DNA from: Klebsiella sp. BIGb0407
Lineage (GTDB): Bacteria > Pseudomonadota > Gammaproteobacteria > Enterobacterales > Enterobacteriaceae
Assembly: GCF_024807845.1 (NCBI RefSeq)
Contig: NZ_JANUEQ010000001.1
Location: 372,001-436,000, forward strand
Length of the DNA stretch: 64,000 nucleotides
Direction: 5' to 3'
Below, piece by piece: positions 1 to 64,000 of the stretch. Positions within the stretch are counted from its first letter, which is position 1. Every line of letters starts with the position of its first letter. Below the pieces are notes generated by a model, which saw only the letters and a list, made by a program, of their open reading frames with translations, made no database searches and was not told the origin of the DNA. The position numbers were made by a program, and so were the translations under genes.

Positions 1-528
1 ATAACTATCAGGGCTGACATAACCACGCGGGCGAACATTTAACAACGCCTGAGGAACGATAATCGTCATCTTCAGGGCTGATAAATCTATCTTGCTGCTA
101 GCCTGAGGCTCAATTTGTGATAAAAAAAGACACTGAGTGGCATTGTTAAGAACAAATCCTTCGGTATTTTTAAAACCAATGTCTTTTATCAACGCTGAGG
201 ATAAACAAGGAAGAACCTGATCTTTCTCCGCCATATAGGAAACTGAATAGTTACCTAAGAAATTCTGGTTAACATAAACATCCACTTTATACTCGCCTGG
301 CGCGATAGAACCAGAAAGCCGTAATCTTTCCAGAGAACTTTGATCAAATGCCCCCCCTTTAAATAAAGAGGGGTCAAAAATATAATCACTATTCGAATTG
401 TCGAGTGTCTCATCGACGGACGCAATAGAAATACCGGGAACTATCGCAATTAACAGAAGGCAGATTTTTCTAATTACATCATAATGCAAGAGGAAATCAG
501 AACTAGAGATGCATTTCTTGCGTGACAT
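1..528 (-). CDS. Fimbrial outer-membrane usher, N-terminal part (cut by window edge)
   Basis: The gene reads leftward off the window; 176 codons are visible. It begins at an ATG at 528, inside the end of the chaperone gene (overlap of 26 bases), which suggests translational coupling. A hydrophobic stretch (ICLLLIAIVPGISIAS) is followed by a mature N-terminus with an FDPSLFKGG-like segment and a GEYKVDVYVN segment. These are typical of the periplasmic N-terminal domain of FimD/PapC ushers, which receives chaperone-subunit complexes and secretes them through a 24-strand barrel. The family assignment rests on this N-terminal domain and on the pilin-chaperone-usher order. The barrel and any adhesin gene lie outside the window. 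Confidence 0.85.
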   Translation of the reverse strand, partial: MSRKKCISSSDFLLHYDVIRKICLLLIAIVPGISIASVDETLDNSNSDYIFDPSLFKGGAFDQSSLERLRLSGSIAPGEYKVDVYVNQNFLGNYSVSYMAEKDQVLPCLSSALIKDIGFKNTEGFVLNNATQCLFLSQIEPQASSKIDLSALKMTIIVPQALLNVRPRGYVSPDSY

Positions 529-1207
529 CTGCGCCATAGTCATTTACCAGTATAAGTTTGAGTGACGCACCGTTTAACGTAGTAATTTTCTTCGCTGCAT
601 GCCACTGTACGCTTGATTTTGGTGGGATCATCACCGACTTAGCGAGGGAAATAGCGGTTTTACCCGTTATTAAATCAGCTTGTCTTACTGTGATATAAAA
701 TCCTGTAGGATTGTTAACAATAACGTTACCTTCCTGCAGACTAAATTTGAGTGACTTACTCGCATCTCCCGCCGAGCCGGTTAAAGTGGCAGGACGATAA
801 AATATTTTTACTCTACTGGTCACCGCGACAACCAGTTGGTTATCGTTTTGCTGAGACGCTTTCTGCGCCGGAAGCTGAGTGAAATTAAGATAAAAGATAG
901 ATTCTTTATCTTGAGACAGCGCTTTTGCACCATTAGCAATTAATCTGACTGAATGACCAGAATCAGGCTCCATACGAAATACAGGCGGTACCAGGGTGAA
1001 GGGTGCATTGTTATCAGGTTCGTTATTTTCATTGGTGATTTTTAACTGAACAACAAAGGGTTGTGGGTCTGGGTTTTTAAACTGAACAACTTTTTCTGTT
1101 ATGCCGGAGGTAAAAATAACTCGCGTTCCGGTCATAATAACGCTAGCACTGGCGCTACTGACAATAAATATGCACAGGCTTAAAAATGATAATATTTTTT
1201 TATTCAT
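503..1207 (-). CDS. Periplasmic fimbrial chaperone (PapD/FimC family)
   Basis: A 234-residue protein with a signal peptide (first about 22 residues, ending SSASA). Two Ig-like domains follow, as in PapD-type chaperones that complete the fold of pilin subunits by donating the G1 strand. The conserved N-terminal pattern (VIMTGTRVIF ... VVQFKNPDPQPFVVQL) and the FRMEPDSGHSVRLI and FYLNFTQLPA segments are characteristic. The length is normal for the family. It lies downstream of the pilin gene across a 76-base gap containing a strong hairpin, and overlaps the usher gene. The substrate is presumably the pilin encoded at 1284-1847. Confidence 0.93.
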   Translation of the reverse strand: MNKKILSFLSLCIFIVSSASASVIMTGTRVIFTSGITEKVVQFKNPDPQPFVVQLKITNENNEPDNNAPFTLVPPVFRMEPDSGHSVRLIANGAKALSQDKESIFYLNFTQLPAQKASQQNDNQLVVAVTSRVKIFYRPATLTGSAGDASKSLKFSLQEGNVIVNNPTGFYITVRQADLITGKTAISLAKSVMIPPKSSVQWHAAKKITTLNGASLKLILVNDYGADVTQEMHL

Positions 1208-1227
1208 TATGAGTTAATCATCCATAA

Positions 1228-1261
1228 AAATTGGCTGTAATAATATTATTACAGCCAATTT
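1228..1261 (-). terminator. Perfect 34-base palindrome between pilin and chaperone genes
   Basis: The sequence around TTGGCTGTAATAAT / ATTATTACAGCCAA is a perfect inverted repeat centred at 1244/1245, lying just after the pilin stop codon. In fimbrial operons such a hairpin after the major subunit gene commonly lowers downstream transcription or stabilises the pilin message, so that pilin is made in excess. There is no long U-tract, so it may act as an attenuator or an mRNA 3' stabiliser rather than a full terminator. Confidence 0.7.
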
Positions 1262-1283
1262 GTTAATCAGAGTGAAATTACAG

Positions 1284-1847
1284 TTAAAGATAACTTACGG
1301 TATATTCTGCAACGGCAGTAATTTTACCTGCAGTACCGTTATCACCCATGGAATAGTAACGAACGCCAAAATCATAAGACGCTGATGTTTCGCCATTTTT
1401 TAATACTAACCCTTGAACAGGAGTGACACCTTTCAAGTTGACAGCGCTGCTGGCATTGTCTTGTGTGTCTTTTAATAATTGAATACCAAAGCCAGTTGCT
1501 GCATCAGCACCTGTACGTGTATTACCCAATACACCTGAAGCGCTATCAACATTATAACCCAGGAAGTTGGTTGTAATATTAGTGTCAGCCTGTGGAGCCT
1601 GGCAATTTGTAATTGAAACAGTGAACGGAGTGAATCCGGCAGTCTTGGTTGCTTCCAGAGTTTCACCGAAATCTTTTATTGATACAGTAGGAAGTAATAC
1701 TACGGAATTTGTTTGTCCGTTAATATTGATAGAACAGGTCTGGGAAGTAACTTCACCTTCAAAAGTTACAGTAGGGGCTGCCAGGGCTGAAGCAGGAAGT
1801 ACCATAATAGCGGCCAGTGTAGCTAATTTGTTTAATGTAATGCTCAT
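1284..1847 (-). CDS. Major fimbrial subunit (type 1 pilin family)
   Basis: A 187-residue pilin. The signal peptide (residues 1-23) ends at ALAA, and the mature protein begins APTVTFEGEVTSQTC. The two cysteines expected for the pilin disulfide are at about residue 38 (SQTCSI) and in ITNCQAP. The C-terminal strand EYTVSYL matches the penultimate-tyrosine beta-zipper motif recognised by chaperones. It is the first gene of the minus-strand operon, so probably the major structural subunit. It is followed by a strong hairpin and then the chaperone gene. Confidence 0.92.
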   Translation of the reverse strand: MSITLNKLATLAAIMVLPASALAAPTVTFEGEVTSQTCSININGQTNSVVLLPTVSIKDFGETLEATKTAGFTPFTVSITNCQAPQADTNITTNFLGYNVDSASGVLGNTRTGADAATGFGIQLLKDTQDNASSAVNLKGVTPVQGLVLKNGETSASYDFGVRYYSMGDNGTAGKITAVAEYTVSYL

Positions 1848-2631
1848 GACTTAATCCTATTGAAAACAATGTAATGATGATATGTTTAAAGGCAATTATA
1901 TCCACATAGAAAGAAGGGTTGATAAGCAAGGTGATAATGTAACATCATATTAAAATCTGTTATTACGCACCGTATTTATTACCTGGGAAACTTCCTACTA
2001 GCTGATGGCGAGAATATATTATTAATTAATTAAATAAGCTAATTATTTATTTTTACGAAAATAAGGATAACAATAAAGCAACAATTTATGATGTATATTT
2101 ACACCCCTAAAAACCTGTTCATAATTACTATGATTATTATAGATAAAATATTTTAAGGGGGTGGAGGTCTGAAGGATACCGGCTGTTACAATATATCAAT
2201 ATTTGTTTTTTTCTCCTTGTCTCTAAATATTTCTGGATGTTTTAATTATCAGCTTAAGTCAAGTTTCGTGTGTATATAACAATAAGGTATAAGTGATCGT
2301 ATTAAAAAAAGGCCTGATTCAGTAAAAGTAAATAAATTGATCGCGGACATTTTAATTAAGATGAAAATTTTTGTTTGCAGGGTGCAAAAATAATGATGTC
2401 ACAAGATTATATTTAATATTAAAAGAGGTTTTTCTTCTCTTGTGAAAAAAATTGCGAGTGGTTTGCAAATTATCTGATTACTTCTGGATATATCATTTAG
2501 AAAAAAGGAGAGGGTATATTCAGATAAAGAACCTGACACAGATTTCAGCCAGGTCATTTATCTGCAACACTCTTAAAGTGAATGTTGGTTTTTCTCAGAA
2601 GGTGGTTTGCGTATTGAAATTTAAGCGTTAT
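1848..2631. promoter_or_regulatory. AT-rich control region upstream of the fimbrial operon
   Basis: About 780 bases without a credible gene, much richer in A and T than the flanks. It should hold the pilin promoter. Two GATC (Dam) sites with the same flanks (TGATCG), at 2295-2298 and 2339-2342, sit 44 bases apart. Dam/Lrp switches of pap type use paired GATC sites, but at a different spacing, so this is only suggestive. I found no inverted-repeat pair of fimS type. A plus-strand reading frame at 2452-2778 has no family features and runs over the end of the gene at 2632. Confidence 0.4.
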
Positions 2632-3756
2632 TTAGACTTCAAGGAACCATTCCTCCCGGTGAAGAATTTTCCCATTAACTTGAATCTCAATATATTGAAT
2701 ACCTTTATAATACTGGCGAGTGGTGATTTTTTTAACGACATGTTTTTTATCAATACGCATGACACCTTTTGCCGGTAATGAAAAGGTACGCAACTTAAAG
2801 ACCTTAGGAGAAGTAGTGTTATTTGCCTTCATAAAATGAATAACATAATCCAGTACAATATTTTGTGGCTGGTCACTGACTGAACGGAGCTGAGTAGTAA
2901 ATTCCAGACTTTCATTCAGTCTGATGTTTCGGCTTTTAACAGTAAACTCATCAAGCTCTACTTCTGCTCCAAACTGAACGCCAATCAGAGACAGTGCATC
3001 CGGATGACCGGCTTTGATAAGTGTTCTTAACGCCTGCTTAATGATCCAGTCGATGTTTTTCCGTTCGCTATCGGTTGCTTGCTGCTGCCAGCGAGTTAAT
3101 AACGCAATGACATACTCAGGATTATCTTTGGTAATATCATTCAGATGATTGGCAACGCTTTTTCTGACGTAGAGTTCAGTATCGAATTTTAACGCCTCTA
3201 AAATTTCGCGAGTTGCGGCAGGATCCTGAATAAAAGCAGGTAGCTGTTCTCCCCAGGGAACCCGGGGACGAGTCCCTTCGGATGCCCATCGGCGAATATC
3301 CACATTCTCGCTGCAGGCACAATTAAGCAGGAAAGCCATGGTTTGCTGTGGGTATCGTTTGATAAAAGGGCGGACAGCCCATTCAGAAGTAAAATGCTGA
3401 GTAACAATCGCTAAGGCATCCAATGAAATATCAGGATAATCAATCCCGTAGGTCTGGATAAACTCAGCAACAGGCCAGACGGAAAATCCTTTAAGTTGAT
3501 TATCCTTAAGCACTGATATCAGAATATTTAATGCTTCAGGGTAGTCCTCCGGCAGCTCAGCGGCCAGGGTATCACGTATCAGGTGCACTCTGGCTTTCAT
3601 TTCTTTGTCTGCCAGCAGTGGCCCGATTGCCAGAAATGCCGCGGCATTAAATGGCGGAAAATAGCGAGTGACTGAATCAGCCATTTGTTGCAACAGGGTA
3701 CCGTTAAACGCGAGTTTAAAGGCACTGTCATTATTGTTATCCGTCAGACTGCTCAT
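2632..3756 (-). CDS. AlkC-type DNA glycosylase (HEAT-repeat plus Ig-like C-terminus)
   Basis: 374 residues. Residues about 1-265 are alpha-helical HEAT-like repeats of the AlkC/AlkD superfamily, which excises alkylated bases such as 3-methyladenine without flipping them out. The segment RRWASEGTRPRVPW is a hallmark of the AlkC branch. The C-terminal 100 residues (LNESLEFTTQL ... EIQVNGKILHREEWFLEV) look like the Ig-like beta domain that separates AlkC from the shorter AlkD. The gene stands alone, between the fimbrial control region and a MarR regulator, and there is no ada/alkA neighbour. The symbol is left empty because enteric copies are usually unnamed. Confidence 0.85.
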   Translation of the reverse strand: MSSLTDNNNDSAFKLAFNGTLLQQMADSVTRYFPPFNAAAFLAIGPLLADKEMKARVHLIRDTLAAELPEDYPEALNILISVLKDNQLKGFSVWPVAEFIQTYGIDYPDISLDALAIVTQHFTSEWAVRPFIKRYPQQTMAFLLNCACSENVDIRRWASEGTRPRVPWGEQLPAFIQDPAATREILEALKFDTELYVRKSVANHLNDITKDNPEYVIALLTRWQQQATDSERKNIDWIIKQALRTLIKAGHPDALSLIGVQFGAEVELDEFTVKSRNIRLNESLEFTTQLRSVSDQPQNIVLDYVIHFMKANNTTSPKVFKLRTFSLPAKGVMRIDKKHVVKKITTRQYYKGIQYIEIQVNGKILHREEWFLEV

Positions 3757-3805
3757 ATGATGTAAGCCTTAAGTCGTTAATCGGTTACTTTTCAAAAACA
3801 CGGGT

Positions 3806-4252
3806 TTACTGGTGTAACTGGCGGGCCATCTTTGATGTCCGGTCCAGGGCGGCAGCAAACTCTGCCTGTTGTTCTGGGGTAAATTGCGAGAGAAAAAGCT
3901 CTGCGACAGTGGCCTGGTAGATAGCCCACATTTGCTTACGCAAAGCCTTTCCTTTGTCCGTGATTGCGACAAGTGCAGCCCGGCCATCGTCAGCTAAACG
4001 CGTGCGGCTGACCAGCCCTTCTTTTTCCAGCCTGTCGACCAGGCGAGTAAGGTTATAGCGTTCAATCACCAGCACATCCGCGAGTTCATACATTCTGCGC
4101 GCTTCTTCCGGGTGGCTTTCCAGCCCCCATAAGGTGTCATACCAGGCATAAGTGGGTAATCCAGCCTTCGCCAGACGCTGTTCAACCTCCCTGATCATCA
4201 GCCGGTGAGATCGGACATAAGAAAACCAGAGATCGGGATTATCTGAAGCCAT
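3806..4252 (-). CDS. MarR-family transcriptional regulator
   Basis: 148 residues with a winged helix-turn-helix (about residues 40-105: YELADVLVIERYNLTRLVDRLEKEGLVSR, then the wing at LADDGRAALVAITDKG). A good ribosome site (AAGGA) precedes the ATG at 4252. It is divergent from the E1/E2-like operon across 167 bases that contain two oppositely oriented copies of ATTGCA-2-TGCAAT. This is the layout of an autoregulator controlling its divergent neighbour. The likely targets are itself and the E1 gene; the ligand is unknown, perhaps a 2-oxo acid or aromatic compound. Confidence 0.9.
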   Translation of the reverse strand: MASDNPDLWFSYVRSHRLMIREVEQRLAKAGLPTYAWYDTLWGLESHPEEARRMYELADVLVIERYNLTRLVDRLEKEGLVSRTRLADDGRAALVAITDKGKALRKQMWAIYQATVAELFLSQFTPEQQAEFAAALDRTSKMARQLHQ

Positions 4253-4274
4253 AGGGCATTTTCCTTTGGATGCG

Positions 4275-4336
4275 ATTGCATTTGCAATTCAATTCTACAC
4301 TGATAAGATGCCCGTCGCTATTATTGCAAATGCAAT
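4275..4336. promoter_or_regulatory. Paired palindromic operators between marR-like gene and E1 gene
   Basis: ATTGCATTTGCAAT at 4275-4288 and its exact reverse complement ATTGCAAATGCAAT at 4323-4336. Each is a 6-2-6 dyad, and the centres are 48 bases apart in the divergent intergenic region. The first lies close to the regulator gene and the second on the E1 side. MarR dimers bind dyads of this size, so these are the predicted operators for the regulator at 3806-4252. Confidence 0.75.
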
Positions 4337-4419
4337 TGATAATGGTTCTCTTAAGTCACTGGATGGACTGGCGAGGCCCCTACAGCTTACTGAGCTGATA
4401 AATATTCTGGAGAATTGTC

Positions 4420-7071
4420 ATGAACCCATTTGATGTCGATGTGCAGGAAACTCAAGAATGGCTGACCGCGATGGAGGCCGTAGATACGGCTGAAGGTCGT
4501 CCCCGTACGCATTACTTGATTGAAAAGTTAGTGGAAAGAGATGTCATCCGTTATGGCGATTTGCATAGCCGGGTAACAACACCTTATCTCAACAGTATTA
4601 CTCGCGAACGTCAGCCGGTTTATCCCGGCAACCTTGAGCTGGAACAACGGTTGAGCGCTTATATTCGCTGGAATGCCATGGTCATGGTTCTTCGGGCAGG
4701 CAAACACTCTAATGTTGGCGGGCATATCGCCACTTATGCTTCGGCTGCGGTGTTGTACGATGTGGGTTTTAACCATTTCTTCCGGGGACGCACCGACAGT
4801 TTTGATGGCGATATGGTTTATTTTCAGGGCCATTCAGCGCCTGGCATCTATGGCCGCGCCTACCTTGAAGGACGTATCAGTGAAGAGCAGTTAGATAATT
4901 TCCGTCGTGAAGCTGACCGGGAAGGACTCTCTTCTTATCCCCATCCGCGTCTGATGCCGGATTTCTGGCAGTTTCCAACCGTATCTATGGGGCTGGGACC
5001 ACTGACTGCTGCTTATCAGGCGCGCTTTATGCGCTATCTGGAATACCGTGATTTAAAAACGCCGCAGGGCCGTAAAGTCTGGGCATTCTTAGGTGATGGT
5101 GAGATGGATCAGCCTGAGTCCCTGGCGGCTATTGCGCTAGGGGGGCGTGAGAAACTCGATAACCTGATTTTTGTCGTTAACTGTAATCTGCAAAGGCTCG
5201 ATGGCCCGGTCCGTGGTAACAGCAAAATAGTACAGGAACTGGAAGCCACTTTCCGCGCCGCAGGCTGGCAAGTGCTGAAAGTGATGTGGGGAAGCGGCTG
5301 GGATGCGCTGCTGGAGCGGGATCAGAGTGGTCTGTTGCGCCAGAGAATGATGGAGTGTGTCGATGGGGATTATCAGACCTTTAAATCACAGAGTGGAGCC
5401 TATGTTCGCGAGCATTTCTTCGGTAAATACCCGGAGCTATTAGCGCTCGTTGCCGATATGACGGATGATGAAATCTGGGCCTTAACCCGTGGCGGCCATG
5501 ATGTGGAAAAAGTCTATGCGGCTTATGCCAAAGCAAGTAGTCATACTGGCCAGCCCACCGTTATTCTGGCTAAAACCGTCAAAGGGTTTGGTATGGGAGA
5601 GGCGGGCGAAGGGCTGAATATTAACCATCAGCTTAAAAAAATGAGTACCGATGCGGTTCGCGCATTTCGCGACCGCTTTAATCTTCCCGTTACGGATGAG
5701 CAACTGGAAGAGATGCCCTATTTGAAACCGGAGCCGGGCAGTGAAGAGGCGCGCTATTTTGCCGAACGCAGAAGTCAAATGGGAGGATTTGTGCCTGCAA
5801 GGCTGGCGAAATCGGAAACGTTACCCGTTCCACCGTTAAGCACTTTTGAGGTGCTATTAAAAGATAGCGGGGAGCGTAGCGCCTCTACGACCATGGCTTT
5901 TGTGCGCATCCTGGGTATTTTGCTCAAAGACCCTCAGTTAGCAAAACGCGTAATCCCTATTGTACCCGACGAGTCCCGTACTTTTGGGATGGAAAGTCTG
6001 TTCCGCCAGATTGGTATCCACTCTTACCTCGGTCAGCTTTATACGCCTCAGGATGCAGGGCAGCTTAGTTACTATAAAGAAGCGAAAGAAGGGCAAATCT
6101 TGCAAGAGGGGATTAATGAGTCCGGGGCTATCTCTTCCTGGATAGCCGCGGGTACCTCGTACAGCAATCATAGTCTGGCCACCATTCCATTCTATATTTT
6201 TTACTCGATGTTTGGCCTGCAGCGGGTAGGGGATCTGGCATGGGCCGCTGCGGATGCCCGGACACGTGGTTTCCTGCTAGGGGCAACATCGGGCAGAACG
6301 ACGCTAATGGGCGAAGGGCTGCAACATGATGATGGCCATAGCCATGTGCTGTCATCGGTGATCCCAACCTGTATTTCTTACGATCCGACATTCCCTTATG
6401 AGCTGGTAACCATTATTCAGAATGGCCTGCAACGGATGTATGTCGAACAGCAGGATATCTATTACTACATCACTTTGCTGAATGAAAACTACCCTCAACC
6501 GGCGATGCCTGAAGGCGCTGAGGACGGTATTCTGAAAGGAATGTATCTGTTTAAGCCAGCAACCGATCGTCCGGCGAAAGTGCAACTGATGGGCAGCGGC
6601 GCCATTTTGCGCGAAGTGATTGCCGCGGCGCAGTTGCTGATGGACGACTTTACTATTGCCAGCGATATCTGGAGTGCCACCAGTCTGACGGAGTTACGCC
6701 GTGAAGGCATGCAGACTGAGCGCTGGAATATGTTACATCCGGAACAGCCGAGTCGTATCAGCTACGTCGCACAATCCCTTGAAAATCATGACGGCCCCCT
6801 GGTCGTTGCCACGGATTATATGAAAATTGTCGCCGATCAGATTCGGCCTTATGTGCATAACCGCCGTTTTGTGGCCTTGGGTACGGATGGTTTCGGACGT
6901 TCGGATACCCGGGAATCATTACGTCGTTGTTTTGAGGTCGACCGACACTTTATTGTTATCGCCGCTCTTAAAGCCCTGGCAGACGATGGCGTGATAGCGG
7001 CCAGTCTGGTGAGCGATGCTTTGCAGCGCTATGGCATAAGTCATGATAAACCGGCTCCCACAGACCTGTAA
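4420..7071 (+). CDS. AceE-like homodimeric 2-oxoacid (pyruvate) dehydrogenase E1
   Basis: 883 residues, the size of E. coli AceE (about 887). Thiamine-diphosphate E1 features are intact. These are GGHIATYASAAVLYDVGFNHFF and QGHSAPGIYGRAYLEGR (active-site histidines), the ThDP/Mg motif LGDGEMDQ ... NCNLQRLDGPVRGN, the inner-loop histidine in GLNINHQLKKM, and the glutamate in EGINESGAISSW. A clear ribosome site (GGAG) precedes the ATG. It is very probably a paralogue of the housekeeping aceE, because it is controlled by a divergent MarR gene, lacks pdhR/lpd, and is paired with an abnormal E2. Possible substrates are pyruvate or 2-oxobutyrate; the sequence does not decide. Confidence 0.9.
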   Translation: MNPFDVDVQETQEWLTAMEAVDTAEGRPRTHYLIEKLVERDVIRYGDLHSRVTTPYLNSITRERQPVYPGNLELEQRLSAYIRWNAMVMVLRAGKHSNVGGHIATYASAAVLYDVGFNHFFRGRTDSFDGDMVYFQGHSAPGIYGRAYLEGRISEEQLDNFRREADREGLSSYPHPRLMPDFWQFPTVSMGLGPLTAAYQARFMRYLEYRDLKTPQGRKVWAFLGDGEMDQPESLAAIALGGREKLDNLIFVVNCNLQRLDGPVRGNSKIVQELEATFRAAGWQVLKVMWGSGWDALLERDQSGLLRQRMMECVDGDYQTFKSQSGAYVREHFFGKYPELLALVADMTDDEIWALTRGGHDVEKVYAAYAKASSHTGQPTVILAKTVKGFGMGEAGEGLNINHQLKKMSTDAVRAFRDRFNLPVTDEQLEEMPYLKPEPGSEEARYFAERRSQMGGFVPARLAKSETLPVPPLSTFEVLLKDSGERSASTTMAFVRILGILLKDPQLAKRVIPIVPDESRTFGMESLFRQIGIHSYLGQLYTPQDAGQLSYYKEAKEGQILQEGINESGAISSWIAAGTSYSNHSLATIPFYIFYSMFGLQRVGDLAWAAADARTRGFLLGATSGRTTLMGEGLQHDDGHSHVLSSVIPTCISYDPTFPYELVTIIQNGLQRMYVEQQDIYYYITLLNENYPQPAMPEGAEDGILKGMYLFKPATDRPAKVQLMGSGAILREVIAAAQLLMDDFTIASDIWSATSLTELRREGMQTERWNMLHPEQPSRISYVAQSLENHDGPLVVATDYMKIVADQIRPYVHNRRFVALGTDGFGRSDTRESLRRCFEVDRHFIVIAALKALADDGVIAASLVSDALQRYGISHDKPAPTDL

Positions 7072-7118
7072 GCGACTTACAGCAAACAAGATGCCCGTTA
7101 ACGCGAACAGGAAAAATC

Positions 7119-8039
7119 ATGCCAGAAACCAGACACACCGCTTCAGCTGAAAGCATCGTCAGCAGAACCCATTATGCCAGCCCGCTGGTATACCGTTTAG
7201 CCCGCGAAAGAAAAGTGGACTTACAGCAACTGACCGGGACCGCACGTCAGGGACGTATCTCGCAGGATGATATTATGCGGTTCCTGCAGTCAGCGCCTGA
7301 TACCCGGCAAACCAGACCAGAGACGGCAGGTCAGATAGCCGAGCATTTCGACTTCAGCCCGTTCGGTGCAACAGCGCGCAAGTCTTTAACACCGATACAA
7401 AAAATAGCGGCCAGCCGCCTGAGCCGTAATGGGTTGACGATCCCGCATGTGACTTATCACGATGAGGCTGATATCACAGACCTTGAAACACTGCGAGTAT
7501 CATGGAACTCAGAGAATTCCGTCCCAGAGTTCAACATTACTCAACAGGCATTTCTGCTAAAAGCGAGCGCAGCTGCGCTCATTGCTTTTCCCGAATTGAA
7601 CAGCTCACTGGATATGGATAACGGTGAACTGATCCTGAAAAAGTACCTGAATATTGGCTTTACGGTTGCAACGCCGGAAGGCGATATTATTCCGGTGATA
7701 CGCGATGTAGCGTCTAAAAGAGTGGCCCAGCTTGCGCAGGAAATGGCAATACTGAATCACAAGGCAGAAGACGGAACGCTAAGTAACGCGGATATCAGTG
7801 GGGGTTGCTTTACGCTTTATTCATTAGAAGGGATTGGTGGTCTGGCGTTTACTCCAATCATTAATGGATCAGAAGTCGCTATTCTGGGGATATCCGCCTC
7901 CCGCTTAACAGAGAAGAACCGAATGATATTACCCCTGTCACTTAGCTACGATAATCGAGTGATAAGTCATACTACCGCGGCGCGTTTTATGGCCCATCTG
8001 AAAAATTTACTGAACGATATTAGGCTGTTACTACTGTAG
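7119..8039 (+). CDS. Truncated AceF-like E2 protein lacking lipoyl domain and catalytic residues
   Basis: 306 residues, against about 630 for AceF. Residues about 19-57 (SPLVYRLARERKVDL ... ISQDDIMRFL) form a peripheral-subunit-binding domain. Residues about 85-306 align with the acyltransferase core (IPHVTYHDEADITDLE, GGCFTLYSLEGIGG, AILGISASR). There is no N-terminal lipoyl domain. The catalytic motif DHRxxDG reads DNRVISH: histidine is Asn279 and aspartate is Ser283. The frame is intact and the start has a good ribosome site (AGGAAA), 47 bases after the E1 gene. Probably a pseudoenzyme that tethers the E1 paralogue to an E2 core; this role is inference. Confidence 0.85.
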   Translation: MPETRHTASAESIVSRTHYASPLVYRLARERKVDLQQLTGTARQGRISQDDIMRFLQSAPDTRQTRPETAGQIAEHFDFSPFGATARKSLTPIQKIAASRLSRNGLTIPHVTYHDEADITDLETLRVSWNSENSVPEFNITQQAFLLKASAAALIAFPELNSSLDMDNGELILKKYLNIGFTVATPEGDIIPVIRDVASKRVAQLAQEMAILNHKAEDGTLSNADISGGCFTLYSLEGIGGLAFTPIINGSEVAILGISASRLTEKNRMILPLSLSYDNRVISHTTAARFMAHLKNLLNDIRLLLL

Positions 8040-8045
8040 TTTTAA

Positions 8046-8077
8046 TCCTGCACCGGGCGATTACGTTCGGTGCAGGA
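8046..8077 (+). terminator. Hairpin after the E1/E2-like operon
   Basis: TCCTGCACCG and CGGTGCAGGA form a 10-bp stem with a 12-base loop, just after the stop at 8039 and between convergent genes. The T-rich tail is weak, so termination may be inefficient or may work in both directions. Confidence 0.6.
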
Positions 8078-8100
8078 ATATTTAAAGAGAGTGAAATCAG

Positions 8101-8607
8101 TCAGGCCGATGTCTGGCTCAGTGACTTGTAAGACTTTCTTAATAACCAGCTGCGGGCAATAAAAAAACCGGAGATAAAACCGGATGAAATGAAAAAGGAT
8201 ATTATTTGAATCAGAGTCAGTTCCTGTACACCGCCACGAACGGCCGTCTGATAACCAAGATAATAACGCAGGGAAAAATAGAACAAGAGAATAAATAATG
8301 TGACACAGCTACCCGGAACTATCAGCGTATTGGCTTTTTTACCCGGTTTAATTGGCTGGTGCTCTAATAGGAAACGCGATGCAAATGCGCCGATTATCCC
8401 AGCGACGAGCCATACCGGTACGGTCAGTAGCGGCTGAGGGTAATAATAAAAGGTGACGATGGATAACAAAATAAATACAGCGGGAAAGATTATCACCTGG
8501 CGTAAATTGATTTCATGGGTAAAGCATGCCCGCACGCCCAAATAAACTAATGCCAGAAAAGTGATATAGACCCACGCAGGCGTTTGTTGCAGTATCTCCA
8601 GTATCAT
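8101..8607 (-). CDS. Small integral membrane protein, function unknown
   Basis: 168 residues with about five hydrophobic helices (near 10-25, 37-55, 63-80, 97-118 and 128-150) and a basic C-terminal tail (ARSWLLRKSYKSL). This predicts an inner-membrane protein. An AAGGAAAC ribosome site precedes the ATG. It resembles the conserved DUF6622-type membrane proteins of proteobacteria, but I recognise this only by general character. It is separated from the upstream pair by a terminator, so it is probably its own transcription unit. Confidence 0.7.
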   Translation of the reverse strand: MILEILQQTPAWVYITFLALVYLGVRACFTHEINLRQVIIFPAVFILLSIVTFYYYPQPLLTVPVWLVAGIIGAFASRFLLEHQPIKPGKKANTLIVPGSCVTLFILLFYFSLRYYLGYQTAVRGGVQELTLIQIISFFISSGFISGFFIARSWLLRKSYKSLSQTSA

Positions 8608-8653
8608 GTTTCCTTAACTCAGTCTCATCGGGTTATTACTCGCCACTACGGCC

Positions 8654-8683
8654 ACAAAAAAAGGGCAGATTATCAGCCCTTTT
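8654..8683 (-). terminator. Rho-independent terminator of the 8699-9482 gene pair
   Basis: On the minus strand an AAGGGC...GCCCTT stem with a short loop is followed by a run of seven T, directly after the stop codon at 8699. Confidence 0.85.
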
Positions 8684-8698
8684 CCTAAAAGGATATTG

Positions 8699-8929
8699 TT
8701 AGATTTCCTGCAATTCACGTACCAGGCGACCTTTTAATTTTCTACGTAACAAAGTAGCAGAAGACAGTTTTTTACCGGTAGTAAAATTGGCTTTGAGGTC
8801 ACGTATATACGCCTCCGCGTTGATAGAATGAGTCTCTAACTCCGCAGAAACTAATGTATGAAACAATGCTTTCTCACTATTGTTCGCAGCGAGAAGCGCG
8901 TTACTTTTGTGTCTGGTGCAATACGACAT
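8699..8929 (-). CDS. Small unrecognised basic protein, second gene of an overlapping pair
   Basis: 76 residues from the ATG at 8929 (MSYCTRHKSN...), which has a GGGAG ribosome site eight bases upstream. An in-frame start at 8965 exists but has no such site. The C-terminal half is basic and helical (LRRKLKGRLVRELQEI). It overlaps the end of the upstream 193-residue gene by 29 bases in another frame, so the two are translationally coupled, and a terminator follows. I do not recognise either protein. The arrangement resembles toxin-antitoxin or phage-derived pairs, but no domain supports that. Confidence 0.6.
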   Translation of the reverse strand: MSYCTRHKSNALLAANNSEKALFHTLVSAELETHSINAEAYIRDLKANFTTGKKLSSATLLRRKLKGRLVRELQEI

Positions 8930-9482
8930 AATTTGCTCTCCCGTCTGTAACAATTTTGTAGGCATGTAACTCTTCGGGGATCAGCGGTCGTGGAGTCTTC
9001 TTCGCTAACCCTGTACGTCGATTATAACGCGGTTCATTTTTTAACCCAAGCATATAATCATAGGTTTCCTCCAGGGAAGTCCGCCGACCAATATCAACAA
9101 TGCCTCCTGACGCAGCCTGGAAAACGAAACCACCCATATCAAAATACTCATAGTGCGCAATTAAGGCCAGAGAGACCCTCTGCAAAACGACAGCACTTCC
9201 TAGCCCCTTAAACTGCACATGGCGAAAATCAGCCAAAGTATCCGTACCATCAAAGAGATCAAAATAGACTTCCGCCATTCCATTAACCGGGAATGACACA
9301 TTAGCAGGCATTTCGTATCCAATTCGAGTAAAGGTCAGCTCGTCAACCAAACTCCCAAGGATGACAGTGTATACTTCGCCGCCAGCGACAAAAATATAAC
9401 TATAGTGAGTGCGATGGTCATAGACGAATCTTTTACGCCTGATGCCATAATCGTCGAGAAAAACCTCGTCTTCTATGCGCAC
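8901..9482 (-). CDS. Unrecognised 193-residue protein, first gene of an overlapping pair
   Basis: It starts at GTG (9482) with a GAGGG ribosome site. No signal peptide and no strong membrane segment are seen. The protein alternates short hydrophobic strands (YSYIFVAGGEVYTVILGSLV, VVLQRVSLALIAHYEYF) with charged turns, so it is probably an alpha/beta cytosolic protein. I recognise no catalytic motif. The flanking genes (membrane protein, hpxE) are unrelated, and the unit has its own terminator, so it looks like a small inserted cassette. Confidence 0.6.
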   Translation of the reverse strand: MRIEDEVFLDDYGIRRKRFVYDHRTHYSYIFVAGGEVYTVILGSLVDELTFTRIGYEMPANVSFPVNGMAEVYFDLFDGTDTLADFRHVQFKGLGSAVVLQRVSLALIAHYEYFDMGGFVFQAASGGIVDIGRRTSLEETYDYMLGLKNEPRYNRRTGLAKKTPRPLIPEELHAYKIVTDGRANYVVLHQTQK

Positions 9483-9636
9483 TTATTGTCCCTCTGAAAA
9501 GCATTATCATCCGTTGCTGAACATCCTTATGCACTTTGAATATTGGGTCAAACCATTACTGAGAATGACCGTGTTTTTAAGAAAAAGATCATAAACGCGA
9601 GAGAAAGGTAAATATTTTGGGTATTGAAAGCCGTAA

Positions 9637-9671
9637 CCTGCGTAATGACTTTATTGAATGGGTTACGCAGG
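9637..9671 (-). terminator. Possible terminator after hpxDE
   Basis: CCTGCGTAA and TTACGCAGG form a 9-bp stem with a 17-base loop about 60 bases after the hpxE stop. There is no T-run, so confidence is limited. The rest of 9483-9727 shows nothing I can identify. Confidence 0.35.
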
Positions 9672-9727
9672 GTATGAGAGTACTTTGCCTGGGTGGATTA
9701 GTTATTTCGCGGAAAGCTTGAAAAAAC

Positions 9728-10699
9728 TTATAAATCAATGGTTAAGTTATCTGAATGGCTGCGCGAGCAGCACAGGGCAATATACTGTGCATCAGCACAT
9801 TTTTCTGTCTCTGACTGCACCGTATCCCGATGATCCACCAGGCCTGCGATAACCGGTGTCAGGCAGGCACCACAAATCCCCATTTCGCAGGATAGCGGCA
9901 CATCAACGCCATTTTCCTGAAGAACCCGGGCAATGGTTTTATCACTTGGAATTGACCATTTTTCCCCTGAGGAAGAGAGTGTCACCGTAAATGTATGGTC
10001 TTCTCCCGCTTTGGCGGTCACGGGCTGCGCTTGAAATGCTTCGCTGTGGATCTGTGCTTCACTCCAGCCTTTATCAACGGCTGCCTGACGTCCGGCGCTC
10101 ATAAACCCTTCAGGGCCACAGAGATAAATATGATGACCTGCATGGACGTCACCGAGCATTTTGTTCAGCGTATGGCGCGGACTCTTGCCTTCGCTGGAGC
10201 TGTGGATAATGACGCTGCCTTCGGGGAGATTCTGCATTACTTCAGCAATAAAAGCGCCATTTTCGCGGTTTTTAACCGAATAATGCAGTACAAAGGGGAT
10301 CTTTTCCGCTGCCAGTTGCAGCGCCATGGCATATAAAGGCGTAATGCCAATCCCGGCCGCCAGTAATGTGACCTGAGCGGCGGGCTGCAGTACAAACAGG
10401 TTGCGCGGTGATGAGACCGATAATCTCTGACCCGGACGCAAGGCCTCGTGGATATAGCGTGAACCGCCCCGGGAATGCGTTTCTCGTGCGATACAAATCA
10501 GATAACTGGTCATCTGGTGAGGGTTACCTGTCAGTGAATATTGACGAATAATCCCGCCGGGCAGATGAACATCAATATGCGCTCCGGGTTGCCAGGCCGG
10601 CAGTGATTCATCCCGGTCGGGTACCAGCCGGATAGCAAGATTATTATCGCCCTGACGCCACATCCCATCGACAATAACGTTCAGCATATTACTCATCAT
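9728..10699 (-). CDS. hpxE: HpxE: ferredoxin-type reductase of the hypoxanthine/xanthine oxygenase
   Basis: 323 residues, phthalate-dioxygenase-reductase type. An FMN/FAD-binding barrel carries RQYSLTGNP. The NAD domain has GIGITPLYAMA and YLCGPEGFM. A C-terminal plant-type 2Fe-2S domain has LSCEMGICGACLTPV (Cx4Cx2C) and the fourth cysteine in IALCCSR. It passes electrons from NAD(P)H to the Rieske oxygenase HpxD, 11 bases upstream in the same operon. In Klebsiella, HpxDE oxidises hypoxanthine and xanthine to urate in place of a molybdenum enzyme. The hpxR/hpxO neighbourhood supports this over vanillate demethylase. Confidence 0.88.
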   Translation of the reverse strand: MMSNMLNVIVDGMWRQGDNNLAIRLVPDRDESLPAWQPGAHIDVHLPGGIIRQYSLTGNPHQMTSYLICIARETHSRGGSRYIHEALRPGQRLSVSSPRNLFVLQPAAQVTLLAAGIGITPLYAMALQLAAEKIPFVLHYSVKNRENGAFIAEVMQNLPEGSVIIHSSSEGKSPRHTLNKMLGDVHAGHHIYLCGPEGFMSAGRQAAVDKGWSEAQIHSEAFQAQPVTAKAGEDHTFTVTLSSSGEKWSIPSDKTIARVLQENGVDVPLSCEMGICGACLTPVIAGLVDHRDTVQSETEKCADAQYIALCCSRSHSDNLTIDL

Positions 10700-10710
10700 T
10701 TATTCTCACC

Positions 10711-11751
10711 TCACACCAGGAAAAAGTCGCCAAAGCCCATTTTTTTCAGACCGCGTCGATAAGCAATAGAGCTACGATCGGCGGGAATATGCGCCTCAAG
10801 CGTCAGATCAAGGGGTAATCTCTCTGGGCGCTGGGTCTCTACCATGAGCCTGTCTTCTTCAAAGACTCGCAGGTTAAAGGCATAAACGTCCTCAACCGGA
10901 ATATGCAGGTCAAAATTACGGGCAATAGGGGCAAACATTTTCGTGATGCGGGACGAAACCGGCGAGGCTGCATTCATGATAACCAGCCGGTCTTCACCGG
11001 GGAAATGAATGGTCAGGGTCGCAGTAAAGGGCAGGTGCATCTCAAAGTGACGCAGCCACTGAAACCCTTCAGGTTCATTAGACTGTACACCCGCCGGATA
11101 GTTACTCACTGAGCTCCAGTAGTCGACAGCAAAACCAAAGGGAGTCTCTTGCGGATTGTAGGCCGGAACCACCTGATTATCCGGATCGGCAAAGGTTTCA
11201 GTATGGATCCAGGCGAAGTGGGCGACATCGAGAAAACCCTCAACCTGACGCCCGGCGAACCCGTTCACCTCAAATCCAGGACAGGTTAACTGTTGAAAAC
11301 CGTCATCGTGCCAGTTGGGCATGACGGGCAGAGGCACAGGTACCTCCGGATCGAACGCCAGACAAGTCCAGACCAGACCATAACGCTCCTCAACAGCATA
11401 GTTAGTCAGATGCAGTTTTGCCGGTATAGGTTGATTCGGGCTGGAGGGAATACGGTTGCACTGGCCGTTCTCGCCAAAACGCAGACCGTGATAGGGACAG
11501 ATAATGCCTTCCTCATCATTAAAACCCAGCGTCAGCGGTACGCCGCGGTGCGGACAGACATCGCGAGCGACCACCACCTGGCCCTTAATACGATAAATAA
11601 CCAGTTGTTCATCCAGCAATACCGCCTTTACAGGCGCCTTGTCGATATCACAGCTGCGTGCGACGGGGTGCCAGCATTTTGCCAGACGTAGCCAGTCATC
11701 TGGCTCAAAGGTGCAATGGGCGGGGGGAGTCGGTTGTTGTCTGTTCATCAT
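10711..11751 (-). CDS. hpxD: HpxD: Rieske non-haem iron oxygenase for hypoxanthine/xanthine
   Basis: About 346 residues. The Rieske cluster motif is CPHRG (C66, H68) and CPYHG (C85, H88). The mononuclear iron site DVAHFAWIH has the usual D-x2-H-x4-H form. The fold matches ring-hydroxylating oxygenase alpha subunits such as VanA. Start choice is uncertain: GTG at 11763 or ATG at 11751 or 11748, all in frame. It is divergent from the LysR gene hpxR, the usual arrangement. With HpxE it should convert hypoxanthine to urate. No sigma-54 element with correct spacing faces this gene, unlike the other hpx operons here. Confidence 0.87.
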   Translation of the reverse strand: MMNRQQPTPPAHCTFEPDDWLRLAKCWHPVARSCDIDKAPVKAVLLDEQLVIYRIKGQVVVARDVCPHRGVPLTLGFNDEEGIICPYHGLRFGENGQCNRIPSSPNQPIPAKLHLTNYAVEERYGLVWTCLAFDPEVPVPLPVMPNWHDDGFQQLTCPGFEVNGFAGRQVEGFLDVAHFAWIHTETFADPDNQVVPAYNPQETPFGFAVDYWSSVSNYPAGVQSNEPEGFQWLRHFEMHLPFTATLTIHFPGEDRLVIMNAASPVSSRITKMFAPIARNFDLHIPVEDVYAFNLRVFEEDRLMVETQRPERLPLDLTLEAHIPADRSSIAYRRGLKKMGFGDFFLV

Positions 11752-11871
11752 CTTTCTGCTCACATCAAGAAATCTGTTTAATTGTTGTGGATTTATTGTT
11801 GCCAGATTAGAGTGTTGACATCCATAAGCATTAATTCACTAACCTGTTGCAAAAAAGAGTACAGGAGAGAT

Positions 11872-12807
11872 ATGAGTCCATTTTCGCGTTTTGCGCTCTA
11901 TTTTTGCGAAGTTGCCCGCAGCGGAAGTTTACGGCGGGCAGCAGAAAAGCTGCATATTTCCGCCTCGGCGATTAACCGTCAGATTCTGCAGGCCGAAGAG
12001 GCTTTTGGAACCCCGCTATTTGAGCGGTTACCGGAAGGGTTGAGTATGACGACGGCGGGTGAGCTGTTGTACGACAATCTGTTGCGCTGGCAGAAGGAAT
12101 TTCGCCTGACTCAACAAAAGTTTGATGAGCTGCAGGGTCTTAAACGTGGAGTAGTCAGTATCGGTATGGTACAGGCGCTGGCGGAAGGCAGTTTCGCGGC
12201 AGCACTGGCCGATATCATCAGTGCCTGGGACTGGCTTGAACTGATGTTTCAGGTTTCTGACAGCCGTACTGTCAGTGAAAAAGTGCGCAGTGCCGATCTT
12301 GATTTTGGCCTGATCCTTGACCCGGAGGGGCAGACAGGGCTGAGTGTTCTGGCCTTCGTCGAGTTAGAAATGGGCGTGGTGCTTTCCCCGAGTCATCCAC
12401 AGGCGGGTGCAGGGACGCTTTCATTGGGTGACCTCAGTGAGGAGCGCCATATTCTTCCCGGCGCGCCGCTGATTGTGCATGACAGGGTGGCAATGTTATA
12501 CCGCCACTATGATTTCTCCCCGACCAACACCATTAGCTGTAACGACATTCGTCTGATTAAATCGCTGATCCTCAAAGGGGGCGGCGTGACTATTCTGAGC
12601 AAGCTCGATGTACTCGATGAGGTGAAAAAAGGTCAGTTAGCCTTTGTTCCGTTGCGCAGCAAATTACTGCGACCCCTGACTCTGGCGCTGTGCACGGCAC
12701 CATCGCGCCAGCTTTCCCGCCCGGCGCAAATGGTGATTCAGAGACTGACTATGGTGATGGAAGAAATGAAGGCTGACGACGGTATTCAGCCTAATGGGCC
12801 ACCTTGA
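11872..12807 (+). CDS. hpxR: HpxR: LysR-type regulator of the hpx genes
   Basis: 311 residues from the ATG at 11872, which has an AGGAGAG ribosome site. The in-frame upstream start at 11782 lacks one. The N-terminal helix-turn-helix (ARSGSLRRAAEKLHISASAINRQI) and the effector domain fit the LysR family. It is divergent from hpxDE and its last 22 bases overlap the end of the convergent hpxO. In Klebsiella the equivalent gene activates hpxDE in response to hypoxanthine; here that is inferred from position. Confidence 0.85.
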   Translation: MSPFSRFALYFCEVARSGSLRRAAEKLHISASAINRQILQAEEAFGTPLFERLPEGLSMTTAGELLYDNLLRWQKEFRLTQQKFDELQGLKRGVVSIGMVQALAEGSFAAALADIISAWDWLELMFQVSDSRTVSEKVRSADLDFGLILDPEGQTGLSVLAFVELEMGVVLSPSHPQAGAGTLSLGDLSEERHILPGAPLIVHDRVAMLYRHYDFSPTNTISCNDIRLIKSLILKGGGVTILSKLDVLDEVKKGQLAFVPLRSKLLRPLTLALCTAPSRQLSRPAQMVIQRLTMVMEEMKADDGIQPNGPP

Positions 12808-13940
12808 ATTGTTTCGCATAACCCGTTGATAATGCGCTCCCCAGTCTCTTCACTCAGTTCCTGGTACCAGGCCTGGGTCAGCATCATGTCTTTTCCATGG
12901 GTAATATCACAGCGCTTACGTGCCTTAAGTATCAGATCGCGTACGCGTTCACAGCGCTGTTCTTCATACTGGCGCAGAGCAGAAAGAATATCGTTATTCT
13001 CACGGAAAATTGTGCCCAGAACCACGGCATCCTCCATAGCGGCACAGCCACCCTGACCAATGTCCGGAGTCGTACTGTGTCCCGCGTCACCGAGTAGTGC
13101 CACTTTTCCATGAATCAGTTTATCCAGGGGGTCAATATCGTGGATCTCAACCCGATTGGTGGTCTGCGGATCCAGCGTCGCTATCAGTTTTTGGACAGGC
13201 GCAGCCCAGCCTGCAAAGTAGCGGGTCAGATCCGCGCGTAGCGTGGCGCTGTCTTCGGGTAACCCGGCAGGCAGGGGAACATCAAAAAAGAAATAGAAAT
13301 AGCCGTTTGCCACAGGCATCAAGGATACGCGTTTACCTTCCCCAACGAAGGTAGTCCACTGGTCGGCCGGAGCGATACTTTCATCAATCTTTACCAGTCC
13401 GTTCCAGTTCACATAACCCGCGTAGCGACGCTCCGGGGTATACCCCAGAACATAGGGCCGCAGTACTGAACGGCTACCATCCGCAGCGATAAGAAAGTCA
13501 CCGCTCGCGGTCGAGCCATCGGTAAAACTGACGGTGACGCCATCTGCATGCTCTTCTACCTGGGTCACACGCTTATTAAATGTGACATTGTCACGCCCCC
13601 AAAAATGGAGCATCTCGCGTTGCAATTCGGTCCGGGAAACCGGGCAAGGCCGGCCTTGAGTCCGTTCAACGAGAGGGGCAAGACTAAAGCGTGTTAAGGT
13701 TTCACCGAGGCGGTGCTCTTTATAAGCCAGATAACGCATCTGGCCGCCCCAGGTTTCGATTATCTCGCCCATACCCAGACTGTTCATGCATTTCACGCCG
13801 TTAGGCCAGATAGAAATGGCGGCTCCGACAGGTTTTATTTCTTTCACTGCCTCAAAGACTTCACAGGTAATACCCGCATTTTTCAGAGCGACCGCAGCAC
13901 TCAGACCACCAATTCCTGCACCTATCACTAATGCTTTCAT
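12786..13940 (-). CDS. hpxO: HpxO: FAD-dependent urate hydroxylase
   Basis: 384 residues, the known HpxO length. It has the N-terminal FAD motif GAGIGGLSAAVALKNAG and the second flavin motif GDAGHSTTPDIGQGG of aromatic-type monooxygenases. It converts urate to 5-hydroxyisourate with NADH and O2, replacing cofactor-free uricase. The 5' side has an AAGGGG ribosome site, a sigma-54 element at 13974-13989 and an NtrC-like dyad at 14043-14057, so control by nitrogen limitation is likely. Confidence 0.93.
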   Translation of the reverse strand: MKALVIGAGIGGLSAAVALKNAGITCEVFEAVKEIKPVGAAISIWPNGVKCMNSLGMGEIIETWGGQMRYLAYKEHRLGETLTRFSLAPLVERTQGRPCPVSRTELQREMLHFWGRDNVTFNKRVTQVEEHADGVTVSFTDGSTASGDFLIAADGSRSVLRPYVLGYTPERRYAGYVNWNGLVKIDESIAPADQWTTFVGEGKRVSLMPVANGYFYFFFDVPLPAGLPEDSATLRADLTRYFAGWAAPVQKLIATLDPQTTNRVEIHDIDPLDKLIHGKVALLGDAGHSTTPDIGQGGCAAMEDAVVLGTIFRENNDILSALRQYEEQRCERVRDLILKARKRCDITHGKDMMLTQAWYQELSEETGERIINGLCETIQGGPLG

Positions 13941-13973
13941 ATTTTTCCCCTTTTTTGCGTTGTGACAGGACTG

Positions 13974-13989
13974 AGCAATTTGCGTACCA
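13974..13989 (-). promoter_or_regulatory. Sigma-54 promoter for hpxO
   Basis: The minus strand reads TGGTACGCAAATTGCT. GG and GC are in the required -24/-12 spacing (10 bases between), and TGG-N-ACG and TTGCT both agree with the consensus. The predicted transcript start is near 13963, 23 bases before the ATG. Confidence 0.85.
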
Positions 13990-14042
13990 GAGTGCAGATG
14001 AGGAGAAAATCAAGGCATTGCGCTAGCCGCAACAGCCTGGCT

Positions 14043-14057
14043 GCACCAATGAGGTGC
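14043..14057. promoter_or_regulatory. NtrC-type enhancer dyad between hpxO and hpxT
   Basis: GCACC-5-GGTGC, a perfect dyad matching the NtrC consensus. It is about 88 bases upstream of the predicted hpxO start site and about 175 upstream of the hpxT one, normal enhancer distances. Confidence 0.75.
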
Positions 14058-14199
14058 CTGATGAGCCGGTTGCTGCCTTTTTTTGAATCAAAAGTTTCCG
14101 TTACTGGATTATGGAATCTAAAGTTTCACTGGCGGATGAAGACTTCCGGTACTGAAAAAAGCCGACCCAATGGTTAATCTTGTTGTGGAACATCAACCC

Positions 14200-14215
14200 T
14201 GGTCTGCTTTGTGCA
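14200..14215 (+). promoter_or_regulatory. Sigma-54 promoter for hpxT-hpxQ
   Basis: TGGTCTGCTTTGTGCA has GG and GC at the correct spacing. The transcript start is predicted near 14226, 25 bases before the ATG at 14251, which also supports that start codon. Confidence 0.75.
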
Positions 14216-14250
14216 TTATGCTGATAACGATGAGTTATAACGGGGTAATC

Positions 14251-14751
14251 ATGGTAACGCTCAATCACTTTAATCAACTGGCTTATGCGGATGCAGAACG
14301 TCTTATTGCGTCTTGCGTGGCGATTCCCTCATGGACTTCGGCGCTGATTCAAGGGCGTCCCTGGCAGCATCTTTCTGCTCTGATGAGCAGTGCGCAGGAG
14401 AATATGCAGGGATGGAATGAGGCCGATTTGGAACAAGCGCTCGGCGCACATCCGCGCATTGGCGATAAACCGACTGGCGAGCAGGCGCATGCTGCGCTTT
14501 CGCGGCAGGAACAATCGAGGGTTAATTCTGATGACGTACAGCTCGCTCAGGCATTGAAAGAAGGTAATGCCCGCTATGAAACACGTTTTGGGCGAGTTTT
14601 TCTGATTCGGGCCAAAGGACGTAGTGGAGAAGAGATCTTACAGCAGCTGAACTTACGTCTTGGTAATAGCGACGCACAAGAGGTCGAGGCCGCGCTGATA
14701 CAATTACGTGAAATTACCTTACTCAGACTGGCAGGAGTGATTCATGAATAG
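14251..14751 (+). CDS. hpxT: HpxT: OHCU decarboxylase
   Basis: 166 residues from the ATG at 14251, the normal family length. A longer frame from 14170 exists but would cross the sigma-54 promoter. It converts 2-oxo-4-hydroxy-4-carboxy-5-ureidoimidazoline to S-allantoin, the last step of urate breakdown to allantoin. Family signs are LGAHPRIGDK with the catalytic histidine, EQ...ALKEGNARYETRFGRVFLIRAKGRSGEEIL, and a C-terminal helix. Its end overlaps the start of hpxQ by 8 bases. Confidence 0.92.
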   Translation: MVTLNHFNQLAYADAERLIASCVAIPSWTSALIQGRPWQHLSALMSSAQENMQGWNEADLEQALGAHPRIGDKPTGEQAHAALSRQEQSRVNSDDVQLAQALKEGNARYETRFGRVFLIRAKGRSGEEILQQLNLRLGNSDAQEVEAALIQLREITLLRLAGVIHE

Positions 14752-15070
14752 CTTGAGCACACATATTCTCGATATTTCTACGGGAAAACCCGCTGCAGGC
14801 GTTGAGGTGAGTTTATTGCGGGAGGGGCTGCGTCTGGCTGTTGCCACCACGGACAACAATGGCCGGATTAGTTCGCTTGCGAGCGGTGAACTCTGTGCCG
14901 GAAACTACCAGTTAGTGGCTGAGTTGGCTGCCTGGTTTGCCCGTGACGGGCGTCAGACGCTGTTTTCTCGGGCACAGATTGATTTTATTCTCAGTGACGG
15001 GAGGGATGAACATTTTCATCTTCCGTTCCTGATAGCACCGGGTGGATGGTCAACCTATCGCGGAAGCTAA
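14744..15070 (+). CDS. hpxQ: HpxQ: 5-hydroxyisourate hydrolase (transthyretin-like)
   Basis: 108 residues with the three family signatures: N-terminal LSTHILDISTGKPA with the catalytic histidine, the central arginine region, and C-terminal YRGS. It hydrolyses 5-hydroxyisourate from HpxO to OHCU, the substrate of HpxT. There is no signal peptide, so it acts in the cytoplasm. It is coupled to hpxT by an 8-base overlap, and a strong hairpin follows. Confidence 0.95.
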   Translation: MNSLSTHILDISTGKPAAGVEVSLLREGLRLAVATTDNNGRISSLASGELCAGNYQLVAELAAWFARDGRQTLFSRAQIDFILSDGRDEHFHLPFLIAPGGWSTYRGS

Positions 15071-15081
15071 TCAAATAATCT

Positions 15082-15116
15082 GGAACCCGTTCAGGCGCTA
15101 ACGCCTGCCGGGTTCC
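15082..15116. terminator. Bidirectional hairpin between hpxQ and guaD
   Basis: GGAACCCG-tt-CAGGCG and CGCCTG-c-CGGGTTCC pair in a long GC-rich stem with a 4-base loop, in the 50-base gap between convergent genes. Confidence 0.75.
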
Positions 15117-15120
15117 GACG

Positions 15121-16434
15121 TTAGTTCTCTTCCTTCCAGACAGGCTCACCATTCACCCAGGTCTCACTGATATTGCGTTCATCACCCAATATCATCAGCA
15201 CAAAAAGCTGTTCATAAATATCATGGCAGCGCCTGGCCCGTAGTTTTTGTAGTGGAGTGACAGCGGGGTCGATAACGACAAAATCGGCCTCTTTACCGGG
15301 CAGGAAATTACCAATTTTATCATCGAGTCGCAGCGCGTGAGCGCCGCCGAGCGTGGCATGATAGAAGGCCTCACTGGCAGGTAACTGATATCCCTGGAGC
15401 TGAGCCACTTTGTAGGCTTCACCCAGAGTACGTAACAGGCTAAAAGTGGTTCCCGCGCCGACATCGCTGCCCATACCGATACGCACCTGCTGCTGCCAGC
15501 TGACAGGTAAACGAAACAGACCGCTGCCGAGAAATAAATTTGAAGTCGGGCAGAAAGCAATCGCTGACCCGGTTTGTTGCAAACACTGCCACTCTTTATC
15601 CGCTAAATGAATACCGTGGGCAAACACGCTGCGTTCCCCGGTCAGTTGATAGTGGTGATAGACATCCAGGTAATGCTCATGTTCAGGCCAGAGCTGTTTG
15701 ACCCAGGCCACTTCACTGAGATTTTCACTGAGATGCGTATGGAGCCAGGTATCCGGAAATTCCTCACGTAACCGTTGAACCGCCGTCAGTAATTCTGGAC
15801 TTGAAGTGGGAGCAAAACGTGGCGTGATAGCGTATCCAAGGCGGCCACGCAGATGCCAGCGCTGTATCAGTTCGCGGGTCTGGGCATAGCTCTGCTCGGC
15901 AGTTTCGGTAAGATAATCAGGAACATGCCTGTCCATCATCACCTTACCCGCGAGCAGGCGCATATTCAGACGCAGGGCCTCATTAAACAAGGCATCCACC
16001 GACTCAGGATGAATAGTACAAAAAACCAGTGCCGTAGTGGTGCCATTGCTTAGCAGCTGATTAATAAAAAACTGGGCAATTTCTGCCGCGTAGGCTTCAT
16101 CAGAAAACTGGCGCTCAACAGGAAAGGTGTAAGTATTCAGCCATTCCAGGAGCTGTTCACCAAAGGCACCAATCATTTCGGTCTGCGGATAATGAACATG
16201 CGCATCGACAAAGCCCGGCAGGATCAGTTTACCGCGCTGGTCGGTATAGCCTTTCTGTGGATGCAAGTATTGTTCAGCTTCCTGCCACGGTAACAATGCC
16301 TGAATTTTACCCTGAGCAATAAACAGCACCGCATCGTCAAGATAACGTGCATGGCGAGCAATCTCATCTGCACTGGCTGCTGGCTGGGTAATATCAAAAA
16401 AAGCACCCCGCAGGGCCCGCTGGTATTCAATCAT
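15121..16434 (-). CDS. guaD: Guanine deaminase
   Basis: 437 residues, amidohydrolase superfamily. It has PGFVDAHVHYPQTEMIG (HxH metal ligands), LHTHLSE, FAHGIHL and MGSDVGAGTTFSLL with the catalytic aspartate. It deaminates guanine to xanthine, feeding HpxDE. The length matches E. coli GuaD. It is divergent from hpxAB; both genes have sigma-54 elements in the 312-base gap. It therefore appears to have been recruited into the nitrogen-controlled purine locus. Confidence 0.93.
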   Translation of the reverse strand: MIEYQRALRGAFFDITQPAASADEIARHARYLDDAVLFIAQGKIQALLPWQEAEQYLHPQKGYTDQRGKLILPGFVDAHVHYPQTEMIGAFGEQLLEWLNTYTFPVERQFSDEAYAAEIAQFFINQLLSNGTTTALVFCTIHPESVDALFNEALRLNMRLLAGKVMMDRHVPDYLTETAEQSYAQTRELIQRWHLRGRLGYAITPRFAPTSSPELLTAVQRLREEFPDTWLHTHLSENLSEVAWVKQLWPEHEHYLDVYHHYQLTGERSVFAHGIHLADKEWQCLQQTGSAIAFCPTSNLFLGSGLFRLPVSWQQQVRIGMGSDVGAGTTFSLLRTLGEAYKVAQLQGYQLPASEAFYHATLGGAHALRLDDKIGNFLPGKEADFVVIDPAVTPLQKLRARRCHDIYEQLFVLMILGDERNISETWVNGEPVWKEEN

Positions 16435-16473
16435 GGTCGCGCCTTATTTATTCCGTAGAGACTGATTTGATTG

Positions 16474-16489
16474 AGCAAAGTTGATGCCA
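16474..16489 (-). promoter_or_regulatory. Sigma-54 promoter for guaD
   Basis: The minus strand reads TGGCATCAACTTTGCT, close to consensus (TGGCAY and TTTGCT) with correct spacing. The transcript start is predicted near 16463, 29 bases before the ATG. The rest of the 16435-16746 gap has no gene; I see no clear NtrC dyad there. Confidence 0.85.
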
Positions 16490-16521
16490 GTTTATCGAAT
16501 ATCCCGGATGTTTTCTCTCTT

Positions 16522-16537
16522 TGGCACGAAACCTGCT
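16522..16537 (+). promoter_or_regulatory. Sigma-54 promoter for hpxA-hpxB
   Basis: TGGCACGAAACCTGCT has a perfect -24 element (TGGCACG) and GC at the correct distance. The transcript would carry a leader of about 200 bases before hpxA. Confidence 0.82.
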
Positions 16538-16746
16538 TTGTTAATGAAACTCTTTAACTATCAGACTCTCATCGCTGGGTTTGACGAAGGCAGGCTGTGA
16601 TCTATCGCCTGAAGTCGTGCCTCATCACTGTGCAGATAGTCATTTTAACGCCCTGGTGTAGTGCCCGACTGTTGAAGAACTATCGGCTTATTGCCGAGAG
16701 CAGGTCTGACTTTTACGGACTATTTTCCCGGTTATAAGGAATCGCA

Positions 16747-17484
16747 ATGGCAGAGATCTGTATACAAGTGATTAATCCCAATACTAACCCCGGGATGACC
16801 GAAACCATTGCCCGTGCGGCGCGCAAAGTGGCAGCGCCGGGAACGAAAATCCTGGCCGTATGCCCGGACGACGGCGTGCCCTCTATCGAAAGCCATTTTG
16901 ACGAGGCGATTGCCGCCATCGGGGTGCTGGAACAGGTAAAAGCGGGGCGACAGCAGGGTGTTTCCGGGCACATTATCGCCTGTTTTGGCGATCCGGGCTT
17001 ACTGGCGGCGCGTGAACTGGCACAGGGGCCTGTCATAGGTATTGCCGAAGCGGCGATGCATATGGCGACCCTGGTTGCGACGCGTTTCTCGGTTGTCACC
17101 ACGCTGCCACGCACGCTGATTATCGCCCGCCATCTGGTGCATCAGTACGGTTTTCAGAACCACTGTGCCGCACTGCATGCCATTGACTTACCGGTACTTT
17201 CGCTTGAAGACGGCAGCGGTCTGGCGCAGGAGAAAGTCCGTGCGCGCTGTATCCGGGCAGTAAAAGAGGACGGTAGCGGGGCGATTGTACTGGGGTGTGG
17301 CGGTATGGCGACCCTGGCCGGGGAACTGACTCTGGAGCTCCAGGTTCCGGTGATCGACGGGGTTAGCGCCGCCGTGAAAATGGTGGAGTCCCTGGTAGCG
17401 TTAGGTCTGACAACCAGTAAACGGGGAGATCTCGCTTTCCCTGAGACAAAAATATTAAGCGGCAAATTTCAAAGACTCAATTAA
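16747..17484 (+). CDS. hpxA: HpxA: allantoin racemase
   Basis: 245 residues, Asp/Glu/hydantoin racemase superfamily. The two catalytic cysteines of the family appear in HIIACFGDPGL (first half) and IVLGCGGMA (second half). The N-terminus reads VINPNTNPGMTETI. It interconverts allantoin enantiomers so that both can be hydrolysed. Its stop precedes the hpxB start by 11 bases. In Klebsiella a GntR gene (hpxS) precedes hpxA; none is seen here. Confidence 0.92.
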   Translation: MAEICIQVINPNTNPGMTETIARAARKVAAPGTKILAVCPDDGVPSIESHFDEAIAAIGVLEQVKAGRQQGVSGHIIACFGDPGLLAARELAQGPVIGIAEAAMHMATLVATRFSVVTTLPRTLIIARHLVHQYGFQNHCAALHAIDLPVLSLEDGSGLAQEKVRARCIRAVKEDGSGAIVLGCGGMATLAGELTLELQVPVIDGVSAAVKMVESLVALGLTTSKRGDLAFPETKILSGKFQRLN

Positions 17485-17495
17485 GGATGGCGTCC

Positions 17496-18425
17496 ATGCT
17501 TACAGAACAACATTACCCACGTGATATGAGGGGATATGCCGGAAAGCCACCCCATGCTCGCTGGCCCGGTCAGGCACGTATTGCCGTGCAGTTTGTGCTT
17601 AATTATGAGGAAGGCGCAGAGAACCATGTTCTGCATGGTGATGCTGGCTCAGAGCAGTTTCTCTCCGATATTATCGGGGCGGCGAGCTATGACGCGAGGC
17701 ATATGTCGATGGACTCATTATATGAGTATGGGAGCCGCGCCGGATTCTGGCGTATTCACCAGGCATTTCGTGAGCGTGGACTACCGCTGACGGTATTTGG
17801 CGTGGGTATGGCACTGGCCAGGCACCCTGATATTGTCGAGGCGATTAAAGCCGCCGACTACGATGTCGTCAGTCACGGCTGGCGCTGGATCCATTATCAG
17901 CATATGGATATCGACCAGGAACGTGAACATTTGCAAAAAGCGGTGCATGTATTAACCGATCTGTTCGGCAAGTCACCCACCGGCTGGTATACCGGTCGCG
18001 ACAGCCCGAATACGCGTCAGCTAGTTGCTGAACACGGCGGGTTTGATTACGACAGCGACTATTATGGGGATGATTTGCCCTTCTGGACCGAAGTGCAATG
18101 CCGCGATGGCTCACAAAAACCCCATCTGGTCGTGCCTTATACCCTCGATACCAATGATATGCGTTTTGCTACCGCGCAAGGATTTAATACCGCCGAGCAA
18201 TTCTATACTTATCTGAAAGACAGTTTTGACGTGTTGTATGAAGAGGGAGAGCATGCCCCGAAAATGATGTCCGTGGGGATGCATTGTCGTCTGTTAGGGC
18301 GGCCCGGTCGTTTTCGGGCGCTGCAACGTTTTCTCGATTATATCCAGCAGCATGAGAAGGTCTGGGTGTGTACGCGCCAGCAGATTGCCGATCACTGGCG
18401 TAAAGAGCATCCCTTCCGTCCATAG
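17496..18425 (+). CDS. hpxB: HpxB: allantoinase (PuuE type)
   Basis: 309 residues from the ATG at 17496, which has AAGGA seven bases upstream. An ATG at 17487 overlaps that ribosome site. It belongs to the polysaccharide-deacetylase fold group of allantoinases (PuuE), not the amidohydrolase type. Motifs include NYEEGAENHVLHGD, EYGSRAGFWRI, VVSHGWRWIHYQHM, GWYTGRDSPNTR and MMSVGMHCRLLGRPGR. It opens S-allantoin to allantoate, the HpxK substrate. A terminator hairpin follows. Confidence 0.93.
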   Translation: MLTEQHYPRDMRGYAGKPPHARWPGQARIAVQFVLNYEEGAENHVLHGDAGSEQFLSDIIGAASYDARHMSMDSLYEYGSRAGFWRIHQAFRERGLPLTVFGVGMALARHPDIVEAIKAADYDVVSHGWRWIHYQHMDIDQEREHLQKAVHVLTDLFGKSPTGWYTGRDSPNTRQLVAEHGGFDYDSDYYGDDLPFWTEVQCRDGSQKPHLVVPYTLDTNDMRFATAQGFNTAEQFYTYLKDSFDVLYEEGEHAPKMMSVGMHCRLLGRPGRFRALQRFLDYIQQHEKVWVCTRQQIADHWRKEHPFRP

Positions 18426-18428
18426 TCT

Positions 18429-18466
18429 CTATAACCCGGCTAAGTACTCTTCGCCGGGTTATAGAC
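18429..18466. terminator. Hairpin between hpxB and the convergent MFS gene
   Basis: CTATAACCCGGC and GCCGGGTTATAG form a 12-bp stem just after the hpxB stop. Confidence 0.75.
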
Positions 18467-18548
18467 CCGCTATGCATATTGTGGCGATAATGAAATCAAG
18501 CAAATTCTGGAGGATCGCAACAGTCCCATTCACCCCTTTTTTTATTTT

Positions 18549-19679
18549 TCATCGTTGATGAGTTGACGATTTTATAAGCGTCAGTGCCACTGTGGCTAGC
18601 ATAAGAAAGAGCGCAGAAATATAAAGCAGTGTTGACTGAGCAACGTGCTGCGATGACATTCCGGCAATAATCGGGCCAAGCCCTGCGCCTATATCCCGCC
18701 AGACAGCATTGTTTGCAAGTTCAGTAAGGCGATGCTCATCAGAGGTACTGTCTGCGACAATAACCGGAACAAGCGGCAGCTGTATTGCCCGGAGAATAAG
18801 AATGGCAACCGGTGCGATGTATATCCATTCATAACCATAGAGGATCAGAAAAAGACAAGTTATCCCAGAGAATCCCGTGAGCATTCTCCTTGCGCCGAAC
18901 CTGAGCGCAAGATGCCCTCCCAAAGGACTGAAGAACACTTCAAAGGCATAGCGTGACGCCATGATTAAACATGCGCTGATGACAGCGTGCGTATTGTCCG
19001 TATAGCGGAAGACGGCGGCAAGGCTGAAGATAAAAAGACCGTCTATCACTACTCCCTCGACAAACGACCAGACTGAAATAGTTGAAGGAAGCGACACGTT
19101 TTTTTTCTTTGCAAAACGCTGATACTGAGTGGGTTTAACAAAAAATGACAGGCTAAAGGCGAGTAGTGAGATAAGGGCGAGCACAAGATAGGCCTGCTCA
19201 ATCCCATATGACCAGACGATGATGGAGCAGACAGGAAGCAGCAGCATCTGGCCAGACGAAATCAGCGATCGGGAAGAACCTGCGGCTTTGCTCCGGGCAT
19301 GACGGTCAGATGTGGCTGTCGCCTGCGTGGACAAATTCATGCCCGCAAAAGACAGTCCCCATATTATCCGGATAATAAGCAGCAGAGCGAAACCTTTTAA
19401 ATATATATACCCGAGACAGCACAATAAGGTGCCAATTGAAGAGAGTTGACAAACTAACCGGTCACCCCAACGGTTGTAAAGCCGGACAACGTAGCTGTAT
19501 CCGAATATTCTAATAATTCGGTTCGCGGCCAGCAGTATTCCAGCTTCCGCCAGGGACACGCTGAAGAAATCATGGAACATGGGCAATACTATATAAAGTA
19601 ACGTATCACCTGGCCCGCAACAGGCAAGAATGATGGCGGTTTTTTTGTAATCGGGTAAGTTCTGCATCCAGCGAAACAT
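18549..19679 (-). CDS. MFS transporter, substrate unknown
   Basis: 376 residues with about twelve hydrophobic helices. The loop between helices 2 and 3 has RLYNRWGDRLVC, a variant of the MFS GxxxDRxGRR signature, and LRFGARRM occupies the equivalent position in the second half. It is not a purine permease family (NCS1, NCS2 or UraA type), so a role in purine uptake is unproven. It lies with a DMT exporter and a MocR regulator, a block that splits the hpx genes. Confidence 0.8.
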   Translation of the reverse strand: MFRWMQNLPDYKKTAIILACCGPGDTLLYIVLPMFHDFFSVSLAEAGILLAANRIIRIFGYSYVVRLYNRWGDRLVCQLSSIGTLLCCLGYIYLKGFALLLIIRIIWGLSFAGMNLSTQATATSDRHARSKAAGSSRSLISSGQMLLLPVCSIIVWSYGIEQAYLVLALISLLAFSLSFFVKPTQYQRFAKKKNVSLPSTISVWSFVEGVVIDGLFIFSLAAVFRYTDNTHAVISACLIMASRYAFEVFFSPLGGHLALRFGARRMLTGFSGITCLFLILYGYEWIYIAPVAILILRAIQLPLVPVIVADSTSDEHRLTELANNAVWRDIGAGLGPIIAGMSSQHVAQSTLLYISALFLMLATVALTLIKSSTHQR

Positions 19680-19782
19680 CTGTTATTTCCATATTTTAAG
19701 GTAGTTACAGTGTATTCTTTGAAGCTTTAATGTGCAGCTACAGCAGATGGCGGGTATGTCTGCAGTTACTGACGGTAGGACG

Positions 19783-20673
19783 CTATCGGGAAAATTTACG
19801 CGAGCCTATGACGCACAGGATGACACCTAGCGTAATCAACACCATGAGTGGACTGACTTCCTCATGCAACAGTGTGGCTGACAGACCCAGCCCGAAGAAA
19901 GGCTGAAGAAGCTGTAGCTGGCCGACAGCAGCAATCCCGCCGGTTGCCAGTCCCTTGTACCAGAAAATAAAGCCAATCAGCATGCTGAACAGGGATACAT
20001 ACCCCAGCGCTACCCAGGCAGATATTCCGATACCGGTAAATGTGGCAGGCATTGTGATGAATGACGCAACCAGCATAAATGGCAGAGAGAGGATCAACGA
20101 CCAACTGATGACCTGCCATCCACCCAGGACGCGGGTGAGTTTTGCGCCTTCGGCATAGCCCAAACCACAGGCTACCACCGCTGCGAGCATGAGAAGACAG
20201 CCGGTGGGTGAGATTACCCCGCTTTGTGAGAGGGCAAACCCCATGACGAGCAGACTACCCAGCACCGAAAAAATCCAGAAGGCCGTCCCGGGACGTTCAC
20301 CCCCACGCAGGACGCCAAAAATTGCGGTACTCAGCGGCAGAAGACCCAGAAAAACGATTGAGTGGGCAGAGGTCACGTGCTGTAACGCCATCGCCGTTAG
20401 CAACGGGAAACCGATAATGACGCCCAGAGAAACGATGATGAGTGGCACAATCTGCGAGGCTTGCGGGCGTTTTTCACGAAAACCATAAATCAGCATAATG
20501 GCCAGCACACCGGCAATCGATGCTCTCAGGAAGGTCAGGAAAAAGGGATCCATATCGAGAACGGCTACGCGAGTAGCCGGTAGCGAGCCACTAAAAATGA
20601 TAACCCCCAGCAACCCGTTGACCCATCCGGAAACCGAGCCAGGGTCGGTTTTATGATTCACTGTATTCACCAC
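19783..20673 (-). CDS. DMT-family transporter (EamA type)
   Basis: 296 residues, ten predicted membrane helices formed by two EamA repeats. It starts at GTG (20673) with a GAGG ribosome site. EamA proteins usually export amino acids or related metabolites. It is divergent from the MocR-type regulator at 20782, a common pairing in which the PLP-binding regulator controls the exporter. The true substrate is unknown. Confidence 0.87.
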   Translation of the reverse strand: MVNTVNHKTDPGSVSGWVNGLLGVIIFSGSLPATRVAVLDMDPFFLTFLRASIAGVLAIMLIYGFREKRPQASQIVPLIIVSLGVIIGFPLLTAMALQHVTSAHSIVFLGLLPLSTAIFGVLRGGERPGTAFWIFSVLGSLLVMGFALSQSGVISPTGCLLMLAAVVACGLGYAEGAKLTRVLGGWQVISWSLILSLPFMLVASFITMPATFTGIGISAWVALGYVSLFSMLIGFIFWYKGLATGGIAAVGQLQLLQPFFGLGLSATLLHEEVSPLMVLITLGVILCVIGSRKFSR

Positions 20674-20737
20674 TGCAACCTCACTTTCTATATTGTTGTC
20701 GCTCGCAGGCTTGAGCGCTTGTGAGGGGAATGGTACG

Positions 20738-20761
20738 CTTGATTATTCAGTACAATCAAAT
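20738..20761. promoter_or_regulatory. Candidate MocR operator
   Basis: TTGATT-9-AATCAA forms an inverted repeat in the 108-base divergent gap between the exporter and the MocR regulator. It is the only symmetric element I see there. Confidence 0.4.
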
Positions 20762-20781
20762 TATTGTCATGGATACATTTG

Positions 20782-22116
20782 ATGAAAGCACGCTATAAAT
20801 CCATTGTGGATATCTTTGCAGACAGGATCCGAAACGGGGATATCCCCTCCGGTACACGTTTACCGACACACAGAGCACTCTCTGCACAGGAACATATCTC
20901 TCTGGCTACCGCGACCAGGGTTTACACTGAGCTGGAAGCTATGGGGCTGGTCAGTGGAGAAACCGGAAGGGGGACATTTGTCAGGGAAATTTCGTTGCCT
21001 TACGGTCACGGGATTGACCAGCATGCTGTGGCTACAGATGTGCTTGACCTGAATTTTAACTATCCATCGCTTCCCGGGCAGGGGGAGCTACTACGTGAAG
21101 CTCTGCGACAGGTCGCCGCCTCCGGGGATATTGAATCCCTTCTTCGTTACCAACCCCATGCAGGCAGGATGACTGAACGGGAGATTATCGCGGCTCACAT
21201 TGCAGGCCCGGGATTCCAGCCTGAAGCAGAAAATGTGGTGATCGTGAACGGTGCGCAACACGGACTGACTATCACCGTGATGGGTATGCTGCGACCGGGA
21301 GATGTTGTAGCTGTTGATGCACTGACCTATCCCGGTTTTAAAGTACTGGCCGAATTGTACCATCTGGAACTTATAGCCATACCTGCCCTGGCAGATGGCC
21401 CGGATTTATCTGCACTGGAAGCGTTATGCCAGAAGAGGCATGTCAGGGCAGTCTATACCATGCCTACATTGCATAATCCCCTTGGCTGGTTGCTCAGCCA
21501 CAGTCAGCGAAAAAAAATGGCCGATATTGCGAGAAAGTATGATCTCCTCGTGATTGAAGACACCGCTTATGGCTATCTCATCCGCAGACCACCGCCGCCT
21601 GTTGCGAGTTATGCACCCGAACGAACCGTTTATATCACCGGGTTCTCAAAGAACGTGGCTACTGGCCTGAGAGTGGGAGCCGTAGTCTGCCCGACATCGT
21701 ATCGGCCTGCACTGGAAAGAGCGGTCAGGGCGACCACCTGGAATACACCTTCAGTGATGACAACACTGGTATGTAACTGGATACAGGATGGCACGGTTGC
21801 CCGTTTTGAAACACTGAAACGGCGGGACGCGCGCCAGCGGCAGGCGGAGTTAAGATGCACATTGGGGGATATTCCCTGTATTGCGCATCCGAACTCATAT
21901 TTTGCCTGGCTTCCTTTGCCGGACGATGCAAGAGCGGACAGGGTCGCCAGGGCGCTGATGGACTGCAATATTTCCGTCTCAACCGCAGAGCCTTTCTGTA
22001 CCTCACTTGTTGTTCCTCAGGCGCTCCGACTCGCTCTTGGATCAATTGCAATTGAGAAGTTACATCACGCGTTGCTTAAAGTCCGTGAAGCCGTTCAGTC
22101 TGAACAGTATCGTTAA
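20782..22116 (+). CDS. MocR-type (GntR/aminotransferase) transcriptional regulator
   Basis: About 444 residues from the ATG at 20782; an in-frame TTG at 20764 is also possible, and no ribosome site is clear for either. The N-terminal GntR winged helix (IVDIFADRIRNGDIPSGTRLPTHRALSAQ) is followed by a fold-type I aminotransferase domain. The PLP lysine lies in YITGFSKNVATGLRVG, with the aspartate in VIEDTAYGYL. Such regulators sense PLP or an aminated ligand. It is divergent from the EamA exporter, its likely target. Confidence 0.9.
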   Translation: MKARYKSIVDIFADRIRNGDIPSGTRLPTHRALSAQEHISLATATRVYTELEAMGLVSGETGRGTFVREISLPYGHGIDQHAVATDVLDLNFNYPSLPGQGELLREALRQVAASGDIESLLRYQPHAGRMTEREIIAAHIAGPGFQPEAENVVIVNGAQHGLTITVMGMLRPGDVVAVDALTYPGFKVLAELYHLELIAIPALADGPDLSALEALCQKRHVRAVYTMPTLHNPLGWLLSHSQRKKMADIARKYDLLVIEDTAYGYLIRRPPPPVASYAPERTVYITGFSKNVATGLRVGAVVCPTSYRPALERAVRATTWNTPSVMTTLVCNWIQDGTVARFETLKRRDARQRQAELRCTLGDIPCIAHPNSYFAWLPLPDDARADRVARALMDCNISVSTAEPFCTSLVVPQALRLALGSIAIEKLHHALLKVREAVQSEQYR

Positions 22117-22139
22117 CCTGTTATCCACATATGACATTT

Positions 22140-22169
22140 CCGCCTCGCTCATAGCAGCTTGTCAGGCGG
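22140..22169. terminator. Weak hairpin between the MocR gene and hpxZ
   Basis: CCGCCT and AGGCGG can pair in the gap between convergent genes. The stem is short, the loop is long and there is no T-run. Confidence 0.3.
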
Positions 22170-22189
22170 TGTCCGGGCAATGACCAGAA

Positions 22190-22573
22190 TTAACGCATCA
22201 GGCTGACCTGGGCGGCAACAATGCGCCAGCCCTCGGGGAAACGCACCCAGGTTTGCTGCTGACGGCCAATGCTGGCGCTACCTTCACGCGTAAATTCAGT
22301 ACTGCACACCGCATAATCTTCACCAAAAGTGGTGATGACGGTATGGCGTAATTCACGCTGTAGTCCGGCAGAAGGCCTGGCAGCACGGAAAGCCCGAATT
22401 TCATCGATACCGTAAAGATTTTCACCGGCACCCAGACGGACGGTACGTTTATCGTGCCAGAACAGTTCATCCAGCACCGGGATATCATTACTCACCAGCG
22501 CCTGTTCATAGCGATAAAAGGCGGTAGTTACCTCAGCCAGAACCTCTGGCTGATTAACCGTATCCTGAGTCAT
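22190..22573 (-). CDS. hpxZ: HpxZ: NTF2-like oxalurate-catabolism protein
   Basis: About 127 residues, SnoaL/NTF2-like (AtzH-type) fold: VTTAFYRYEQALVSNDIPVLDELFW at the N-terminus and WVRFPEGWRIVAAQVSLM at the C-terminus. The ATG at 22573 overlaps the hpxY stop codon (TGATG). The gene ends the hpxWXYZ operon. In Klebsiella this operon is needed for growth on oxalurate-derived nitrogen; the exact role of HpxZ is unclear. Confidence 0.88.
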   Translation of the reverse strand: MTQDTVNQPEVLAEVTTAFYRYEQALVSNDIPVLDELFWHDKRTVRLGAGENLYGIDEIRAFRAARPSAGLQRELRHTVITTFGEDYAVCSTEFTREGSASIGRQQQTWVRFPEGWRIVAAQVSLMR

Positions 22574-23970
22574 CACAGGGAAACCTCCGCAGGATTTGCA
22601 TTCGTGTAACCTGACGTTTCCAGTACCTGGGCGACCCGCAGACAGGCCTGTTCGTTAAACGGAGAGGCAATCAGCTGTACGCCTATCGGGCTTCCTGAAG
22701 CCGTGCGCAGCGGCACCGTAACGACGGGCAATCCGAGGAAAGAAATAGGCTGAGTGAGCATCCCCATACTGGCGCGTATCGGTAATGACTGGCCGTTGAT
22801 CTCCATATTTTGCTGACCGATAACCGTTGCGCTGCAGGGCGTTGCCGGGGCTATCAGCACATCGACGTGATTAAACAACTCAGCTACTAACTGTTGGGCA
22901 TGGCGACGGAAACGCTGGGCCTGCAGATACCAGGCGGAAGGGATCATCGCCCCGGCGAGCAAGCGTTCCCGGGAATGGGGTTCAAAACGTCCCGGTTCAC
23001 GCCGCAGTGCCGGTAAGTACTGATTACCGCCCTCGGAAGCGCTGATAATAAAGGCGGCAGAACGCGCCAGCTCCGCTTCCGGGAAAAGATACTCTTCCCG
23101 GGCGTTAAGAACCCGGGCAACCCGCGTCACCGCCGCCCGGGCATCATCATTACACCACTGAGAAAAATAACCGCCCAGCACGCCACAGCGCAAACCGTCC
23201 AGACCCTGCGTGAGCCGCGAATGGCTTAGCTCAACCGGCCTTTGTGCCTGAAAATCATCCTCAGAATCGTGACCCTGTAACGCATCGTAAACCGTGGCTA
23301 AGTCACTGACACTGCGGGTAAACGGGCCGATATGGTCAAGACTGGCAACAAATGGCTGGGTACCGGCGCGGGACAGGCGGCCAAAGGTTGGTTTTAGCCC
23401 AAAGATCCCGCACAGAGAAGCCGGAACACGGATCGAGCCATTGGTGTCACTGCCTAATGAAAAATGCACCAGACCGGCAGCAACAGCGGCGGCTGAACCT
23501 CCGGATGAACCCCCGGCAATACGCTGCAAATCATGGGGATTACGCGTCGCGCCGTAGTGGCTGTTTTCGGTGGTGAACCCATAGGCATAGGCATCCATAT
23601 TCAGCATGCCGGACAACAGACCGCCCGCCGCCTGAATTTGCCGTATCGCCCGGCTATCCTGACTTGCTGGCGATGAGTCACTGAACAGTTGTGCTCCCGC
23701 GAGGGTAGTTTCACCCGCGACATCAAACAGGTTTTTGACGGCATAGGGGATGCCCGCCAGCGCGGGTAAGGGTTGTTTTGTCCGGATCAGGGCATCAACC
23801 TTGTCGGCCTCCGCAAGCATGCGTGTTTCCGTGATATGCGTCCAGGCATTGAGATGGGGATTCACGCGGGCAATATCATCGAGAGTTATGCGGGCGATGT
23901 CTCGGGCACTCAGTTCACTGCCGGCGAGCGCATCCTGAATATCAGCAATAGTCATCTGATTAAGCTTCAT
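22573..23970 (-). CDS. hpxY: HpxY: AtzE-family amidase
   Basis: 465 residues, amidase-signature family. It carries the full Ser-cisSer-Lys site: lysine in [13 protein letters not shown], cis-serine in [16 protein letters not shown] and nucleophile serine in [17 protein letters not shown]. It is related to AtzE and GatA. With the small partner HpxX it forms a GatCA-like or AtzEG-like pair and probably acts on oxalurate or a downstream amide. It overlaps hpxX and hpxZ by a few bases each. Confidence 0.9.
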
Positions 23971-24158
23971 GCCTTATATACCCCGGCTATTTCCACACGT
24001 TGATCCAGCGGGTAGTCCATCAGCGGTTCGGCCATGGCGGCAATGCGATTGAACTGCAGGCGTAATTCATTGCGGCGGGCATCATCCAGCTCCAGCGCGA
24101 GGATAAGTTCCATTTGCGTCAGCCAGGCGTTCCAGTCGGTTTCGGTTTGTTTCATCAT
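23967..24158 (-). CDS. hpxX: HpxX: small partner of the HpxY amidase (DUF4089/AtzG-like)
   Basis: 63 residues, helical, with an AGGAG ribosome site. The pattern WLTQMELILALELDDARRNELRLQFNRIAAMAEPLMDYPLD matches AtzG-like (DUF4089) proteins, which bind and activate AtzE-type amidases as GatC does GatA. It starts 6 bases after the hpxW stop and overlaps hpxY by 4 bases. Confidence 0.9.
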   Translation of the reverse strand: MMKQTETDWNAWLTQMELILALELDDARRNELRLQFNRIAAMAEPLMDYPLDQRVEIAGVYKA

Positions 24159-24164
24159 AGACTC

Positions 24165-25748
24165 CTAATATCCGGCGGCAGTGCCGTTACTACGGGGATC
24201 CGATGCCCCCTCAAGCAGGCCATTGGGGTGGCGTACAATCGCCCCGGCATGGCCCATGGCTTCGCTGAAATCAGCCAGAACTTCAACATCATGCCCGAGT
24301 TCTTGCAGACGGGTTATGCTTTGTGGTGAAAAACGACCTTCCAGCTTCAGCGAGTCAGAGGTTTGTCCCCAGGTTCGTCCGAGCAGCCAGCGCGGCCGGG
24401 AAATACTTTCCTGCAAGGGAACGCCCTGCAGAACGTAACGGGTAAAAATTGCCGCCTGGGTTTGCGGCTGACCATCGCCCCCCATTGAACCATACACCAT
24501 TACCCGCCCGTCATTCAGGCGCGCAGCGGCGGGATTCAAGGTATGGAAAGGCTGTTTACCCGGAGCCAGCGCCAGCAGATGCGCAGGATCAAGACTGAAC
24601 GACGCGCCGCGATTTTGCCAGACAATACCCGTATCCGGCAGGACGACACCGCTGCCAAATTCGTGATACAGGCTCTGAATAAATGAGACCGCCAGCCCGC
24701 TACTGTCTATCACTCCCATCCAGACGGTATCACCAGGGCCTTTGCCTGTACCCCAGGGCGCGGCCTGCTGGTCATCAATTTTATCTGCCATCTGTTGCAG
24801 CGCCTCGGGGGCTAACAGGCTCTGAATATCTGTATCGACATGCAACGGGTCGGTGATATGGGCATCCCGCAGGGAAAAAGCCAGCTTAGTGGCTTCAACA
24901 ATACGGTGCACCGTTTGTGCTTCATCGGCCTCGGTCATTGCCAGGCGGTCAGTGATGCCGAGGATCGCCAGGGATACCAGCCCCTGGGTAGGCGGCGCGA
25001 GATTCCACAGTTCTCCTTGCTGATGCTGTAGTTTTAAAGGAGTTGGGCGGCGGGCCTGATGCTTATGCAGATCGTTAAGCGTAACGGGGAGTCCGTATTT
25101 TGCCATACCCTCAGCCAGACGTTCTGCCAGCGTTCCGCGATAGAAGCTGTCGAGGCCGTCTTCGACAAGCAATTTTAGCGTCGAGGCCAGGGCTGGCTGA
25201 CGGAATAGACTTCCGGCTAGCGGAGGCTCATTGTTTACCAGAAAGGTCTCTGCAAAACCTGGCAAATGGCGAAGCTCATCAAGTTTACCGGTGGTTGCAC
25301 TGAATTGTGACGGTGTCACAGGAATGCCCCCGGCTGCATAATGAATCGCATCTTCCAGCAGGCGATCCAGCGGCAGTGACTGGCCGGTTAGCGTATGAGA
25401 AACCTTAAGAGCCTCATCCCAGCCGCTGACGGTTCCGGCAACGGTCAGTGCGGCCTGGGCACCACGATGTGGGATTTGTGTCAGACCACGATACGTTTCG
25501 GGTGTTGCCAGCGAACCGGCGGCTCCAGAGGCATCAATCGCGATAGGATCACCTTCCGGCGGGACGATAAGCCAGAAGCCGTCGCCGCCGAGCCCGTTCA
25601 TATGCGGATAAACGACGGCGATTGTTGCCGCGGCAGCGACCATCGCTTCTATAGCACTTCCTCCGTCGCGTAATACCGCAAGTGCACTTTGGCTTGCCAG
25701 ATGGTGGGGGGCGACCGCCATCCCCTGTACGGATACATTACTTTGCAT
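24165..25748 (-). CDS. hpxW: HpxW: oxamate amidohydrolase (gamma-glutamyltransferase fold)
   Basis: 527 residues, Ntn-hydrolase of the gamma-glutamyltranspeptidase family. The self-cleavage/nucleophile threonine is in GKGPGDTVWMGVID. The N-terminal half has MVAAAATIAVVYPHMNGLGGDGFW and the C-terminal subunit has YGSMGGDGQPQTQ. No signal peptide is present, unlike periplasmic GGT, which fits a cytoplasmic catabolic enzyme. Klebsiella HpxW hydrolyses oxamate to oxalate and ammonia. It is the first gene of the operon and follows a sigma-54 promoter (25783-25798) and a GAGGA ribosome site. Confidence 0.93.
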   Translation of the reverse strand: MQSNVSVQGMAVAPHHLASQSALAVLRDGGSAIEAMVAAAATIAVVYPHMNGLGGDGFWLIVPPEGDPIAIDASGAAGSLATPETYRGLTQIPHRGAQAALTVAGTVSGWDEALKVSHTLTGQSLPLDRLLEDAIHYAAGGIPVTPSQFSATTGKLDELRHLPGFAETFLVNNEPPLAGSLFRQPALASTLKLLVEDGLDSFYRGTLAERLAEGMAKYGLPVTLNDLHKHQARRPTPLKLQHQQGELWNLAPPTQGLVSLAILGITDRLAMTEADEAQTVHRIVEATKLAFSLRDAHITDPLHVDTDIQSLLAPEALQQMADKIDDQQAAPWGTGKGPGDTVWMGVIDSSGLAVSFIQSLYHEFGSGVVLPDTGIVWQNRGASFSLDPAHLLALAPGKQPFHTLNPAAARLNDGRVMVYGSMGGDGQPQTQAAIFTRYVLQGVPLQESISRPRWLLGRTWGQTSDSLKLEGRFSPQSITRLQELGHDVEVLADFSEAMGHAGAIVRHPNGLLEGASDPRSNGTAAGY

Positions 25749-25782
25749 GGGTTATCCTCATTACTCGTCGTACCGTAATGTC

Positions 25783-25798
25783 TGCAAAAGCTGTTCCA
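25783..25798 (-). promoter_or_regulatory. Sigma-54 promoter for hpxWXYZ
   Basis: The minus strand reads TGGAACAGCTTTTGCA: GG and GC correctly spaced and a good TTTTGCA -12 element. The start site is predicted near 25772, 24 bases before the hpxW ATG. Confidence 0.85.
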
Positions 25799-25932
25799 GG
25801 TTGAAAGTAAAGTTTCAGATAAGAGAATTGGCACGCATTGTGAAAGCATTGAATCCGTAAGACTTCAAACAACCCGAATCATTTTGGGCAGATAGCGGTA
25901 TAATTTGCTGAAACAAAAGTTACAGAGGATCT

Positions 25933-26772
25933 ATGGAACAACTTGATGAACGTTTGAAGGGGCAGTACGCGACCTTGTCGCCCCAGGAACAGCGAGTGGC
26001 CGATTTTATCTTTGACCACTTTGATGACCTGATAGGCTATAACAGCGCAGAGCTGGCGAAACTGAGTGGGGTATCAAAAGCCACGGTCAGCCGTCTGTTT
26101 AAACGACTCGGTTATGAGAAGTATAAAGATATGCGCGATGAGCTGCGCACCCTGCGTCAGACCGGCATGCCCCTGACCGATAATCGTGATGCGGTGCAGG
26201 GGAATACCTTACTGGCGCGGCATTATAAACAAGAAATGGCGAATCTGACCCAGTGGGTCAACGCCCTGGATGCCGAGCAATTTGCCGGAACCATTAACGC
26301 CATGGTTGATGCCCGGCGCATTATCGTTATCGGGATGCGTAACTCCTGGCCAGTGGCGCTGCATCTGCGTCAACAGTTGCTCCAGGCGCGCGGACAGATA
26401 CAGGTTTTACCCCAGCCGGGGCAGAGTTTAAGCGAAGAACTGGTGGATTTAACCCCGGAAGACTTGGTGGTGGTTATCGCTTTTCGCCGTCGCCCGCGCA
26501 TTATCAAGCCACTCCTGCAACAGCTTCAGCAAAGAGAAATCCCGGTTTTATTGATGTGTGAGCCTCAGGCTTATAGCCTGTTTCCCCTGGCACGCTGGCA
26601 GCTTTGTGCGCCACTGGACAGCGTTTCTGCCTATGACAGCTATGCTGCGGTCAATAGTCTGATCAACCTGCTGGCTAATGCCTTTTTACATGAAACCCTT
26701 GATAAAGGCCGCCCCCGAATTCAGGACATTGCCACTCTTTATCAGCAACTGGATGAGCTTGAGCAACGATAA
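25933..26772 (+). CDS. hpxU: HpxU: RpiR/MurR-family regulator
   Basis: 279 residues. The N-terminal HTH-6 domain is YATLSPQEQRVADFIFDHFDDL ... SAELAKLSGVSKATVSRLFKRLGYEKYKDMRDEL. A SIS domain follows (RRIIVIGMRNSWPVALHLRQQLL). It has a GAGG ribosome site, and a TATAAT hexamer lies about 30 bases upstream. It sits between the hpxWXYZ and hpxFGHIJK operons, so it presumably controls one or both, sensing a pathway intermediate. The name follows the Klebsiella gene at this position. Confidence 0.85.
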   Translation: MEQLDERLKGQYATLSPQEQRVADFIFDHFDDLIGYNSAELAKLSGVSKATVSRLFKRLGYEKYKDMRDELRTLRQTGMPLTDNRDAVQGNTLLARHYKQEMANLTQWVNALDAEQFAGTINAMVDARRIIVIGMRNSWPVALHLRQQLLQARGQIQVLPQPGQSLSEELVDLTPEDLVVVIAFRRRPRIIKPLLQQLQQREIPVLLMCEPQAYSLFPLARWQLCAPLDSVSAYDSYAAVNSLINLLANAFLHETLDKGRPRIQDIATLYQQLDELEQR

Positions 26773-26818
26773 TGGGGATTCAAGCTGGTGCTTTGCCTTG
26801 TTTTAGTGCAATACAATC

Positions 26819-26845
26819 GTGAGAAAACGATCCGGGTTTTCTCAC
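26819..26845. promoter_or_regulatory. Inverted repeat upstream of the hpxF promoter
   Basis: GTGAGAAAAC-7-GTTTTCTCAC is a perfect 10-bp dyad. It lies about 45 bases after the hpxU stop and about 110 bases upstream of the predicted hpxF start site. It may be a terminator of hpxU or a regulator-binding site at enhancer distance; no T-run follows. Confidence 0.5.
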
Positions 26846-26917
26846 TAATCCCTTCTTAAACCTGTTTATTCACTCTTTTATTATTTATCAAGCAACGGGA
26901 ATACTATTTTTCATGGT

Positions 26918-26933
26918 TGGCACATTAGTTGCA
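26918..26933 (+). promoter_or_regulatory. Sigma-54 promoter for hpxFGHIJK
   Basis: TGGCACATTAGTTGCA is an essentially consensus sigma-54 element (TGGCAC-N5-TTGCA) with correct spacing. The start site is predicted near 26944, about 42 bases before the first ATG. Confidence 0.9.
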
Positions 26934-26985
26934 AAAGTTGATTCAAAGAATCTTTTGTTTCACACTCATGCCATAGGAAATCATC

Positions 26986-27771
26986 ATGAAAAAATTATTC
27001 GTCGCACTGGCGGGAGCCGTCTGTCTGTTTACACAAATGACCGCAGCCCATGCCGACCAACTCCAGGATATTGAAAAACGCGGCGTCATTCGTATCGCAG
27101 TGCCGCAGGATTTCCCGCCGTTTGGATCTGTGGGCACCGATCTCCAGCCCCAGGGCTATGACATTGATATGGCCCACTACCTTGCGAAACAGCTGAAAGT
27201 GAAGCTGCAACTGGTCCCGGTGACCAGCGCTAACCGCGTGCCTTATTTGCAGACCGATAAAGTGGACCTGGTTATCTCCAGTCTGGGTAAGAATCCGGAA
27301 CGTGAGAAGGTGATTGATTTTAGCCGTCCTTATGCTCCGTTTTTCTTAGGGGTATTCGGACCAAAAGACAGTGAGTTAAAAGACGTCGCAGCCCTTGGCG
27401 GAAAAACGGTCGGCGTCACCCGTGGTGCGGTGGAAGATATGGTCCTGACCGAGATTGCGCCAAAAGAAGCGCAGATTAAACGTTATGAAGATAACAATAC
27501 GACTCTGTCTGCCTATCTCTCAGGCCAGGTGCAATACGTCGCGACAGGTAACCTGGTGGTCGCCGCAATTTCTCGTCAAAACCCGGCAAAAGCACCGGTA
27601 CCGAGCTTTATGCTGAAAGACTCACCTTGTGTTATCGGGCTGAGAAAGAACGAGCCTGCGCTAAAAGCAAAAGTGGATGCCTTGATTGAGCAGGGGATCA
27701 AAGACGGTACTCTGGAAAAATTATCCCAGGAGTGGCTGAAAGCCCCATTACCTGCCGACTTTGCGGCTTAA
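26986..27771 (+). CDS. hpxF: ABC transporter substrate-binding protein of the hpx locus
   Basis: 261 residues. A signal peptide (1-23, ending AAHA) precedes a family-3 periplasmic binding fold (IEKRGVIRIAVPQDFPPFGSVG, FSRPYAPFFLGVFG, KDGTLEKLSQEWLKA). It has an AGGAAA ribosome site and is the first gene of a six-gene operon that includes the allantoate-degrading enzymes. The ligand is probably allantoin, allantoate or a related ureide; this is inferred from context. The symbol is by order relative to Klebsiella hpxFGHIJK. Confidence 0.85.
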   Translation: MKKLFVALAGAVCLFTQMTAAHADQLQDIEKRGVIRIAVPQDFPPFGSVGTDLQPQGYDIDMAHYLAKQLKVKLQLVPVTSANRVPYLQTDKVDLVISSLGKNPEREKVIDFSRPYAPFFLGVFGPKDSELKDVAALGGKTVGVTRGAVEDMVLTEIAPKEAQIKRYEDNNTTLSAYLSGQVQYVATGNLVVAAISRQNPAKAPVPSFMLKDSPCVIGLRKNEPALKAKVDALIEQGIKDGTLEKLSQEWLKAPLPADFAA

Positions 27772-27780
27772 GGTCAGCCC

Positions 27781-28446
27781 ATGACGGAGCAACTTCATTT
27801 TTCTGAGCTCTGGCAGCACTGGCCAGAGTTACTGGCGGGCATGCTGGTAACGATTCAACTGGCGGTACTGACCACCATTGGTGGCCTTGCTATCGGTATT
27901 TTCGGCGCCGCTATTCGTAGCGGGCGTCCGACCTGGTTCAGCCGTATCTGGGGCGGCTATGTGGAGTTGATCCGTAATACGCCCTTTGTGGTTCAGCTGT
28001 TCTTTATTGTCTTCGGCCTGCCTAATCTGGGTTTAAAGATGACGGCAGGGGAAGCTGCCTTACTGGCGATGATTATTAACCTTGGGGCTTACAGCACCGA
28101 GATAATCCGTGCCGGGATCCAGGTCTCGCCGAAAGGCCAGTGGGAAGCGGGTCGGGTACTGGGTTTAAGTCGTCTGCAGACCTTTATTCGCGTGATTTTG
28201 CCGCCGTCACTTCAGCGGATTTATCCCGCTCTGGTGAGTCAGTGCATTATCGTAATGTTAGGTTCAGCGGTGGTATCGCAGGTTTCTTATGAAGAGCTGA
28301 CCTTTGCTGCCAACTTGATCCAGTCCAGAACGTTTTTGAGCTTTGAGGTCTATCTGGTGGTAACCGGGATCTACTTAGTACTTTCAATAATCATGCGTCA
28401 GCTGCTGATGGCGGCGGGGCGTAAATGGCTGAGGGTTCCGGCATGA
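27781..28446 (+). CDS. hpxG: ABC transporter permease, hpx locus (first)
   Basis: 221 residues, HisM/HisQ-type permease with about five membrane helices. The EAA coupling loop appears as EAGRVLGLSRLQTFIRVILPPSLQRI. It starts 9 bases after the binding-protein gene and its stop overlaps the next start (ATGA). It forms a heterodimeric pore with the next gene product. Confidence 0.88.
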   Translation: MTEQLHFSELWQHWPELLAGMLVTIQLAVLTTIGGLAIGIFGAAIRSGRPTWFSRIWGGYVELIRNTPFVVQLFFIVFGLPNLGLKMTAGEAALLAMIINLGAYSTEIIRAGIQVSPKGQWEAGRVLGLSRLQTFIRVILPPSLQRIYPALVSQCIIVMLGSAVVSQVSYEELTFAANLIQSRTFLSFEVYLVVTGIYLVLSIIMRQLLMAAGRKWLRVPA

Positions 28447-29102
28447 TGACCACCTTTACCGAATGGGACATTATCCGTAACTTGCTGCTGGCAGGGCGCT
28501 GGACGGTATTACTGTCACTGGTGGCGTTTATCGGCGGTGGATTAGTGACAATCCCGCTGCTGCTGTTGCGTCTTACCGGTGGCCGGGGAATTAATCGGGT
28601 TATCCGCGGTTATATCGAGTTATTTCAGGGAACACCGCTGCTGATGCAGCTGTTTCTGGCCTTTTTTGGTATTGCGTTATTAGGCTTTGATATCTCGGCC
28701 TGGGCTGCGGCATCAATTACCCTGACACTCTATACCAGCGCTTTTTTACTCGATATCTGGTTCGGCAGCATTCGTGCATTACCGAAAGGACAGTGGGAAG
28801 CCTCGCGCTGTCTCGGACTCAGTTTTACCCAGACCCTGTGCCGGGTTGTGGCTCCTCAGGCGTTGCGTATTGCTATTGCCCCGACGGTAGGTTTTGCGGT
28901 TCAGGTAGTAAAAGGCACTGCGCTTGCCTCAATCATCGGTTTTATTGAGCTGACGAAAGCCGGCACCATGCTGACCAACGTCACTTACCAACCCTTTAAA
29001 GTCTTTGCGCTAGTGGCGCTGGGCTACTTCCTGCTGTGTTACCCGCTGTCCCGTTACAGCCGCTATCTGGAGAATAAATTTAATGCCTCTCATCACCATT
29101 AA
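28443..29102 (+). CDS. hpxH: ABC transporter permease, hpx locus (second)
   Basis: 219 residues from the ATG at 28443, which forms an ATGA overlap with the previous stop and has GAGGG upstream; an in-frame ATG at 28425 is less likely. The coupling loop reads EASRCLGLSFTQTLCRVVAPQALRIA. It has about five membrane helices. It overlaps the ATPase gene by 20 bases. Confidence 0.88.
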   Translation: MMTTFTEWDIIRNLLLAGRWTVLLSLVAFIGGGLVTIPLLLLRLTGGRGINRVIRGYIELFQGTPLLMQLFLAFFGIALLGFDISAWAAASITLTLYTSAFLLDIWFGSIRALPKGQWEASRCLGLSFTQTLCRVVAPQALRIAIAPTVGFAVQVVKGTALASIIGFIELTKAGTMLTNVTYQPFKVFALVALGYFLLCYPLSRYSRYLENKFNASHHH

Positions 29103-29820
29103 TCAGATGCAGAAGTTCTACGGCGACAACCACGTACTGAAAGGAATCGATCTCGACATCGATATGGGAGAGGTGATTTCAATTATTGGTCGTAGCGGAT
29201 CGGGGAAAAGTACTTTACTGCGTTGCATCAACGGACTGGAGAGCTACCAGGATGGCAGTATTAAACTGGGAGGTATGACCATTACCGACCGGGATTCCCA
29301 GGCGCGTGAAATCAGTCGCTCGGTGGGTATGGTCTTTCAAAATTTTAATCTGTTTCCGCATATGACGGCGCTGGAAAACGTGATGCTGGCCCCGCGCCGG
29401 GTGCTGAATAAAAGTGCGGCTGAATGTCGTGAGCTTGCAACGCATATGTTGGAGAAAGTCGGATTGGGTAATCGCCTGGACTACTATCCTTCCAGCCTGT
29501 CTGGCGGCCAGCAGCAGCGCGTGGCGATTGCCCGGGCGCTGGCTATGTCGCCCAAGGTTTTACTCTGCGACGAGATAACCTCGGCGCTGGATCCTGAATT
29601 GGTCGGCGAAGTCCTCAAGGTGCTGGAACAGCTGGCGGCGGAAGGAATGACGCTGATCCTCGTGACGCATGAAATGAATTTTGCCCGCGAAGTGGGTGAC
29701 CGGGTGGTGTTTATGCATCAGGGGAAAGTCTGGGAGCAGGGCGACAGTAAAACCCTGTTTGTTAACCCGCAGACCACTGAACTGAAACAATTTATCTCGT
29801 CCGTTCGCGGCTTGAACTAA
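29083..29820 (+). CDS. hpxI: ABC transporter ATP-binding protein, hpx locus
   Basis: 245 residues, polar-amino-acid-type ATPase (GlnQ/HisP-like). Walker A is GRSGSGKST, the signature LSGGQQQRVAIARAL, Walker B VLLCDEITSALDP, and the H-loop histidine lies in LILVTHEM. It energises the importer formed with the two permeases and the binding protein. Confidence 0.92.
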   Translation: MPLITINQMQKFYGDNHVLKGIDLDIDMGEVISIIGRSGSGKSTLLRCINGLESYQDGSIKLGGMTITDRDSQAREISRSVGMVFQNFNLFPHMTALENVMLAPRRVLNKSAAECRELATHMLEKVGLGNRLDYYPSSLSGGQQQRVAIARALAMSPKVLLCDEITSALDPELVGEVLKVLEQLAAEGMTLILVTHEMNFAREVGDRVVFMHQGKVWEQGDSKTLFVNPQTTELKQFISSVRGLN

Positions 29821-29834
29821 TTAAAGGTATCAAA

Positions 29835-31076
29835 ATGGATATGACTCAATTTTCGCAAATCAATCCACCGCCACGCCTGCTGATGGGGCCGGGACCGATT
29901 AACGCCGATCCGCGTGTACTGCGCGCCATGTCGAGCCAGTTGATTGGCCAGTACGATCCGGCGATGACCCACTATATGAATGAAGTGATGATGCTCTACC
30001 GCGGCGTGTTTCGTACTGAAAATCGCTGGACGATGCTGGTGGATGGCACTTCTCGTGCCGGTATTGAGGCTATTTTAGTTTCTGCCATTCGTCCAGGCGA
30101 TAAAGTGCTGGTCCCGGTCTTTGGCCGTTTTGGTCATCTGTTATGTGAGATTGCCCGGCGTTGCAGGGCAGAAGTGCATACCATTGAAGTGCCCTGGGGC
30201 GAAGTCTTTACTCCGGACCAGATTGAAGAGGCAATCAAACGCGTTAAGCCTCGTTTGTTGCTGACGGTGCAGGGCGATACTTCAACCACTATGCTGCAAC
30301 CGCTGGCAGAGCTGGGCGATATTTGCCGCCGTCATAACGTACTTTTTTATACCGATGCCACCGCATCGCTTGGGGGCAACCTACTGGAAACCGACGTCTG
30401 GGGGCTGGATGCGGTCTCGGCGGGTATGCAGAAATGCCTGGGCGGGCCCTCTGGTAGTGCACCTGTCACGCTCAGTGCGGCGATGGAAGAGGCGATTCGG
30501 GCGCGTAAATGCGTGGAGCAGGGGATCCGCACCGAGGCGCATCTTGATGGCGTTGATGAAATGGTTTACTCCAACTATTTCGACCTGGGCATGGTGATGG
30601 ATTACTGGGGACCGGAGCGGCTTAACCACCATACTGAGGCTACTTCTGCCCTGTTCGCCGCTCGGGAATGTGCCCGACTTATTCTGCAGGAAGGTCTTGA
30701 TAACGGCATTGCCCGTCATAAATTGCATGGCGATGCGTTGCTGAAAGGCGTTCAGGCGATGGGACTGGAAACCTTCGGCGATCTGAAGCATAAAATGAAT
30801 AATGTGCTGGGCGTGATGATCCCATCGGGGGTTAATGGCGACCAGGTACGCAAACTGATGCTGGAAGATTTCGGCATTGAAATCGGCACCTCCTTCGGCC
30901 CACTGCACGGCAAAGTGTGGCGCATCGGAACGATGGGCTATAACGCCCGTAAAGACTGTGTCCTGACGACATTGAGTGCACTGGAATCCGTCCTGAATTA
31001 CCTGAAGTTTTCTACCACGCAAGGCGCGGCCATGCAGGCTGCATGGGACCATTATCAGCATGAGAGCCCGCTATGA
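29835..31076 (+). CDS. hpxJ: HpxJ: ureidoglycine aminotransferase
   Basis: 413 residues, class V (fold type I) aminotransferase of the PucG/alanine-glyoxylate type. The N-terminus is RLLMGPGPINADPRVLRAMSSQ, the aspartate lies in VLFYTDATASLGG, and the PLP lysine is in VSAGMQKCLGGPSG. In Klebsiella HpxJ transaminates ureidoglycine made by HpxK, leading to oxalurate. Its stop overlaps the hpxK start (ATGA). Confidence 0.9.
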   Translation: MDMTQFSQINPPPRLLMGPGPINADPRVLRAMSSQLIGQYDPAMTHYMNEVMMLYRGVFRTENRWTMLVDGTSRAGIEAILVSAIRPGDKVLVPVFGRFGHLLCEIARRCRAEVHTIEVPWGEVFTPDQIEEAIKRVKPRLLLTVQGDTSTTMLQPLAELGDICRRHNVLFYTDATASLGGNLLETDVWGLDAVSAGMQKCLGGPSGSAPVTLSAAMEEAIRARKCVEQGIRTEAHLDGVDEMVYSNYFDLGMVMDYWGPERLNHHTEATSALFAARECARLILQEGLDNGIARHKLHGDALLKGVQAMGLETFGDLKHKMNNVLGVMIPSGVNGDQVRKLMLEDFGIEIGTSFGPLHGKVWRIGTMGYNARKDCVLTTLSALESVLNYLKFSTTQGAAMQAAWDHYQHESPL

Positions 31077-32332
31077 GCCCGCCTGTAGAACAACAGCAGC
31101 TTTCAACAGAGGCTGCGGCTCGGGTGATGGCCCGGGCCGATGAACTGGCACTAATCAGCGAAACGCCGGTGGTACTCACCCGGGTCTATCTCTCGCCCGA
31201 GCATTTACAGGCTAATCAGCAGGTCGCCCTGTGGATGGCACAGGCCGGGATGCAGGTCTGGCAGGACAGCGTCGGCAATATTTGCGGGCGCTATGAAGCC
31301 GAGCAGGAAGGAGCTGCTGCCATTTTACTCGGGTCACATCTGGATACGGTACGCAACGCCGGGCGGTATGACGGTATGCTGGGGGTACTGACGGCGATTG
31401 AGGTGGTTCAGGCGCTGCACGACCAAGGTCGACGACTGGCAAAGGCGATTGAAATCGTCGGTTTCTGCGACGAAGAGGGAACCCGTTTCGGTATTACCTT
31501 ATTAGGCAGTCGAGGGCTGACAGGCAGCTGGCCTGAAAGCTGGCTGAACGAGGTCGATGCTGAGGGCGTGAGCGTTGCGCAGGCGATGGTGAATGCCGGG
31601 CTTGACCCGTTAAAAGTGCATCTGGCAAAACGCCCGCTGAAAGATATTGCCGCTTACCTGGAACTGCATATTGAGCAAGGCCCCTGTCTTGAACAGGCAG
31701 GCCTGGCACTGGGCGTGGTTGAAGCGATTAATGGTGCCCGACGGCTTAATTGTTGCTTTACAGGAGAGGCGGGCCATGCGGGTACGGTCCCGATGAGCCA
31801 TCGCCGGGATGCGCTGGCGGCAGCCGCGCAATGGATGACGCTGATTGAGTCGACGACCCGCCAGCAGGGGGGCAATCTGGTGGCAACCGTGGGCACCCTG
31901 CGCTGTGAGCCCGCTGCGGTAAACGTTATCCCCGGCGAAGTGGTTCTGACGCTGGATATCCGCGGTCCGCAAGACTCGCCGCTGGACGCTCTGTTGAACG
32001 AACTCCTTGAAGGGGCAAAGGAGATTGCTAGCACGCGTAACTTAACGTTCGCAGCCCAGGAGTTCTACCGTATCCCGGCCACCGCCTGTTCACCCGAATT
32101 GCAGAGCGTATTAACGCAAGCCGTCTCTGAAGTGCAAGGCCAGTCCCTGTCGTTACCCAGCGGAGCAGGCCATGATGCGATTGCTATCAATGAGTGCTGG
32201 CCGGTGGGTATGCTGTTTGTGCGCTGTAAAGGAGGAATTAGCCACCATCCTGCGGAGTCGGTGCTGCAAACGGATGTCGCCTTAGCGATTGAGGCCTTCA
32301 GCCGTGCGACGACGATGCTGGCGGAAAAATAA
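31073..32332 (+). CDS. hpxK: HpxK: allantoate amidohydrolase
   Basis: 419 residues, M20/M28-type metal hydrolase of the AllC/ureidopropionase family. Metal-ligand motifs are LLGSHLDTVRNAGRYDG, GFCDEEGTRFG, LELHIEQGP and SGAGHDAIAI; the dimer-contact histidine lies in GEAGHAGTVPM. It converts allantoate to ureidoglycine, CO2 and ammonia. It is the last gene of the operon. Confidence 0.92.
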   Translation: MSPPVEQQQLSTEAAARVMARADELALISETPVVLTRVYLSPEHLQANQQVALWMAQAGMQVWQDSVGNICGRYEAEQEGAAAILLGSHLDTVRNAGRYDGMLGVLTAIEVVQALHDQGRRLAKAIEIVGFCDEEGTRFGITLLGSRGLTGSWPESWLNEVDAEGVSVAQAMVNAGLDPLKVHLAKRPLKDIAAYLELHIEQGPCLEQAGLALGVVEAINGARRLNCCFTGEAGHAGTVPMSHRRDALAAAAQWMTLIESTTRQQGGNLVATVGTLRCEPAAVNVIPGEVVLTLDIRGPQDSPLDALLNELLEGAKEIASTRNLTFAAQEFYRIPATACSPELQSVLTQAVSEVQGQSLSLPSGAGHDAIAINECWPVGMLFVRCKGGISHHPAESVLQTDVALAIEAFSRATTMLAEK

Positions 32333-32392
32333 TCATAAAGGGTCATGGGGTAGTAACTGTATATCCGGTCTATCCCATAAACATTATTCGGA

Positions 32393-33451
32393 CTATTTCT
32401 GTCGTTTATTAACCACTAACTCTCCCAGTCTTATCAAATGCGCGCGGATAACATTGCGCGATAAGCCCAGCAGATTTGCCGTGTGGACCTGGTTATAACG
32501 GCAATGGCGATAAACAAGCCGTATCAGAGCATCTTCTACCCTGGCATGCATATCCCCGTTTGCTTCCAGAACGACGGCTTCCAGAGCCTGGGTCAGCAAT
32601 TCATCGGCACTGAGCGCAGGGTTTTCTCCATTCACGCGGGTTTTCGTCGCGGTTCCCTGAAGATTAATATGTTCCGGCAGCAGGGTATCTTCTGTACAGA
32701 CTAACAATGCATGGTGGATAACATTTTCCAGCTCGCGAATATTACCGGGCCAGGAATAGCGGGTGAGTTGCTGGCATGCCGCGTCACTTAATACCACCTG
32801 GTGATAGCCGAGGCGGGTGCAGTACTGGTGAATAAAGTGACGGGCCAGAGGGAGAATATCACCGCTACGTTCCCGCAACGGAAGCAACTGTAAGCTAACC
32901 ACGTTGAGCCGATAGAACAGGTCTTCACGAAAACGCCCCTGGCGAATCGCTTCGCTCAGATCGGTATTGGTGGCTGCCAGTACCCGGACATCAATTTTCA
33001 GTGATTTACGTGAACCAAGGCGTACCACTTCACGTTCCTGTAGTACCCGTAACAGTTTTACCTGGATAGCCAAAGGTAAATCACCAATTTCGTCCAGAAA
33101 CAGCGTGCCGCCATTCGCCTCTTCAAACCAGCCCGCCTGGGCATTTAATGCCCCGACAAAGGCGCCTTTCTCATGGCCAAACAGTTCGGCCTCTACCAGC
33201 GTATCGGCAAAGGCACCGCAGTTGACCGCCAGAAAGGGTCCCTCACGGCGATGACTTAAATTATGAATATGGCGGGCAACCAGCTCTTTACCGGTGCCGG
33301 TCGCGCCTGCGATAAGTACGCTGGCTTCACTGGGCGCAATTTTTTGCATATGATCGAGCAGCGCAAGGGATTGCAGGTCTTCAAATATCTGCGCGGTAAC
33401 CCTGGGTATTTGTGAGCGTCTGGGTCCTGCCGAGGAAGAAAATAACGTCAT
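32393..33451 (-). CDS. Sigma-54-type enhancer-binding protein (SfnR-like) with altered GAFTGA loop
   Basis: 352 residues. There is no N-terminal receiver or GAF domain. The AAA+ domain starts near residue 28 with Walker A GATGTGKE (49-56), Walker B GGTLFLDE, and R-finger region LFYRLN. A C-terminal Fis-type helix-turn-helix follows (YNQVHTANLLGLSRNVIRAHLI). The sigma-54-contact loop is GAFVGA instead of GAFTGA (valine at residue 99). It is the last gene before the convergent hpx operon and follows an SfnB-like gene, so it probably governs the sulfur locus, like SfnR of Pseudomonas. Confidence 0.85.
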   Translation of the reverse strand: MTLFSSSAGPRRSQIPRVTAQIFEDLQSLALLDHMQKIAPSEASVLIAGATGTGKELVARHIHNLSHRREGPFLAVNCGAFADTLVEAELFGHEKGAFVGALNAQAGWFEEANGGTLFLDEIGDLPLAIQVKLLRVLQEREVVRLGSRKSLKIDVRVLAATNTDLSEAIRQGRFREDLFYRLNVVSLQLLPLRERSGDILPLARHFIHQYCTRLGYHQVVLSDAACQQLTRYSWPGNIRELENVIHHALLVCTEDTLLPEHINLQGTATKTRVNGENPALSADELLTQALEAVVLEANGDMHARVEDALIRLVYRHCRYNQVHTANLLGLSRNVIRAHLIRLGELVVNKRQK

Positions 33452-33460
33452 AGCGGATCC

Positions 33461-34636
33461 TCAGGAATAAAACGAAGGGGTAGGAAATTGCTCATTAAGC
33501 GCCCATTGTCCCAGCTCATAAATCCGGTAATCCACCGGGTCGTGCAGCGTCTGAGTCCGCAAATTTCGCCAGTAACGATCTAAACCGAGAGAGGCATTGG
33601 TGGCGCGGGCTCCCGTGACATCAAACAGTGCACTACAGATAGCCAGACCATGTCGGGTCGCGGCGACCTTTGCTGTGGCAATCGCCAGGGCCAGATGACC
33701 TCGCTCGCTGGCCGTAAGCGCAAGTCCTTTGTTCCATGCGCTGTCGAGCAGGCTATTTGCCCGTTCAACCAGCAGACGGGTGCTTTCCAGCTGAACCCAG
33801 AACTCACCATAATGACGAAGAATAAAGGGGTCATTATCGCTGTTTACTGCCGGAGACAGCGGCCATGGACGTGATTCCTTGCGGGTATACTGCCGGGCTT
33901 CGGCAAAAGCGCCTTCGGTGATCCCCAGAAACAGATTTGAAAAATGCAAATGCGAAATAAGCTGTCGCAGACAGGCGAAGGGCGAGCTTAACGGCCCGGG
34001 ATCGCGTAACAGTTCATCTGTTTCCACCCGTACGCGTTCAAAGGTGACGCTCCCGCTGTCCGTTTGCCGCTGGCCGATATTATTCCAGTCCTCGTGCAGA
34101 GTAATACCTGTTCGGGAACTGGGGATCACCGCCATGGTCATTTTTTGCGGCGACTCTTCATCCATCGCGGCGGCGATTAACATTTCTGAGTCCGGTGCGC
34201 CAGAGCAGAAACTTTTCTGCCCCGAAAACTCATACCATCCCTGATGACGTCTGGCGATTAGCCTGGCGTCGAGGGCATTCATGGCATTTCCCCAAAACCA
34301 GTTACGCGATGCGGTGTGAGCAAACCAGGGCTGCCACTGACTTTGACGGGCAAACAGCCTGACGGTTGCCAGCTGCAGGTGATGGAAACCGAAAACATGA
34401 GCAATCGAGCTGTCGGTACGGGCAAATTCACGCGTGACGGCAAAAATATCCTGCCAGCTACAGCCTAATCCGCCCAGGTGTTCGGGGATCAGCATGGCCA
34501 GCAAACCGCTGTTTCTCAGCGCGTCACGCTGTTTTTTGGGCGTTCCTCCCAGTCTGTCTCTCTCCACCGCATCCGTTGCAAACTCCGCCGCTAACCGACG
34601 CGCGCTGTGAGTGATATCGGATTTTGTTATCGTCAT
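33461..34636 (-). CDS. SfnB-like acyl-CoA-dehydrogenase-fold oxidoreductase (first copy)
   Basis: 391 residues from the ATG at 34636, preceded by AAGGA; an in-frame start at 34780 adds an unlikely leader. The fold is that of flavin-dependent acyl-CoA dehydrogenase/DszC-type monooxygenases: FATDAVERDRLGGTPKKQRDALRNSGLLAMLIPEHLGGLG, FCSGAPDSEMLIAAA, and a C-terminal ATNASLGLDRYWRNLRTQTLHDP. SfnB-type proteins belong to sulfur acquisition clusters. It is encoded 9 bases upstream of the enhancer-binding protein gene. A paralogue lies at 41444. Confidence 0.85.
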   Translation of the reverse strand: MTITKSDITHSARRLAAEFATDAVERDRLGGTPKKQRDALRNSGLLAMLIPEHLGGLGCSWQDIFAVTREFARTDSSIAHVFGFHHLQLATVRLFARQSQWQPWFAHTASRNWFWGNAMNALDARLIARRHQGWYEFSGQKSFCSGAPDSEMLIAAAMDEESPQKMTMAVIPSSRTGITLHEDWNNIGQRQTDSGSVTFERVRVETDELLRDPGPLSSPFACLRQLISHLHFSNLFLGITEGAFAEARQYTRKESRPWPLSPAVNSDNDPFILRHYGEFWVQLESTRLLVERANSLLDSAWNKGLALTASERGHLALAIATAKVAATRHGLAICSALFDVTGARATNASLGLDRYWRNLRTQTLHDPVDYRIYELGQWALNEQFPTPSFYS

Positions 34637-35096
34637 ACTGAGTCCTTTCATAAAAAATAACGGTTGTTGCCAGGCAAACAGTCCTGGGTGATGAAATTGA
34701 AACAGTGCGTTTATAAACAAGCTGTGCCTGCCAGAAAACGAATAAAAATAGCTATCCTTATCCGCTTTTCGACATAACAAAATATACTCTCCACCGATGA
34801 GAATGTCCGATTTATAGGTTGCTGTATTATAATGAAATATTAAATAACCTTAATAATAGTATTGTTTATACAACAGCAAAGCGTTAAATAAATGTTGGCT
34901 GATAAACAGTTTGCTGGTTATTTATTTTTATGAAAATATAGAGTGGCCATTTTTAATAACTCCCTCGATCATAAATCAGTAAACCTTATCGATATTAATA
35001 AATAACCTTATCTGTAATTGTGATTTGACTTTTTTACAGCGACTACTGACTATGCCAGTCAAATACGGTCATTCATATTTCCACTGGTATACATTT
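34637..35096. other. Divergent AT-rich region between the SfnB-like gene and the ABC operon
   Basis: About 460 bases, markedly AT-rich. A TATAAT hexamer is at 34828-34833, and the decamer AATAACCTTA occurs at both ends of the region (near 34845 and 35001). I searched both strands for GG-10-GC sigma-54 elements and found none, although the neighbouring regulator belongs to the sigma-54 activator family. Confidence 0.5.
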
Positions 35097-35768
35097 ATGC
35101 AATATGTTTTTCATCTGTCAGACATTCTGCCGTACAAAGAGCAATTGATTATTGCGCTGCTGGTGACGATTAAATTAGCGCTGGCAGCAATAGCGGGCAC
35201 CTTGATCGCTAGTATATTATTATTGTGGTGGCTGAAGTCAGGTGGGAAATTAATAAAGAGTATTATCAGAGTCTATATCGAGGTGATCCGTAACACGCCT
35301 ATATTAGTGCAATTGTTCCTGGTTTTTTATGGTGCGCCTCTTATAGGTATCCGGCTGGACTCCTTTGTCGCCGCGCTGGTTGGCTTGATTATCAACGCCA
35401 GCGCTTATACCACAGAAATATTGCGTGGCGGCTTAAAGGTCACCGGCTCAGGGCAAGATGATGCCGCTAATACGCTGGGACTATCACCCTTTTTTAGTTA
35501 TTTAGTGATTCTTCTTCCTCAATCAATGCGGGCTGTTTTCCCGGCGTTAACCAATCAGATGGTCGTCCTGATGCTGAATACCAGCGTATGTTCTTTTATC
35601 GCTCTGGATGAATTAACCGCTCAGTCGATGACGATTGCCTCGGATACCTATCGCATGTTTGAAGTCTATTTTATGATGGCCGTGATTTATTTATTGATAA
35701 CCTTTACGCTGGTCGGTTTATTCCGTATTGCTCAGTATCTCTTTCTTAACTGGGGAGCAAAATCATGA
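35097..35768 (+). CDS. Polar-amino-acid-type ABC permease (first), sulfur-type locus
   Basis: About 223 residues from the ATG at 35097, chosen because the N-terminus then matches related permeases (about 20 residues before the first helix). In-frame TTG (35025) and ATG (35052) starts are possible and none has a clear ribosome site. The coupling loop is DAANTLGLSPFFSYLVILLPQSMRAV. It overlaps the next gene by an ATGA. Confidence 0.82.
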   Translation: MQYVFHLSDILPYKEQLIIALLVTIKLALAAIAGTLIASILLLWWLKSGGKLIKSIIRVYIEVIRNTPILVQLFLVFYGAPLIGIRLDSFVAALVGLIINASAYTTEILRGGLKVTGSGQDDAANTLGLSPFFSYLVILLPQSMRAVFPALTNQMVVLMLNTSVCSFIALDELTAQSMTIASDTYRMFEVYFMMAVIYLLITFTLVGLFRIAQYLFLNWGAKS

Positions 35769-36406
35769 GCGAGTTTAATGCCAACGATCTCTGGTTAATT
35801 ATTTATTCAACCCGCTGGACCCTTTATTTATCCGTGCTGTCGTTTATTGGCGGTGCAGCAGGGGGGATTTTAATTGCGGTATTAAGAACAAATCGACACT
35901 TGCCTGTCAGACTCATTTCTACAGTATATATCCGCATCTTTCAGGGAACACCGCTGATCATTCTATTGCTGTTATGTTTCTTTTCCCCGTCGCTATTTTT
36001 GGGAATCGATATTTCGCCGTTATTAAGTGCAGTAATTGCGTTTAGTTTATATGCCAGTGCCTCGACAGGTGAGATATTGCGCGGTGCTATTCAAGCGGTG
36101 CCGGAAGGTACGCGTGATGCAGCAAAAATGTTAGGGCTGAATAGTTTTGACAGCCATGTATTTATTATTTTTCCACAGGCACTACGTATTGCCACACCTT
36201 CACTGGTTGGCTTTTTTATTCAACTTATTAAGGCGACCAGTCTGGCTTCTGTAATTGGTTTTGCCGAACTGTCTCGCACAGCGCAAATTATTAATAACCA
36301 AACCTTTAAACCGTTTTTAATTTTTATGATCGTTGCTGTGATTTATTTTTTACTTTGCTGGCCATTGTCACTGCTGGGTAGAAAGCTTGAAAAATCATTA
36401 TCATAA
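35765..36406 (+). CDS. Polar-amino-acid-type ABC permease (second), sulfur-type locus
   Basis: 213 residues, about five helices, with coupling loop DAAKMLGLNSFDSHVFIIFPQALRIA. It pairs with the preceding permease. The order permease-permease-binding protein-ATPase differs from the hpx transporter, so the two transporters are not a recent tandem copy. Confidence 0.88.
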   Translation: MSEFNANDLWLIIYSTRWTLYLSVLSFIGGAAGGILIAVLRTNRHLPVRLISTVYIRIFQGTPLIILLLLCFFSPSLFLGIDISPLLSAVIAFSLYASASTGEILRGAIQAVPEGTRDAAKMLGLNSFDSHVFIIFPQALRIATPSLVGFFIQLIKATSLASVIGFAELSRTAQIINNQTFKPFLIFMIVAVIYFLLCWPLSLLGRKLEKSLS

Positions 36407-36425
36407 CCACCGTTAAGGGAAATCT

Positions 36426-37226
36426 ATGTTAAGTAAACTGAAAAAAATAGTCGCTGCTGCACTGCTTGTTATCTCCTATTCAGCGGTCAGCCATGCGGCT
36501 ACGGATGACAGCCTGAATCGTATTCTGAATCAGAAAAAAATCGTCATTGGGGTAATTAATCAGTGGCCACCTTTTGGTTCAATTGATGCGCAGGGACAGC
36601 CGGTCGGTTATGAAGCCGATGTCGCTAAACTCGCCGGTAAATATCTGGGCGTTGAGGTAGAACTGGTGCCCGTTGCATTCCCTAATGCCATTCCATTTTT
36701 ACTGACAAATAAAATTGACGCCATTTTCGCAATGTTAGGCGTAACGCCGGAGCGTGCGAAACAAATAGCCTACTCGGAGCCTTATGCCGAGAACGATCTT
36801 TCCGTACTGGCAGCGAAGAAGACGCCGATTACCCAGCCTGAAGATCTTAAAGGGTTACGAGTCGGTGTTGCCCGGGGAACATCAGCTGAAAAAGCAACCC
36901 TGGCAATACTGCCTGAAGGCGTGCAGGTTAAACGGTTTGATATTGATGCGGATACTATTCAGGCATTTATTTCTGGCCAGACCGATACCATCTCAACCTC
37001 CAGTTTATTGTTACCCATCATCAATAAAGCCAATCCTGATTTACAGGCCGAAACCAAGCTGACATTACGCAACCAGTATCATTCGATAGGCGTCCGCCGT
37101 GAAGACCAGGATTTACTGCGCTGGCTGAATACCTACCTCTTCTTTGTTAAAGGCAACGGAGAATTAAACGCGATCCATGAAACCTGGCTGAAAAAACCGC
37201 TGCCCGAGTTTCCTCCACTTAACTAA
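36426..37226 (+). CDS. Periplasmic substrate-binding protein, sulfur-type locus
   Basis: 266 residues. Signal peptide about 1-24 (ending VSHA) and family-3 binding fold (ILNQKKIVIGVINQWPPFGSIDAQGQPVGYEADVAKLAG, RGTSAEKATLAIL). The ligand pocket is of the amino-acid type, so a zwitterionic organosulfur or amino compound is plausible. The ligand cannot be read from the sequence. Confidence 0.88.
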   Translation: MLSKLKKIVAAALLVISYSAVSHAATDDSLNRILNQKKIVIGVINQWPPFGSIDAQGQPVGYEADVAKLAGKYLGVEVELVPVAFPNAIPFLLTNKIDAIFAMLGVTPERAKQIAYSEPYAENDLSVLAAKKTPITQPEDLKGLRVGVARGTSAEKATLAILPEGVQVKRFDIDADTIQAFISGQTDTISTSSLLLPIINKANPDLQAETKLTLRNQYHSIGVRREDQDLLRWLNTYLFFVKGNGELNAIHETWLKKPLPEFPPLN

Positions 37227-37249
37227 CAGCACGCTGAATGAAGGTGGCG

Positions 37250-38014
37250 ATGATGTCAGTCTTAGAGACAGAACAATCAGTACTCGCAGATCATGTTTCG
37301 ATGGCGAAGCTGAATAAACGTTTTAATCAACTGCCCGTCCTGAAAAATATCGATCTCCATATCCACCCGCGAGAGCGGGTGGTTATCTGCGGTCCGTCGG
37401 GCTCCGGGAAATCGACGCTTATTCGTTGTATTGGTGGGCTTGAGTCTTTTGATTCAGGCGAGTTACAGGTACTGGGGCAAACCATGAAACCCGGTTCAAT
37501 TCACCGGAATGTTCAGCATGGACGAGTGAGTATGGTGTTTCAGAATTTTAATCTGTTCCCCCATATGACTATTTTGCACAACTGCACGCTGGCCCCGCGT
37601 CGGGTTTTGGGCCTGACAAAGCAGCAGGCGACCAAGCGGGCCATGGCCTACCTGCAACGCCTGGGTATCGAAAGTCAGGCAGATAAATATCCGGCCCAGT
37701 TATCAGGCGGGCAGCAACAGCGAGCGGCAATTTGCCGTGCTCTGTGCATGGAACCCGAAATCCTGCTGTTTGATGAGCCGACCTCTGCGCTTGATCCTGA
37801 GAAAGTCAAAGATGTGTTAATTGCCATGACGGAACTGGCAGACCTTGGAATAACCATGGTCTGCGTCACGCATGAGCTGAAGTTTGCTCGTCAGGTCGCT
37901 GACCGGGTGCTGTTTATGGATGAGGGAATGATTGTAGAAAGTGGTGCCCCTGAACAGATTTTTGAGCAACCGCGCACCGAACGACTGAAAACGTTCCTGA
38001 GCAATGTCCTGTAA
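37250..38014 (+). CDS. ABC ATP-binding protein, sulfur-type locus
   Basis: About 254 residues; the ATG at 37250 or 37253 follows an AAGG site, while an in-frame ATG at 37238 does not. Walker A is GPSGSGKST, the signature LSGGQQQRAAICRAL, and Walker B ILLFDEPTSALDP. It belongs to the GlnQ/HisP class and energises the importer encoded at 35097-37226. Confidence 0.9.
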   Translation: MMSVLETEQSVLADHVSMAKLNKRFNQLPVLKNIDLHIHPRERVVICGPSGSGKSTLIRCIGGLESFDSGELQVLGQTMKPGSIHRNVQHGRVSMVFQNFNLFPHMTILHNCTLAPRRVLGLTKQQATKRAMAYLQRLGIESQADKYPAQLSGGQQQRAAICRALCMEPEILLFDEPTSALDPEKVKDVLIAMTELADLGITMVCVTHELKFARQVADRVLFMDEGMIVESGAPEQIFEQPRTERLKTFLSNVL

Positions 38015-38035
38015 ACCGAACTAATAAGGCAAGTT

Positions 38036-39325
38036 ATGACAACCCGGCATATGAATTTAGGGCTCTTTATTTTCCCCTTCGGCCATCATTTGGGCGCCTG
38101 GCGCCACCCGGACGCCAGGGACAATATCGCTTTTGATTACCGCTACTTGCAGGACATAGTGCAAGAGGCGGAAGCGGCTAAACTCGATATGGTCTTTTTT
38201 TCAGACACGGTGGCAGAACGCCAAAATCAGGCGATGACGCCGCAAGCCACCTCGTTTGAACCCACGACCTTACTGGCGGCGCTGGCCACCGCAACGCAGC
38301 ATATTGGCCTGGTTGCGACCATGACGACCAGCTATAACGCGCCTTATAACGTGGCACGTCGTTTTGCCTCGCTGAACCTGTTAAGCCAGGGACGCATTGG
38401 CTGGAATGTGGTGACGACCTCCTATTTACCTGAGGCGCAGAATTTTAATCAGGTTCAGCATCTTGGCCATGCTGAACGCTACCAACGAGCGCATGAGTTT
38501 GTTGATGTGGTGAAAGGATTATGGTCTGGCTGGAGCCCGGATACCCTGACATTTAACCAGCAGAGCGGCGAGTTTTTTAACCCCGATAAGCTTACCGTGC
38601 TCGATCATCAGGGGAAATACTTTAAGGTTCGTGGCCCGTTGAATATCAGTTATCTCGATTATGACGCCCCGGTCATTGTACAGGCAGGCTCATCCGGACC
38701 CGGCCAGGCGCTGGCGGCCAGACATGCCGAAATTGTCTTCACCGTACAGTCGGTCTTTGAAGAGGCTCAGGCATTCTACCGTAGCCTTAAACAGCAGGTG
38801 GTAGCCGAGGGGCGTTCTGCTGATAGTGTTCGTATTCTGCCGGGGATTTCATTTTTTATTGGTGATACTGAAGCTGAGGCGCAGGAGCGTTACCAGCAGT
38901 TACTTGAATTGATCCCGGTCAGTGAAGCAGTAGCTATGCTGTCTGACCAACTGGGCGGCTTTGATTTCAGTGCCTGCGATCTTAATGAGCCGCTACCTGC
39001 GTTACCGCCGAGTAATGCCGGGCAGACCCGACGCGAAAATATCATCGCCCTCGCGACGCGAGAGAATCTCTCGATCCGTGATATCGCAGTACGCCATGCG
39101 GTGACGGCAGGGCATCTGGAAGTGGTGGGAACGCCAACCCAGATTGCCGACCGTATGGAAACCTGGTTCCGTGAAGGTGCCTGCGATGGTTTTAACCTCA
39201 AACCGCCGGTCTTTCCCGCTGATGCCAGCAAATTTTATCGGACCGTACTCCCTGAGTTACGCCGCCGGGGACTGTTCCGTTCGGAATATCCTTCTCGCTC
39301 ATTCCGTACCAATATAGGGATCTGA
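38036..39325 (+). CDS. NtaA/SnaA/DszA-type FMN-dependent monooxygenase (first)
   Basis: 429 residues, luciferase-like (LLM) flavin monooxygenase. The N-terminus LGLFIFPFGHHLGAWRHPD and the segments RIGWNVVTTSYLPEAQNFN and HQGKYFKVRGPLN are typical of the nitrilotriacetate/dibenzothiophene-sulfone/pristinamycin subfamily. Such enzymes use reduced FMN from a separate reductase to cleave C-S or C-N bonds. No flavin reductase gene is in the cluster. It is 22 bases after the ATPase gene. Confidence 0.88.
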   Translation: MTTRHMNLGLFIFPFGHHLGAWRHPDARDNIAFDYRYLQDIVQEAEAAKLDMVFFSDTVAERQNQAMTPQATSFEPTTLLAALATATQHIGLVATMTTSYNAPYNVARRFASLNLLSQGRIGWNVVTTSYLPEAQNFNQVQHLGHAERYQRAHEFVDVVKGLWSGWSPDTLTFNQQSGEFFNPDKLTVLDHQGKYFKVRGPLNISYLDYDAPVIVQAGSSGPGQALAARHAEIVFTVQSVFEEAQAFYRSLKQQVVAEGRSADSVRILPGISFFIGDTEAEAQERYQQLLELIPVSEAVAMLSDQLGGFDFSACDLNEPLPALPPSNAGQTRRENIIALATRENLSIRDIAVRHAVTAGHLEVVGTPTQIADRMETWFREGACDGFNLKPPVFPADASKFYRTVLPELRRRGLFRSEYPSRSFRTNIGI

Positions 39326-39337
39326 CAGGAATATCAT

Positions 39338-40123
39338 ATGCCTGATTACAACGACCAATTTAAACGACGGCTGCTGGGCAACCAAACACTGGTGGGAACC
39401 TTTTTAAAAGTTCCTTCCGGGCATATTACTGAAATGCTTGGCGCGGTGGGGTATGACTTTGTCATTATCGATCAGGAACATGCCCCCTTTGACCGGCTCA
39501 GCACTGACAACGCTTTACTGGCGGCAAAAGCCTGGGAGATCAATGCCCTGGTACGCGTCCCCTCGGCGCAACAAGAACATATTCTTGCCGCTTTGGATGG
39601 CGGTGCAACGGGGGTATTAGTCCCCCATGTGCAGTCTGCTGAGCAGGCGAAAGCCATCGTCAATGCGGGAAAATATCACGGGGAACGGGGTTTTGCCCTG
39701 GCAACGCGGGCAGCATCCTGGGGCCAGAAAACGACCGCGCAGCATATCGCTGAGTCGGACAGTCGAACCGTCATTATCGCGCAGATAGAAGACCTGTCAG
39801 GACTTGAAAATGTGGAGGCGATTGCCGCCGTTGAGGGTATTGATGCCATCTTTATTGGCCGGGGGGATTTGTCCGTTTCGCTTGGGGCCAGAACACCAAA
39901 TGACCCGGTCGTTTTTGAGGCCTGCCAGACTATCGCCACAGCGGTAATAAAACAGGGCAAAGCCTTGAGTGCCTATATGTCAACGGAAGCGGAGGTTAAG
40001 GCCCTGGCAGAGATTGGTGTGACGACATTTATGTACGGCTCCGATCAGGCTTTATTTATGTCTGCTGCCCGGCAAGCGGCGACGATTATTCGCAGTATTA
40101 CCGGGGATAACCAGGATGGCTAA
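39338..40123 (+). CDS. HpcH/HpaI-type aldolase
   Basis: 261 residues, class II metal-dependent aldolase family (2-keto-3-deoxy acid aldolases, HpaI, GarL). Signatures are GTFLKVPSGHITEMLGAVGYDFVIIDQEHAPF, ATGVLVPHVQSAEQA, IAQIEDLSGLENVEAIA and IFIGRGDLSVSLG. It would split a 2-oxo-4-hydroxy acid into pyruvate (or another oxoacid) and an aldehyde. It lies between the two monooxygenase genes and overlaps the second by 8 bases, so it should process a product of the monooxygenases. Confidence 0.9.
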   Translation: MPDYNDQFKRRLLGNQTLVGTFLKVPSGHITEMLGAVGYDFVIIDQEHAPFDRLSTDNALLAAKAWEINALVRVPSAQQEHILAALDGGATGVLVPHVQSAEQAKAIVNAGKYHGERGFALATRAASWGQKTTAQHIAESDSRTVIIAQIEDLSGLENVEAIAAVEGIDAIFIGRGDLSVSLGARTPNDPVVFEACQTIATAVIKQGKALSAYMSTEAEVKALAEIGVTTFMYGSDQALFMSAARQAATIIRSITGDNQDG

Positions 40124-41432
40124 TGTAAAGAAACAGATGCACCTGGGGGCATTTCTTTATGCGACAGGCCATCATGTTGCCGCCTGGCGACACAGCGATG
40201 CGGAACCCCGTAGCGGATTGCATTTTGAGCACTATCTTGAACTGGCAAAGCACTGTGAGTCCGCCTGTTTTGATTTTATCTTTCTGGAGGACGGTACCGG
40301 TATCCGCGAACCTGACCTCAATGTTGCCAGTAAAACATCGCGAGCCGCGCATTTTGAACCGCTGACGTTGCTGTCTGCCATCGCGGTCAATACCTCCCAG
40401 ATTGGCGTTATCGGCACCGTCTCGACCAGTTATAACGAACCCTACAATCTCGCCAGAACGGTGGCGTCACTGGACCATTTAAGCGGCGGTCGTGCTGGCT
40501 GGAATCTGGTGACTTCGGCGACGGATCTGGAAGCGCAGAACTTTGGTCTCAATACTCAACAGCTACATCAAGACCGCTATGCTCGCGCAGAAGAGTTTGT
40601 TGATGTGGTGACCGGGCTCTGGCAGAGCTATGAGCATGATACCCTGGTGCTCGACAAAGCCAGTGGCCGTTACTATAACCCGGAAAAGCTGCATCAACTG
40701 AACCATAAGGGGCAGCATTTCTCGGTGCGCGGGCCTCTCAATAGTCTCCGTTCCCGGCAAGATAAACCGCTGATAGTCCAGGCTGGCGCTTCCGCGGACG
40801 GGCTGAAACTGGCAGCCCGCACCGCGGATATGGTGTTTTCTGCCGCCCAAACCCTGGAGGAAGGGCAGCATTATTATCGTTCGCTGAAGCAGCTGGCGGA
40901 AAGCTTTGGCCGTAGCCGGGATGACATTCTGGTGATGCCCGGCATTTTTCCGCTGGTAGGGAAAACGCGTCAGCAAGCACAGGATAAGTTTGATGAGTTA
41001 CAGAATCTGATACCTGAAAAAGTGGGACTGGCACTGTTAAGCCAGCATCTTGGAGTAAAAGATCTGGATAAACTGCCGCTGGATGAGCCAGTTCCGACAA
41101 CACTATTACCGACTAATGGCAATAAAAGCCGTCAGCAACTGTTGCTGGATTTCGCTCTGCGCGAGCAACTGACGCTGCGTGAACTGTCATTAAAGATTGC
41201 CGGAGCCCGGGGCCACTGGCAGGTTATCGGCAGTGCAGAAGATATTGCCGACCAGATGGAGCAACGTTTTACCGAGGGCGCTGCCGATGGATTCAATATT
41301 ATGCCGCCGCTGTTACCCGGTGGTTTATACGATTTTATCGAACAGGTTTTACCGGTTCTGAGACACCGTGGTCTGGTAAAAGACAACTACCAGGGTTCTA
41401 CCTTGCGACAGCATCTTGGCTTGAATAATTAA
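40116..41432 (+). CDS. NtaA/SnaA/DszA-type FMN-dependent monooxygenase (second)
   Basis: 438 residues, same subfamily as the product at 38036 and clearly paralogous (MHLGAFLYATGHHVAAWRHSDA, GTVSTSYNEPYNLARTVASLDHLSGGRAGWNLVTSA). The two differ enough to suggest different substrates or successive steps. It overlaps the aldolase gene and has a GGGGATAACCAGG region upstream of its ATG. Confidence 0.88.
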   Translation: MANVKKQMHLGAFLYATGHHVAAWRHSDAEPRSGLHFEHYLELAKHCESACFDFIFLEDGTGIREPDLNVASKTSRAAHFEPLTLLSAIAVNTSQIGVIGTVSTSYNEPYNLARTVASLDHLSGGRAGWNLVTSATDLEAQNFGLNTQQLHQDRYARAEEFVDVVTGLWQSYEHDTLVLDKASGRYYNPEKLHQLNHKGQHFSVRGPLNSLRSRQDKPLIVQAGASADGLKLAARTADMVFSAAQTLEEGQHYYRSLKQLAESFGRSRDDILVMPGIFPLVGKTRQQAQDKFDELQNLIPEKVGLALLSQHLGVKDLDKLPLDEPVPTTLLPTNGNKSRQQLLLDFALREQLTLRELSLKIAGARGHWQVIGSAEDIADQMEQRFTEGAADGFNIMPPLLPGGLYDFIEQVLPVLRHRGLVKDNYQGSTLRQHLGLNN

Positions 41433-41443
41433 TTGGATACCTT

Positions 41444-42652
41444 ATGCCTATCAAAAGAATTACCAGCCTTGAGCAGTTAGAAACCACATTAACCGCTATT
41501 TTACCTGCGCTGGAGCAATTAAGTATTACGAGTGATAGCCAGGGGCGTTACCCGCATGAAAGTATGGCTCTGCTGCGGGAAGAAGGGCTGCTGGCGGTCG
41601 CTTTACCGGTATCTTCAGGGGGGCTTGGCTTTGGCGAGGAAGTCCACTTTGCCGCCTATTTTAATCTGATTGCCCGACTGAGTAGCTCCTGCAGCAGTAC
41701 GGCGCAGATCTTTAGCGCACACTGTAATGCTCTCCTGACCATCAACCAGCTGGGCAGCCCCGGTCAGATAGAACAGTACGCGCCATTAATAGTGCAGCAA
41801 GGTCGGCTATTCTGTTTTGTTGGCAGCGAACCCAGCGACAGGTTTGATGTCAATGGCAACCGTGTGAGTTTTAGTTCTTTTGCCAGCCAGACCTCTCGTG
41901 GCTGGGAAATAACCGCCCGGAAGTCTTTTGCCACGGGGTCACCCGGAGCACACTGGGCGTTGATTCACTGCCAGGATCAACAAGACACCAGTCCGGAAGG
42001 CTGGTTACTGATTGCCGTCGACCTGTCGGCGACCGAAGTCACAGTTATTGATGACTGGAACAATATGGGGCAGCGCGCAACGGCGAGTGGAAAAATTCAT
42101 ATTGATGCGTTAACCGTACAGGACTTGGATATTATCGGTGGCCCAGGCTCGGTACCTAAAACCAATCGGCTCGGACCATTATATCAGCTAACATTTGGCG
42201 CATTACTGACGGGTATTGCACTGGGTGCGCTGACTTTTGCGATTGAGTATCTTAAACATCAGCGGCGACCGACCAGCGGTTTTACCACTGCGGCTCATGA
42301 GCCTTTCAATCAACTGCGCATTGCTGATGACAGTATTACCGTTACCGCTCTGGAAGCATTACTGAGCAAAGCGGCGGGATTGCTGGATGCACATTATCGC
42401 GGGAAGCCGGTTTTTAGCGAAACGGTCACGGCAATCTACCAGGTCAAAGTGATGGCCAGCCGGGCGAGCGTGGAGATCTCAAGTAATATATTCAATCTGC
42501 TTGGTGCTACTGGCACCACAAAACAGCTTGCGGCCGACCGTTTCTGGCGCAACGGGCGCACACTCTCTCTGCATGACAGTATTGATAAACAGCGCAGTTT
42601 AATTGGGCAATACGTTTTAGGTGTCAGTGTTCCACAGGCGGGTATTCGCTAA
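41444..42652 (+). CDS. SfnB-like acyl-CoA-dehydrogenase-fold oxidoreductase (second copy)
   Basis: 402 residues, paralogue of the 33461-34636 product: REEGLLAVALPVSSGGLGFGEE, ARKSFATGSPGAHW, DDWNNMGQRATASG, and a C-terminal LAADRFWRNGRTLSLHDSIDKQ. It is the last gene of the plus-strand operon and is followed by a terminator. It probably acts on the same substrate class as the monooxygenases. Confidence 0.87.
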   Translation: MPIKRITSLEQLETTLTAILPALEQLSITSDSQGRYPHESMALLREEGLLAVALPVSSGGLGFGEEVHFAAYFNLIARLSSSCSSTAQIFSAHCNALLTINQLGSPGQIEQYAPLIVQQGRLFCFVGSEPSDRFDVNGNRVSFSSFASQTSRGWEITARKSFATGSPGAHWALIHCQDQQDTSPEGWLLIAVDLSATEVTVIDDWNNMGQRATASGKIHIDALTVQDLDIIGGPGSVPKTNRLGPLYQLTFGALLTGIALGALTFAIEYLKHQRRPTSGFTTAAHEPFNQLRIADDSITVTALEALLSKAAGLLDAHYRGKPVFSETVTAIYQVKVMASRASVEISSNIFNLLGATGTTKQLAADRFWRNGRTLSLHDSIDKQRSLIGQYVLGVSVPQAGIR

Positions 42653-42670
42653 AATAAAAAGGAAAAATCA

Positions 42671-42701
42671 GCTAACGGCAAGTAGCAGAGCCGTTAGCTT
42701 T
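42671..42701 (+). terminator. Terminator of the ABC/monooxygenase operon
   Basis: GCTAACGGC and GCCGTTAGC form a 9-bp stem with a 10-base loop followed by TTTC, 19 bases after the last stop codon. Confidence 0.8.
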
Positions 42702-42780
42702 CAGGAAGGGGAGTGAAGGGCTTCAAGCTTATTCTCAGGTCGTATAATCAAAAAAACAGTGGCGACAGGGGCATAAATAA

Positions 42781-43755
42781 TTATGAAATAAGCTTTTTTA
42801 AAACATCATCCTGATTAATTCTGTGTACTTCATCATGGCAGACATTACATAAGGTTATTAAATTATCCACGCTATTCTCTCCGCCACGAACATGATGGTG
42901 AATATGATGCAATTCTAATAGCGTTCGTGGATCGTTCGCTTTCTTTAACCCATGATTCCATCCACACATCCGGCAGGAATGCTTATCCCTTTCTAAGACT
43001 TTAACCCTGACTGGGTCGGGGATTTTTCTATCATGAATATCGGCCTGGCGGTCTTCTTCTAATAGATATGAACCAACCGGTAATTCAGGACGGCCAGAGT
43101 TTTTAGTCGCAACAGGCCATCCTTCTTCGGTTCTGAGTTCCCGCGTACGGCGTGCCCATTCTTTACTGTCATTGGCTAAGTAGCGCAATTCTTCACCAGA
43201 CACTGCGCGGCCAACATTTTTGCGTAAATGGAGCAGGATTTTATCTTTTACTGATAGCTTGCTCTTGCGGAGATCGTTCGCCTCATTCCATCTATGGGCC
43301 GACTCTTTGTCCTGAGATGTATTAATTAACGTATAAACGTCAGTTTTCAGATCGTCAATTGAATCTGCGCCGAGTTCCTCAAGCGTGACCTCTTGTTGTT
43401 CAATCATTTCTTTGAGTAATTTGCCACTTAATACAGCCCAGCCAAATTCAACTCTAAGTTCTCTGATTCTTCGCGCATATTCGCTAATGCCAGCAACGAT
43501 CATTAACTCATCGCCATGAATAATCTGCCGTGGGTATGCGACGAGATAGGAAAGAATACGATCCCTGGCTGAGTGACAACTATCGCCAACCACAAGCGAA
43601 CTCCCTAAGTCTCGCAAAATATGGTTTGCCGGAATCAGAGCTTTAACCTGATCCCGTAGTGACCCTTCTACTAGCTTATACTCAAAGTCTACAATGAACG
43701 CCAATAGCTCATTACGCAGCTGCTCCGGGATGTTTTGCTTTGATCGTCTCGCCAT
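42781..43755 (-). CDS. HNH restriction endonuclease with tandem winged-helix-like repeats
   Basis: 324 residues. Residues about 64-110 and 170-216 are an internal repeat (RDRILSYL...ARRIRELRVEFGWAV and KDKILLHL...ARRTRELRTEEGWPV). Each looks like a helical DNA-binding module. Residues 260-312 form the HNH nuclease: CRMCGW, ELHHIHHH, NLITLCNVCHDEVH, with CxxC pairs for zinc. It overlaps the methyltransferase gene by 44 bases downstream, and together they form a type II-like restriction-modification system. The recognition site is unknown. Confidence 0.88.
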   Translation of the reverse strand: MARRSKQNIPEQLRNELLAFIVDFEYKLVEGSLRDQVKALIPANHILRDLGSSLVVGDSCHSARDRILSYLVAYPRQIIHGDELMIVAGISEYARRIRELRVEFGWAVLSGKLLKEMIEQQEVTLEELGADSIDDLKTDVYTLINTSQDKESAHRWNEANDLRKSKLSVKDKILLHLRKNVGRAVSGEELRYLANDSKEWARRTRELRTEEGWPVATKNSGRPELPVGSYLLEEDRQADIHDRKIPDPVRVKVLERDKHSCRMCGWNHGLKKANDPRTLLELHHIHHHVRGGENSVDNLITLCNVCHDEVHRINQDDVLKKLIS

Positions 43756-44842
43756 TGTTCGTTTTTAAATCCATGAGTTGAATGATAAATTCGGCAATCT
43801 CCGCGGCAAAGATTGGCGGAACAGCATTACCTATTTGTCTGGCTATCTCTGTTTTTGTACCCATAAAAATAAAATCATCAGGGAAGCTCATTATTCGCGC
43901 TGCCTCTCGATGTGTAATCGGTCGATGTTTATCTGGATGCAGATAGCGACCTTTCTCAGGCTTGAAAAACTCTGTTCTGATTGTTACTGATGGTCTGTTC
44001 CACCATAGTCTTCCGAATAAATCAGTTCCACCCGACGTTTTTTTTATCCAACAGGCTGGCGTTAATTCTGGGCGATTGTTCTGGAGATCGAACCTATTAC
44101 CTCCAGGAGGAACGGCTCTATAGCGTTCCTGAGATAACGCTGTAGGATTGCGGCCGAAATGTAAGTCTAAAGGAGGTGCAACATTCCTGACTTCGGTTCC
44201 TACGGGTTCAGGAAGGTCTGCAATGACGTCTTGCACGCATTTCCAGATGGGTAAGGTTCCGGGTTTATCCGGTGAACGATGTGTTGGAGGCGGCGGGAAA
44301 TCTGGCAGTGTATCTGAGTCAAAAAGTGTCTCTTTGATACCGATAGCAATGACGCGTTTACGGGTTTGAGCAACCCCATAGTCTGCAGTGTTCAATAGTG
44401 ATGGGTTGAGAAGCCTGAAGCCAAGTTGCATCGCCCTGATGGTGATAGCCTGAAACTCTTCGCTTTTAAGCAGTCCTTGCACATTTTCCATGACGAAAAT
44501 GGATGCTCCGGATCGTTCAATAATATCCATATAGGGTTCCCACAACGCTCTGCGATGGTCACCTTCACGATTTTTATTAAGCAAGCTGAAGCCCTGACAA
44601 GGTGGGCCACCAATGACAATATCTGCTTGTGGTATCTCGTTTGCTTCTATCCATTCGTCTATATTCACAGCCACGCCATGATGGCCAAAATTAGCGTTAT
44701 AGGTTTTTATAGCTGCTTTATCATTATCAATAGCCAAAATACTTTCAAAGTATTGAGCTGATTTTCCTTTTAAAAAACCGGCAGACAGGCCTCCTGCTCC
44801 ACAGAAGAGGTCTATGACTTTGAATTTTTGGTTCTTCTTCAT
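43712..44842 (-). CDS. C5-cytosine DNA methyltransferase
   Basis: 376 residues from the ATG at 44842, which has an AGGA site; an in-frame start at 44923 adds an unlikely leader. Motif I is VIDLFCGAGGLSAGF, motif IV IGGPPCQGFS with the catalytic cysteine, motif VI FVMENVQGLL, motif VIII near QTRKRVIAIG, and motif X RQIGNAVPPIFAAEIA. It protects host DNA from the HNH nuclease encoded downstream and overlapping. Methyltransferase first is the usual order for safe establishment. Confidence 0.94.
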   Translation of the reverse strand: MKKNQKFKVIDLFCGAGGLSAGFLKGKSAQYFESILAIDNDKAAIKTYNANFGHHGVAVNIDEWIEANEIPQADIVIGGPPCQGFSLLNKNREGDHRRALWEPYMDIIERSGASIFVMENVQGLLKSEEFQAITIRAMQLGFRLLNPSLLNTADYGVAQTRKRVIAIGIKETLFDSDTLPDFPPPPTHRSPDKPGTLPIWKCVQDVIADLPEPVGTEVRNVAPPLDLHFGRNPTALSQERYRAVPPGGNRFDLQNNRPELTPACWIKKTSGGTDLFGRLWWNRPSVTIRTEFFKPEKGRYLHPDKHRPITHREAARIMSFPDDFIFMGTKTEIARQIGNAVPPIFAAEIAEFIIQLMDLKTNNGETIKAKHPGAAA

Positions 44843-44903
44843 ATTGTTCCTATACCTACCGCATAATGACTGTAATTTTAGTGGATTACTCACAAGACTA
44901 ATA

Positions 44904-44919
44904 CTGTATGTATTTACAT
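44904..44919. promoter_or_regulatory. LexA-like box upstream of the restriction-modification operon
   Basis: CTGTATGTATTTACAT matches 13 of 16 positions of the SOS box consensus but ends ACAT rather than ACAG. It lies 62 bases upstream of the methyltransferase ATG and 70 upstream of the divergent small gene. It may be coincidental. Confidence 0.3.
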
Positions 44920-44989
44920 GCAAGTGGTGTATCCCTGGTGAGGAGAGTCTGGTGAACTACTGCAGGCATGGTATTATAATTAAATTATC

Positions 44990-45205
44990 ATGAATAAGGA
45001 CGATACCACTGTGGAAAAGAAAACAGCCAGACTAACAATATTGATTGATCCTGATAAGAAACAGGCCCTGGAAACACTCTGCCAGCGACAGGACCTGACG
45101 CCATCCCAGGTTATTCGGCAGCTTATTCGCGAATATTTGCAAAAGCACGGTGTTGAGTATGCAAGCCAGACTGCGGCGACGGATTCAAAGACTGAAAAAT
45201 CCTGA
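44990..45205 (+). CDS. Ribbon-helix-helix (CopG-like) small protein
   Basis: 71 residues. The core TARLTILIDPDKKQALETLCQRQDLTPSQVIRQLIREYLQKHG reads as beta strand, helix, turn, helix of RHH DNA-binding proteins; the N- and C-terminal ends are polar. A TATAAT hexamer lies only about 15 bases before the ATG, so the leader is very short. It is divergent from the methyltransferase and convergent with the SulP gene. It could regulate the restriction system or be an independent small regulator; no partner toxin is adjacent. Confidence 0.75.
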   Translation: MNKDDTTVEKKTARLTILIDPDKKQALETLCQRQDLTPSQVIRQLIREYLQKHGVEYASQTAATDSKTEKS

Positions 45206-45212
45206 CGGATGA

Positions 45213-45244
45213 AAACCACGGCGCCGGAAACGACACCGTGGTTT
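45213..45244. terminator. Bidirectional terminator between the RHH gene and sulP gene
   Basis: AAACCACGG and CCGTGGTTT form a 9-bp stem with further partial pairing inside, in the 42-base gap between convergent genes. Confidence 0.75.
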
Positions 45245-45247
45245 CAA

Positions 45248-46942
45248 CTACTCCTGGACGCCCAAAACCTGCAATGCTTCTGGCAGGGTCGAGTAAAATG
45301 ACAGACGACCGTCAATCGGTTGTATCTGTGCCCGCGCCAAGGTTTTGAGGGGCTGGAAAGGAATATCGGTGATAACCAAATGCTTTTCTTCTGGCAGCAC
45401 TTCGATAAAGCGTTGTAAGGCATTCAGGCCACCGGCATCAAGCACCGGCACCGCATCCCACTGTAAAACGACGGTCTGATACTCTTCGGAATGCGCCAGC
45501 AACTCATCAAAGATACGTTCTGCTGCGGCAAAAAATAGCGGCCCGTTCACTCGCAGTACCAGAATATCATCGGTTGCTGTCAGCTGACTCAGACGCGTCA
45601 TTCTTGCTATGCGACGCATAAATAGCAGTGAGGCGAGTAAGATACCAACGGTAATAGCAATCACCATATCGAACAGTACTGTCAGACTCATACAAAACAA
45701 CATCACCAGGATGTCATCTTTCGGTGCCCGTCGTAGCAGGTAGACGACCTTATGCGCCTCACTCATATTCCAGGCGACAATCAGTAGCAGAGCAGCCATT
45801 GCCGCGAGCGGCAGATAGGATAGCCAGGAAGCCAGAGCCAGCAACGCCAGAAGCACTAATAAGGCGTGAATGATCGCCGCAACGGGAGAAGTTGCTCCGG
45901 CACGCACGTTGGCCGCGGAACGGGCAATCGCGGCTGTCGCCGTTATTCCGCCGAAGAAAGGCGCGATGATATTTCCCACACCCTGACCCAGCAGTTCGCC
46001 ATTCGCACTGTGTTTAGTGCGCGTCATGCCATCGAGTACGACAGCACAGAGTAAGGATTCAATGGCACCCAGTACTGCCATAGAGAACGCTGCGGGTAAC
46101 AGAGCAGAAACAGTCTGCCATGTCAGTTCCATCGGTTGCCCATTTGCTGCAGGTAAATCCCAGGGAAACATTAAGTGAGGAAGAATAGGGGGGATCCCTT
46201 GTCCCTGAGTCCCATCTGGCAGTTGATAGGTGAAACTTGAACCTATGGTTGCGACGTCATGTCCGAATAAGCTCAGTAACCCCATCACGGCAGTCCCCGC
46301 AAGCAACGCCGGTAAATGCCCCGGGATCCGTAGTCTCAGTTTAGGCCAGTAGATAAGAATAAACAGCGTAACAGCACCAATCAGGGTATCTGCAAAGTGC
46401 AGGGTTGGCAGAGCAGAGACCAGGGCCTGAACTTTACCAATATAGGTTTCTGGCATATGCGTCAATTGCAGCCCGAAAAAGTCCTTGATTTGCATGGTGG
46501 CAATGGTGATACCGATACCCGAGGTAAAGCCCAGGGTGACGGGCAGCGGGATATACTCGATCAGCCGCCCCACTTTCGCCAGCCCCATAATGACCAGCAT
46601 GATCCCGGAAAGCAGCGTGGCGACAAGCAGACCCGACAGGCCAAACTGTTGTGATACCGGATACAGGATAACGACAAATGCCGCAGTCGGGCCTGAGACG
46701 CTATAGCGCGAGCCCCCGCTGATAGCAATCACCAGACCGGCTATCGCCGCGGTATACATTCCATACTGAGGTGGAACACCACTGGCAATTGCCAGTGCCA
46801 TGGCCAGAGGAATAGCAATAATGCCAACGGTAATGCCTGCGATAGTATCTTTGAGGAAACGTTGACGTGAATAGCGTTCCTGCCAGCACGCAGCACGCAG
46901 GGCGCTAAACAGGCGGACAGTATTAATTTTAGGTGTAGTCAT
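45248..46942 (-). CDS. SulP-family anion transporter (DauA-like)
   Basis: About 564 residues from the ATG at 46942, close to the size of E. coli DauA; an in-frame ATG at 47014 adds 24 residues. The N-terminal transport domain has many helices ([56 protein letters not shown]). A C-terminal STAS domain lies at about 430-555 ([39 protein letters not shown]). SulP proteins carry sulfate, bicarbonate or dicarboxylates. It is not linked to carbonic anhydrase here, and given its neighbours the substrate is open. Confidence 0.9.
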
Positions 46943-47213
46943 GACAGATAGTAGCCAAATCAGTGACAGAAAACGACATGGCGGGCCGGATAAGGTCCGT
47001 CTCGGATAGACCATATACTTGCGGGTGTCAGATGGTGATGAACGCCCCCTGATTTATGTTAATCATATTATAACATGATTTTCATATAGTACTGCTATCA
47101 ACATGAGCTAAAAGCATGGTGGAATACTGACCAGCAGATGAGGTCCATCTTGATGCTTGAGTAAGGGTTGAGATAAAAATTTAACCAAGTCAGATATGTA
47201 TAGAATCGGTAAC

Positions 47214-47231
47214 AAAAAAAAGGGGGGGGGG
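47214..47231. repeat. A8-G10 homopolymer tract
   Basis: Eight A followed by ten G, ending four bases beyond the stop codon of the PIN-domain gene. Long G tracts are rare in enteric genomes. It lies outside any coding frame I can support. Confidence 0.8.
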
Positions 47232-47235
47232 AGAC

Positions 47236-47694
47236 TCACTGTCTGACGTGTTGAAGCAATAGAACATTTTCATGATTTATTGCGTGCAGCCTGTCAGCTA
47301 ATCTGAGGTCATCAGTGAAGATAGTATAGTCTTTTGCAAGCGTTATGAGTGAATTGTCAGTTAATCCATAATCAATAAAAGCATCTTTCGTATCGTCAAC
47401 AATTTGCACAGGGATTTGTGTTACTGAGTTGAAAAGTATTACGACTTCCTCCATTACGAGTTTTCTGACATAACCATTAAGATCAATGAGGTTTGAAACC
47501 TCAGTGGCAATATAAGGTGTGATATAAATAGTTTCAGCATGTTCCACAACAAAAAAAACTTTTTCCAGACAGTCAGAGGTATATTTTGTAAGACGTTTTG
47601 ATGATTGAATGAACCGACCATCCTCGACTAAACCTACCACGAGTAATAACAGCAGGTTTGTATCTATAATCAGTGACTTAATCCTTTTCATCAT
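47236..47694 (-). CDS. PIN-domain protein (putative nuclease)
   Basis: 152 residues. Conserved acidic residues of a PIN nuclease are visible: Asp11 in SLIIDTN, Glu65 in YIATEVSNL, Asp113 in YGLTDNSLITLA and Asp128/129 in TIFTDDLRLAD. PIN domains cut single-stranded RNA, often as VapC toxins. It starts 9 bases after a 96-residue protein gene, the spacing of a toxin-antitoxin pair, but the partner is not a known VapB-type DNA-binding protein. An A8-G10 tract follows its stop. Confidence 0.75.
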   Translation of the reverse strand: MMKRIKSLIIDTNLLLLLVVGLVEDGRFIQSSKRLTKYTSDCLEKVFFVVEHAETIYITPYIATEVSNLIDLNGYVRKLVMEEVVILFNSVTQIPVQIVDDTKDAFIDYGLTDNSLITLAKDYTIFTDDLRLADRLHAINHENVLLLQHVRQ

Positions 47695-47703
47695 ATACCT
47701 GTG

Positions 47704-47994
47704 TTATTTATTGAGCATTCTGAAACCTCTAAAAACCCCCGTGTTTGCATCGACAAGAAAGACCCGATAAGACTTTCTATCAACCAGTCGCCTCATTAAT
47801 GGATTTATATTGAGATTCGGAATATTGGAGGCACTGCTTAATCCTGGAATGGTGTAGCTCAGAGTCACTTCGAAAAGTTTTTGGTCGTCTGAGAGCAGCA
47901 CTTCTTCTAAAGTAAAATTTTTAGCTTCTGGTAATAGTTTCTCTGCATTTGTATAGGCAGTAGAGATTGCATCGTCAAAATTGATATTACTCAT
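47704..47994 (-). CDS. Small protein of unknown function upstream of the PIN gene
   Basis: 96 residues, acidic N-terminal half (NFDDAISTAYTNAEKLLPEAKNFTLEEVLLSDD) and a C-terminal part that ends in two strands (SYRVFLVDANTGVFRGFRMLN). I recognise no AbrB, RHH or Phd fold, so if it is an antitoxin it is of a different kind. The C-terminal strand pair resembles small PepSY- or immunity-type folds, but this is only an impression. The gene is AT-rich relative to its neighbours and forms a two-gene unit with the PIN gene. Confidence 0.6.
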   Translation of the reverse strand: MSNINFDDAISTAYTNAEKLLPEAKNFTLEEVLLSDDQKLFEVTLSYTIPGLSSASNIPNLNINPLMRRLVDRKSYRVFLVDANTGVFRGFRMLNK

Positions 47995-48148
47995 ACTATT
48001 ACTCTGTTTAATGATGATTAAACATAATATACATTAAATGTGAATAGAGTCCTGCATGATATGACTACAAATCAGAGTTTCTTTAGCTCTAAACCAAATA
48101 ATGAAAATACTTGCCCGGATTTGCCTTTACCGGGCAAATCCGGGCAAA

Positions 48149-49474
48149 TCAGTTCTTGCCTCTATTCAGATAGTCTTGCATTTCTTTTTCCGGCACCATT
48201 CCGCCGCCAGTTGCCCAGACTAAGTGGGTTGCGGATGCCATTATTGCCGGTGTCAGGGCGTGCAGGTCCTGGTAATCCTGACTATTGCAAATCCACTGTG
48301 GGCCTGACATACCGGCTAAGGCGGAAGGCTCCAGGCGGATATTTTCTGTATCAAAGAGCTGATAAAGCATCTGATACATTGACTCATCACTCAGGGTATA
48401 GCAGCCGTCAATCAGCTGTTCCATGGCTCTGCCGACAAAACCGGAGGCACGGCCGACAGCCAGCCCGTCTGCTGCGGTTTTATTGTCAATACCGATATCC
48501 TGAACGCTGATATTATCGTGCAGGCCGGTGCTCATACCGAGCAACATACAGGGGGAATGCGTCGGTTCCGCAAAAAAACAATGCACGTTGTCGCCAAAGG
48601 CCAGCTTGAGTCCAAAGGCCACGCCTCCGGGCCCGCCGCCTACGCCACAGGGTAAATAGACAAACAGAGGGTGTTCAGTGTCCACCGCGATATTTTTACT
48701 GTGTAACTGGGCTTTTAGTCGCAGACCAGCGACAGCGTAACCGAGAAAAAGGGTGCGTGAGTTTTCATCATCAATAAAGAAACAGTTTGGGTCACCTTCA
48801 GCCGCGCGGCGGCCGTTTTCAACGGCGACACCATAGTCTTGCTCATATTCAACCACCTCCACCCCATGAGAACGCAGGCGGTCTTTCTTCCACTGCCGGG
48901 CATCTGCTGACATATGGACGGTGACATGAAATCCCATGGCGGCACTCATAATGCCAATCGACATTCCCAGATTACCGGTCGAGCCAACAGCAATACGATA
49001 CTGAGAGAAAAAAGTTTTAAAGCGCGGAGTGAGAAGAACGCGATAATCGTCGTTAACCGACAGCATTCCTGCGGCGATAGCGAGTTTTTCTGCATGGGTA
49101 AGCACTTCATAAATTCCGCCACGCGCCTTTATTGAACCCGAAATGGGCAAATGGCTATCCAGTTTAAGCCACAGTGCACCATTAATATTGCCTGAACGCG
49201 TCTCTTGAAGTCTGGCTTGCATCTCTGGGATAGCGACAGCATCTGACTCAATAATACCTTGAGTTACCGCTGTTTCTGGAAACGCCTCGGCTAAAAAAGG
49301 CGCAAAGCGTTGCAGACGAGCTTCAGCCTCTTCGACATCATGACGTGTCAGACCGACTTTTTTGAGACCGTCAGCCGCGTGTGTGAAATGTCGATTCAGC
49401 CAGAATGTCTCTTGCAAAGAAATCAGGTCACTGACGATGGGCGTTTGTCGGATAAGTTCAGGCAGGGTGGGCAT
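48149..49474 (-). CDS. dsdA: D-serine dehydratase (D-serine ammonia-lyase)
   Basis: 441 residues from the ATG at 49474, which is preceded by AGAGAG; the frame extends to 49561 but a 442-residue size is known for the family. Fold type II PLP enzyme: lysine in [26 protein letters not shown], and the glycine loop [15 protein letters not shown]. It deaminates D-serine to pyruvate and ammonia. Its regulator and transporter genes are adjacent. In E. coli dsdA is co-transcribed with dsdX; here it is on the opposite strand from dsdX. Confidence 0.95.
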
Positions 49475-49658
49475 CGTATTCACTCTCTTCTGTAGATATA
49501 AAATTATTCTCGATAAAGCTGAGCGTTTATTGAAGTCATTAAAAATGATGAGCGAAAGCATGACAAACGATGAATTTTCACCACTGAGTGAATTCTGCTA
49601 ATCCAAACTGAGTGATGAGGGAGCATTTGTTTACTCTTTTTCAAGGTTACCAGGGTTT

Positions 49659-50585
49659 TTAAGATATATTTTTCAACCAGTTGATAAAAGCTTCTATTTT
49701 TGGCCACTGCCGCGTTGAAAGTGTGGAAATATAGTAATGCTGATGACACGCCAGCGTCATCTCACCAAATGGCGCAACAAGTTCACCGCGATCGAGTCTC
49801 TTTTGTACCAGCCGTTTACGACCCATAGCGATACCCATATGGTTAATTGCTGCAATAACAGCAAGGTCGGAACGGTCAAAACCCATCCCCGGCCGTTCTG
49901 GCATACTGGCATTAAAATGGCGAGCCCATTCCTGCCATTCTCCTTCGCCAGAATCATGACTCCAGGCCTGACGATCGTGAAGCAGGGTGCAGTGACTGAG
50001 CTTGCTTATATCCCCCTGTAACTTAAGTCTTGTCGCATATTCAGAACTACAAACGGGCAGAATAGATTCATCCATCAGATAATGCCGGGTCAGATCGTCA
50101 GGTGGGCGGTCGTCGAAATAAATAGCCAGATCAACACCCGCCTGCTGGAAGTTTATTGATTCATTACCGGTAAGAATATTAAGAGAAATAGCAGGGTGGA
50201 GCCTGACAAAATCACCCAGCGCAGGCACAAGCCAGCATTGTGCGATTGAGGGGCGTGAATATACGGTCAGCGTGCCTGAGAGTTCTTGATTTTTAATATC
50301 AAGAATTTCCCGATTCAGCGTATCAAGGGAAGATTTCATCGCCCAGTAAACACGCGTTCCTTCCTGAGTGAGTTTCACTTTTCGGTGTGATCGAGTGAAA
50401 AGTACAATCCCCAGCTCTTCTTCAAGCAAGTTAATTTGATGGCTGATAGCACTGGGACTTAATGACATTTCCCCGGCGGCGAGTGCAAAAGATTCATGCC
50501 TTGCTGCTGCCTCGAAAGTATACAGCCTGGCTAACTGCGCGCCGCTCAATGCTCGGTTTCTGATTACTTTCAGTATATCGGTCAT
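49659..50585 (-). CDS. dsdC: DsdC: LysR-type regulator of D-serine genes
   Basis: 308 residues. Helix-turn-helix near the N-terminus (HESFALAAGEMSLSPSAISHQINLLEEELGI) and LysR effector domain. In E. coli DsdC activates dsdXA with D-serine. It is divergent from dsdX across 202 bases containing an interrupted inverted repeat that could be its operator, and it precedes dsdA by 184 bases on the same strand. Confidence 0.88.
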   Translation of the reverse strand: MTDILKVIRNRALSGAQLARLYTFEAAARHESFALAAGEMSLSPSAISHQINLLEEELGIVLFTRSHRKVKLTQEGTRVYWAMKSSLDTLNREILDIKNQELSGTLTVYSRPSIAQCWLVPALGDFVRLHPAISLNILTGNESINFQQAGVDLAIYFDDRPPDDLTRHYLMDESILPVCSSEYATRLKLQGDISKLSHCTLLHDRQAWSHDSGEGEWQEWARHFNASMPERPGMGFDRSDLAVIAAINHMGIAMGRKRLVQKRLDRGELVAPFGEMTLACHQHYYISTLSTRQWPKIEAFINWLKNIS

Positions 50586-50624
50586 TCGTTATTATCCGAT
50601 GAGTCAGGGTCTGAACAGAATTGG

Positions 50625-50711
50625 TTAAGATGAGCTAAATTGTACCAGAATGGCATTAAACAAAAAAATAAGATAAAGATCACTCTTTTGATTCATTCTG
50701 GCTCATCTTAA
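50625..50711. promoter_or_regulatory. Interrupted inverted repeat, candidate DsdC operator
   Basis: Left arms TTAAGATGAG (50625-50634) and CCAGAATG (50645-50652). Right arms CATTCTGG (50694-50701) and CTCATCTTAA (50702-50711) are exact complements in mirrored order. The element lies in the dsdC-dsdX divergent region. A half-site GATCACT near 50678 could belong to a CRP site. Confidence 0.65.
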
Positions 50712-50787
50712 GTCCATAAATCATCATTTGTCAGCAATCCCGGTTTTTTGTCAAATACCCTGAAAAACATATGACGGGGTAACAGCA

Positions 50788-52125
50788 ATGGATCATCAAC
50801 TTGGGGTTGTCGCAGTATTGCTTAGTAGTATTTTATTGATTGTCGTATCCATCGTGAAGCTACGATTACACCCATTTCTGGCACTGTTAATGGCCAGTTT
50901 TTATGTCGGCGCGATGATGGGCATGCCGCCACTTGAGATGATTAACTCGATTGAAGGAGGAATAGGGGGCACCCTCGGGTTTCTTGCCGCGGTGATAGGT
51001 CTGGGAACCATACTCGGAACAATGATGGAAGTTTCAGGTGCGGCTGAACGCATTGGGCTCACACTACAACGAAGTAAATGGCTGTCACCGGAAATGATCA
51101 TGGTGCTGGTCGGACTGATTTGTGGGATCACCCTTTTCGTTGAGGTGGGTGTAGTACTTCTTATTCCCCTGGCATTTTCTATCGCCAGGAAAACAAAGGT
51201 TTCGCTACTGAACCTGGCGATACCGCTGTGTACCGCTCTGATGGCGGTACATTGCGTAGTCCCTCCACATCCTGCGGCATTATTTGTCACTAATCAGTTA
51301 GGTGCCGATGTCGGAACCGTTATTGTTTATGGATTACTAGTAGGATTAATGGCCTCTATTGCTGGCGGCCCTGTGTTTCTAAAATGTCTGGGTCGCCGCG
51401 TTCCCTTCCGCAGCGTTCCGCCCGAATTCTCAAATGTTGAAGCCCGACACGAATCGTTTTTACCTTCACTATCGGTATCAATAATAGCCGTGTTATTGCC
51501 TATTTTATTGATGTTATTAAAAACGCTGGCCGAACTTTATATGGAGAAAGAAAACGGACTGCGAGTGGCAATGGAATTTATTGGTAATCCCGTTTCCGCT
51601 ATGTTTATTGCGGTCTTTGTCGCCTATTACTTATTAGGTACGCGACAAAAAATGGGCATGGCAGTACTTCTCACCCAGACCGAAAAAGGATTTGCGTCGA
51701 TTGCCAATATTCTTTTGATTATTGGGGCTGGCGGGGCGTTTAATGGCATTCTGAAGGAGAGCGGTTTAGCCGATATTTTAGCGTCACTCCTTTCAGGACT
51801 GCATATGCATCCTATTTTACTGGCCTGGCTTATCGCCTTGATTCTGCATGCGGCAGTAGGTTCAGCTACGGTCGCCATGATGGGGGCTACGGGCATTGTG
51901 GCTCCTATGTTACCCCTGTATCCAGGAGTCAGCCCCGAAATCATTGCCATAGCTATCGGTTCTGGCGCGATAGGCTGTACCATTGTCACTGACTCATTAT
52001 TCTGGCTGGTAAAACAGTATTGTGGTGCAACATTAAGTGAGACGTTCCGCTTCTATACCGTTGCCACCTTTATTGCTTCATTTACGGCACTTATTTGTAC
52101 ATTTATGCTGTCGTTTATTATCTGA
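50788..52125 (+). CDS. dsdX: DsdX: D-serine permease (GntP family)
   Basis: 445 residues, the size of E. coli DsdX. About twelve hydrophobic helices with GntP-family segments (GGTLGFLAAVIGLGTILGTMMEVSGAAERIG, VPPHPAALFVTNQLGADVG, ATGIVAPMLPLYPG). It imports D-serine for DsdA. It is divergent from dsdC and reads away from dsdA. Confidence 0.9.
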   Translation: MDHQLGVVAVLLSSILLIVVSIVKLRLHPFLALLMASFYVGAMMGMPPLEMINSIEGGIGGTLGFLAAVIGLGTILGTMMEVSGAAERIGLTLQRSKWLSPEMIMVLVGLICGITLFVEVGVVLLIPLAFSIARKTKVSLLNLAIPLCTALMAVHCVVPPHPAALFVTNQLGADVGTVIVYGLLVGLMASIAGGPVFLKCLGRRVPFRSVPPEFSNVEARHESFLPSLSVSIIAVLLPILLMLLKTLAELYMEKENGLRVAMEFIGNPVSAMFIAVFVAYYLLGTRQKMGMAVLLTQTEKGFASIANILLIIGAGGAFNGILKESGLADILASLLSGLHMHPILLAWLIALILHAAVGSATVAMMGATGIVAPMLPLYPGVSPEIIAIAIGSGAIGCTIVTDSLFWLVKQYCGATLSETFRFYTVATFIASFTALICTFMLSFII

Positions 52126-52814
52126 TTCTCAATAAAACCTGGAGCATAAGTTAGCAGATACGCCGCTTGTGCTCACGGGCTAATCACAGGGGAAACCCTG
52201 AAGGGGCCTGTTTATGCCAGGTCAGATGGGCTGAGGATCGTGCCGGAAATGTTATCTGATACTCAAGAATAAGCGCATTGATATTTTTTCATTATAAAAC
52301 CAGCAAAAACAATGCTATAGGGCTTTTTATATTAGGCGGCCGATGATAAATCGCGAATTTAGCACTACAGGGAAATTTCTCGTTCATTTGAATTCTATAC
52401 TTGTCGTGCGCTTTCGTGATGCAAGTCACAATTACAGGCTTAAAATATTGCGCCAACTGTTAATATTAATATGCTAATGGTGAGATGTTACCGGTAACTA
52501 TGGTATTGTTAATCATATTGAACGTATTTAAACGTGCGTACTGTTACAGGATATCAACATTTATGATGATAGCGCTGAGAGGATTAAAACGGCTTATCGG
52601 TATTTTTCTCCCCATCCAGCGTATGTATCCAAGGCAATTGAAACTGCTGACAATAGCTGTCATATTTTGTCGAAAATTTTTGGTCAGTACGAGACATTGT
52701 CACCATGTTGGGATAGCGCAGTGCAGGAAAGGGAGAAGGTGACGGTGTTTTGGTCAAATGCTGTGTTTCATTTTTTTTAATCAATTTGCTGTGATTACCA
52801 GACAGGAGTAAAGA
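52126..52814. other. Long intergenic region between dsdX and gnd
   Basis: About 690 bases. It presumably holds the gnd promoter. I find no recognisable gene, JUMPstart-like element or clear terminator hairpin. A plus-strand frame at 52485-52742 (85 codons) has no ribosome site and no family features. O-antigen genes, usual in this position, are absent. Confidence 0.5.
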
Positions 52815-54227
52815 ATGTCCAAGCAACAAATCGGCGTTGTCGGAATGGCTGTAATGGGGCGCAATCTGGCGCTGAATATCGAAAGCCGCGGTTATACTGT
52901 GTCTATTTTTAACCGCTCCAGCGATAAGACCGAAGAAGTCGTTGCCGAGAACCCGGGTAAAAAACTGGTTCCTTACTATACGGTTAAAGAGTTTGTTGAG
53001 TCTCTGGAAACCCCACGCCGTATCCTGTTGATGGTGAAAGCGGGCGCAGGTACTGACAGCGCGATTGATTCCCTGAAACCTTTCCTTGAAAAAGGCGACA
53101 TCATTATTGATGGCGGTAACACCTTCTTCCAGGACACCATTCGTCGTAACCGTGAACTGTCTGCTGAAGGCTTTAACTTTATCGGTACCGGCGTTTCCGG
53201 TGGTGAAGAGGGCGCATTAAAAGGGCCTTCAATCATGCCGGGTGGCCAGAAACACGCCTATGAGCTGGTTGCCCCTATCCTGACCAAGATTGCTGCTGTT
53301 GCTGAAGACGGTGAGCCATGTGTGACCTATATCGGTCCGGACGGCGCGGGTCACTATGTGAAGATGGTGCATAACGGTATCGAGTATGGCGATATGCAGC
53401 TGATCGCAGAAGCTTACTCCCTGCTGAAGCACGGCCTGGGTCTGTCCAATGAAGAGCTGGCAACCACCTTTACCGAGTGGAACCAGGGCGAACTGAGCAG
53501 CTACCTGATCGACATCACCAAAGACATCTTCACCAAAAAAGATGAAGAAGGTAAATATCTGGTTGATGTGATCCTGGATGAAGCGGCGAACAAAGGCACC
53601 GGTAAATGGACCAGCCAGAGTTCACTGGACTTAGGTGAGCCGCTGTCACTGATCACTGAATCCGTCTTCGCTCGCTACATCTCATCGCTGAAAGATCAGC
53701 GCGTTGCTGCCTCTAAAGTGCTGACCGGTCCACAGGTTAAAGCCGTTGAAGGTGATAAAGCTGAGTTCGGCGAGAAAGTACGTCGCGCCCTTTACCTGGG
53801 TAAAATCGTTTCTTACGCACAGGGCTTCTCTCAGCTGCGCGCTGCGTCTGAAGAGCACAACTGGGATCTGAACTACGGTGAAATCGCGAAGATTTTCCGC
53901 GAGGGTTGCATTATTCGTGCCCAGTTCCTGCAGAAAATCACCGATGCCTATGCGCAGAACCCGGCGATTGCTAACCTGCTGCTGGCACCGTACTTTAAGA
54001 ATATCGCTGATGAGTACCAGCAGGCGCTGCGTGACGTTGTGGCTTACGCTGTACAGAACGGTATTCCGGTACCGACCTTTGCTGCCGCTATCACTTACTA
54101 CGACAGCTACCGTGCTGCAGTCCTGCCTGCTAACCTGATCCAGGCGCAGCGTGACTACTTCGGGGCGCATACTTACAAGCGTACTGATAAAGAAGGTGTG
54201 TTCCACACCGAGTGGCTGCAAGACTAA
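52815..54227 (+). CDS. gnd: 6-phosphogluconate dehydrogenase (decarboxylating)
   Basis: 470 residues. NADP motif [70 protein letters not shown], and the catalytic lysine/histidine region [20 protein letters not shown]. It makes ribulose 5-phosphate, CO2 and NADPH in the oxidative pentose phosphate pathway. A good AGGAG ribosome site precedes the ATG and a strong terminator follows. Codon use is that of a highly expressed gene, unlike its neighbours. Confidence 0.97.
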
Positions 54228-54252
54228 TACTGCGTTTTTACCCCGCTAAATA

Positions 54253-54290
54253 CAGGATACCGCTTCTTAAATGAAGCGGTATCCTGATTT
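54253..54290 (+). terminator. Rho-independent terminator of gnd
   Basis: CAGGATACCGCTTC and GAAGCGGTATCCTG form a 14-bp stem with a 6-base loop followed by ATTTT. Confidence 0.92.
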
Positions 54291-54312
54291 TAAACTTATC
54301 TGAAGGCTCCAG

Positions 54313-55140
54313 TTATAAAGGATAGAGTTCATCAATTATTGCCATATAAATAAGACAGCAATAGCATGTCAGATAATCAGCACAACCTTTCATCAGATAT
54401 TCTTTATAATCGATATTAAGCCCATGACTATCAGGGACCTCCCCTGAGTGAACATAATTGCACCTTACAGCATATATAAAGGCCATAATATCAGAGCTTC
54501 TATACTCCTCAAGCCATGAGATTGATGAGTTTTTCATTAATCGATTAAAACCATCCGCCAAAAATTTTCGCTGTTCTCCCGCGGCTGATGAAGAAAGAGT
54601 ATCTAAATATAATATAGCTTGATTTGTCACATCAATATTTGACCCAGTAATGGTCTGCATGCTGGTAATATTAAAGTTTTCATTTATATCAACAAGATTA
54701 TATTCATACCATTTTGTATAAATGAAACTATTATTAAAAAGATTAGCATATCCCATTGGATTGAAACTAAAATCCAAATTGTTTAGCATATATCTAACCT
54801 CTTTGGTTTCTGGCTCAATATCACCTAAGCCAGATGTCCGCTGCGAAATCAGCCATTTGATATTCTCTAGCTCTCTGGATTTTTTTCTTGTGTGACCAAA
54901 TCCATATTCATTGATTGGCTGTTTAAAAAGTTCATAGCAGTACCACAGCTCTGATAATTTTAAAGTTGACAGGTGTGCTGACAGGTAATTAGTGGGGGCG
55001 GAGATACTGATGTATCTATCTATATCGCATGCCAGGTTAAATCTTTGATTGAACCTTACTAACAAATTAGCGCTGTCTCTTCCCGTATACTCTTTATATT
55101 GTTCCAGTAATGTTTTTTTTGTTTCTTCTAGTTCAACCAT
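54313..55140 (-). CDS. Unrecognised AT-rich gene with a HEPN-like RxxxxH motif
   Basis: 275 residues, not recognised as a family. The protein is rich in Asn, Ser and Tyr, and the gene is much richer in A+T than gnd. Near the C-terminus the sequence AVRCNYVHSGE (Arg226, His231) fits the Rx4-6H motif of HEPN RNase domains and sits within predicted helices (IMAFIYAVRCNYVH and YLTCYCCLIYMAIIDEL), as in HEPN bundles. It stands alone and is convergent with gnd. A recent acquisition and a defence-like role are possible but unproven. Confidence 0.65.
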   Translation of the reverse strand: MVELEETKKTLLEQYKEYTGRDSANLLVRFNQRFNLACDIDRYISISAPTNYLSAHLSTLKLSELWYCYELFKQPINEYGFGHTRKKSRELENIKWLISQRTSGLGDIEPETKEVRYMLNNLDFSFNPMGYANLFNNSFIYTKWYEYNLVDINENFNITSMQTITGSNIDVTNQAILYLDTLSSSAAGEQRKFLADGFNRLMKNSSISWLEEYRSSDIMAFIYAVRCNYVHSGEVPDSHGLNIDYKEYLMKGCADYLTCYCCLIYMAIIDELYPL

Positions 55141-55587
55141 GATTTCTCTTGCTATTAATATTGTTTTATTTATGACATAAAGTTATCGTATCAATCAGGA
55201 AATATCAAATTTAATTTGAGAAAATAATGCCTGGGTTGATATTAAAGTAGTAAATTGTAGAAGTGATAATAATAGTTTCATATACGTGATGTTAGCCATG
55301 AGTATATTGATTGTTTTTATTAAGATTGAAACCCCCGAAACTTGTTATTGTTTGTGAGATGAAATTTATCTTATGGTAGCTTATTGTATTGTTGAGTTAA
55401 CTTATAAAGAGAGTTGATTTTTATTTCTATTTTCCATGCTATTTTCATAAAAAAACACTCATTCTTTCGCTAGAGTCTCCGTTAATAACATCTATCGGCG
55501 TATTTTTATCATGTAAAAAATTAGTTTCATTATTGTGTATGAATCTAATGTATATAAATTAATGTTATATATTAAATAAGGGAAGGT
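55141..55587. other. AT-rich divergent region between the orphan gene and the chemoreceptor gene
   Basis: About 450 bases, very AT-rich, holding the promoters of both neighbours. I see no flagellar sigma-28 promoter of full consensus and no gene. Confidence 0.4.
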
Positions 55588-57147
55588 ATGTTGTTAGCAA
55601 ATTTACGTATTGGGGTTAGACTCGGGGCCGGTTTTTCTGTCCTGATTATCATGTTGTTTGTAGTGAGTTTTTTTTCACTTTCTAAATTATCAGATTTCCA
55701 GTCTAATGCCCGTGGTATCGTGTCAGAGATCTATCCTTTAACCAAAGAGTCTAACAATCTTATCGATCTGGTTAATGAACATTTTATCGGCTATTCGCAG
55801 CTGATACTGGCGAGTGAGCAAGCGCGGCGTGAAGGATATTTGAGCAATATTATGGCTCATCGTAAGGAGATAGGAAGTCTGCTTGATAATATTGAACGAG
55901 GAATTACTAAAGAAAGTTCACGTAAATATACCGACGCGATTAATCAGCATCGTGCGAAATTTTTAACATCGGCAGATAAAGTCATTAGTGCGATACAGGC
56001 TGGAAATCGCTATGAAGCAGCAGAAGAATTCAATAATAACCTGAGTAAACTTCAGGCTCTGTATATCAATGCAGTGAAGGATATGGCGAACTACCAGGGT
56101 GATACCATGGACACCTCAATAGAGGTGATGGCGGTTGAATATAATAATGCACGTCTGATTTTACTGATCATTCTTGCGCTTTCTATTACCGCTAGTGTCG
56201 TTATCGCCTATTCGCTCACCCGAAGTGTAACTCGGCCTATTCAGCGAGCTTTGCAAGTGGCAGATAGCGTAGCTCAGGGGGATTTAACCTCGCAGATTAA
56301 CGTCACCAGTACCGATGAAACTGGATTATTACTGAAATCGCTGGATCATATGAACACCAGTCTCAGTGCGCTGGTTGGGCAAGTTCGTGATGGTGCAGAT
56401 ACGATATCCATTGCAGCAACGCAAATTGCGGCTGGTAATCAGGATTTATCAGCACGTACTGAAGAACAGGCCAGTTCCCTGGAGGAAACGGCTTCCTCAA
56501 TGGAGCAGTTAACGGCAACAATTAAAAACACCGCGGAAAATACCACTCAGGCTGCACATATTGCACATCAGGCAACCGACGCGGCGAAGAAAAGTGGTCA
56601 GGTGATGATTTCCGTTACGGAAAAAATGCGCGGTATCCGCGATTCTTCTTTGCGTATGGCGGAGATAATCAATGTCATTGATGGCATATCATTCCAGACC
56701 AATATTCTGGCGCTAAATGCTGCAGTAGAAGCGGCGAGGGCAGGTGAACAAGGTCGTGGATTCGCGGTCGTTGCAGGCGAAGTACGCTCTCTGGCTCAGT
56801 CCAGCGCCACTGCAGCCCGAGAGATAAAAGATTTAATCGATGACTCGGTGAGAAAAGTACAGGAAGGCATGCTGCTGGTAAATACTGCAGAGGAGACCAT
56901 TGACGGGCTCACAGGGTTTGTTCGTGATGTTAACGAGGTGATCAGTGAAATTTCGCAGGCCAGTAGTGAACAGAGCGACGGGATCCATCAAATCAATATC
57001 GCTGTCGGACAAATAGATACCACGACTCAGCAGAATGCGGCTCTGGTAGAGGAGTCGGCTGCAGCGGCATTTTCTTTACAGGCACAGTCTCTCGCGCTGG
57101 CTGAATCGGTCAGTGCGTTCAAGCTACAACTGGCTAATGCTCAGTAA
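55588..57147 (+). CDS. Methyl-accepting chemotaxis protein
   Basis: 519 residues. TM1 at about 10-32, a periplasmic four-helix-bundle sensor (about 33-188), TM2 at 190-212 (LILLIILALSITASVVIAYSL), HAMP (about 213-265), and the cytoplasmic signalling hairpin with the conserved tip ISFQTNILALNAAVEAARAGEQGRGFAVVAGEVRSLAQ. The C-terminus (FKLQLANAQ) has no NWETF-type pentapeptide for CheR/CheB docking, so it should depend on other receptors for methylation. The ligand is unknown. GGGAAGG precedes the ATG. Confidence 0.93.
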   Translation: MLLANLRIGVRLGAGFSVLIIMLFVVSFFSLSKLSDFQSNARGIVSEIYPLTKESNNLIDLVNEHFIGYSQLILASEQARREGYLSNIMAHRKEIGSLLDNIERGITKESSRKYTDAINQHRAKFLTSADKVISAIQAGNRYEAAEEFNNNLSKLQALYINAVKDMANYQGDTMDTSIEVMAVEYNNARLILLIILALSITASVVIAYSLTRSVTRPIQRALQVADSVAQGDLTSQINVTSTDETGLLLKSLDHMNTSLSALVGQVRDGADTISIAATQIAAGNQDLSARTEEQASSLEETASSMEQLTATIKNTAENTTQAAHIAHQATDAAKKSGQVMISVTEKMRGIRDSSLRMAEIINVIDGISFQTNILALNAAVEAARAGEQGRGFAVVAGEVRSLAQSSATAAREIKDLIDDSVRKVQEGMLLVNTAEETIDGLTGFVRDVNEVISEISQASSEQSDGIHQINIAVGQIDTTTQQNAALVEESAAAAFSLQAQSLALAESVSAFKLQLANAQ

Positions 57148-57227
57148 GGGAATGGGGTACCCGGAGTTGTTATAGAGCGCCGATATAAAATAACGACGGA
57201 TGAGCCATGCTCATCCGCCAAATAATG

Positions 57228-58475
<1,248 letters not shown>

Positions 58476-58513
58476 TTAATGAGACTGTTTAATTTCCAGC
58501 CTGCTTTTTATCC

Positions 58514-59455
58514 TCAAGAAGGATTCAGCCCTGAATCGCCATCCGGCGAGGCCAGATGACTCAATCTCTGATGTATGAAATCAATGAGGGCTCTTGTTTT
58601 AGCGGGTAAGTAACGCCTGTCTGAGTAAAGTGCAAATAAATGCAATGGGGCTGCAGATTGTTGAAACGAAACTTCTATTAAGCTTCCATCCTTAATATAG
58701 GGCTGGCAGGCCTGTTTCGATAGAATGGCAAAACCGACACCTGCTACCGCGGCTCGTCCTGCCATCTCTCCGCTGTTTACCCGATAATGCCCATTGACCT
58801 TAATGGTTTCGAACCCTCCCTTTTTATTGACAAACTGCCAGGGCGTACCTTTTAGCGCACTCACTGTTGTAATACAGGGTAATTCTTCAAATTGCCGGAT
58901 ATCAGTAGGGGTGCCATAACGCTGAATGAGGGAGGGGGCTGCAACAATAGTGCAAGGGATAGTCATCAAATGACGGGCTATATAGTCGCTGTCATCCATC
59001 TGACCACGGGTAACAATAATAGCCAAATCCAGATCGTCCCGCAGGGATTCCAGTCCCGATAAATTGGTGACGCAGCTTATTTCCAGATCCGGATACTGAC
59101 TGGCAAAATCGGCAACAACAGAACCCAGCAATGCAGGACCTATTTCATTGGGAATACAGATACGTAACGGGCCCTTGAGTTGCATTTGCTGCGATGTTAA
59201 TTCTGTCTCCGTTTGTTCAAGCGCCTCCAGTATGGGTTTAGACCGGGCATAGAGCAGGTGCCCCATCTGGGTGAGTTTCATATGTCGGGTGCTGCGCTCA
59301 ATAAGCTGAAGATTCAGTTTTTCTTCTAGCTGAGAAATACAACGACTCACATTTGATGTCGGCATTTCAAGCACTTTCGAGGCACCAACAAAACTTTCTT
59401 TTTCAACCACAGCAATGAACACTTTCAGTGAATTAATATCAAGACCCGGACGCAT
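58514..59455 (-). CDS. LysR-family regulator
   Basis: 313 residues from the ATG at 59455 (GGGAT upstream). N-terminal helix-turn-helix LDINSLKVFIAVVEKESFVGASKVLEMPTSNVSRCISQLEEKLNLQLIERS is of the CrgA/AaeR-like LysR type, followed by the effector domain. It is divergent from the MFS gene, which it probably regulates. Confidence 0.9.
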   Translation of the reverse strand: MRPGLDINSLKVFIAVVEKESFVGASKVLEMPTSNVSRCISQLEEKLNLQLIERSTRHMKLTQMGHLLYARSKPILEALEQTETELTSQQMQLKGPLRICIPNEIGPALLGSVVADFASQYPDLEISCVTNLSGLESLRDDLDLAIIVTRGQMDDSDYIARHLMTIPCTIVAAPSLIQRYGTPTDIRQFEELPCITTVSALKGTPWQFVNKKGGFETIKVNGHYRVNSGEMAGRAAVAGVGFAILSKQACQPYIKDGSLIEVSFQQSAAPLHLFALYSDRRYLPAKTRALIDFIHQRLSHLASPDGDSGLNPS

Positions 59456-59558
59456 CAATTATCCCATATTTGATAATAATAATTCCAATTTTTACCATAT
59501 AATAAAATAAATTGATAGCAGTTAGACTTGGATCTCTTTCATCCACAGGTTACTTGCT

Positions 59559-60752
59559 ATGCCACTGCTCACACAGACGTTAAATCATAAAGCCCTTATG
59601 CGGATAGCCATAGTAATGGCTTTTATCCAGTTCACTAATGCGCTGGAATATATGATGTTTAATCCGATATTTGCTTTTATGGCCGCTGATTTCGCCGTTC
59701 CCGTATCATTCTCAGGATATGTATCCGGTATGTACACACTGGGAGCAGTCCTCGCGGGCGTTATCGCCTTTTACTGGATTAGTCGTTTCAATCAGAAACG
59801 TTTTTTAATCGCGAATATGGCTCTGTTAGGTCTGCTGACACTGTTGACCACCTTCACCTCCAGTTTTAGCCTTCTGCTGACGCTACGATTCTGTGCTGGA
59901 CTAGTTGGAGGTACGACAATGGGGGTAGGTATCAGTATATTGATAAACAACGCGCCAACCGAGTTACGTGGAAAAATGCTGGCGACGGTGATTGCGTCAT
60001 TTTCGATGGTAAGCATTATAGGAATGCCCGCGATATTATTTTTGTGTACTCATTATGGCTGGCATATTGCTTTAGGGTTAATCAGCGTACTTTGTTTACT
60101 CGCATTACCGCTGATTATATCCATCATCCCCCAGGATCCTGGCTCTTTCGAAACGCCCCGCAGGCTGGCTTTCAGCCCGGAGACTTTACTGTTTGCCTCC
60201 AGCAATGCGCTTGTCCAGTTTAGTCCGATGCTGGTCATTCCTGTTCTGGTACCCTTAATGACACAGCAGTTAGGGGCATCAGAAGATCAGTTACCCTGGC
60301 TGTTCTTCGCCGGGGGAATTGCAGGATATCTGTCTACAAAAATGACAGGCATATTAACCTGCCGTTTTTCTGCTTTGATTCTGGCCACGGCTTCAACCCT
60401 TGTGTTTATTCTGAGTTTGCTCATACCCGCTCTGGGCTATCAGCATGCTGCGCTATTTATGACATTATTTCTCGGGGCCTCATACAGTCGGCTGGTTTCA
60501 TCTTCGGTAGTTGCGATTCAGTTTCCTGATGACAAGCAACGAGCAGGGTTCTCTTCATTACAGACATCAATAATGTATTTGCTTACCACCGTCGCATTTT
60601 TCCTCTCCGCTTTTCTATTACCTGATCACAATCTGGCACTATTGAATGTGAACAAATTGTTGGCAGTCTGTGCAATTACCGCGTTAGGATTCCCTGGTAT
60701 TGTTATCATTCTGCAAAAGAGACTGGCTAAACGGCGGGTAGAGAATTCCTGA
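59559..60752 (+). CDS. MFS transporter, likely efflux
   Basis: 397 residues with about twelve helices; the first cytoplasmic loop reads ISRFNQKRF and the helix-5 region LRFCAGLVGGTTMGVGISILI resembles the drug-proton-antiporter motif. It belongs to the arabinose-efflux-permease-like group. It is divergent from a LysR regulator, a typical efflux/regulator pair, and precedes a DUF1349 gene by 115 bases. The substrate is unknown. Confidence 0.82.
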   Translation: MPLLTQTLNHKALMRIAIVMAFIQFTNALEYMMFNPIFAFMAADFAVPVSFSGYVSGMYTLGAVLAGVIAFYWISRFNQKRFLIANMALLGLLTLLTTFTSSFSLLLTLRFCAGLVGGTTMGVGISILINNAPTELRGKMLATVIASFSMVSIIGMPAILFLCTHYGWHIALGLISVLCLLALPLIISIIPQDPGSFETPRRLAFSPETLLFASSNALVQFSPMLVIPVLVPLMTQQLGASEDQLPWLFFAGGIAGYLSTKMTGILTCRFSALILATASTLVFILSLLIPALGYQHAALFMTLFLGASYSRLVSSSVVAIQFPDDKQRAGFSSLQTSIMYLLTTVAFFLSAFLLPDHNLALLNVNKLLAVCAITALGFPGIVIILQKRLAKRRVENS

Positions 60753-60867
60753 GCACGAGTAAAAATATAAAACAGAATAAATATTTTAAGTTAAAAACAA
60801 ATAATGTCATTATCGATGCTCTTAATATTTGTTCCACTATTATCCCCGCATTAACATGGAGAATGAT

Positions 60868-61497
60868 ATGCACGGTTTCGTTCCTGAAGTGTTTTTAGCA
60901 TCTATTGGTTCTGAGTGGTCTGTTGATGAAAAGCAGCAAATTCTGACCGGTTTCGCCCATCCGGTCAGTGATATTTATATCGATCCTTCCTGTAATCAGC
61001 CCGATTCGGTCGCAGCACCGCGCCATGATGCGGCGACCTTGATGGCTCCGGCTCCCAAGGGGGATTTCCAGTTATCCTCGACGGTCACGGTGGGTTTCAA
61101 AGAGACGTTTGATGCGGGCGTGCTGTTACTAAGAGCAAGTGAACAGGTCTGGGCCAAACTGTGTTTTGAATACTCTCCGGATGGTGAGGCGATGGTGGTG
61201 TCGGTGGTGAATAAAGGTAAAACATCAGACGATGCTAATGCCTTTGTTGTCTCTGGTTCCACGGTGGGATTACGTATATCCCGTAAAGCTAATGTTTATT
61301 CGTTTCATGCCGCAGTGGAAAAAAATCGCTGGATCTTTATCCGTGCCTTTTCATTTGATGAGGTGACCCAGAGTACCATTGATGAAATGACCCTGGGCTT
61401 TATGACCCAGTCTCCGAATGGAGAAGGGTGCAAGGTTGAATTTGGCGATATTTCACTGACGCATACCACGCTTGCCTCTCTCAGAGACGGAAATTGA
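60868..61497 (+). CDS. DUF1349-family protein (concanavalin-like fold)
   Basis: 209 residues from the ATG at 60868, which has GGAG seven bases upstream; in-frame starts at 60829 and 60856 are weaker. It matches the DUF1349/YesU-like jelly-roll family (FQLSSTVTVGFKETFDAGVLLLRASEQVWAKLCFEYSPDGEAMVVSVVNKG, and KVEFGDISLTHTTLASLRDG at the end). These are cytosolic proteins presumed to bind or act on sugars; the function is not established. No signal peptide. Confidence 0.82.
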   Translation: MHGFVPEVFLASIGSEWSVDEKQQILTGFAHPVSDIYIDPSCNQPDSVAAPRHDAATLMAPAPKGDFQLSSTVTVGFKETFDAGVLLLRASEQVWAKLCFEYSPDGEAMVVSVVNKGKTSDDANAFVVSGSTVGLRISRKANVYSFHAAVEKNRWIFIRAFSFDEVTQSTIDEMTLGFMTQSPNGEGCKVEFGDISLTHTTLASLRDGN

Positions 61498-61540
61498 TAT
61501 TCAGACTCAACCGATCTATCTGAAATTTTGAGGTTGAATA

Positions 61541-61556
61541 TGTGAAATGGTTCACA
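61541..61556 (+). promoter_or_regulatory. CRP site of the bgl-type operon
   Basis: TGTGA-AATGGT-TCACA is a perfect CRP core dyad, about 70 bases upstream of the predicted transcript start near the RAT. A TTGCTA / TTAATT promoter pair with 17-base spacing lies at 61585-61613. Confidence 0.88.
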
Positions 61557-61620
61557 ATTATTATCTGGTCTGAGTGAAACCCGATTGCTAAGTTTATCGG
61601 CTTATGGTTAATTAAACGCT

Positions 61621-61651
61621 GGATTGTAACTGTGAATAACAGGCAAAACCT
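61621..61651 (+). promoter_or_regulatory. RAT antiterminator site for the BglG-type protein
   Basis: GGATTGTAACTGTGAATAAC followed by AGGCAAAACCT matches the ribonucleic antiterminator of bgl/lic operons. It overlaps the left arm of the terminator that follows, so binding of the antiterminator protein excludes termination. Confidence 0.9.
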
Positions 61652-61692
61652 AGAAAGAGTCATGACTCTTTTTATGTTTTGCCTTTTTTTTT
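61641..61692 (+). terminator. Leader terminator ahead of the BglG-type gene
   Basis: GGCAAAAC and GTTTTGCC pair, enclosing a second hairpin (AAAGAGTCATGACTCTTT), and nine T follow. It is placed before the ATG at 61702 and overlaps the RAT. Confidence 0.92.
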
Positions 61693-61701
61693 GGGTAAAA
61701 T

Positions 61702-62532
61702 ATGCGTATTCAACGGGTTCTTAATAACAATGTTGTCGTGGCACATGATGCCGTAAACCATGAATGCATTATCATTGGTAAAGGTATTGGTTTTGGTAAA
61801 AAAACCGGCGATATCATTGACCCTTCTCTTTCCCAGAAAATATACCGCCACGATGAGAATATTAACCTGACTTCCGGTCAGGATTATTATTCTGATATTC
61901 CTGAGTCGCTTTTTCATATTGTCTCCGAGATTGTCACTCAAGCTAAAACCAGACTTGACCGTAATATACACAAAAGCGTATATGCATCTCTGCTTGACCA
62001 TCTTAATTTCGCTATTGAACGTGACCGCCTTGGAAAGCGTATTAAAAACCAGCTGCTGTGGGATATAAAAAGACTGTATCGCGAAGAGTTTCGTATTGGC
62101 AGTGAAGCTATTGATAAAATTAACCAGCAACTCGGTACCGCGCTGGATGAAAATGAAGCTGCCTTTGTAGCGTTGCACCTCCTCAATGCCCAGCAAGACG
62201 GCACTATGCCTGATGTCAGCGATGTCTCTAAAATCATTCAGGAAACTCTGAATATTATTAAGTACCATTTCCGTATCGAATACAAAGAAGACTCACTGAA
62301 TTTTCAGCGGCTGGTGACACATCTTAAATTTTTCGCCCACCGCTTATTAAGCAACTCCTATGTAGATAATCGGGATGGTTCTCTGAATGAACTGGTTTCG
62401 ATGAAATATAAACAGTCACATGAGTGCGCGGTGAAAATAAGTGATTTTATTAATAAAAATTACGGAAGAAAGCTCACCGATGATGAGGTGATGTTTTTAA
62501 CCATACATACGGAAAATCTTAGAAACGAATAA
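61702..62532 (+). CDS. BglG/LicT-family transcriptional antiterminator
   Basis: 276 residues. N-terminal RNA-binding CAT domain (MRIQRVLNNNVVVAHDAVNHECIIIGKGIGFGKKTGD), then PRD1 and PRD2 with phosphorylatable histidines (LDRNIHKSVYASLLDHL, VALHLLNAQ, HLKFFAHRLLS, FLTIHTENL). It binds the RAT at 61621 when the PTS permease is transporting sugar. The downstream gene is the matching beta-glucoside EII. I leave the symbol empty because several paralogous bgl-type operons occur in enterics. Confidence 0.93.
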   Translation: MRIQRVLNNNVVVAHDAVNHECIIIGKGIGFGKKTGDIIDPSLSQKIYRHDENINLTSGQDYYSDIPESLFHIVSEIVTQAKTRLDRNIHKSVYASLLDHLNFAIERDRLGKRIKNQLLWDIKRLYREEFRIGSEAIDKINQQLGTALDENEAAFVALHLLNAQQDGTMPDVSDVSKIIQETLNIIKYHFRIEYKEDSLNFQRLVTHLKFFAHRLLSNSYVDNRDGSLNELVSMKYKQSHECAVKISDFINKNYGRKLTDDEVMFLTIHTENLRNE

Positions 62533-62590
62533 TCCGTACTGAATTAAAAAAGCTATTTCCTAAAATCAATTCCAGAATTGAGGTCTCACT

Positions 62591-64000
62591 ATGTCCGAAT
62601 TTGATAGTCTGGCACGCAAAATAATAGATGATATTGGCGGGAAAGATAATGTTATTCATTTAACGCACTGTATTACTCGACTGCGTTTTACCCTTCGTGA
62701 TACGGCGTTATTTAATATTGAAGCGCTGAACAGGCTGCCGGGTGTGATAATGGCGGTGAACAGTAACGAGCAGTGCCAGGTGGTTATCGGCAATGATGTC
62801 ACTAAAGTTTATGACGCTATCTATGCCGCCGGACTCGTCTCCAGTAATGACTCAGTTGTGGAGGCAGATAAAAAGTCAGGTAAAGGGAATATTGTTGGCG
62901 CGGTATTTAATAAAATGTCGTCAATTCTGGTGCCAATTGTACCGGCACTTGCTGGCGCGGGTATGATTAAAGCGCTGCTGGTAATTCTAACCACCTATAA
63001 TTTTCTGGCCGCGGACACCAGTACCTATAAAATCCTTGCGGCGGCCAGCAACAGCGTGTTCTTTTTTCTGCCGTTATTTCTGGCTTTTTCCTGCGCCCGG
63101 TCCTTTGGTACTAACCCCTTTGTCAGCGTGGCGATTGTCGGGGCATTACTTGAGCCTAACTTTACCGGACTGATGCAGGCCCCTGGCGATATCGTGACCT
63201 TTATCGGTATCCCGGTGGTACTGATGAAATACTCGTCCACTCTGATCCCGGCGATTCTGTCTATCTGGCTCTACTCATATGTTGAGCGGTTCCTGAAAAA
63301 AATCATCCATCAGAGTATCGAGTCTGTCGCAGTACCTATGCTCGGATTACTGATTATGGTGCCGACTATCGCTATCGTGATTGGTCCTATCGGCGTCTAT
63401 CTCGGTGACGGTATTGGTCACGCTATCGGCTATATGACCGGAGTCAGCGGGGTACTTACCGGGGCCCTGATTGGCGGAGGGTGGACCATTCTGGTGATGT
63501 TCGGTCTGCACTGGGGCCTGGTGCCGGTGATGATCAATAACCTTACGATGCATGGCTCGGATACCATCAAACCTGCGGCAGCAATGGCCACTTTCTCTCA
63601 GGCTGGCGTGGCGCTGGGTGTGTTCCTGAAGGCAAAAGATAAAAAACTGAAGTCTTTTGCCTTGTCAGCGATGATCCCGGCGTTATTTGCGGGTGTAACC
63701 GAACCCGTTGTTTATGGTCTGTCAGTAAAATATAAACGCCCGCTAATCGCTTCTATTATTGCCGGTACGCTAGCGGGTGGTTTTGTCGGCGGTATGGGCA
63801 CCACGGTGATTGCCTACGTCTTCCCGTCAATCACCACGCTGCCTGCTTTTATGACTGATACTTTTGCCTACTACCTTATCGGCTTAAGTATGGCCTTCGG
63901 ACTTTCAGCGATACTGACTTATCTGTTTGGATTTGATGAGGGTATTGAGTCCGCCCCCGCCGCTGCAGCTGATACAACGAAAGCCCCCGATGCGGCGAAA
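62591..64000 (+). CDS. Beta-glucoside PTS permease EIIBC(A), cut by the window edge
   Basis: 470 codons are visible and the gene continues past the right edge. The EIIB domain (about 1-85) has the phosphorylation cysteine in HLTHCITRLRF. The EIIC domain (about 105-450) has the conserved FAGVTEPVVYG and GGGWTILVMFGLHWG. The start of a linker to a probable EIIA domain (ESAPAAAADTTKAP) is at the end. No second RAT is seen in the 58-base gap after the antiterminator gene. It transports and phosphorylates aryl-beta-glucosides or cellobiose-like sugars. Confidence 0.93.
   Translation, partial: MSEFDSLARKIIDDIGGKDNVIHLTHCITRLRFTLRDTALFNIEALNRLPGVIMAVNSNEQCQVVIGNDVTKVYDAIYAAGLVSSNDSVVEADKKSGKGNIVGAVFNKMSSILVPIVPALAGAGMIKALLVILTTYNFLAADTSTYKILAAASNSVFFFLPLFLAFSCARSFGTNPFVSVAIVGALLEPNFTGLMQAPGDIVTFIGIPVVLMKYSSTLIPAILSIWLYSYVERFLKKIIHQSIESVAVPMLGLLIMVPTIAIVIGPIGVYLGDGIGHAIGYMTGVSGVLTGALIGGGWTILVMFGLHWGLVPVMINNLTMHGSDTIKPAAAMATFSQAGVALGVFLKAKDKKLKSFALSAMIPALFAGVTEPVVYGLSVKYKRPLIASIIAGTLAGGFVGGMGTTVIAYVFPSITTLPAFMTDTFAYYLIGLSMAFGLSAILTYLFGFDEGIESAPAAAADTTKAPDAAK

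Follow-up and report, generated by a model that had tools for sequence, protein, structure and literature searches.

Gene content of the locus

The window analysed here, a stretch of 64,000 nucleotides from Klebsiella sp. BIGb0407, encodes a paralogue of the homodimeric, AceE-type E1 subunit of pyruvate dehydrogenase. The gene of a MarR-family regulator is divergent from that of E1, with a 167-bp gap between them, and 47 bp separate the E1 stop codon from the start of a gene for an E2-like protein that is probably a pseudoenzyme. The features of the locus are as follows:

3806..4252, minus strand: MarR-family regulator, 148 aa (Pfam MarR_2 and MarR, above cut-off)
4275..4288, no strand assigned: operator copy 1, ATTGCATTTGCAAT, putative MarR site (exact palindrome)
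4323..4336, no strand assigned: operator copy 2, ATTGCAAATGCAAT, putative MarR site (48 bp from copy 1)
4420..7071, plus strand: AceE-type homodimeric E1 paralogue, 883 aa (TIGR00759, 1418.5 bits; cut-off 859.9)
7109..7112, plus strand: AGGA, possible ribosome-binding site (read from the sequence)
7119..8039, plus strand: E2-like protein, predicted pseudoenzyme, 306 aa, ATG start (open reading frame list, Pfam, alignments)
7173..7274, plus strand: peripheral subunit-binding domain (PSBD), residues 19-52 (PF02817, 39.8 bits; cut-off 23.7)
7371..8036, plus strand: E2 catalytic-domain fold, residues 85-306 (PF00198, 196.2 bits; cut-off 23)
7818..7820, plus strand: Tyr234 codon, at the Ser558 position (alignment to 1dpd/1eaa; E2 alignment)
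7953..7955, plus strand: Asn279 codon, at the position of catalytic His610 (E2 alignment; 1dpd/1eaa)
7965..7970, plus strand: Ser283 (Asn/Asp614 position) and His284 (Gly position) (E2 alignment; 1dpd/1eaa)
8046..8077, plus strand: strong hairpin behind the E2-like gene, possible transcript end (-26 kcal/mol, z -5.6)

The MarR, E1 and E2-like genes have G+C contents of 49-54%, against 44% in the flanking genes on both sides. In one genus mate, G287, the flanking gene o374 is present (84%), and MarR, E1 and the E2-like gene are all missing from the 19 kb around it; MarR was not found in the three other genomes of the genus. The G+C contrast and the pattern in G287 are consistent with gain or loss of the locus as a block. 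Plasmid transfer was considered and rejected, as near-identical DNA in plasmid records comprises only hpx genes or small open reading frames.

Elsewhere in the window, positions 9728-13940 hold hpx-type purine genes, with an HpxO above its NCBIfam cut-off (600.8 against 500), and matching DNA in a Klebsiella record is annotated as hpxO, hpxD and hpxR. Two frames at 503-1847 resemble a fimbrial chaperone and a fimbrial subunit, and behind them lies an AT-rich stretch (32-33% G+C at 1501-3000).

MarR-E1 loci in other genomes

A search with E1 pointed to Burkholderia arboris, whose protein is 77% identical; the next plasmid record stands at 63%. Searches with MarR gave five matches in 398 genomes of the phylum and six in 392 genomes of the family, the window's own included in each case. 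They also gave 52 matches in 329 genomes of a further family, f23, of which 43 were examined, and 36 in 199 genomes of the genus g185, of which 30 were examined. The 81 loci compared below comprise the window, the B. arboris locus (L096), nine loci from the phylum and family searches and 70 from f23 and g185. They were reached by MarR similarity, not by E1, and they are not independent, many of them sharing genera; f23 includes loci that match the B. arboris neighbours at 94-100% identity. A full AceE-type E1 adjoins MarR in 61 of the 81 loci and in three lineages (4 of 6 in the window's family, 28 of 44 in f23 with B. arboris included, 29 of 31 in g185), a partial E1 in eight, and none in 12. 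The MarR orthologues that adjoin E1 in other genera are 57-74% identical to that of the window. We found no description of the locus in the open-access literature searched.

The window has the divergent MarR with RTTGCANNTGCAAY palindromes by which we recognize a MarR-operated E1 locus. An exact operator of the ATTGCAWWTGCAAT type stands ahead of MarR, in one or more copies, in 79 of the 81 loci. The gap next to MarR contains the exact RTTGCANNTGCAAY palindrome in 79 and two exact copies of it in 49, with operator spacing across loci rounded to 10 bp. An upstream operator copy was scored in 65 of the 81, and further copies precede GST or E1-C-terminal-domain (E1-CTD) genes in the loci inspected for them. 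Because window matches with up to two mismatches are at chance level (3 against 2.16), the operator evidence consists of the exact pair and its conservation. The divergent gene and the two perfect palindromes in its gap, kept across loci, support the MarR switch that the first-pass annotation had proposed, and from them we infer MarR binding to the palindromes and induction of E1. The gap between MarR and E1 yielded no consensus promoter.

A wider MarR regulon in the same genome was considered and rejected. Of its three exact sites, two are those described here and the third, on another contig (C3), lies inside a coding frame, and the number of one-mismatch sites is 21, against 14 for a reversed control. 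Twelve one-mismatch loci were read, ten of which lie inside a frame and two (L120 and L130) outside frames. Near 36050 on C3 (L119) there are frames that resemble those of type III secretion export proteins, and the third exact site falls within one of them.

Several kinds of gene recur beside MarR. An E1-CTD gene occurs in 50 of the 81 loci, a GST gene in 44 (only 4 of the 31 in g185), an SMR efflux protein in 20 (none of the 31 in g185) and an RND pump in 18, every one of which belongs to f23, and DXS is present in full in one locus and in part in two; on examples, Pfam confirmed the identities of E1-CTD (Transketolase_C_1), DXS, GST and SMR. Together with the MarR switch, the presence of GST, SMR, RND and, once, DXS fits a response to a chemical that acts on ThDP or pyruvate enzymes. 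The window locus has no GST, SMR or E1-CTD gene, so that this chemical-stress reading is borrowed from its relatives, and the scarcity of GST and absence of SMR in g185 count against it.

The E1-CTD protein, of about 335 aa and like E1 residues 649-881 at 28-40% identity, is another non-catalytic pyruvate dehydrogenase piece. Its gene lies beyond MarR as seen from E1 and in many cases follows a copy of the operator (L114, 8339-9346; L096, about 4667-5329; L111, 8913-10082; and 47 further loci). At L109 (12954-14819), a full DXS paralogue begins at the E1 stop, the slot that the E2-like gene holds in the window; DXS is broken in L110 and L108. An identical-type E1 remnant (residues 3-121, 57%) lies beside MarR in L113, L240, L241, L243, L244 and L245, and L116 (8534-9091) encodes an in-frame reduced E1 with residues 5-127 and 820-881 in a 185-aa frame. 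Plasmid pBB2 of Cupriavidus necator N-1 (L145, 3968-6646) has an aceE 62% identical to the window E1; it adjoins a LysR gene, and aceF and lpd are missing from the stretch examined. Clustering of neighbours across lineages gives several further components, some of which are shadow frames.

The E1 paralogue

The window E1 is 58% identical to the AceE of its own genome and 71-79% identical to the E1s of other MarR loci. Its TIGR00759 score and the catalytic residues, conserved in all 61 members of the clade, assign it to AceE. An MdeB-like E1 was rejected, given a score below the cut-off of TIGR03186 (AKGDH_not_PDH; 1243.8 against 1408.3), with the proviso that this model has no power here: four clade members score 1210-1278 and E. 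coli AceE itself 1233.6.

According to the first-pass annotation, E1 keeps every ThDP and active-site motif. This holds for the ThDP and active-site residues that we checked, and for His407 and the docking residues D7, D9 and E15, all kept in 61 of 61 intact clade E1s. It does not hold for every position that is otherwise invariant: F110Y, E235Q, G626A and N634M are fixed in all 61 and occur in none of 59 other AceEs, mostly from Methylococcales, and S109T is found in 55 of the 61. We take the checked and changed residues to have pocket or docking roles in AceE. Purifying selection is indicated by E1 dN/dS values of 0.058 and 0.084 (two pairs); one MarR pair gave 0.117 and one E1-CTD pair 0.161.

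Sixty of the 61 loci with a full E1 have no E2-like gene within the stretch examined, which, if anything, favours docking of these E1s with the E2 core of the housekeeping complex. Such docking, also put forward in the first-pass annotation, is plausible, and the window E1 can be expected to work with AceF.

The E2-like protein

In the E2-like protein Pfam recognizes only E3_binding (residues 19-52) and 2-oxoacid_dh (85-306), with no match to a lipoyl domain. There is no room for such a domain, because the stop-to-stop frame has 329 codons and the E1 stop lies 47 bp upstream of the start. These results agree with the initial description of an AceF-like protein that has a subunit-binding domain and lacks a lipoyl one. 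Measured against E2p, it has the PSBD and the core, both above the Pfam cut-offs, and lacks the lipoyl domain, at least one of which belongs to an E2p. It scores 294 bits with the equivalog model TIGR01348 (cut-off 552.1) and 273.4 with NF008814 (cut-off 722), and lies under every NCBIfam E2 cut-off.

The best solved relatives are the E2p cores of E. coli and A. vinelandii, and PDB 6h60 (protein X, or E3BP) also matches (E 3.6e-21). An AlphaFold2 model computed from 18 sequences has a mean pLDDT of 75, with low confidence at residues 1-17, 60-75, 101-108 and 238-249, and its nearest folds in Foldseek are E2 cores (4n72, TM by target 0.73, with a large rmsd of 12.7). The C-terminus (DIRLLLL) aligns without insertion, a feature that only permits core integration. 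Two near-invariant positions of the PSBD are changed, Arg (99 of 99) to Tyr25 and Gly to Lys32; these changes may weaken docking and count against the reading that we favour below.

The genome has three PF00198 genes, namely the E2-like gene, a 626-aa frame (AceF) and a 403-aa frame that we take to be SucB. The E2-like protein is 42.7% identical to its own AceF and about 51% (raw) to the nearest E2, from G383, which disfavours a recent duplicate of the genome's own AceF. Its placement in the tree is without support, in no starred group, and its end branch, at 3.08 changes per column, is far longer than the median of 0.11.

Catalytic residues were compared in an E2 alignment of 100 other rows, 99 of them with a residue at the motif. 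The alignment is rich in Enterobacteriaceae and Methylococcales and holds at least three genes twice (L133/L137, L134/L138 and L135/L139). In the E2-like protein the motif DHRxxDG reads D278-N279-R-V-I-S283-H284, which confirms the ruined acyltransferase motif first noted, with Asn279, Ser283 and His284 in columns that are H, D and G, respectively, in 99 of 99 other rows. Further replacements came to light beyond that motif. Tyr234 occupies the Ser558 position (S in 98 and T in 1 of 99 other rows), Ala184 the Asp508 position (D in 97 of 99), and Glu the Gly position at 237, and a seven-column gap corresponds to VWNGKEF of E. coli AceF. Alignment to A. vinelandii E2p (1dpd, 1eaa) places residues 234, 279 and 283 at Ser558, His610 and Asn614, residues that the PDB entries 1dpb, 1dpc and 1dpd assign in their titles to the catalytic mechanism. 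In place of the Ser558, His610 and Asn or Asp614 of E2p, the protein has Tyr234, Asn279 and Ser283, so that all three catalytic residues are replaced. It keeps 59 of the 80 columns that are at least 97% conserved in the E2 alignment, and the 21 lost columns take in all three catalytic positions as well as those of Ala184, Glu237 and His284. A yeast E2 His-to-Asn mutant reportedly stayed active, so that loss of the His alone would be no proof of death; on the alignments as a whole we conclude that the E2-like protein is probably a pseudoenzyme (pseudo-E2).

Distribution and integrity of the E2-like gene

No orthologue of the E2-like gene was found in 295 genomes of the family (best non-self match E 6.1e-76, 48%), among four genomes of the genus, in 274 genomes of the class (best non-self match 53%, in a 499-aa frame) or in 99 relatives with E values of 1e-74 or lower, where only the own genome matched; these samples overlap. 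E. coli genomes match the locus in the E1 part only, plasmid records (631) match the E2-like gene at less than 60% identity, and a search of genome contigs by short peptide patterns returned 58 E2 relatives with identities of at most 46%. Among the 81 MarR loci, only that of the window has the gene. A conserved E1/pseudo-E2 operon is rejected on this count, and the first-pass expectation of an E1, pseudo-E2 and MarR unit conserved across Enterobacterales fails with it: linkage of MarR to E1 recurs (61 of 81 loci), linkage of the E2-like gene to them does not. That annotation would have taken homologues with DHRxxDG and a lipoyl domain as the sign of a local decaying copy. The homologues do keep the motif, in 99 of 99 rows, and in the genomes sampled the best other relatives keep lipoyl-sized frames, as in the 499-aa frame.

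The gene itself is intact. Its frame is open, AGGA precedes the ATG, and behind the stop lies a 14-bp hairpin (z -5.6; 0 of 200 shuffles as good), which has no proper U-run and is missing from the terminator scan listing. When a related E2 gene was mutated neutrally to 51% identity, 0 of 200 runs stayed stop-free, which implies that selection kept the E2-like frame for most of its history. The intact, well-initiated frame described in the first-pass annotation agrees with this and with the AGGA, and there is no simple decay over the whole history. In the same simulation, the stop-free runs numbered 19 of 200 when identity was 80% and 51 of 200 when it was 90%, and, given these figures, function could have been lost recently.

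These data bear most directly on the possibility that the protein is a passenger, the remnant of a second E2 that was once active, was acquired with E1 or moved behind it, has since shed its lipoyl domain and its active site, and is now near-useless although its frame is still whole. The confinement of the gene to one locus in 81 and to one genome in the overlapping samples is in line with this, as are the very long branch and the instability of the slot behind E1, where DXS is full in L109 and broken in L110 and L108 and E1 itself is cut in 8 of the 81 loci. Against it stand the intact frame, AGGA and strong downstream hairpin, a codon usage above that of shuffled sequence (0.398 against 0.304), and the simulation, which excludes neutrality for most of the history, if not for its last part. 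We regard the passenger as a serious contender that nevertheless falls well short of an even chance.

Interpretation

The reading that we favour, tentatively and at somewhat less than even confidence when taken as a whole, is a MarR-controlled spare E1 module that docks on AceF and Lpd, plus a scaffold-like pseudo-E2. In outline we infer induction, a chemical signal, docking and any function of the pseudo-E2. MarR would repress a spare, pocket-modified pyruvate dehydrogenase E1 until a chemical signal lifts the repression. The N-terminus of the induced E1 would then bind the subunit-binding domains of the housekeeping AceF, whose lipoyl arms, together with Lpd, the E1 would use, and pyruvate oxidation could go on despite inhibition of or damage to the normal E1 (and, in certain hosts, DXS as well). 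The GST and efflux proteins of the fuller loci would remove the chemical agent. The pseudo-E2 is probably on the E1 transcript, and is predicted to perform no acetyl transfer and to carry no lipoate. If useful, it is most likely structural: its core could join AceF cores or form a trimer of its own, and its subunit-binding domain could provide the induced E1 with additional places to dock, comparable to those of mitochondrial protein X for E3.

The pseudo-E2 is best read as a local addition to the MarR-E1 locus, whether it serves as a scaffold in the manner of PDHX, acts as a brake or has of late become a useless passenger. Its presence in one genome only counts against the scaffold; the scaffold and passenger readings stand close together, and the brake ranks lower. 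A scaffold role would make the pseudo-E2 a bacterial pseudo-subunit of pyruvate dehydrogenase with an origin separate from that of protein X. A MarR-controlled spare AceE whose pocket changes are fixed, and which recurs near GST, efflux and once DXS genes, points to a natural agent against ThDP or pyruvate enzymes. Methyl acetylphosphonate derived from dehydrophos is reported, in a passage of PMC9239090, to inhibit multiple pyruvate-using enzymes, including pyruvate dehydrogenase. A broader proposal, which we consider speculative and rather unlikely, is that MarR, GST, efflux and a pocket-altered AceE make up an undescribed and widespread target replacement that sustains pyruvate oxidation when a chemical attacks ThDP or pyruvate enzymes and recruits non-catalytic pieces (E1-CTD and the pseudo-E2) to rebuild or shield the complex, the pseudo-E2 being a lipoyl-less bacterial counterpart of protein X.

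As a brake or sink, the PSBD of the pseudo-E2 would hold E1, and perhaps Lpd, off AceF, leaving E1 to idle or to decarboxylate or carboligate without forming acetyl-CoA. The PSBD retains most conserved residues, the lipoyl arm and catalysis are missing, and an E1 without a lipoyl-bearing E2 can only decarboxylate or ligate, all of which speaks for such a role. It would, however, be wasteful to induce E1 and its own inhibitor from one transcript, all 61 members of the E1 clade retain His407 and the residues for docking, which serve together with an E2 that bears lipoyl groups, and no other locus has such a partner. We consider the brake distinctly unlikely.

Very improbable, in our estimate, is a part in resistance to an inhibitor aimed at E2, with the pseudo-E2 serving as a decoy or as an insensitive substitute. 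An inhibitor of this kind exists among natural products, as the dynaplanins appear, from the account in part of PMC9239090, to act on the E2 catalytic domain. The neighbours in related loci (GST, SMR, RND) resemble chemical defence, and another non-catalytic piece, the E1-CTD protein, is found in 50 of the 81 loci. According to the same part of that paper, though, the activity of dynaplanins is largely confined to some of the actinomycetes; the drug may fail to bind a core whose channel holds a Tyr, and large amounts of a decoy would be required. Least credible of all is an acyltransferase of altered chemistry served in trans by the AceF lipoyl arms, for which OdhA, a lipoyl-less E2 domain working with AceF lipoyl groups, offers a precedent (PMC10415282, in part), given that the Ser558, His610 and Asn/Asp614 positions are all changed, with Tyr at Ser558, that the active-site loop is shortened, and that OdhA itself has its catalytic His316 (same source).

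Comparison with known systems

The MarR-E1 part of the window resembles the B. arboris locus (L096 on NZ_CP101525), which has a divergent MarR (71%), an E1 (77%) and paired operators; unlike the window, it has no E2-like gene and has an E1-CTD gene, a GST gene and an RND operon nearby. A second AceE-like gene is also known from P. fluorescens SBW25, where aceE2 (PFLU3193) was a match in a transposon screen mentioned in PMC5210274; it is likened here by that description only.

The housekeeping AceF of Enterobacteriaceae shares the PSBD and core with the pseudo-E2 (42.7% identity within this genome), but the own AceF is a 626-aa protein with lipoyl domains and the motif DHRVIDG, all absent from the pseudo-E2. 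Protein X (E3BP) of eukaryotes is, like the pseudo-E2, derived from E2, with a PSBD and a core incompetent for acetyl-CoA, as set out in a section of PMC5322387. According to the same section, E3BP has a lipoyl domain and binds E3, whereas the pseudo-E2 lacks a lipoyl domain, is bacterial and is encoded behind an E1 gene. The two share an E2-like core that is incompetent, by prediction in the pseudo-E2, and differ in the lipoyl domain of their own; they are likely of independent origin. The E2o domain of actinobacterial OdhA/KGD, like the pseudo-E2, is an E2 core without a lipoyl domain, and that of OdhA depends on AceF lipoyl groups (PMC10415282, in part). OdhA keeps the catalytic His and is fused to E1o, whereas the pseudo-E2 is a separate protein with a presumably dead active site, its catalytic residues having been lost, which sets it apart from active lipoyl-less transferases of the OdhA type. 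The pseudo-E2 combines a feature of OdhA, the absence of a lipoyl domain, with one of E3BP, the incompetent core.
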